Notes under the pieces: model-generated
What the model was told of the DNA's origin: nothing
Database searches by the model: none
The model's input: the letters and a program-made list of their open reading frames with translations, nothing else
In this document: positions 1-20,102 of the stretch, piece after piece
Numbering within the stretch: the stretch's first letter is position 1
Layout of the letters: each line of letters begins with the position of its first letter
Translations under genes and position numbers: made by a program
DNA from: a virus
IMG/VR virus record: IMGVR_UViG_3300046804_000728
Span: 1 to 20,102 of that record
DNA length: 20,102 nt
Strand: one strand, 5' to 3'

Positions 1-127
1 CGTTATTACCTACAAAATTATTATTTGGCTGTATCCAAGTGTTAGTGTAGGTAGTGCCATTTGATCCCGTCGCAGTTAAAAAACTATTGTTGCCGGGTAG
101 ATTTACGATATTCAAAGTACTTGCCAT
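1..127 (-). CDS. Partial virion-like protein, cut by left edge
   Basis: A reading frame begins with ATG at 127 and stays open to the left edge, giving about 42 residues. It overlaps the last 44 bases of the cupin gene in another frame. The translation starts MASTLNIVNLPG and is rich in Asn, Thr, Gly and Ser, like phage tail-fibre or baseplate proteins and like the 116-residue protein two genes upstream. A GGAG lies only one base before the ATG, which is too close for normal use, so the true start could be a later TTG. A 42-codon open frame in AT-rich DNA is not strong evidence alone; the coding-like composition and the lack of any other gene in the first 83 bases support it. Function unknown. 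Confidence 0.45.
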   Translation of the reverse strand, partial: MASTLNIVNLPGNNSFLTATGSNGTTYTNTWIQPNNNFVGNN

Positions 128-569
128 TCTCCATCCATTTATTATTCACGAGAAATCCCCATTCTCGTTTTTGCGGGCCCGGCATAAACAATGTCCAACA
201 TTCTACACCATCGCATAATTCAATACGATGATAAGAAGTGGATTTACATATACGGAAATGACCAGGGCCTCGCCACATTCTAATTTCACTAATTTTTTGA
301 CCAAGGGTGTTAAACTGCGGTACCCATTCGTAATAACCGCCTTTAAGGATTAGAGTTGCGTAGGGCCAAGGATGATCATGCACATGATCAGGATCGCTTT
401 TTAAAAACCTATGCAAAAATACATTAAATGGGAAAAGTTTTCTATCTTTTAAAAACACATAATACCGTTCAAGATATGGCTCATTATCTAAACGATCATA
501 TATAATGCGCTTACGATCTAATCTTTCCATGAGTGAAAAGAACTTATTTTTTGTTTTGTTCAGCATCAT
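84..569 (-). CDS. Small cupin-fold protein (161 aa)
   Basis: This protein looks like a one-domain cupin. Residues 62-66 form an HVHDH cluster followed by PW, and a later segment (about residues 104-115, GHFRICKSTSYHRIEL) supplies another His. Together they resemble the two metal-binding cupin motifs. Such proteins bind a divalent metal and may be dioxygenases, isomerases or binding proteins; no substrate can be named. Two adjacent ATG codons (569 and 566) are possible starts, both overlapping the end of the preceding gene by about 25 bases, which suggests translational coupling; no strong Shine-Dalgarno is seen. It sits at the tail of the modification/glycosyltransferase gene train, so a role in modifying a small molecule or sugar is conceivable but not shown. 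Confidence 0.6.
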   Translation of the reverse strand: MMLNKTKNKFFSLMERLDRKRIIYDRLDNEPYLERYYVFLKDRKLFPFNVFLHRFLKSDPDHVHDHPWPYATLILKGGYYEWVPQFNTLGQKISEIRMWRGPGHFRICKSTSYHRIELCDGVECWTLFMPGPQKREWGFLVNNKWMENGKYFEYRKSTRQQ

Positions 570-894
570 AGTCGTCTTTAATTAAGTTATACGTATTTTT
601 AAATTTTTCAAAGGCAATTTTAAAACCTGGATACTTTTCGCACATATCATTAATTTTTGATATGCTAGGCATAGTATCTACAAATTCTCTATATGAATAT
701 ATGTTTGTAGTGCCCCAATTTATAGTAGACGTTGTTCCTATTGCTTGTGTCATGCTTGGGGTTACTGTTACAAAATTGCCAATATTAGGAGAATTGTTTA
801 TTGTAATAGTATTCATTAATGACGATAAGTCAATATTAATGATATCACTATTTGATGTTGTTGAGTAAGATATTGGCTGAGAAGAAGTTGTCAT
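544..894 (-). CDS. Small virion-like protein with conserved-looking C-terminus (116 aa)
   Basis: The protein has two halves. The first 65 residues are rich in Ser, Thr, Asn and Ile with no charged clusters, as in phage structural proteins. The last 50 residues form a charged, helical-looking module with MCEKYPGFKIAFEKFKNTY. From memory, similar C-terminal modules occur in small proteins of T4-like marine phages, but I cannot verify this here. The start is well defined: ATG at 894 is preceded by GGAGG at 901-905 with a 6-base spacer, the strongest ribosome-binding site in this part of the window. It overlaps the end of the glycosyltransferase gene by 47 bases. A virion role is inference from composition and the strong translation signal. 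Confidence 0.55.
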   Translation of the reverse strand: MTTSSQPISYSTTSNSDIINIDLSSLMNTITINNSPNIGNFVTVTPSMTQAIGTTSTINWGTTNIYSYREFVDTMPSISKINDMCEKYPGFKIAFEKFKNTYNLIKDDYDAEQNKK

Positions 895-1948
895 GTAGGA
901 CCTCCACTTGTTTATGGATCATAGGTAGCCGTGTTGGATAATTATCCATATGTTCCATAATTTTTCTGCAAAGGTCTGGTCTATATACTGTGTAAGCATC
1001 GAAGCTCTCAGTCCATTTGCTAGGATATTTAAATGTGTCAAAATACATTTCTGTGTAACTAAGTCTATCTGGAACCATTGGAATTGCATCCACGATCGCG
1101 CCTTCATAACAAGAAATACCAAGTGTTTCTTGTAAGTTGGCACTAAAAACTAGTTTAGCTTCGCCTAACAAATTGTGATATTCATTCTTTGTTAGCTGTT
1201 GATCCTGACACACAACAAATTCATATTGTGGTAGATGGTCTTTTAAATCTCTAAAGATTTCAACCTGCTTCTCAGGTGCGATGCGATGTGGAAACAAAAT
1301 CAAATCACGCTTGGGCATGTTTTTATATTGCTGTAGAGTATCGCCTAGATACTCCATTGGCCAACCAGTGCGTACAAATTTGGGCCATTCGCCAGCAAGT
1401 ATTTCTACTATGTCATCTGCAAGCCACGGATTTTCTGTGGGAAAATCATTTAAGAGATTTGTAAAAAACATCTTAATATGAAAGTCTGTGGCAAAATAGT
1501 TATGATCAAATGCATAATAAAAACTTTTTTCAGCATGTCTGACCCAGGGCTTTTTACCAACTAAACGTCCTAAAAAGTCTTGAGGATCATATGAACCAGC
1601 ATGCCATAAGCCGTGTGTAGTTACTGGGATACCCAACAACTCACTCATATACTTTAAGTTTATAATGCCTGGATGCCAAGCGTCAGTAAAAATAAAGTGG
1701 TCGCCAGAATGAACGGATCCATTGCAAAACAACCTACCCATTTGTTCAACTTGGCTAGACTTGTATATATTAGTGCCGCCAAAATTAAGAAAGGCGCCAG
1801 GAGTAGTGGCACTAGGAATGTCCGTAGGACCAGAGATAATTTGAACATTGTGTCCAGCCTTTCGTAAGAGTGCAGGTACATGGGATTTCCATTGACCTGT
1901 ATACCTTGTTTCTACACTTTCTAAATCAACGAGAAAAATATTCGCCAT
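848..1948 (-). CDS. GT-B glycosyltransferase (366 aa)
   Basis: This is probably a glycosyltransferase of the GT-B fold, which moves a sugar from a nucleotide-sugar donor. The C-terminal half shows LILFPHRIAPEKQVEIF, the usual start of the donor-binding domain, and then an E-x7-E element at about residues 274-282 (QETLGISCYEGAIVDAIP), the signature of GT1/GT4-like enzymes that contacts the donor sugar. The N-terminal half starts like a Rossmann strand and continues with an acceptor-domain-like stretch (QWKSHVPALLRKAGHNVQII). The open frame extends upstream to a TTG, but I prefer ATG at 1948, where AGGGA precedes the start and the protein begins MANIFLVDLESVE. It overlaps the preceding gene by 23 bases. 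The acceptor might be modified phage DNA, a virion protein or a host glycan; nothing in the sequence decides. Confidence 0.75.
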   Translation of the reverse strand: MANIFLVDLESVETRYTGQWKSHVPALLRKAGHNVQIISGPTDIPSATTPGAFLNFGGTNIYKSSQVEQMGRLFCNGSVHSGDHFIFTDAWHPGIINLKYMSELLGIPVTTHGLWHAGSYDPQDFLGRLVGKKPWVRHAEKSFYYAFDHNYFATDFHIKMFFTNLLNDFPTENPWLADDIVEILAGEWPKFVRTGWPMEYLGDTLQQYKNMPKRDLILFPHRIAPEKQVEIFRDLKDHLPQYEFVVCQDQQLTKNEYHNLLGEAKLVFSANLQETLGISCYEGAIVDAIPMVPDRLSYTEMYFDTFKYPSKWTESFDAYTVYRPDLCRKIMEHMDNYPTRLPMIHKQVEVLHDNFFSANILLNNIK

Positions 1949-2177
1949 TATGACGTTTTCCCTGATATGGTTTACGTTCACTGTTGAAAGGTTTTTTAGG
2001 CCTGCGTGTTTTTTCAAAACTCCGCCATGCAAAACTTTCCCTGTTGTACAAGTCTGCTTCGTTATACGGAAGCATTTCGAACCTACAGTGATCTAAAAAT
2101 GATTCTAAATCATCAAAAATTTTAACTATTTCAGGTTTCATGGCCCAATAGTCTACATTTTTATAATTTTTACTCAT
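1926..2177 (-). CDS. Small conserved-looking phage protein of unknown function (83 aa)
   Basis: I do not recognise a functional domain. The protein begins MSKNYKNVDYWAMKPE and contains a compact acidic and aromatic core (EIVKIFDDLESFLDHCRFEMLPY) followed by a strongly basic tail rich in Arg, Lys and Pro. The open frame extends upstream to 2249, but ATG at 2177 is preceded by AAGGGA with about 8 bases of spacing and is the likely start. This leaves 13 bases after the QueD-like gene. The core looks like short hypothetical proteins of T4-like phages, but that is an impression only. The basic tail could bind nucleic acid or a partner protein. Confidence 0.6.
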   Translation of the reverse strand: MSKNYKNVDYWAMKPEIVKIFDDLESFLDHCRFEMLPYNEADLYNRESFAWRSFEKTRRPKKPFNSERKPYQGKRHNGEYFSR

Positions 2178-2190
2178 TTTGTTTTCCCTT

Positions 2191-2586
2191 TTAATATTTG
2201 ATAAATGAACCATTTTCTCCATCTTCGGAGACCTCAATCCAGATCTCACGACCTGGATACTTTAGTGCAATGATGTTATATAAGTCTTCTGACATCATCT
2301 CACAACTTTTGTGATCAAGGCTTAAAGTGGCACCTTGACCATTATACAACGACTCAAGCCATCGCTTGAATTGGATGAACTCGATGTCCCTATCATCGTG
2401 TTGCACACTGATCCACACCCTGAAATGAAAGATGTGGCGATGAGGATAACCCAAAAACGATACGTCATATTCATCTCCTGTAGCTAGATTCGGATCTGTT
2501 AGAGCCGCAGGGTATTTATGAATACCTTCTTTTTGAAAGGTAACCCATATCATTTTAAGTGGTCGAATATCTTGTTTAATTACCAT
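2191..2586 (-). CDS. QueD-like / 6-pyruvoyl-tetrahydropterin synthase family protein (131 aa)
   Basis: The protein aligns by eye with QueD/PTPS enzymes, which make 6-carboxy-tetrahydropterin from dihydroneopterin triphosphate in preQ0 synthesis. A zinc-type His pattern is present: a single His near residue 23 (GIHKYP) and PHRHIFHF at 48-55, matching the family HGH. A later LSLDHK at 88-93 matches the catalytic Asp-His region, and SCEMMSEDLY with Glu100 fits the PTxEN-like pterin-binding segment. The Cys normally four residues before HxH is replaced by Leu; Cys95 is the only nearby candidate. ATG at 2586 overlaps the nuclease stop by 11 bases and follows AGGA; the longer TTG form is unlikely. 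The neighbouring TGT-like gene makes a 7-deazaguanine role plausible. It may be catalytically altered or only a pterin binder. Confidence 0.62.
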   Translation of the reverse strand: MVIKQDIRPLKMIWVTFQKEGIHKYPAALTDPNLATGDEYDVSFLGYPHRHIFHFRVWISVQHDDRDIEFIQFKRWLESLYNGQGATLSLDHKSCEMMSEDLYNIIALKYPGREIWIEVSEDGENGSFIKY

Positions 2587-3157
2587 ATGCAAATAAGTCC
2601 TGAAAGGTTGAATTAGTCATTGCTAATAGTTTTTCCATATCGCCGTCTGCTAGTCTAAAATCAAGCTCTGGTCGATCCTTTTTTGTTTTTTCAAAATAAC
2701 CCCAAAAACCTTCATATGGTGTATACGAGATTGTAGGATTTTCTCTAATCAAGGTTCTTGCATTTTCATATGCAGCCTCAATAAGTTCTTGAATTTGTGG
2801 CTGATCAAAATCACATAAGTCTATAGCAATGATAACATCATTATCATCAGTTGTAAATCTTAATTGTTTCCGAATTTTTTCATAAATTGGAGATAATGGA
2901 TAGGGTGTTGAAATAACATTTTCTGGACGCATAGTCGCTACTGTTTGAGCACTAGTCGCAGTTCCTTTACGACATTTAACTTCCCAACCAATTTCAGGAA
3001 TATCACATCCTGCACCACGATTAATTTTAATGCCAATATCTTCTAGTAAAAATTCACACGTACGACCTGCGTCTCCGTTTATATTACTAGGTAATTGCCT
3101 ACCTAGTAAATGATGTCTAATAATATTAAGAATTAGAGTCTCTGTTGAGGTAATCAT
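2576..3157 (-). CDS. MutH/Sau3AI-like PD-(D/E)xK nuclease (193 aa)
   Basis: This is probably a restriction-endonuclease-fold DNase. Residues 52-61 read DIPEIGWEVK: Asp52 is seven residues before Glu59, followed by x-Lys61, the same D-x6-ExK spacing as MutH (D70, E77, K79). Glu35 upstream (GRTCEFLLEDIGI) could be the first acidic residue. After it comes a TATSAQTVATMRPENV segment and a helical C-terminus, broadly as in the MutH/Sau3AI family. Those enzymes cut at or near GATC, but the site here cannot be deduced. ATG at 3157 overlaps the upstream stop as ATGA, so the genes are translationally coupled. Placement between the TGT-like and QueD-like genes suggests it spares modified phage DNA and attacks unmodified DNA; this is inference. 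Confidence 0.7.
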   Translation of the reverse strand: MITSTETLILNIIRHHLLGRQLPSNINGDAGRTCEFLLEDIGIKINRGAGCDIPEIGWEVKCRKGTATSAQTVATMRPENVISTPYPLSPIYEKIRKQLRFTTDDNDVIIAIDLCDFDQPQIQELIEAAYENARTLIRENPTISYTPYEGFWGYFEKTKKDRPELDFRLADGDMEKLLAMTNSTFQDLFAYGN

Positions 3158-3702
3158 TTGATAATTTCATCATTTTTGTAGTCAGCCCACGCTGTAAATT
3201 TACTACGGTCTTTAAGTTTATGTAGACTATGTGTCCACACGCCGGGGTTAGTTGCTTTAAAATCTTTATCGTCGATTTTAATCATTGTATTATAATTCCA
3301 AAGTTTGATATATGGAATAGGTACACGTATTTGTGGAATAAAATTATCGTAGTCATTCAATCCACCGTCGTTAAATTCCTCAACAGCACTAAGTGGAATA
3401 TCTAATGAACATAAGTAATCGTTATCTAAAAAGTGACTAATCATATCATCCCATTGTTTCCAACCTGCATAATCGTTGTACACAGGATTAAAACTATGAT
3501 TGGCGCCAAAGAAAATGTGCTTGATATGTTTGCTAGTGTCCTCATATGACGCAAAATCGTCTAGCCAATCTTGGATTTCTTGGATGGGTTGTATACCTGT
3601 AACAAATAGTGTTCTCATACCAAACGCAGGAGTATGTTCAACTTCGTTGCCAATAAAGAACACTGCATTATTATTTTTGCCACTTGCATAATCACGCTTC
3701 AT
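3154..3702 (-). CDS. Conserved-looking protein in 7-deazaguanine cassette, function unknown (182 aa)
   Basis: I cannot assign a domain with confidence. The start is ATG at 3702 (MKRDYASGKNNN), preceded by TAAGG at suitable spacing; the longer frame reaching 3795 would overlap the upstream gene by over 100 bases. The protein has regular alternating strand and helix segments (MRTLFVTGIQPIQEI, IKHIFFGANHSF, LCSLDIPL), suggesting an alpha/beta or partial TIM-barrel fold. It occupies the place where a QueE-type enzyme would be expected and somewhat resembles phage proteins I remember being labelled QueE-like, but no radical-SAM CX3CX2C cluster motif is present. An active QueE is therefore not supported. 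It could be a diverged, cluster-less homologue or something unrelated. It overlaps the next gene by 4 bases (ATGA) and the previous one by 11. Confidence 0.6.
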   Translation of the reverse strand: MKRDYASGKNNNAVFFIGNEVEHTPAFGMRTLFVTGIQPIQEIQDWLDDFASYEDTSKHIKHIFFGANHSFNPVYNDYAGWKQWDDMISHFLDNDYLCSLDIPLSAVEEFNDGGLNDYDNFIPQIRVPIPYIKLWNYNTMIKIDDKDFKATNPGVWTHSLHKLKDRSKFTAWADYKNDEIIK

Positions 3703-3952
3703 TTTTTTCTGCCTTAGAAATTTCGTATTGTTTAATGAGCCTAGTAACATCTTCCATACGTTCGGCAAACACATCCGGTGCTTGCTGAGAGGCAATTGTC
3801 ATATCCCAATCGCTAGGATAATGTCGCAACAATGAATTAGCAAGTTGCCTAATATCTTTAGGAACACGAGGAGTTCGTTTTGGACTACAAAGATCTATAA
3901 GGAACTTTTTAGTTTGTACTACTGCTCGATATCTTTCGTCGGGTAATGTCAT
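3692..3952 (-). CDS. BPSL0761-like small protein (86 aa)
   Basis: The N-terminus MTLPDERYRAVVQTKKFL followed by TPRVPKDIRQLANSLLRHYPS closely resembles the small bacterial family called BPSL0761, common in Proteobacteria and of unknown function. The phage copy adds a charged helical tail (FAERMEDVTRLIKQYEISKAEKN). ATG at 3952 overlaps the stop of the TGT-like gene as ATGA, so it is translationally coupled to the enzyme. Its position suggests an accessory or regulatory partner of the modification enzyme, or an acquired bacterial gene. The family call is from memory of the motif order; the function is open. Confidence 0.7.
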   Translation of the reverse strand: MTLPDERYRAVVQTKKFLIDLCSPKRTPRVPKDIRQLANSLLRHYPSDWDMTIASQQAPDVFAERMEDVTRLIKQYEISKAEKNEA

Positions 3953-5649
3953 TCTTTTACCTGTGATTCTAGCTGGTCTAATTTTAATTGTTCCTCTTCG
4001 GAAAATTCTTCATCGTGATCAGATTGTATTAAATTTGGGTCGTCTAAGTCAAATAGATTGGCAAACATTGTGCTAGCATTTACTGTTTTCTTGCCAGTAG
4101 CACCTCTAGTTCCGATAATAGTTTGCCAATATTTGTCATACTCTTCGATTATATCTTCAGATTCTTGTCTATTATTGGTTGCAAAAATGGCTTCAATGAT
4201 ATCTTTAAAGAATACTCTATTAAATTTCTCATTAACTAACATGTTTGGACACTTACCTAGATCATATTGTCTGTTAGCCTCTTGGACACTATTACAATGC
4301 ATCCAAACATTATGACCCATCATAATAGCATAGCTAAAACTATCCCAACTAGTCTTGCCTTCTTTGCCTATTTTGTTCTTATCACCGGGTGCGTAAATGC
4401 ATACATCTTTCATTTCGACTTGATCGATTATAGGACTTGATTGAAAGTTTTTAAAGATTTTGTCTTGGATGACAGCGTCTTTGAATAGTCTTGTGTCAGA
4501 AGCATATTTTTTGTCGTCTGCTGACGGGACCATTCTGTAGACCCACTTAGTTCTGTCTTCTGTTTCTGTTTGGATATAGATTTGTCCATTTGCTGTTGCC
4601 AAAAACGGTGAGGCGCAGTCAAAAGATATGGTAAAGTTTTCATTGTGATATTTCCTTACAGCACGTTGAATGTCTGTGAGCAATACAGCCCACTCTAGTT
4701 TACTGGTGCCCAAGAAGTGCATCCAGTCTTGTTGGCCTTTTTCCAACAATCCATCATGGCGCAAAGCCACTAATCTTTTTAGTACAAGGTGAATGTCGCA
4801 CATGTTCTGTCCACCCATTGCCCAACCGTTAAATGCCTTGTCTCCATAAACTTTAGGATCACAGAATTCTTTCATCTGTTGATACCAATCTTCTGCTTCG
4901 CTGTGTGTTTCGCCTTGGAGAACATTTAAAAACTTACATGCACCTGTTCGGTGCTTGATCCAATATTGGTTATTATATTTTGTAGCATTAACAGCATCTT
5001 GGTATGAACTTATACCTGTTGCTTTAATACCTGCCGGACTACGGCATACCCATGCAGGAATATCTAGTACCATGCCATAGTCCATTAATGCATCCATCCA
5101 TCTGAGAACGCTATCGCGTTTTTGTTGAGCCGCATCTAGCCTTGCTTGATATAGTTTAACGTGATCAACTTTAGAATGCTTGGGATTTCCGTTTTTATCT
5201 AATTTAGGATTTCCAGAAGCATCTAATTGTGGAACAAGTTGTATGCCCTTACTGACAGCATCTGCCATAAGTGCCTTTACTTCTTGACTATTTGGATCTC
5301 GCCACTCGCCTTCCCATACACCTTTACCAATCTGGAATCCACCCGAATCGCCGACTACTAGGCTAGTTGAACGATCTCTGTTGCGAAACATATCTTCGCT
5401 GTCATCTTTTTTAGATAAATCTAAATTTGCATGACCAGCTGAATATAAACACCATTTGTAATAAAATAAACCAGCATCTGGTTCAAGGTAGTTTAAACTT
5501 TCTATGCTAGTTGTAAAACTTTTAGGAATACGTGCAGGCTCAACATAGTTGCCATATCGTTGCTTTCCTATGAAAGTAGCATAAAAACCTGATGTAGCCG
5601 GCAAAAACACAGCATAGTCATTCTGTGTTGCCGTTAAATTTTTATTCAA
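3949..5649 (-). CDS. tRNA-guanine transglycosylase / DpdA-like base-exchange enzyme (566 aa)
   Basis: This enzyme belongs to the TGT superfamily, which swaps guanine for a 7-deazaguanine base in tRNA or, in DpdA proteins, in DNA. Visible motifs: DSGGFQ at 101-106 (first catalytic Asp and substrate loop), LQGE at 244-247, GWAMGG at 275-280, LGTS at 313-316, and SFDCASPFLATANG at 342-355, matching the FDCVxPTRNARNG region with the nucleophilic Asp at 344. The usual TGT zinc motif (CxCxxC plus His) is not obvious, which fits phage DNA-modifying forms better than bacterial Tgt. No in-frame ATG exists near the N-terminus; TTG at 5649 follows AGAGG. It is longer than bacterial Tgt (about 375 residues), with a helical, acidic C-terminus. 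The neighbours (QueD-like, nuclease) suggest phage DNA as substrate; tRNA remains possible. Confidence 0.8.
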   Translation of the reverse strand: MNKNLTATQNDYAVFLPATSGFYATFIGKQRYGNYVEPARIPKSFTTSIESLNYLEPDAGLFYYKWCLYSAGHANLDLSKKDDSEDMFRNRDRSTSLVVGDSGGFQIGKGVWEGEWRDPNSQEVKALMADAVSKGIQLVPQLDASGNPKLDKNGNPKHSKVDHVKLYQARLDAAQQKRDSVLRWMDALMDYGMVLDIPAWVCRSPAGIKATGISSYQDAVNATKYNNQYWIKHRTGACKFLNVLQGETHSEAEDWYQQMKEFCDPKVYGDKAFNGWAMGGQNMCDIHLVLKRLVALRHDGLLEKGQQDWMHFLGTSKLEWAVLLTDIQRAVRKYHNENFTISFDCASPFLATANGQIYIQTETEDRTKWVYRMVPSADDKKYASDTRLFKDAVIQDKIFKNFQSSPIIDQVEMKDVCIYAPGDKNKIGKEGKTSWDSFSYAIMMGHNVWMHCNSVQEANRQYDLGKCPNMLVNEKFNRVFFKDIIEAIFATNNRQESEDIIEEYDKYWQTIIGTRGATGKKTVNASTMFANLFDLDDPNLIQSDHDEEFSEEEQLKLDQLESQVKE

Positions 5650-5654
5650 TATAA

Positions 5655-5659
5655 CCTCT
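5655..5659 (-). promoter_or_regulatory. Ribosome-binding site deciding a TTG start
   Basis: AGAGG on the minus strand lies 5 bases before TTG at 5649 and just after the clamp stop codon. It supports TTG as the true start of the TGT/DpdA-like gene, since no in-frame ATG occurs in the first 80 codons. Confidence 0.7.
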
Positions 5660-5660
5660 A

Positions 5661-6392
5661 TTATTTAGAATAAGCAGGCAGAATGTAGTTGTATTCTGCT
5701 ATTCCACTATCAACTGTAATTTGCATAGCACCACCATCGGAAATTTTTATAGAAATATCACCTGGTAAGTTTAAAATACTTTGTACTTTGCTAACTGGCC
5801 ATGCCCAGACCTGTTTTAATTTGCCTGTAATGCCTTGCTGGAAAACAAAACTACCTGCATGAGTACTTGCATCACCGAATTGGAAGACTAAATTTCCATT
5901 TTCAGTTTTAACTTGAAATGTTTCTTCTTCACTGTGTGCTTGTGCTTGGAATTTTAATCTATTAACACTGCCTAAGTTTGGTTCAAATTCTATATCCCAG
6001 TTGATATTTTTTAATTTTGCAGTTTTTAATCTGTCATTAATAATTTCCATACTCATAAATCTGTAGTCATTTTCAAAATCACCTGTTGCATTTTCAAAAT
6101 GCAACCCAGTAGGCACTACTTCATTATTTCTATTTTGTTTAACTACATTAATTTTAGCATTATCTTTATATTCTGGACATCTTAAATGTATATCTAATTT
6201 ATTCAAATTAGGCATACCAAATGTGCCATCTAAATCTGCCACTGGGCTATGTGTTTTTGCGTTTAAAACAACAGAACGATCATCCGCAATTGATTCTACC
6301 ATTGTTTCTTTATCCGAAGATATAATTTTAACTAATGGTATAAATCCAAGGCTGTGTGTATGTGTTACTAAATCTTGTAAAAAGTCTTTCAT
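5661..6392 (-). CDS. 45: Sliding clamp, gp45-type (243 aa)
   Basis: This is the probable DNA polymerase sliding clamp, a homotrimeric ring that tethers gp43 to DNA and, in T4, also activates late transcription. Length fits gp45 (228 residues in T4). The C-terminal stretch with ISIKISDGGAMQITVDSG and EYNYILPA is typical of phage clamps, and beta-rich repeats with FQFGDAS and WAWPVSKVQSIL occur before it. The start is ATG at 6392, preceded by GGAG at 6399-6402; the longer frame from 6440 would run through the promoter. The gene has its own consensus sigma70 promoter, and the DNA polymerase lies one gene upstream. No clamp-loader genes (44, 62) are in the window. The identification rests on the C-terminal pattern, length and context, not on a catalytic motif. 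Confidence 0.82.
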   Translation of the reverse strand: MKDFLQDLVTHTHSLGFIPLVKIISSDKETMVESIADDRSVVLNAKTHSPVADLDGTFGMPNLNKLDIHLRCPEYKDNAKINVVKQNRNNEVVPTGLHFENATGDFENDYRFMSMEIINDRLKTAKLKNINWDIEFEPNLGSVNRLKFQAQAHSEEETFQVKTENGNLVFQFGDASTHAGSFVFQQGITGKLKQVWAWPVSKVQSILNLPGDISIKISDGGAMQITVDSGIAEYNYILPAYSK

Positions 6393-6411
6393 AAGTGTCT
6401 CCATATTAATG

Positions 6412-6440
6412 ATTATATAAAATAAACAAACAAATGTCAA
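6412..6440 (-). promoter_or_regulatory. Consensus sigma70 promoter for the sliding clamp
   Basis: On the minus strand TTGACA (6435-6440) is followed by exactly 17 bases and TATAAT (6412-6417). Both boxes match the sigma70 consensus in all six positions. Transcription would start near 6405, about 13 bases before the clamp ATG. It would drive the clamp and very likely the whole leftward modification cassette, as early genes read by unmodified host RNA polymerase. Confidence 0.9.
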
Positions 6441-6445
6441 TATTA

Positions 6446-7222
6446 TTATTGCCGAATTGTTTTGTTATATTGAACTGCTGTGTTCAATATGTCTGTTGGT
6501 GTATTTAGATCTAGAGCATACTTTACAAAAGAATTTGTATCCTTAGGAAAACATGCACCACCGAACCCCCGCTCACCATCCGGGCCAGGAACTTGCATAT
6601 GACTCGTGCCAATTCTTGGATCGTTTTTCATAATGTTAGCAATATTATCATAGTTTGCACCGTTTGCTTGACAAATGTCATATATTTGATTAAAGAAAGC
6701 AACTTTCAAACTTAAAAAAGAATTTATTGTGTATTTTATCATACTGGCTTCTGTGGGTGTGCAAGTAATAACTCCCCATGGCCCTAAATTTTTTAATGAT
6801 GACTTGAATAGATGTTGCCAGATAGTTGTGTTTGAACCGCCCAATATCATATAAGTTTGATTGGCAAAATCTTCGTTAGCAGTTGCCGCCCGTAGAAATT
6901 CTGGACCATAAGTTATACTATGATTAGGAAAATCTTTAATAATTTTTTCTAACTTATCTGGAATAACTGTAGACTTGATTAGTATAGGCATGTGTACTGG
7001 AACTTGATTTAACACGTTGTAAATCTGACTTACATCGCATCCCCCTTCACCATCATTTGGTGTACCTACACAAATAATTACACCATCGGCATCTGGATGA
7101 TCGGCTACAGTATTAGGTGTATATGCTGGATCAACAATATGTAATTCGTTTTCTTTTATCAACGCTTCAAATACAGCTTTGCCTACAAATCCGTAGCCTG
7201 CAATAATAAGTTTCTTTTGCAT
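6446..7222 (-). CDS. Short UDP-glucose/GDP-mannose dehydrogenase-like protein (258 aa)
   Basis: The protein is a nucleotide-sugar 6-dehydrogenase of the UDP-glucose/GDP-mannose family, which oxidises the sugar to a uronic acid with two NAD+. Motifs seen: GYGFVG at 9-14 (NAD-binding), KSTVIP at 83-88, YGPEFLRAATA at 105-115, Lys163 in MIKYTINSFLSLKVAF, and GGACFPKD with catalytic Cys224. The family is usually 380-450 residues; this copy ends soon after the cysteine and lacks the C-terminal UDP-sugar-binding domain. It is not obviously a broken gene, because the stop is clean and the promoter of the next gene follows at once. It starts two bases after the polymerase stop. A minimal active enzyme, a binding protein or a relic are possible. 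Confidence 0.8.
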   Translation of the reverse strand: MQKKLIIAGYGFVGKAVFEALIKENELHIVDPAYTPNTVADHPDADGVIICVGTPNDGEGGCDVSQIYNVLNQVPVHMPILIKSTVIPDKLEKIIKDFPNHSITYGPEFLRAATANEDFANQTYMILGGSNTTIWQHLFKSSLKNLGPWGVITCTPTEASMIKYTINSFLSLKVAFFNQIYDICQANGANYDNIANIMKNDPRIGTSHMQVPGPDGERGFGGACFPKDTNSFVKYALDLNTPTDILNTAVQYNKTIRQ

Positions 7223-7224
7223 AA

Positions 7225-9891
7225 TTAAAACTCAAACAAACTGTTAAATGTATTTTTTTCTTCTGTAGATTTAATATCCCATTTCAACACACCAATTAAG
7301 TTTTCTAATTTATTATCAATAATAGTCTGTTCCATTTCAGCATCATCAAACGGCAAATCTTTAAACCACTGAGGTAGTCGTAATTCGTCTACAGGATACG
7401 CAACTGATGTAAATCCGAGCGGATTTTGTTTTACTTTACAAACAATTACTTTAGCACCATCGGTAATGTTCATTGAGTATTTGTCATTGAACATACGCTT
7501 CAATGTATTCCAGTTAATACTTGCTCGAACGTGTCCAGGCATATTAGCCTTGCCTTGTTTCTTTTCTTTTGCTTCGTACTCTGTGATATTATTGGCACGT
7601 TTGGGCGAACCTTTTTCCCAACCAGGCCGTGCCTTAAATTTAATTCTAAATTCACTAATATGATCTAATACTTGTTCTTCAGTAGCACCAGTAAGAACCA
7701 TTTCAAGAACTTCACTTAAAAAGTCTTGAATAAATTCTGGAGTATCACTGCGCTTAAGATCCAACCCCATGGCTTTAATTTTACCCGGTTTGCCTTCTAC
7801 ATCTGAACGTTTACCTTCTTTGTCATAATAAAGAACAGCATACCGTTTTTTAGTAATGAACAAACCTTTGATAGCAACAATTTCACGACCTGCTTTAATA
7901 ACTTCACCGCGACTCTTAGGACAATGAAAAGCATCTAACATAAATTGTTGGAATGTGCCATTAACTTCTTCGCCAATTTGATCATATAATTGAACAACAG
8001 TTTCCTTAGTCCATGGTATTTGTCCTGCATCTATTTCATTTTTTAAGGTTCTAAATGCTGAAAAGTAACAACTGTCTGTATCTCCATAGATAATGGCTTT
8101 GCCGATATGATTATATTCTCCCGCAACAATCTCATTGACTTTTCCAGCCATATGCTTTGCGATCTGACGCCCAGTAAGAGTTGTAGATTGGCCGATGCGC
8201 TTATCAAAAAAGCGACAACCAGGATTAAGAATGGCGCCATAGAGCGAGTTAAGGTTAATCTTCTTGACCAGTTGTCGCTTGTCCCAATATTCTTCTTCAA
8301 TTTTATTGCCAGCATTAATAGCCTCCTTTAGCTTGGCCTGCATTTCTTTACGTTCCGCATACCAACGTTTTAATAGCCCTGGAATAATACCCTCAGTTTC
8401 GTAGGTAAAAATAGTACCATTAGCCGAAATTACCCAAGGTTGATTGCTTTCAAATATTAATCTATAAACTTCTGCGGCACTGAGTATATCACTAGAACCA
8501 TCTTCCCAGTCAATAGTAATATCTGTGCCAATCTCTTGATTCATTACCGCAGTATATTCTAATGTACCAAACATGCCTTCCCAAGCAGCCGCAAATGATT
8601 TTCCTTTGGCTATATGTGCTTGAATATATTCGTCTGTCATAATAGGTCGTAACTGCCCGATAATAGTTTCGGGGCCCATGTTTAGAGCACGAATGGCACT
8701 TGGATAAAGACTGTTAATGTCTAGCGAACCAATCCAGTCATGAATACCTTCTTTAGGATATGCAACATACGCACCAGCGGCCGCAGTATCTTCACGCTCG
8801 TCCATCTTTTTACGATTTGGTACAACAAATCCTCTACGATGTGCTTCGTTAATAATTGCTTGTTCTGTAACAGCAACAGCACCCATTGTAGTTTGGATCA
8901 ATACAGTGTTTTCGTGTGCTAGTGTATTAGCAAGATCTAAGAATTTTAATTTTTTATCTAAGTCGTCTAAAAGTTTACAGTCATTGATGTTGTATTCAAC
9001 AAAAGTTCGAAAATCATTGTTATAAAGTTGGTCCAACGTTCCTTCATATTGAGTCTTACGCTGGCCCAATTCATATTCGGCAATGGCATCTAGACGATAA
9101 CTGTGACGTTCTTCGTATGTGTATTTGCGATATAATTCTAAATAGTCTACATGAACACGACCGATGAAGTCATAAGTGACTGCACTACGCCCAAATTTTT
9201 CGTATTCTCTTTTTCTAGGAAATAGATCAAATAAACAAAAGCGCCTTGTATCTTCTTTGCTTAAGACTTTGGTAACACGATTAACAGTATACGGAACGTC
9301 AAAGCCTTCCGAGTTCCACCCGCTAATCACATCAGCATCTTTAATTAAATCTAAAAATGTATCTAATAATGCCGCTTCGTTATCAAACAGCATTACATTG
9401 GTAAAATCTTTTATTGCCTCCTTTGCCTCCAACATAGACATCTTTTTAGGAGGAATAGCCAAACACACCATAGTTTCTAGCCATTGTAGGTAAACAGCAA
9501 TTGCAGTAATTGGCATGAACGCATCGTCTGGACTAGCATAACCGCGTTCTGGATCGAAATCTACCTCAATATCAAAAAAGGCTGCATTTAATTTTGGTGC
9601 GTCAGCATTAAGATAGTTTTCACTTAGACAAACAAATATTGGATTGATGTCTGCTTCATACAGTGTCTTGCCACTGTTAATGGCTTGTTCTTTACGTAGC
9701 TCTTTGGTATTTTTACAGACAATGCGCGATACAGGATCGCCATAGATTGAAACGTGTTTGCCCTTAGGGTCTTTGACGTATAGTGTGTGGCGCACAGGAA
9801 TATCTTTAAATTCACGCTCGCCTTTTTTGTTACGTTCAACAATTTTGATGATATCATCATCCCTGTTGAAGTATGCATCAACATAGCTCAT
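7225..9891 (-). CDS. 43: DNA polymerase, family B, gp43-type (888 aa)
   Basis: This is the phage replicative DNA polymerase with 3'-5' proofreading. Exonuclease motifs: FFDIEVDF (Asp107, Glu109), GWNSEGFDVPY (Asp198) and YNINDC (Tyr300, Asp304). Polymerase motifs: A, SLDINSLYPS (389-398); B, KKINLNSLYGA (543-553); C, YGDTDS (602-607); and KKRYAV (681-686) in the palm/thumb region. Length matches T4 gp43 (898). The last residues, TFNSLFEF, resemble the clamp-binding tail of T4/RB69 polymerase, consistent with the gp45-type clamp two genes on. ATG at 9891 follows GGAG at 9900-9903. The leader carries an extended -10 promoter and two tandem hairpins, suggesting translational autocontrol. All catalytic residues are present, so it should be active. 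Confidence 0.98.
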   Translation of the reverse strand: MSYVDAYFNRDDDIIKIVERNKKGEREFKDIPVRHTLYVKDPKGKHVSIYGDPVSRIVCKNTKELRKEQAINSGKTLYEADINPIFVCLSENYLNADAPKLNAAFFDIEVDFDPERGYASPDDAFMPITAIAVYLQWLETMVCLAIPPKKMSMLEAKEAIKDFTNVMLFDNEAALLDTFLDLIKDADVISGWNSEGFDVPYTVNRVTKVLSKEDTRRFCLFDLFPRKREYEKFGRSAVTYDFIGRVHVDYLELYRKYTYEERHSYRLDAIAEYELGQRKTQYEGTLDQLYNNDFRTFVEYNINDCKLLDDLDKKLKFLDLANTLAHENTVLIQTTMGAVAVTEQAIINEAHRRGFVVPNRKKMDEREDTAAAGAYVAYPKEGIHDWIGSLDINSLYPSAIRALNMGPETIIGQLRPIMTDEYIQAHIAKGKSFAAAWEGMFGTLEYTAVMNQEIGTDITIDWEDGSSDILSAAEVYRLIFESNQPWVISANGTIFTYETEGIIPGLLKRWYAERKEMQAKLKEAINAGNKIEEEYWDKRQLVKKINLNSLYGAILNPGCRFFDKRIGQSTTLTGRQIAKHMAGKVNEIVAGEYNHIGKAIIYGDTDSCYFSAFRTLKNEIDAGQIPWTKETVVQLYDQIGEEVNGTFQQFMLDAFHCPKSRGEVIKAGREIVAIKGLFITKKRYAVLYYDKEGKRSDVEGKPGKIKAMGLDLKRSDTPEFIQDFLSEVLEMVLTGATEEQVLDHISEFRIKFKARPGWEKGSPKRANNITEYEAKEKKQGKANMPGHVRASINWNTLKRMFNDKYSMNITDGAKVIVCKVKQNPLGFTSVAYPVDELRLPQWFKDLPFDDAEMEQTIIDNKLENLIGVLKWDIKSTEEKNTFNSLFEF

Positions 9892-9904
9892 TTATTTCTC
9901 TCCA

Positions 9905-9922
9905 TGCGATTTAAGGCTCGCA
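9905..9922 (-). promoter_or_regulatory. RNA hairpin 1 before the polymerase start (probable gp43 operator)
   Basis: The minus-strand leader forms TGCGA / TCGCA, a 5-bp stem with an 8-base loop GCCTTAAA, ending one base before the GGAG of the polymerase gene. T4 and RB69 gp43 repress their own translation by binding a hairpin with a short stem and an 8-nt loop at this position. The loop sequence differs from T4, so the call rests on position, loop size and duplication. Confidence 0.7.
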
Positions 9923-9934
9923 AATACCCTACAT

Positions 9935-9950
9935 GCGGATTATGGCCCGC
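9935..9950 (-). promoter_or_regulatory. RNA hairpin 2, near-copy of hairpin 1
   Basis: GCGG / CCGC form a 4-bp stem around the 8-base loop GCCATAAT, exactly 29 bases upstream of hairpin 1. The elements share GCGR-GCCNTAAN-YCGC-ATG. The stem base pair next to the loop is G-C here and A-T in hairpin 1, a compensatory change that supports paired RNA. Confidence 0.65.
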
Positions 9951-9961
9951 CTTGCCTTTAT

Positions 9962-9990
9962 ATTATAGCAGGTTTAGATACGTTTTGTAA
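9962..9990 (-). promoter_or_regulatory. Extended -10 sigma70 promoter for the DNA polymerase
   Basis: TGCTATAAT (TATAAT at 9962-9967, TG at 9969-9970) is a full extended -10 element. A weak -35, TTACAA at 9985-9990, lies 17 bases upstream. It overlaps the end of the DsbA-like gene and would give a leader of about 64 bases holding both hairpins. Confidence 0.75.
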
Positions 9991-10231
9991 TATCCAAAAT
10001 TGCTTCAATTTCTTCCCAATCTTCGTTATACGCTTGCCAATCACCTTTGTGGGCAATTTTAATTGCTTTGTTTATAATGCTTGGTTTAATTTGTAATTCT
10101 TCTGCAACTGCCTTAACTGTTTCTTTTAAGCCTTCTTGTAAATCTTCTACTTCGCGTAATACTGTAGAACCTTCACTGATTAATCTTTCTAATTTTGCCT
10201 TTTCTTCAGGACCATAACTTCTACCAGCCAT
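9974..10231 (-). CDS. dsbA: DsbA-like small dsDNA-binding protein (85 aa)
   Basis: The protein is probably related to T4 DsbA, a double-stranded DNA-binding protein connected with late transcription. The C-terminal two thirds (LKETVKAVAEELQIKPSIIN, then KIAHKGDW and DWEEIEAILD) follow the pattern of T4 DsbA, where a helix with KDELGVDGKMFNRLLALYHK precedes an acidic C-terminal helix. Length (85 versus 89) agrees. The N-terminus (MAGRSYGPEEKAKLERLISE) is a charged helix. ATG at 10231 follows GAGGAG, a strong ribosome-binding site, and the gene has its own promoter just upstream. The match is by pattern and size only; another small DNA-binding factor remains possible. Confidence 0.65.
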   Translation of the reverse strand: MAGRSYGPEEKAKLERLISEGSTVLREVEDLQEGLKETVKAVAEELQIKPSIINKAIKIAHKGDWQAYNEDWEEIEAILDITKRI

Positions 10232-10253
10232 TAATATATCTCCTCAGTGCCTT

Positions 10254-10282
10254 ATTATAAACTACTTATACTTTAAAATCAA
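10254..10282 (-). promoter_or_regulatory. sigma70 promoter with A-rich upstream element
   Basis: TTGATT (10277-10282), 17 bases, then TATAAT (10254-10259) form a strong sigma70 promoter. An A-tract with eight consecutive A bases lies just upstream of the -35 in the 75-base gap between genes, as an UP element would. Transcription should start near 10247, about 16 bases before the DsbA-like ATG. Confidence 0.85.
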
Positions 10283-10306
10283 GTTATTATATTTTTTTTG
10301 GTTAAA

Positions 10307-12871
10307 TTAAAGATCATCTTTGATTGTGTATAGCTCTTTTCTTATACTTGGATTAGTTGTTTTACTCAAATCATTAACTAAATCGTTAACTCTTTTTGCA
10401 ATTTTATTAAAGGCCTCCAAATCATCTTCTTCTTCAGGTGTAAGTTTTTCTGCATGTCCTGCTTGTGAATTCACAGTGCTATTATTAGGCTTGCCACTAT
10501 CAGTAGTATTGTTACTATTGGTGGTATTGCTACTATTGGGCTTGTTACTATCGGTAGTATTGCTACTGTTGGTAGTATTGCTACTGTTGGTAGTATTGCT
10601 ACTAGGCGGCTTTTCAATTTTGCCACCATTACCATCGGCTACTGTGCCATCACCATAATCTGTCCCAGCAGGATCATGCTTGCCAGGATTTGCTTCCTTC
10701 CATTTTTTATATTCCATCGTACCGTAAATTAAGGCAGCACCTAACGCACCAAGATTTAACCATTTTCCTACAGTTCCATTTCTAAAAGCATCTCCTGCCT
10801 TGGTCCATATAGATGGTTTAACATCAGCGCTGCCGGGTACATGTACTGGCTCACCTGGTTCTTTAACTGGTTCTTTAACTGGATCTTTAACTGGCTCTTT
10901 AGCTGGATCTTTAACTGGCTCTTTAGCTGGATCTTTAACTGGCTCTTTAGCTGGATCTTTAACTGGCTCTTTAGCTGGATCTTTAACTGGCTCTTTAGCT
11001 GGACCCGGCTTAACTACATTTTCTCCGTCCTTATTATTAGCAGGAAAATTTTCTCCTTTGTCTTTCCTAGTCTGTGCTGGAATTTGATCTCTTGGATTAA
11101 TACCTAGTTCTTTATCTTTAATTGCTTTATTAATTGCGTCATTTAATGAATCGGGTGCATTTTTTAACGTACCATTTTCAAGTTGTTCAGCCCACCTCCT
11201 ACCATTCCAAATATAAGTTTTTCCGCCGTGCTCTACTATATCGCCCGCTGATTTTTCAACATTTCCTGTTATAATCTTTCCTGCTCCTTCAGCTTCTTTA
11301 CCAAATGCCGCAGCCTTAAAGTCTTTAAACAATTTTAATATTGTGGACCAAGCCCCTGGGGTGCGATTAATTACAGCCCCTGTCGCCGTCTCTTCGTTTA
11401 CATCCGGTTGTTTAGACAAGACACCTGATGCTACTATTTCTAAGTTTTTTGGGTTTACTTGATTACCCTCTTCATCAAATAACCCCCCATTAGGCAACAT
11501 AATGTACGCTCTTTTATCTTTGTAAAAAAAGATAGGAGGATATTTTTTAGCTTCGTCACGTATATCTTCTGCACCGCCTTCTTCATTTTCAGTTCCTTCT
11601 TGAATTCTGTGAGGAATGTTTAAAAATTTAGCAGTAGTATCATCTAATTCACCGCTTGGATTTAGTTTATTTTTCTTTTGAAAATCTTTAAGGGCCGTCT
11701 TTGTTTTTTCGTCTAATTCACCAGTTACTGGTTTTATACCTAATACAGCTTGTAAGACTTTGATCCTATTTGAGTAGTTGTCAGAGTCTCTTTTTATATT
11801 CCAAAGATCTAAACCAACAGACGTCCATCCAGCATAGGGAATAAATGCAATCCCAGTACTTAATCCAGAAATGCCTGCTCCTACCCAATCACCGTCTCTT
11901 GCTCTTACATAAGTATCATATGCTCCATAACCTGCTGCCATGCCTGGCAATGGAGCTAATAGAATTTTTTTCCATAAGCTCGGATTTTTAGATATTGCAC
12001 TCGATATTACTCCACCGTAGCCCATAGATGCTAGATAACCTACTAGATCGGGATCAAGATCAAAGTCCTCATTTAACTTATCTTCTTTATAAGATCCAAT
12101 TAACATTGCAGCCAAGTTAGATTTGAATTCAATTGATTCTTTAACTTTAGTAACGCCTGGAGGAAGTTTAGGTGGTAAGTATATAGTGCCAGCACTTACT
12201 ACACCAGGTTGTCCTTCTATTGATCCAAGATAATCCCTTGACTGTGCAGGATTGTAAACATAAACAGTTCCATCACCGTATTCCCGCCATTCCCAACCAT
12301 TACTTAATTTTGTAGTTGTAAATTTATCTGGATTTTTGCCAGTCGAAAGTCTGCCTGCTTGACTGTCACTACTATTGGCGTTTTGATTTCTTTGTTTACG
12401 TCTTGCCGCAGCAGTTTTCTTCTTAAGATCACGATACTTAGGCATCAATCTTCTTAGTTCTTCTAATTCTTCTTGTTCAAGTTCTGCTCTATCTTGAGTT
12501 GCTATAGCTGTTTTACTTTGGGCTCTTAAATCAGCGTCGTAATCTTTTCCGCTAGTACCAAATATTCTACCCCAGAATGTGCTTGTAGCCGCATTGTCGG
12601 GAATTAGGCCCATATAGGCTAATCTTTTATCATCTTCTTTAGGTGCAGTATCTGATACGCCACCGCTGACTGTAATGTATTTGCCAGTAACTGGATCGTA
12701 TAAACCGGGTAATTTTTCATCGTTGGCTAATTGGCGTAACTTAGCAAATCGTTCTTTGTCGTTGCCTTCTTGCCCTGCAATTTGAGTAATAATATTTTTT
12801 AAACGTAGATCTTCAGCAAGTATTAAACTTTCTAACAGATCCATTTTGTTTAGTAGTTTTCTAAAATCCAT
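10307..12871 (-). CDS. Large virion-type protein with peptidoglycan-binding domain (854 aa)
   Basis: A large modular protein of unknown exact role. In order: a hydrophilic N-terminus (MDFRKLLNKMDLLESLILAED), a charged coiled-coil-like region (about 115-165, EEEL/KKK/RRK), a Trp/Tyr segment (NGWEWREYGDGTVYVYNP, near 190), a small hydrophobic, Gly-rich region (about 275-355) that could touch membranes, and a peptidoglycan-binding type 1 domain at about 368-418 (KVLQAVLGIKPVTGELDEKT and TALKDFQKKNKL). Then come a TYIWNGRRWAEQ segment, eight-residue repeats (DPAKEPVK), a short hydrophobic stretch (LGALGAALIYG), Ser/Asn/Thr repeats and a charged tail. ATG at 12871 follows AGGA. No lysozyme or peptidase catalytic motif is visible. 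It may be an internal or ejected protein, or a cell-wall-binding structural protein. Confidence 0.75.
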   Translation of the reverse strand: MDFRKLLNKMDLLESLILAEDLRLKNIITQIAGQEGNDKERFAKLRQLANDEKLPGLYDPVTGKYITVSGGVSDTAPKEDDKRLAYMGLIPDNAATSTFWGRIFGTSGKDYDADLRAQSKTAIATQDRAELEQEELEELRRLMPKYRDLKKKTAAARRKQRNQNANSSDSQAGRLSTGKNPDKFTTTKLSNGWEWREYGDGTVYVYNPAQSRDYLGSIEGQPGVVSAGTIYLPPKLPPGVTKVKESIEFKSNLAAMLIGSYKEDKLNEDFDLDPDLVGYLASMGYGGVISSAISKNPSLWKKILLAPLPGMAAGYGAYDTYVRARDGDWVGAGISGLSTGIAFIPYAGWTSVGLDLWNIKRDSDNYSNRIKVLQAVLGIKPVTGELDEKTKTALKDFQKKNKLNPSGELDDTTAKFLNIPHRIQEGTENEEGGAEDIRDEAKKYPPIFFYKDKRAYIMLPNGGLFDEEGNQVNPKNLEIVASGVLSKQPDVNEETATGAVINRTPGAWSTILKLFKDFKAAAFGKEAEGAGKIITGNVEKSAGDIVEHGGKTYIWNGRRWAEQLENGTLKNAPDSLNDAINKAIKDKELGINPRDQIPAQTRKDKGENFPANNKDGENVVKPGPAKEPVKDPAKEPVKDPAKEPVKDPAKEPVKDPAKEPVKDPVKEPVKEPGEPVHVPGSADVKPSIWTKAGDAFRNGTVGKWLNLGALGAALIYGTMEYKKWKEANPGKHDPAGTDYGDGTVADGNGGKIEKPPSSNTTNSSNTTNSSNTTDSNKPNSSNTTNSNNTTDSGKPNNSTVNSQAGHAEKLTPEEEDDLEAFNKIAKRVNDLVNDLSKTTNPSIRKELYTIKDDL
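10493..10611 (-). repeat. Short in-frame repeats coding Ser/Asn/Thr tract
   Basis: Imperfect units of about 18 bases encode SNTTNS-type repeats, broken by DSNKPN and DSGKPN segments. The tract is low-complexity and hydrophilic, as in flexible linkers of virion proteins. Bounds are approximate. Confidence 0.75.
10881..11000 (-). repeat. Five exact 24-bp tandem repeats
   Basis: Five perfect copies of a 24-base unit are arranged head to tail, with degenerate copies from about 10857 to 10880. In frame they encode the eight-residue repeat DPAKEPVK. The identity of third-codon bases across copies points to recent slippage or recombination; the array length probably varies between relatives. Confidence 0.95.
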
Positions 12872-12883
12872 TTTACTTCCTAA

Positions 12884-14650
12884 TTATTTTATTGAGCACT
12901 TAGGCACTAGTTTACCATCTTTTGTTTGCACACCTGTTTGAACTTGACCAGTCCTACATGAACTAGTTTTAGTTTTAGCCTTAATAGGCTTAGGAATAGC
13001 AGGCTTTATTTTTTGTAATACAAGTTCTTCAATAGGCTGATTATTTTGTATGCCAGGGCCAGCTCCTGGTTTAAATCCAGCACTGTGACCTTGAACATAA
13101 TTTTCTTTATTTAACAGATCTATATATTTGCTACTGTCAGATCCAGTTTTTCCTCGTTGAGCATTTTGATATGTAATATCTCTTTCTTGGTCGCGTTTGG
13201 CCCTATGTTGCATAATTTTAGGAGGATTGAGCAAACTGTTAGCTGTATGTTGTACGGCAAAACTTGCGTCTTCTACACTCACTACTGGCTTTCCGCTTTT
13301 GTTAGTATTTGCACCCATACCGGATACAGTGCCCTTGGTACCCTTGCCGCCAGCAGCACCAATATGAGCTGAGCCTTGCCATTTTTCAGCTTTACGAGGC
13401 TTGTGTGTTTTACCATGTTTAATTTGTCCGCCACGAGCTAAAAAATCTGCAACAGGGTCAATAGTATCATTATATTCTTCTGCTACACCTTTCTTTTCAG
13501 CCTGTTGCTTTTCCCAATCGGACTTGGCTTTGGCCATAACGTCATCGCCTCGACGTTTACTAGCATCACTCTTTTGACGCTCGCGTTCCATTGCTCGCTG
13601 TAGTTTAACAGCGGCACTCATTCTTTCTTCTTTGGTAAGAACCCTTTCTGCAATCACACTTGCATATTGGTTTATTAATTGACGTCTATATTCTTTTTTT
13701 TTGAGAATGTCTTCTTCTGCTTCTTTGAAATATTTTTCAATTGCAGTTTTAAGAACTCTTTTTTCAGTTATAGGCTTTTGGTAGTGTTGCATAGCCATTT
13801 GTACTGGCAATGCTACTTTGTGTGTAGTTGTACCTTCTTTTAAGATTCCTGCTAATCTTAAAATATCTTCTTTTAATGCCGGTTGTTGCGGTTGCCCAGT
13901 TTGAGCTTTCTGTGCGTCGGCTTGTTTTTGTTTTTGCAGTTCTGCTTGAGCAGGAGTCATTCCTAACTTCTGATCGTACTTCCAACTAGGTGTGTAAATC
14001 CCGTCAGGCTGTTGAGCCATCTTAGCGTTAGCCTGTTTTTCAAATTCTTTATGCTGAGCACGATTAAATTCTGCTTCAGGAGATTTATCATTAACATTTG
14101 ATAACCCAATCCAATTAGCAATAGCGTATTCTTTACCTTCTGGAGTTCCTAGCATACGTTGAACTAATTCCCAGTCATCTTTAACAAATCCTGGTTGTTG
14201 ATAATTGGGATCTGCTTGACGTGCTTGAAAATAAGATCCATCTAATGCCATCATTAGATCAGCAAAATCACTGCCGCTTTGCCATGCACCGATGCGTGTC
14301 GGATCAGTTTCCGAAGGAGATGCTCCATCAATAACATCAGCTGGATGTTGATAATTTTTCTTTAAAAATTCCACACTTGGAACTTTATAATTTGCCGGAT
14401 CAACCTGCGGAACAGATCCGGCATCAGGCGCAGTAGGCGCCGATCCTGGGTTAGGAGTTGCTCCTTGTGGTCCAGTAGGGTTACCTGTTGGAGGCGGTGA
14501 TATTGGGCTAGGAGTTGATCCTTGAGCACCCTGCTGCGGATTAATATCAGCTTCTTTAACTATGCGTAAAAATTTAGACATGTTTGTAATGCCTTCTACA
14601 GGTCTAGTAGAAGCATTATCTAATGCCTGTAGAATGCGTTTCATGTCCAT
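12884..14650 (-). CDS. Large hydrophilic virion-type protein (588 aa)
   Basis: Function unknown. After MDMKRILQALDNAST comes a Pro/Gly/Gln-rich linker (roughly residues 35-85), a folded-looking segment (VEFLKKNYQHPADVID, SDFADLMMALDGSYFQ, DDWELVQRMLGTPEGKEY), a Gln/Lys-rich region with LKEDILRLAGILKEG near residue 260-275, a long charged helical part, and a basic tail with two Cys (SSCRTGQ and PKCSIK). ILKEG fits the T4 prohead-protease rule (Leu/Ile-x-Glu before Ala/Gly/Ser), as for head-packaged proteins. ATG at 14650 follows GGAT; the TTG at 14662 would overlap the upstream gene by 8 bases and is less likely. An internal head or scaffold-like protein is plausible but not proven. Confidence 0.7.
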   Translation of the reverse strand: MDMKRILQALDNASTRPVEGITNMSKFLRIVKEADINPQQGAQGSTPSPISPPPTGNPTGPQGATPNPGSAPTAPDAGSVPQVDPANYKVPSVEFLKKNYQHPADVIDGASPSETDPTRIGAWQSGSDFADLMMALDGSYFQARQADPNYQQPGFVKDDWELVQRMLGTPEGKEYAIANWIGLSNVNDKSPEAEFNRAQHKEFEKQANAKMAQQPDGIYTPSWKYDQKLGMTPAQAELQKQKQADAQKAQTGQPQQPALKEDILRLAGILKEGTTTHKVALPVQMAMQHYQKPITEKRVLKTAIEKYFKEAEEDILKKKEYRRQLINQYASVIAERVLTKEERMSAAVKLQRAMERERQKSDASKRRGDDVMAKAKSDWEKQQAEKKGVAEEYNDTIDPVADFLARGGQIKHGKTHKPRKAEKWQGSAHIGAAGGKGTKGTVSGMGANTNKSGKPVVSVEDASFAVQHTANSLLNPPKIMQHRAKRDQERDITYQNAQRGKTGSDSSKYIDLLNKENYVQGHSAGFKPGAGPGIQNNQPIEELVLQKIKPAIPKPIKAKTKTSSCRTGQVQTGVQTKDGKLVPKCSIK

Positions 14651-14654
14651 GGTA

Positions 14655-16046
14655 TTATCCAATTAGGCGTGTTAAGTTGGCTTTGAACTGAGTAAAGTCT
14701 GTAGACTCTTTAACAGTTTCTTTCTTTGCACGTAGAGCAGCCATGTCCTTGCCATCAATCTTGCCTTTTGGTTCAGCAACATCGATCTTTTCTTGATTAC
14801 CAGGTAAATCTTTTTCTTCTTTCTTTTTCTCAGCCAAAACGGCTGTAGTTTCTTTGATATTTTTCCACATAGCAGCAGCGGCAATCTTCTTACCTTTCTC
14901 ACCACCACCAGCAGCCTTTGCTACTTTGTCAAAGCTCTTGCCTGGCTTACCAATGTCTCCACCTGCTTTAGCTTTCTTAACCACGGCAGATTTCTTTGCT
15001 TTGCTTAGACCTGCACTTGGCTTTGCCTCATCGACTTTCTTGGCTTTGCCGCCTTTTTCGTCTTTACCTAAACGTCCAGCAATAACATCACCGCGTGTTA
15101 CTTTATCGTAAGGTTTGGCATTGTTAGCTAAATTGCCATCGCCTTTTTTCTTACCTTCGTACACACCTTGGCCATACATTTCGTCAACTGTTTTTTCTTT
15201 CTTACCGTCTTTGACTTTAGTTACTGAATCTTTACCAAAACGTGCTTGCCAATCTTTGCTATCTTTTTCTGTTTGCTTATCGGCAGCTTTATCGCCTGAT
15301 TTTTCAGCAGCAGATTTGCTTTTAGCCTTGCTAGGTGGCTCTGCGTGTGGTTCATCGCTAAAACGATCTGGATTATGAGTATGACGTGTAAAACCTTTAC
15401 CTCTTGTAATAGTACCACCTGTAGAACTTGTTTCTTCGTCTACTTCTTCTTCATTGTCTGGTATACCATTTTTATTAGCATCAATACGCTTGGCAGCGGC
15501 AGCATACGCTCTTGTAGCAACATTGTGCTTCTGTGCTAGACGCTTTGCTCTATCGCTAGGCTGCACCGGCTCTTCATAAACTACACCAGTACCGCCACAT
15601 TCTGTACATGCACGCTCTCCACCACTCATGATGCCTTCGTCCATTTTACCTTTTTGTTTTTCGGCCTGAGCTTTTTTAATTTCTTTTACTTTGCTTTTGG
15701 CTTCAGATAATAATTCTTTCATTTTCATTTTTTGTTCCTCGCTCAGGGTTTCTACGTTGTCTAGGTGTTTACCATACTCACTAAACTTCATTTCATATTC
15801 TAAATAATGATACACGCTAGCAACGTAATCAGCTGCCTTAGTAATTTTGGCCTGCACCCAAGCTTCTAACTTATCGTTATCATCTAGTTGCTTGAACAGT
15901 TTGTGCGAATAGTTAGCTAATTTGTACAAATCAGCCTTAGCCATAGCACCTTCTCTATCGTGCTCTGCTTCATTTCCTGCATTATGCTGTGCTGTAGCAT
16001 CTAATCCTGGTTCTACAGTTGGTTGCATTTGATCTAATCCTGGCAT
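14655..16046 (-). CDS. Lys-rich virion-type protein with zinc half-site and calcium-loop motif (463 aa)
   Basis: Function unknown; probably head-associated. Residues 38-88 form a helical module (DLYKLANYSHKLFKQLDDND and EAWVQAKITKAADYVASVYH) that I believe recurs in T4-like marine phages. Next is a Lys/Glu-rich helix, then CTECGGTG at 147-154, one half of a DnaJ-type zinc site (only two Cys, so a metal would have to be shared between copies). Residues 189-200, DANKNGIPDNEE, look like an EF-hand/TSP3-type calcium loop. The rest is Lys/Gly/Ala-rich and probably disordered, ending VKESTDFTQFKANLTRLIG. LLSEAKS contains an LSE/A prohead-protease-like site. ATG at 16046 follows GGAG with 7-base spacing. 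The high Lys content would suit contact with packaged DNA. Confidence 0.7.
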   Translation of the reverse strand: MPGLDQMQPTVEPGLDATAQHNAGNEAEHDREGAMAKADLYKLANYSHKLFKQLDDNDKLEAWVQAKITKAADYVASVYHYLEYEMKFSEYGKHLDNVETLSEEQKMKMKELLSEAKSKVKEIKKAQAEKQKGKMDEGIMSGGERACTECGGTGVVYEEPVQPSDRAKRLAQKHNVATRAYAAAAKRIDANKNGIPDNEEEVDEETSSTGGTITRGKGFTRHTHNPDRFSDEPHAEPPSKAKSKSAAEKSGDKAADKQTEKDSKDWQARFGKDSVTKVKDGKKEKTVDEMYGQGVYEGKKKGDGNLANNAKPYDKVTRGDVIAGRLGKDEKGGKAKKVDEAKPSAGLSKAKKSAVVKKAKAGGDIGKPGKSFDKVAKAAGGGEKGKKIAAAAMWKNIKETTAVLAEKKKEEKDLPGNQEKIDVAEPKGKIDGKDMAALRAKKETVKESTDFTQFKANLTRLIG

Positions 16047-16072
16047 AGGTAAACTCCAAATTCTTTATATAT

Positions 16073-16768
16073 TTAGCTTCTTTTAACAGTCCCGCTACCA
16101 AATAAATTAGCACCCTTCATATCAAGTGCATTTACTGCGGTACCATCAGACTTTTTAGGCTGCTTAACTACGGGCTGCGGTGGTGCCTTTGTTCCAGATC
16201 CTGTAGTTGGACTACCTGTATAACTCTTTTTACCACGTGCTTTCCCTGGGCTTAACTGCGGAGCATCTACAGTACCAATGTTAGCAGCCATTGTTGCACC
16301 TGCTGTTGCTGATTCCCCTAACTCACCACCTAATAACTTTTTAGCATGTTCTAATTCTCTTACTTTTGCAGATAATTGGTCATATTCTTCTTTACCTTGT
16401 CGCCAAGTATTTCTAGCACCATATTGATAATCATTATAGGCACTTTTTATTGCTGGCTGTAGTTTAGCAATTTCAGCATCAATATCTACATTAGCATATT
16501 TGTTACGAATTGCTTGTTCTCTTTCTGCTTTTTCTTGAGCATTTTTTTCTGCCCAATATTTGTCAACTCTAGATCTATGTCTTTTTAGACCCTTTTCTCT
16601 TTTTGCAATAGTCTTATCAGCGGCTGCAACTTTTTCAGGATCGTCTCGATTAAAGAATTTATTCATACTAGCACTTGCTTGACTTAGCTGTGCTTTTTTA
16701 TGATAATCCCCAAAGTTCTTAAGACTAATTTCATTTACAATGTTATTATCTATTTCTGTAATTCTCAT
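16073..16768 (-). CDS. Basic, probably head-associated protein (231 aa)
   Basis: I do not recognise a family. The N-terminus MRITEIDNNIVNEISLKNFG is short and hydrophilic, followed by a strongly charged, coiled-coil-like part (about residues 45-155) and a Gly/Ala/Pro/Lys-rich tail. LGESATAG near residue 151 fits the T4 prohead-protease consensus (Leu-x-Glu before Ser). ATG at 16768 follows AAAGGA with 8-base spacing, two bases after the previous gene's stop. It is placed with the other low-complexity proteins and shares their character, so an internal-head or scaffold role is a reasonable guess only. Confidence 0.65.
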   Translation of the reverse strand: MRITEIDNNIVNEISLKNFGDYHKKAQLSQASASMNKFFNRDDPEKVAAADKTIAKREKGLKRHRSRVDKYWAEKNAQEKAEREQAIRNKYANVDIDAEIAKLQPAIKSAYNDYQYGARNTWRQGKEEYDQLSAKVRELEHAKKLLGGELGESATAGATMAANIGTVDAPQLSPGKARGKKSYTGSPTTGSGTKAPPQPVVKQPKKSDGTAVNALDMKGANLFGSGTVKRS

Positions 16769-16770
16769 AA

Positions 16771-17433
16771 TTATTCCTTTACTAATTTAGTCCATTCTGT
16801 ATATTGTTCTTTGTTAAGAAACAACTCGGCATTTGTTTTATCATGGAAACCAAAACTATTTGTTTTTCCAACAGGAAATTCATGTGAAAACTGTGCGGCT
16901 AATTCTATAGGTGCAAATTTTATACCGCAACTTTCTAACCAATCTCTACAATGAATACCAATTAAACCATCCTCTTTCCACCAGCTGGCTAAACCAGTAT
17001 TAGCAACATTCTCAAACTGTTGTTGGATGTGTAATGTAAATCTCATTAATTGCTTACTGCGCAAACTGAATCCGCCATTGCCAACTCTATATCGACCTAA
17101 TCCTAACCAATCTACCCAGGGAGCACCTATATAGTCATATTCCATATATTCATCAGTCCAGCTTTGTTCATTTACAGGCATTCCGTCATATTGAATAAAC
17201 AACGCATGACTAGTTTCAACATGATCCCCTACATTCTGTAAGCAAATCTTACTGTGTTCTACAGCATCAAACTTGTTAACTTTAATAAATTTATCTCTTT
17301 TAGGATAAAAATCCTCATCACTAAAAACTAACAATGGATTCTTTGGAAAAAATTTTCTAGTGTGATTTATAGCCCATGTGGTTGCATCATATTGTTTACT
17401 ATCTATTACAACTAATGTTACATTATCGTTCAT
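16771..17433 (-). CDS. DUF5672-type glycosyltransferase (220 aa)
   Basis: The protein resembles the DUF5672 family, regarded as GT-A-like glycosyltransferases often found in capsule and phage clusters. It shows FIQYDGMPVN (residues 79-88), where the Asp could act as the DxD-like metal ligand, EYDYIGAPW (98-106) and VGNGGFSLRSKQL (117-129), which together are the family signature. A later CRDWLESCGI segment supplies further conserved-looking residues. ATG at 17433 has only a weak AGAAAG before it. With the GT-B enzyme and the dehydrogenase-like gene elsewhere, the phage encodes several sugar functions. The acceptor is unknown; virion protein, DNA or host surface glycan are all possible. Confidence 0.8.
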   Translation of the reverse strand: MNDNVTLVVIDSKQYDATTWAINHTRKFFPKNPLLVFSDEDFYPKRDKFIKVNKFDAVEHSKICLQNVGDHVETSHALFIQYDGMPVNEQSWTDEYMEYDYIGAPWVDWLGLGRYRVGNGGFSLRSKQLMRFTLHIQQQFENVANTGLASWWKEDGLIGIHCRDWLESCGIKFAPIELAAQFSHEFPVGKTNSFGFHDKTNAELFLNKEQYTEWTKLVKE

Positions 17434-17443
17434 AAATTACTTT

Positions 17444-17704
17444 CTATTTTTTATCCCCAAACCAGTGTTTAAACCAGTCTTCGGTGCCGGGCTTCAACCC
17501 TAGTTCTCTAGCAACTTGACCTTTGTCTGTTTGTTTGACCTGTGGAAGTTGCTGTAATCTATATTTTACCAACAAGTTTTCACTACCTAATCCACCCAAT
17601 TGACTAGCACCCATCATTTCCCACATGGGATCGCTAGGATCTATATAGCAATCATCTGATGAGGATTGTGTTAAATTTTGAGTAGTGATTCTAAATTCTT
17701 TCAT
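17444..17704 (-). CDS. Small protein of unknown function (86 aa)
   Basis: No domain recognised. The start is ATG at 17704 (MKEFRITTQN), which overlaps the stop of the Dps-like gene as ATGA; the longer TTG-started form is unlikely. It contains YIDPSDPMWEMMGASQLGG, followed by a helical part and a C-terminus with DWFKHWFGDKK. The ATGA junction suggests translational coupling to the Dps-like gene. The MKxF-type N-terminus resembles the first residues of its neighbours. Confidence 0.65.
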   Translation of the reverse strand: MKEFRITTQNLTQSSSDDCYIDPSDPMWEMMGASQLGGLGSENLLVKYRLQQLPQVKQTDKGQVARELGLKPGTEDWFKHWFGDKK

Positions 17705-18138
17705 TTCAATGTTGCTCTTAATTGCCAACTATATTTTTTATGTATATCTTGACGTTCCGCCAAAAAGTTTGCAAGCCCATGATCTCCCGATTGTTCGGCC
17801 ATTTCGTAACAGATTTTAAAAATGCCTGCCATCTTTTCACTATCTTGTAGTAGTTCTGCAACCATGCTACCCTGATCTGGCACTTCGTTTTCATCAGCTA
17901 CTTTAGTTAACATACTAAATTTTTCAAAACTTGCCGGAGCATATAGTTGTAAAGCACGTAGTTGCTCTGCAAATGTATCAATACCGTCGTATATTGCGTT
18001 ATAAATTTCTTCAAACAATTTATGCAGTTGCGGGAAACTTGCACCTTCTACATTCCAATGAAAGTTTTGTGCCTTAAGTGCAAAAGCATATTCACTAGCA
18101 AATGCTGTCTTTAGAGATAGATGATATTTGTCATTCAT
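17701..18138 (-). CDS. Dps/ferritin-like protein with complete ferroxidase residues (145 aa)
   Basis: This is a Dps-type mini-ferritin: such proteins form 12-mers that oxidise iron, use up peroxide and often coat DNA. By alignment with E. coli Dps the ferroxidase residues are all present at matching spacing: His27 (NFHWNV), His39 (PQLHK), Asp54 (DGIDTF) and Glu58 (FAEQ), with Glu43 where Dps has Asp67. Length is near the family norm (about 150-170), with a short N-terminus. I chose ATG at 18138, which follows GGAA with 6-base spacing and sits one base after the previous stop; ATG at 18150 or TTG at 18174 would lengthen it. It is a likely functional enzyme. A role could be protecting host or packaged DNA from iron-peroxide damage during infection. 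Confidence 0.85.
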   Translation of the reverse strand: MNDKYHLSLKTAFASEYAFALKAQNFHWNVEGASFPQLHKLFEEIYNAIYDGIDTFAEQLRALQLYAPASFEKFSMLTKVADENEVPDQGSMVAELLQDSEKMAGIFKICYEMAEQSGDHGLANFLAERQDIHKKYSWQLRATLK

Positions 18139-18139
18139 A

Positions 18140-19114
18140 TTATATTCCATATTTGTTCTTTTTAGGTTTGGCAACTACACTTTGAATATTTGTGTCTTTT
18201 GGTTCCTCACTTTTGCCACGTTTACTTAATTCTTTTTTATCAGTTGGAACTGTAGCAAATGCCTGAAGCATCATAGCATGTTCTAAATCTGTATAAGGAA
18301 ACACGACATTATATTTTTCAACAAAACTATGGGGATCCATATCTAATTTTTTCTTGCTCTTGCCATCAGCCATTGCTGCTGCCATCATTATACGATTTAA
18401 ATGATAAGTGCGATCATATCCCCCAACATCTCTAAAAATAGTATTTCCTTGATGGCTATCGTCAAAATGATCAGGGATTAAGTCTTCAGTTGGTTTGGCT
18501 TCTGCTACAGTATGTCGTTTAGTCTTTTCAGGATACATGTTTAAATAGTGAGCAACAACATCAAATACTGGCATTTGTTTATTATTAACTTTAATAGTAA
18601 CAGTTGGTTTTATGCCCATATCTTTATAGAATCTAGCTCTATCGCCTTCTCTTGCAGCCTTACGCAAGTCAGTTGCGCTGGCCAAACGCTGTGTTCTAAC
18701 ATGATCTATTTGTTGAAACTTATATAATCCGTGTTCTTTTTCAACACCGTTGTATTGTGTAAGAGTTTTAATTAACCAATCTTCATCTGTATAAACTTTT
18801 AGGTGTACATTATCGCCGTGTTCTTGATAAATGCGACTTGCAAGTGTTAATAAACTTTGTTCAGGAATAACATGACCTGCTACTGCCGGCCAAACTGCTG
18901 CCATTGCCTGTAATTTAATATCATAAGGTAATGGATCTTTAGGACCACTAGTACTTTCATTTGTACCAACATACCAAACAGGGTTTTTAGATGCTTGCTT
19001 CCATACTTCTCGATGTCCTCTATGTGGAGGATTCCATCTACCAAAGCAAACTCCTATAGTTTTTAAAGCACCATCAAAAGTATTATCTTTTTCAAAAAGT
19101 TCTCTTAGTTTCAT
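18140..19114 (-). CDS. Nucleotidyltransferase (NMNAT/cytidylyltransferase-like) with extra C-terminal module (324 aa)
   Basis: The N-terminal half is a HxGH-type nucleotidyltransferase: GVCFGRWNPPHRGHREVW (residues 21-38) holds the HRGH nucleotide-binding motif, and LASATDLR (144-151) fits the ISxTxxR-like second motif. The closest relatives are nicotinamide-nucleotide adenylyltransferases; other members make CDP or coenzyme A intermediates. The C-terminal part (about 215-300: YDRTYHLNRIMMAAAMADGK, SFVEKYNVVFPY, HAMMLQAF) is unrelated and resembles modules in other phage proteins, perhaps a virion- or partner-binding part. ATG at 19114 overlaps the upstream stop as ATGA and follows AGGAG. NAD metabolism is the best guess for the substrate, with moderate certainty. 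Confidence 0.75.
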   Translation of the reverse strand: MKLRELFEKDNTFDGALKTIGVCFGRWNPPHRGHREVWKQASKNPVWYVGTNESTSGPKDPLPYDIKLQAMAAVWPAVAGHVIPEQSLLTLASRIYQEHGDNVHLKVYTDEDWLIKTLTQYNGVEKEHGLYKFQQIDHVRTQRLASATDLRKAAREGDRARFYKDMGIKPTVTIKVNNKQMPVFDVVAHYLNMYPEKTKRHTVAEAKPTEDLIPDHFDDSHQGNTIFRDVGGYDRTYHLNRIMMAAAMADGKSKKKLDMDPHSFVEKYNVVFPYTDLEHAMMLQAFATVPTDKKELSKRGKSEEPKDTNIQSVVAKPKKNKYGI

Positions 19115-20102
19115 GCTGTTAATGCTCCTGGTGCCCAACTTGTTGGAACAAATTTTAATGCCCCGTACTTGTGATGTTTTTGGGGATAACGAACATGTCC
19201 CTCCCCGTTAGTATCCCATATTTCTCTTCTAGGCTGTTGTTTAATTGATGCATCTTGCTGGTCTTTCATGTTTCTTATACCTTTGATTAGATGAAATATT
19301 GCATCTAACCCGCCAGGATGCTGTTGAACCATATTAATAATATGTTGTTGTTTCTTAGCACTTATGCCTTTTGTAGTCATCCAACTCATAAAGGTATGTC
19401 CAGAAATGCTGTTAAAATCTTGTTTGCCCGATGCATGTAAATTACTCATTTGATTAAAGAAGGGATAAAATATTCCATTCTTATCTGAGTCTGGTAAACT
19501 ATTCATAAAATTGTCTATGGCAGCACCGTGTTGATTTACATATTTTATCATTTCGTCTATAGCCTTTACATCTACTTTAGGAGCTGTTTCTGTATAGATA
19601 GGACCTTGAACTATTAATCCAGGCACATTGTTAAAACTGCTAAAATCATCCATTGGCTGTTGTGTTCTATCAGGAGCACCAAACAAATCAAATTCGCCAT
19701 GTCCTACAACCATAACTTGTGCTTGTGATATCCTATGGCCTAATTCACTATCAGCATCTACGTGATACATTGTTTTGCTTTTAGGATTTGGTGCAAATGT
19801 CCATGTTCCTTTAGGATGTTCGTCTGCCGTAGTTGATGGATCTTTACCAGGCGGTACAAATTTTTTAGCTAGTCCGGGATCAACACCAAACAATGCATCT
19901 GCATATACAAATCCCACAAAATTTTTAGGTGTTGCTTTGTCAAACAGCGGATATAAGTTACTAAAATTTGTAGCAAACTCTTGTCTTTTAGTAGCTTCTT
20001 CTGGAGTTTTAGGATTACCGCTTTGGTTTGCAATAAAATCATAGACACTATCTGGACTTGTAGATTTTACTCCTCTACTCCATTGATTGTGTCCTGCTAG
20101 GA
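19111..20102 (-). CDS. Large phage protein, 5' end beyond right edge
   Basis: The frame is open from the stop at 19111 through the right edge, so the N-terminus is missing; a GTG at 19917 is internal, not the start. At least 330 residues are visible. The visible part begins with LAGHNQWSRG and contains GFVYADALFGVDPGLAKKFV, a YHVDADSELGHRI stretch, VMVVGHGEFDLFG, and a helical C-terminal portion (DEMIKYVNQHGAAIDNFMNS and on). It resembles C-terminal parts of large T4-like phage proteins, possibly the DUF6267 group, but this is from memory. If an RNA-ligase-like KxDG motif exists it would lie outside the window. The stop overlaps the next gene by ATGA. Confidence 0.7.
   Translation of the reverse strand, partial: LAGHNQWSRGVKSTSPDSVYDFIANQSGNPKTPEEATKRQEFATNFSNLYPLFDKATPKNFVGFVYADALFGVDPGLAKKFVPPGKDPSTTADEHPKGTWTFAPNPKSKTMYHVDADSELGHRISQAQVMVVGHGEFDLFGAPDRTQQPMDDFSSFNNVPGLIVQGPIYTETAPKVDVKAIDEMIKYVNQHGAAIDNFMNSLPDSDKNGIFYPFFNQMSNLHASGKQDFNSISGHTFMSWMTTKGISAKKQQHIINMVQQHPGGLDAIFHLIKGIRNMKDQQDASIKQQPRREIWDTNGEGHVRYPQKHHKYGALKFVPTSWAPGALTA

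Follow-up and report, generated by a model that had tools for sequence, protein, structure and literature searches.

A conserved tandem-pseudoknot leader, probably a translational operator, precedes the gp43-like DNA polymerase gene of a group of uncultured phages

The window, by which we mean the whole 20,102-nt stretch that was analysed (positions 1–20,102 of IMGVR_UViG_3300046804_000728), carries on its minus strand a gene for an 888-aa family B DNA polymerase of the T4/RB69 gp43 type (7225..9891; Pfam DNA_pol_B and exo1). The best profile and structure matches of this protein were phrog_262 (E 1e-200) and RB69 gp43 (1clq; E 1e-61), respectively, and its start codon is the ATG at 9891. The gene upstream (9974..10231, minus strand) encodes a small DsbA-like transcription factor of 85 aa, which matched PF11126 (E 9e-5) with a score slightly under the curated cutoff and also matched phrog_639, a transcriptional regulator. 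The 82-nt gap between these two genes contains, on the minus strand, the two hairpins that are the subject of this study. Directly 3′ of the polymerase lies a UDP-glucose/GDP-mannose dehydrogenase-like gene (window 6446–7222, minus strand), which separates the polymerase from a possible sliding-clamp-like gene (5661–6440; phrog_12062, function unknown). Further along, a 566-aa protein (window 3949–5649, minus strand) contains a DSGGFQ motif that recalls tRNA-guanine transglycosylase/DpdA enzymes; it had no match in Pfam, PHROGs or NCBIfam. On the other side of the leader, an 854-aa ORF (10307–12871) has an internal 12-base tandem repeat (window 10831–11034) encoding a (KEPVKDPA)-like repeat, as well as weak peptidoglycan-binding-like matches around residues 370–415.

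An earlier note on this DNA had described two hairpins with 8-nt loops, 29 nt apart, ahead of the polymerase gene, and both are present where it placed them. Unit 1 is GCGG-GCCATAAT-CCGC (9950..9935, minus strand) and unit 2 is GCGA-GCCTTAAA-TCGC (9921..9906, minus strand), in which T9922–A9905 adds a fifth pair; the register between the units is 29 nt. The window contains exactly two exact matches to GCGNGCCNTAANNCGC, and these are the two hairpins. The nearer hairpin was said to end beside the Shine–Dalgarno sequence, and it does: after A9905, the last base of the stem, a single nucleotide (T9904) precedes GGAGAG (9898..9903, minus strand), and in 208/224 relatives the Shine–Dalgarno sequence follows the stem after 0–3 nt. 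A consensus scan also identified a promoter-like −10 hexamer, TATAAT (9962..9967, minus strand), preceded by the TGC of the extended −10 type. Minimum-energy folding was uninformative for this leader. The fold energy of the whole 78-nt leader was no better than that of shuffled sequences (z +0.53), with z values of −4.4 and −1.4 for the two single hairpins, and the case for structure therefore depends on relatives.

We gathered relatives from IMG/VR by protein-guided scans and one pattern scan, which yielded 358 loci and 230 distinct leaders with polymerase homologues that are about 72–100% identical. Both units were present in 230/230 distinct leaders. They lie next to the polymerase in 225 of these, including one (L392) whose partly N-masked unit 1 was read from its near twin L390, and are pushed upstream by an inserted gene in the other five (L011, L195, L218, L027 and L162). 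The plan of the unit is constant across relatives: GGY, a short L1 (usually 1–3 nt), a stem of 4–5 bp, the loop GCC-NNAAA and the returning stem strand; in one group of unit 1 sequences, one base bulges from the 5′ side of the stem. The leader was not found in a search of isolated phages, and the element was absent from distant jumbo-phage polymerases (Phosso, Atu_ph07, 121Q, Vibrio 2.275.O, RaK2 and SCTP-2) and from the metagenome-assembled contigs L538–L540. No Rfam family matched the leader, either at gathering score or up to E 5, with the preQ1 families included.

The earlier note had proposed a covariation search of related polymerase leaders; when this was run, the polymerase tree showed dozens of two-sided changes in stem pairs. 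In unit 2 (alignment A1, 88 distinct 24-mers), 100% of cells were paired, and four of the five pairs of the stem (S2) had changed on both sides. The covariation score was reached by 0/500 shuffles, and sliding the 3′ partners by 1–3 columns lowered pairing from 100% to 26–39%. For the 5-bp type of unit 1 (alignment A2, 39 distinct sequences), 5/5 S2 pairs had changed on both sides; these S2 counts are mildly selected upward by the hairpin parser, which demanded stems of at least four pairs, with almost no leader lost thereby. Mapped on a tree built from 221 polymerases, changes in the two middle S2 pairs of unit 2 number 55–62, with nearly equal counts for the 5′ and 3′ sides. Pairing of unit 1 with unit 2 was considered and ruled out: stem arms agree in only 3/165 leaders, so the units vary independently of each other.

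Although the structured, covarying and doubled units of the earlier note stand, its reading of them as simple hairpins with 8-nt loops does not, because loop nucleotides 1–3 pair with an upstream GGY. A conserved GG(U/C) lies a few nucleotides 5′ of each stem and complements the first three loop bases, GCC. Among 225 parsed unit 1 elements, this second helix (S1) combines GGY with GCC in 202 and AGU with GCU in 20. Just two deviations occur, each with one pair broken: UGU with GCC (L187) and GGU with UCC (L395/L009). S1 of unit 1 is fully paired in 222/224, a level that shuffles approach at no more than 208. In alignment A2, the first S1 pair is GC in 32, AU in 6 and other in 1, and the third is UG in 34 and CG in 5. 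On the tree of 221 polymerases, AGU changes and GCU changes number six each and are concordant in 6/6 independent pairs (p 0.031); six independent double changes convert G-C to A-U in S1, and no such conversion is confined to one side of the pair. GCU loops occur in 20 distinct polymerase leaders, and AGU accompanies the loop in all of them; the pattern scan behind this count accepted either A or G as the first S1 base and could have returned GGU with GCU. The third S1 position is only ever U or C, opposite G, and the S1 third pairs comprise about 360 U-G and zero A-C. Many G-U pairs and no A-C pairs indicate that it is the mRNA strand that folds, as RNA. These observations bear on the suggestion that the hairpins arose by chance or form a DNA-level element such as a protein site or an origin: the ordinary fold energy of the leader would fit it, but the dozens of double stem changes and the plentiful G-U pairs without A-C on the mRNA strand make it extremely improbable, and we consider it refuted by covariation.

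In unit 2, S1 is nearly uniform. Its 5′ strand has GG in 224/224 relatives and T at the third position in 223/224, and its loop strand GCC is invariant in parsed unit 2 elements. The variant loops found elsewhere have matching 5′ strands: ACC in L195, where S1 is GGU:ACC, and GCUC in the sister clade C (L519/L484 and L464/L465; polymerases about 64% identical), where S1 is re-coded as GAGU:GCUC and the loop reads GCUC-AAAA or GCUC-GAAA. S1 is re-coded as a block between polymerase clades. A scan for unit 2 variants with the TGCAA stem and a third loop base other than C yielded 95 stretches, none of them ahead of a polymerase. Because S1 of unit 2 does not vary within the core clade, the evidence that it pairs in that clade comes from clade C, from L195 and from its resemblance to unit 1.

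The short L1 and the A-rich, 5-nt L3 of these units match the needs of H-type pseudoknots whose S1 is 3 bp and whose S2 is 4–5 bp. In this leader (all positions minus strand), pseudoknot 1 would consist of the S1 5′ strand GGC (9954..9956), which pairs with 9944–9946; L1, AAG (9951..9953; mostly 1–3 nt in relatives); the S2 5′ arm GCGG (9947..9950); the S1 3′ strand, loop GCC (9944..9946; GCT in those relatives, and only those, whose 5′ strand is AGT); the A-rich L3, ATAAT (9939..9943; loop nucleotides 4, 6 and 7 are A in 205/205 eight-nucleotide loops); and the S2 3′ arm CCGC (9935..9938). After a 6-nt spacer (9929..9934; 5 or 6 nt in 203/224 relatives), pseudoknot 2 would comprise GGT (9926..9928) as the S1 5′ strand; ATT (9923..9925) as L1, which is ATT in 180/225 and GTT in 25/225; the S2 5′ arm TGCGA (9918..9922), 4/5 of whose pairs vary on both sides; loop GCC (9915..9917) as the S1 3′ strand; an A-rich L3, TTAAA (9910..9914), with A at loop nucleotides 6–7 in 214–215/215; and the S2 3′ arm TCGCA (9905..9909). 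Comparative pairing identifies each unit as a compact H-type pseudoknot whose S1 is GGY:GCC. Taken across the relatives, the alignments establish both helices, folding as RNA and not DNA, the mRNA strand, the doubling of the unit and the link to the polymerase gene.

We compared this leader with known regulatory leaders. T4 and RB69 gp43 are autogenous translational repressors that act through a leader hairpin, and RNA and DNA binding by T4 gp43 are mutually exclusive (PMC3014915, PMC535899). The gene 43 operator of T4 and RB69 resembles the present leader in lying before a homologous polymerase gene, in having an 8-nt loop and a variable stem near the Shine–Dalgarno sequence, and in having TATAAT just upstream. 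It is, however, one hairpin with the loop AAUNACUC and no reported evidence for a pseudoknot (PMC3014915), whereas the leader here has two units with the loop GCC-NNAAA, the 5′ part of which is paired with an upstream GGY. The note had described the loop as unlike that of T4, and the comparison agrees, with GC(C/U)NNAAN here against AAUNACUC there. The nine leaders compared, from T4 and its closer relatives, all have a single hairpin with AAUNACUC (UAAC core) or a near form in its loop, and our unit model does not match these leaders. In T4 we noticed potential GAGU:ACUC pairing but set it aside, as this GAGU is part of the GGAGTATAAT promoter box and is conserved in neither Merlin nor VR7. 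By these comparisons the leader falls structurally outside the T4-type operators, although its mode of action may be similar.

The nearest architectures are the gene 32 pseudoknot and the tandem pseudoknots of STAXI, neither of which has the structure of this leader. The T4/T2/RB69 gene 32 pseudoknot is likewise of H-type, lies in the leader of a replication protein and nucleates translational repression (PMC3014915, PMC535899). That operator is a single pseudoknot about 67 nt before the start codon, followed by unstructured UUAAA repeats; here there are two pseudoknots, the second abuts the Shine–Dalgarno sequence, and the gene encodes a polymerase and not a single-stranded DNA-binding protein (SSB). 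STAXI (RF01728) also repeats a pseudoknot unit in tandem close to genes whose products manipulate DNA, but it usually has three repeats with UUCG tetraloops and lies near SSB, topoisomerase, antirestriction and integrase genes (PMC2864571). The RF01728 covariance model did not match the leader up to E 5. According to a 2010 review, translational autoregulation may involve no viral pseudoknot other than that of T4 gene 32, and the gene 43 operator shows no evidence of one (PMC3014915). Against that background, a large group of uncultured phages with T4-gp43-like polymerases has two pseudoknots before this very gene. The doubled operator suggested by the note fits the comparative data and had no described counterpart in the open-access literature, in which we likewise found no description of a tandem-pseudoknot polymerase leader. 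As judged from its conservation pattern, the tandem-pseudoknot polymerase leader is real and strongly conserved, and it is apparently undescribed.

The units are kept in hundreds of related uncultured phages and end at the ribosome-binding site, and they are therefore very probably a switch that limits the amount of polymerase. We consider it probable that the leader is a doubled-pseudoknot translational operator, with unit 2 ending at the Shine–Dalgarno sequence and the polymerase as likely cognate repressor. The components of this proposal differ in strength. That the leader represses translation initiation is very probable. That the polymerase is the ligand, giving autogenous control, is somewhat favoured, on the precedent of T4 and RB69 gp43, each of which shuts off its own synthesis via a hairpin in its leader. 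In the proposed mechanism, the leader of the polymerase mRNA would fold into two consecutive H-type pseudoknots, the second ending at the Shine–Dalgarno sequence. The cognate protein, most likely free DNA polymerase outside replication, would bind and lock the folded leader, which would keep the 30S subunit off the Shine–Dalgarno sequence and shut down polymerase synthesis once enough polymerase is present; having two sites would raise the threshold or sharpen the response. Counting against a pseudoknot operator, S1 is only 3 bp long and mostly includes one U-G pair; the two S1 deviations, the separate Shine–Dalgarno sequence of the L011 polymerase and the absence of the element from distant jumbo phages weigh on the same side.

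A doubled operator of the same kind might instead serve another repressor, such as an SSB/gp32-like protein, a RegA-like protein, a clamp, a ribosomal protein or a dedicated small repressor from phage or host. T4 gp32 does repress its own mRNA by binding a pseudoknot (PMC3014915, PMC535899), and STAXI tandem pseudoknots occur near SSB genes (PMC2864571); T4 RegA sites, however, are unstructured (PMC3014915), and a general regulator should have more targets. When two unit covariance models were run against 16 contigs (76–278 kb, about 2.1 Mb), every match with E <0.01 lay at the polymerase leader. These contigs, which may be fragments, show the units only before the polymerase, so we discarded the idea of a wider regulon and regard another repressor as unlikely. 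The same tie to a single gene bears on the idea that the pseudoknots form a riboswitch that would gate the Shine–Dalgarno sequence upon binding of a small-molecule ligand (nucleotide or 7-deazaguanine precursor), with the tandem arrangement for steepness. Small H-type pseudoknots at the Shine–Dalgarno sequence resemble preQ1-type riboswitches in size and place, and the near-invariant unpaired A residues in L3 would suit a bound small molecule. We nevertheless judge a riboswitch very unlikely, given that no Rfam family, preQ1 included, matched up to E 5, and that the element is strictly tied to a single clade's replication protein, its S1 and L1 differing from clade to clade, which a coevolving protein explains better than an unchanging metabolite.

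In relatives, an A+T-rich, late-promoter-like TATAAATA/TATAAT-like box lies about 19–22 nt 5′ of the unit 1 GGY, and in 219/223 leaders an A stands two positions ahead of that GGY. The position of this box just 5′ of unit 1 suggests that the transcript may begin just before unit 1; in the window, a transcript from TATAAT may start about at pseudoknot 1. Such a start would put unit 1 near the 5′ end of the mRNA, which would suit a leader with no trans-acting ligand, whose folds merely set a low constitutive rate of initiation or protect the 5′ end. The abutment of unit 2 on the Shine–Dalgarno sequence would suit it too, as would clade B (L500, L533, L518, L511 and others; polymerases about 66% identical), which retains unit 2, often with the Shine–Dalgarno sequence itself (CGGAG) inside the 3′ arm. 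The invariant loop GCC and A residues, the presence of two like units and the fixed spacing of 5–6 nt are more than stability needs, and we consider a leader of this sort quite unlikely. The natural S1 series GGU:GCC, AGU:GCU, GGU:ACC and GAGU:GCUC offers direct tests of RNA recognition by DNA polymerases and of the doubling, and the compact covariance signature can be used for annotating such phages.

Inserted ORFs between the leader and the polymerase belong to four families of 40–341 aa with no clear family assignment. In L162, L027, L218, L195 and L532, each begins right after unit 2, and its stop overlaps the polymerase start: by ATGA for a 46-aa ORF (L162/L072; L162 1364–1504) and for a 57-aa ORF (L027 3831–4004), by TAATG for the copy of the latter in L218 (1015–1188), by 14 nt for a 40-aa ORF (L195 1392–1514) and by TTGA for a 341-aa ORF of clade B (L532 and L534; L532 479–1504). 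This pattern of overlaps suggests selection for translational coupling that holds the polymerase under operator control, as genes slipped in between would stay controlled in this way. A broader proposal, which we hold tentatively and would put a little short of an even chance, is that the leader represents an undescribed RNA class: a cooperative two-pseudoknot operator that senses free family B polymerase, coevolves with it and imposes coupling on inserts. L011 is an exception, with an opposite-strand, DUF723-like insert (172–975, minus strand) and a polymerase that has its own Shine–Dalgarno sequence; by its look, this insert is probably a mobile, endonuclease-type gene. In clade B (for example, L533, L518 and L501), unit 1 is replaced by a conserved hairpin, GARTC-GCYC-ACGTTAC-GRGC, which lies about 40–65 nt before the polymerase start and sometimes has a GTAA-type loop.
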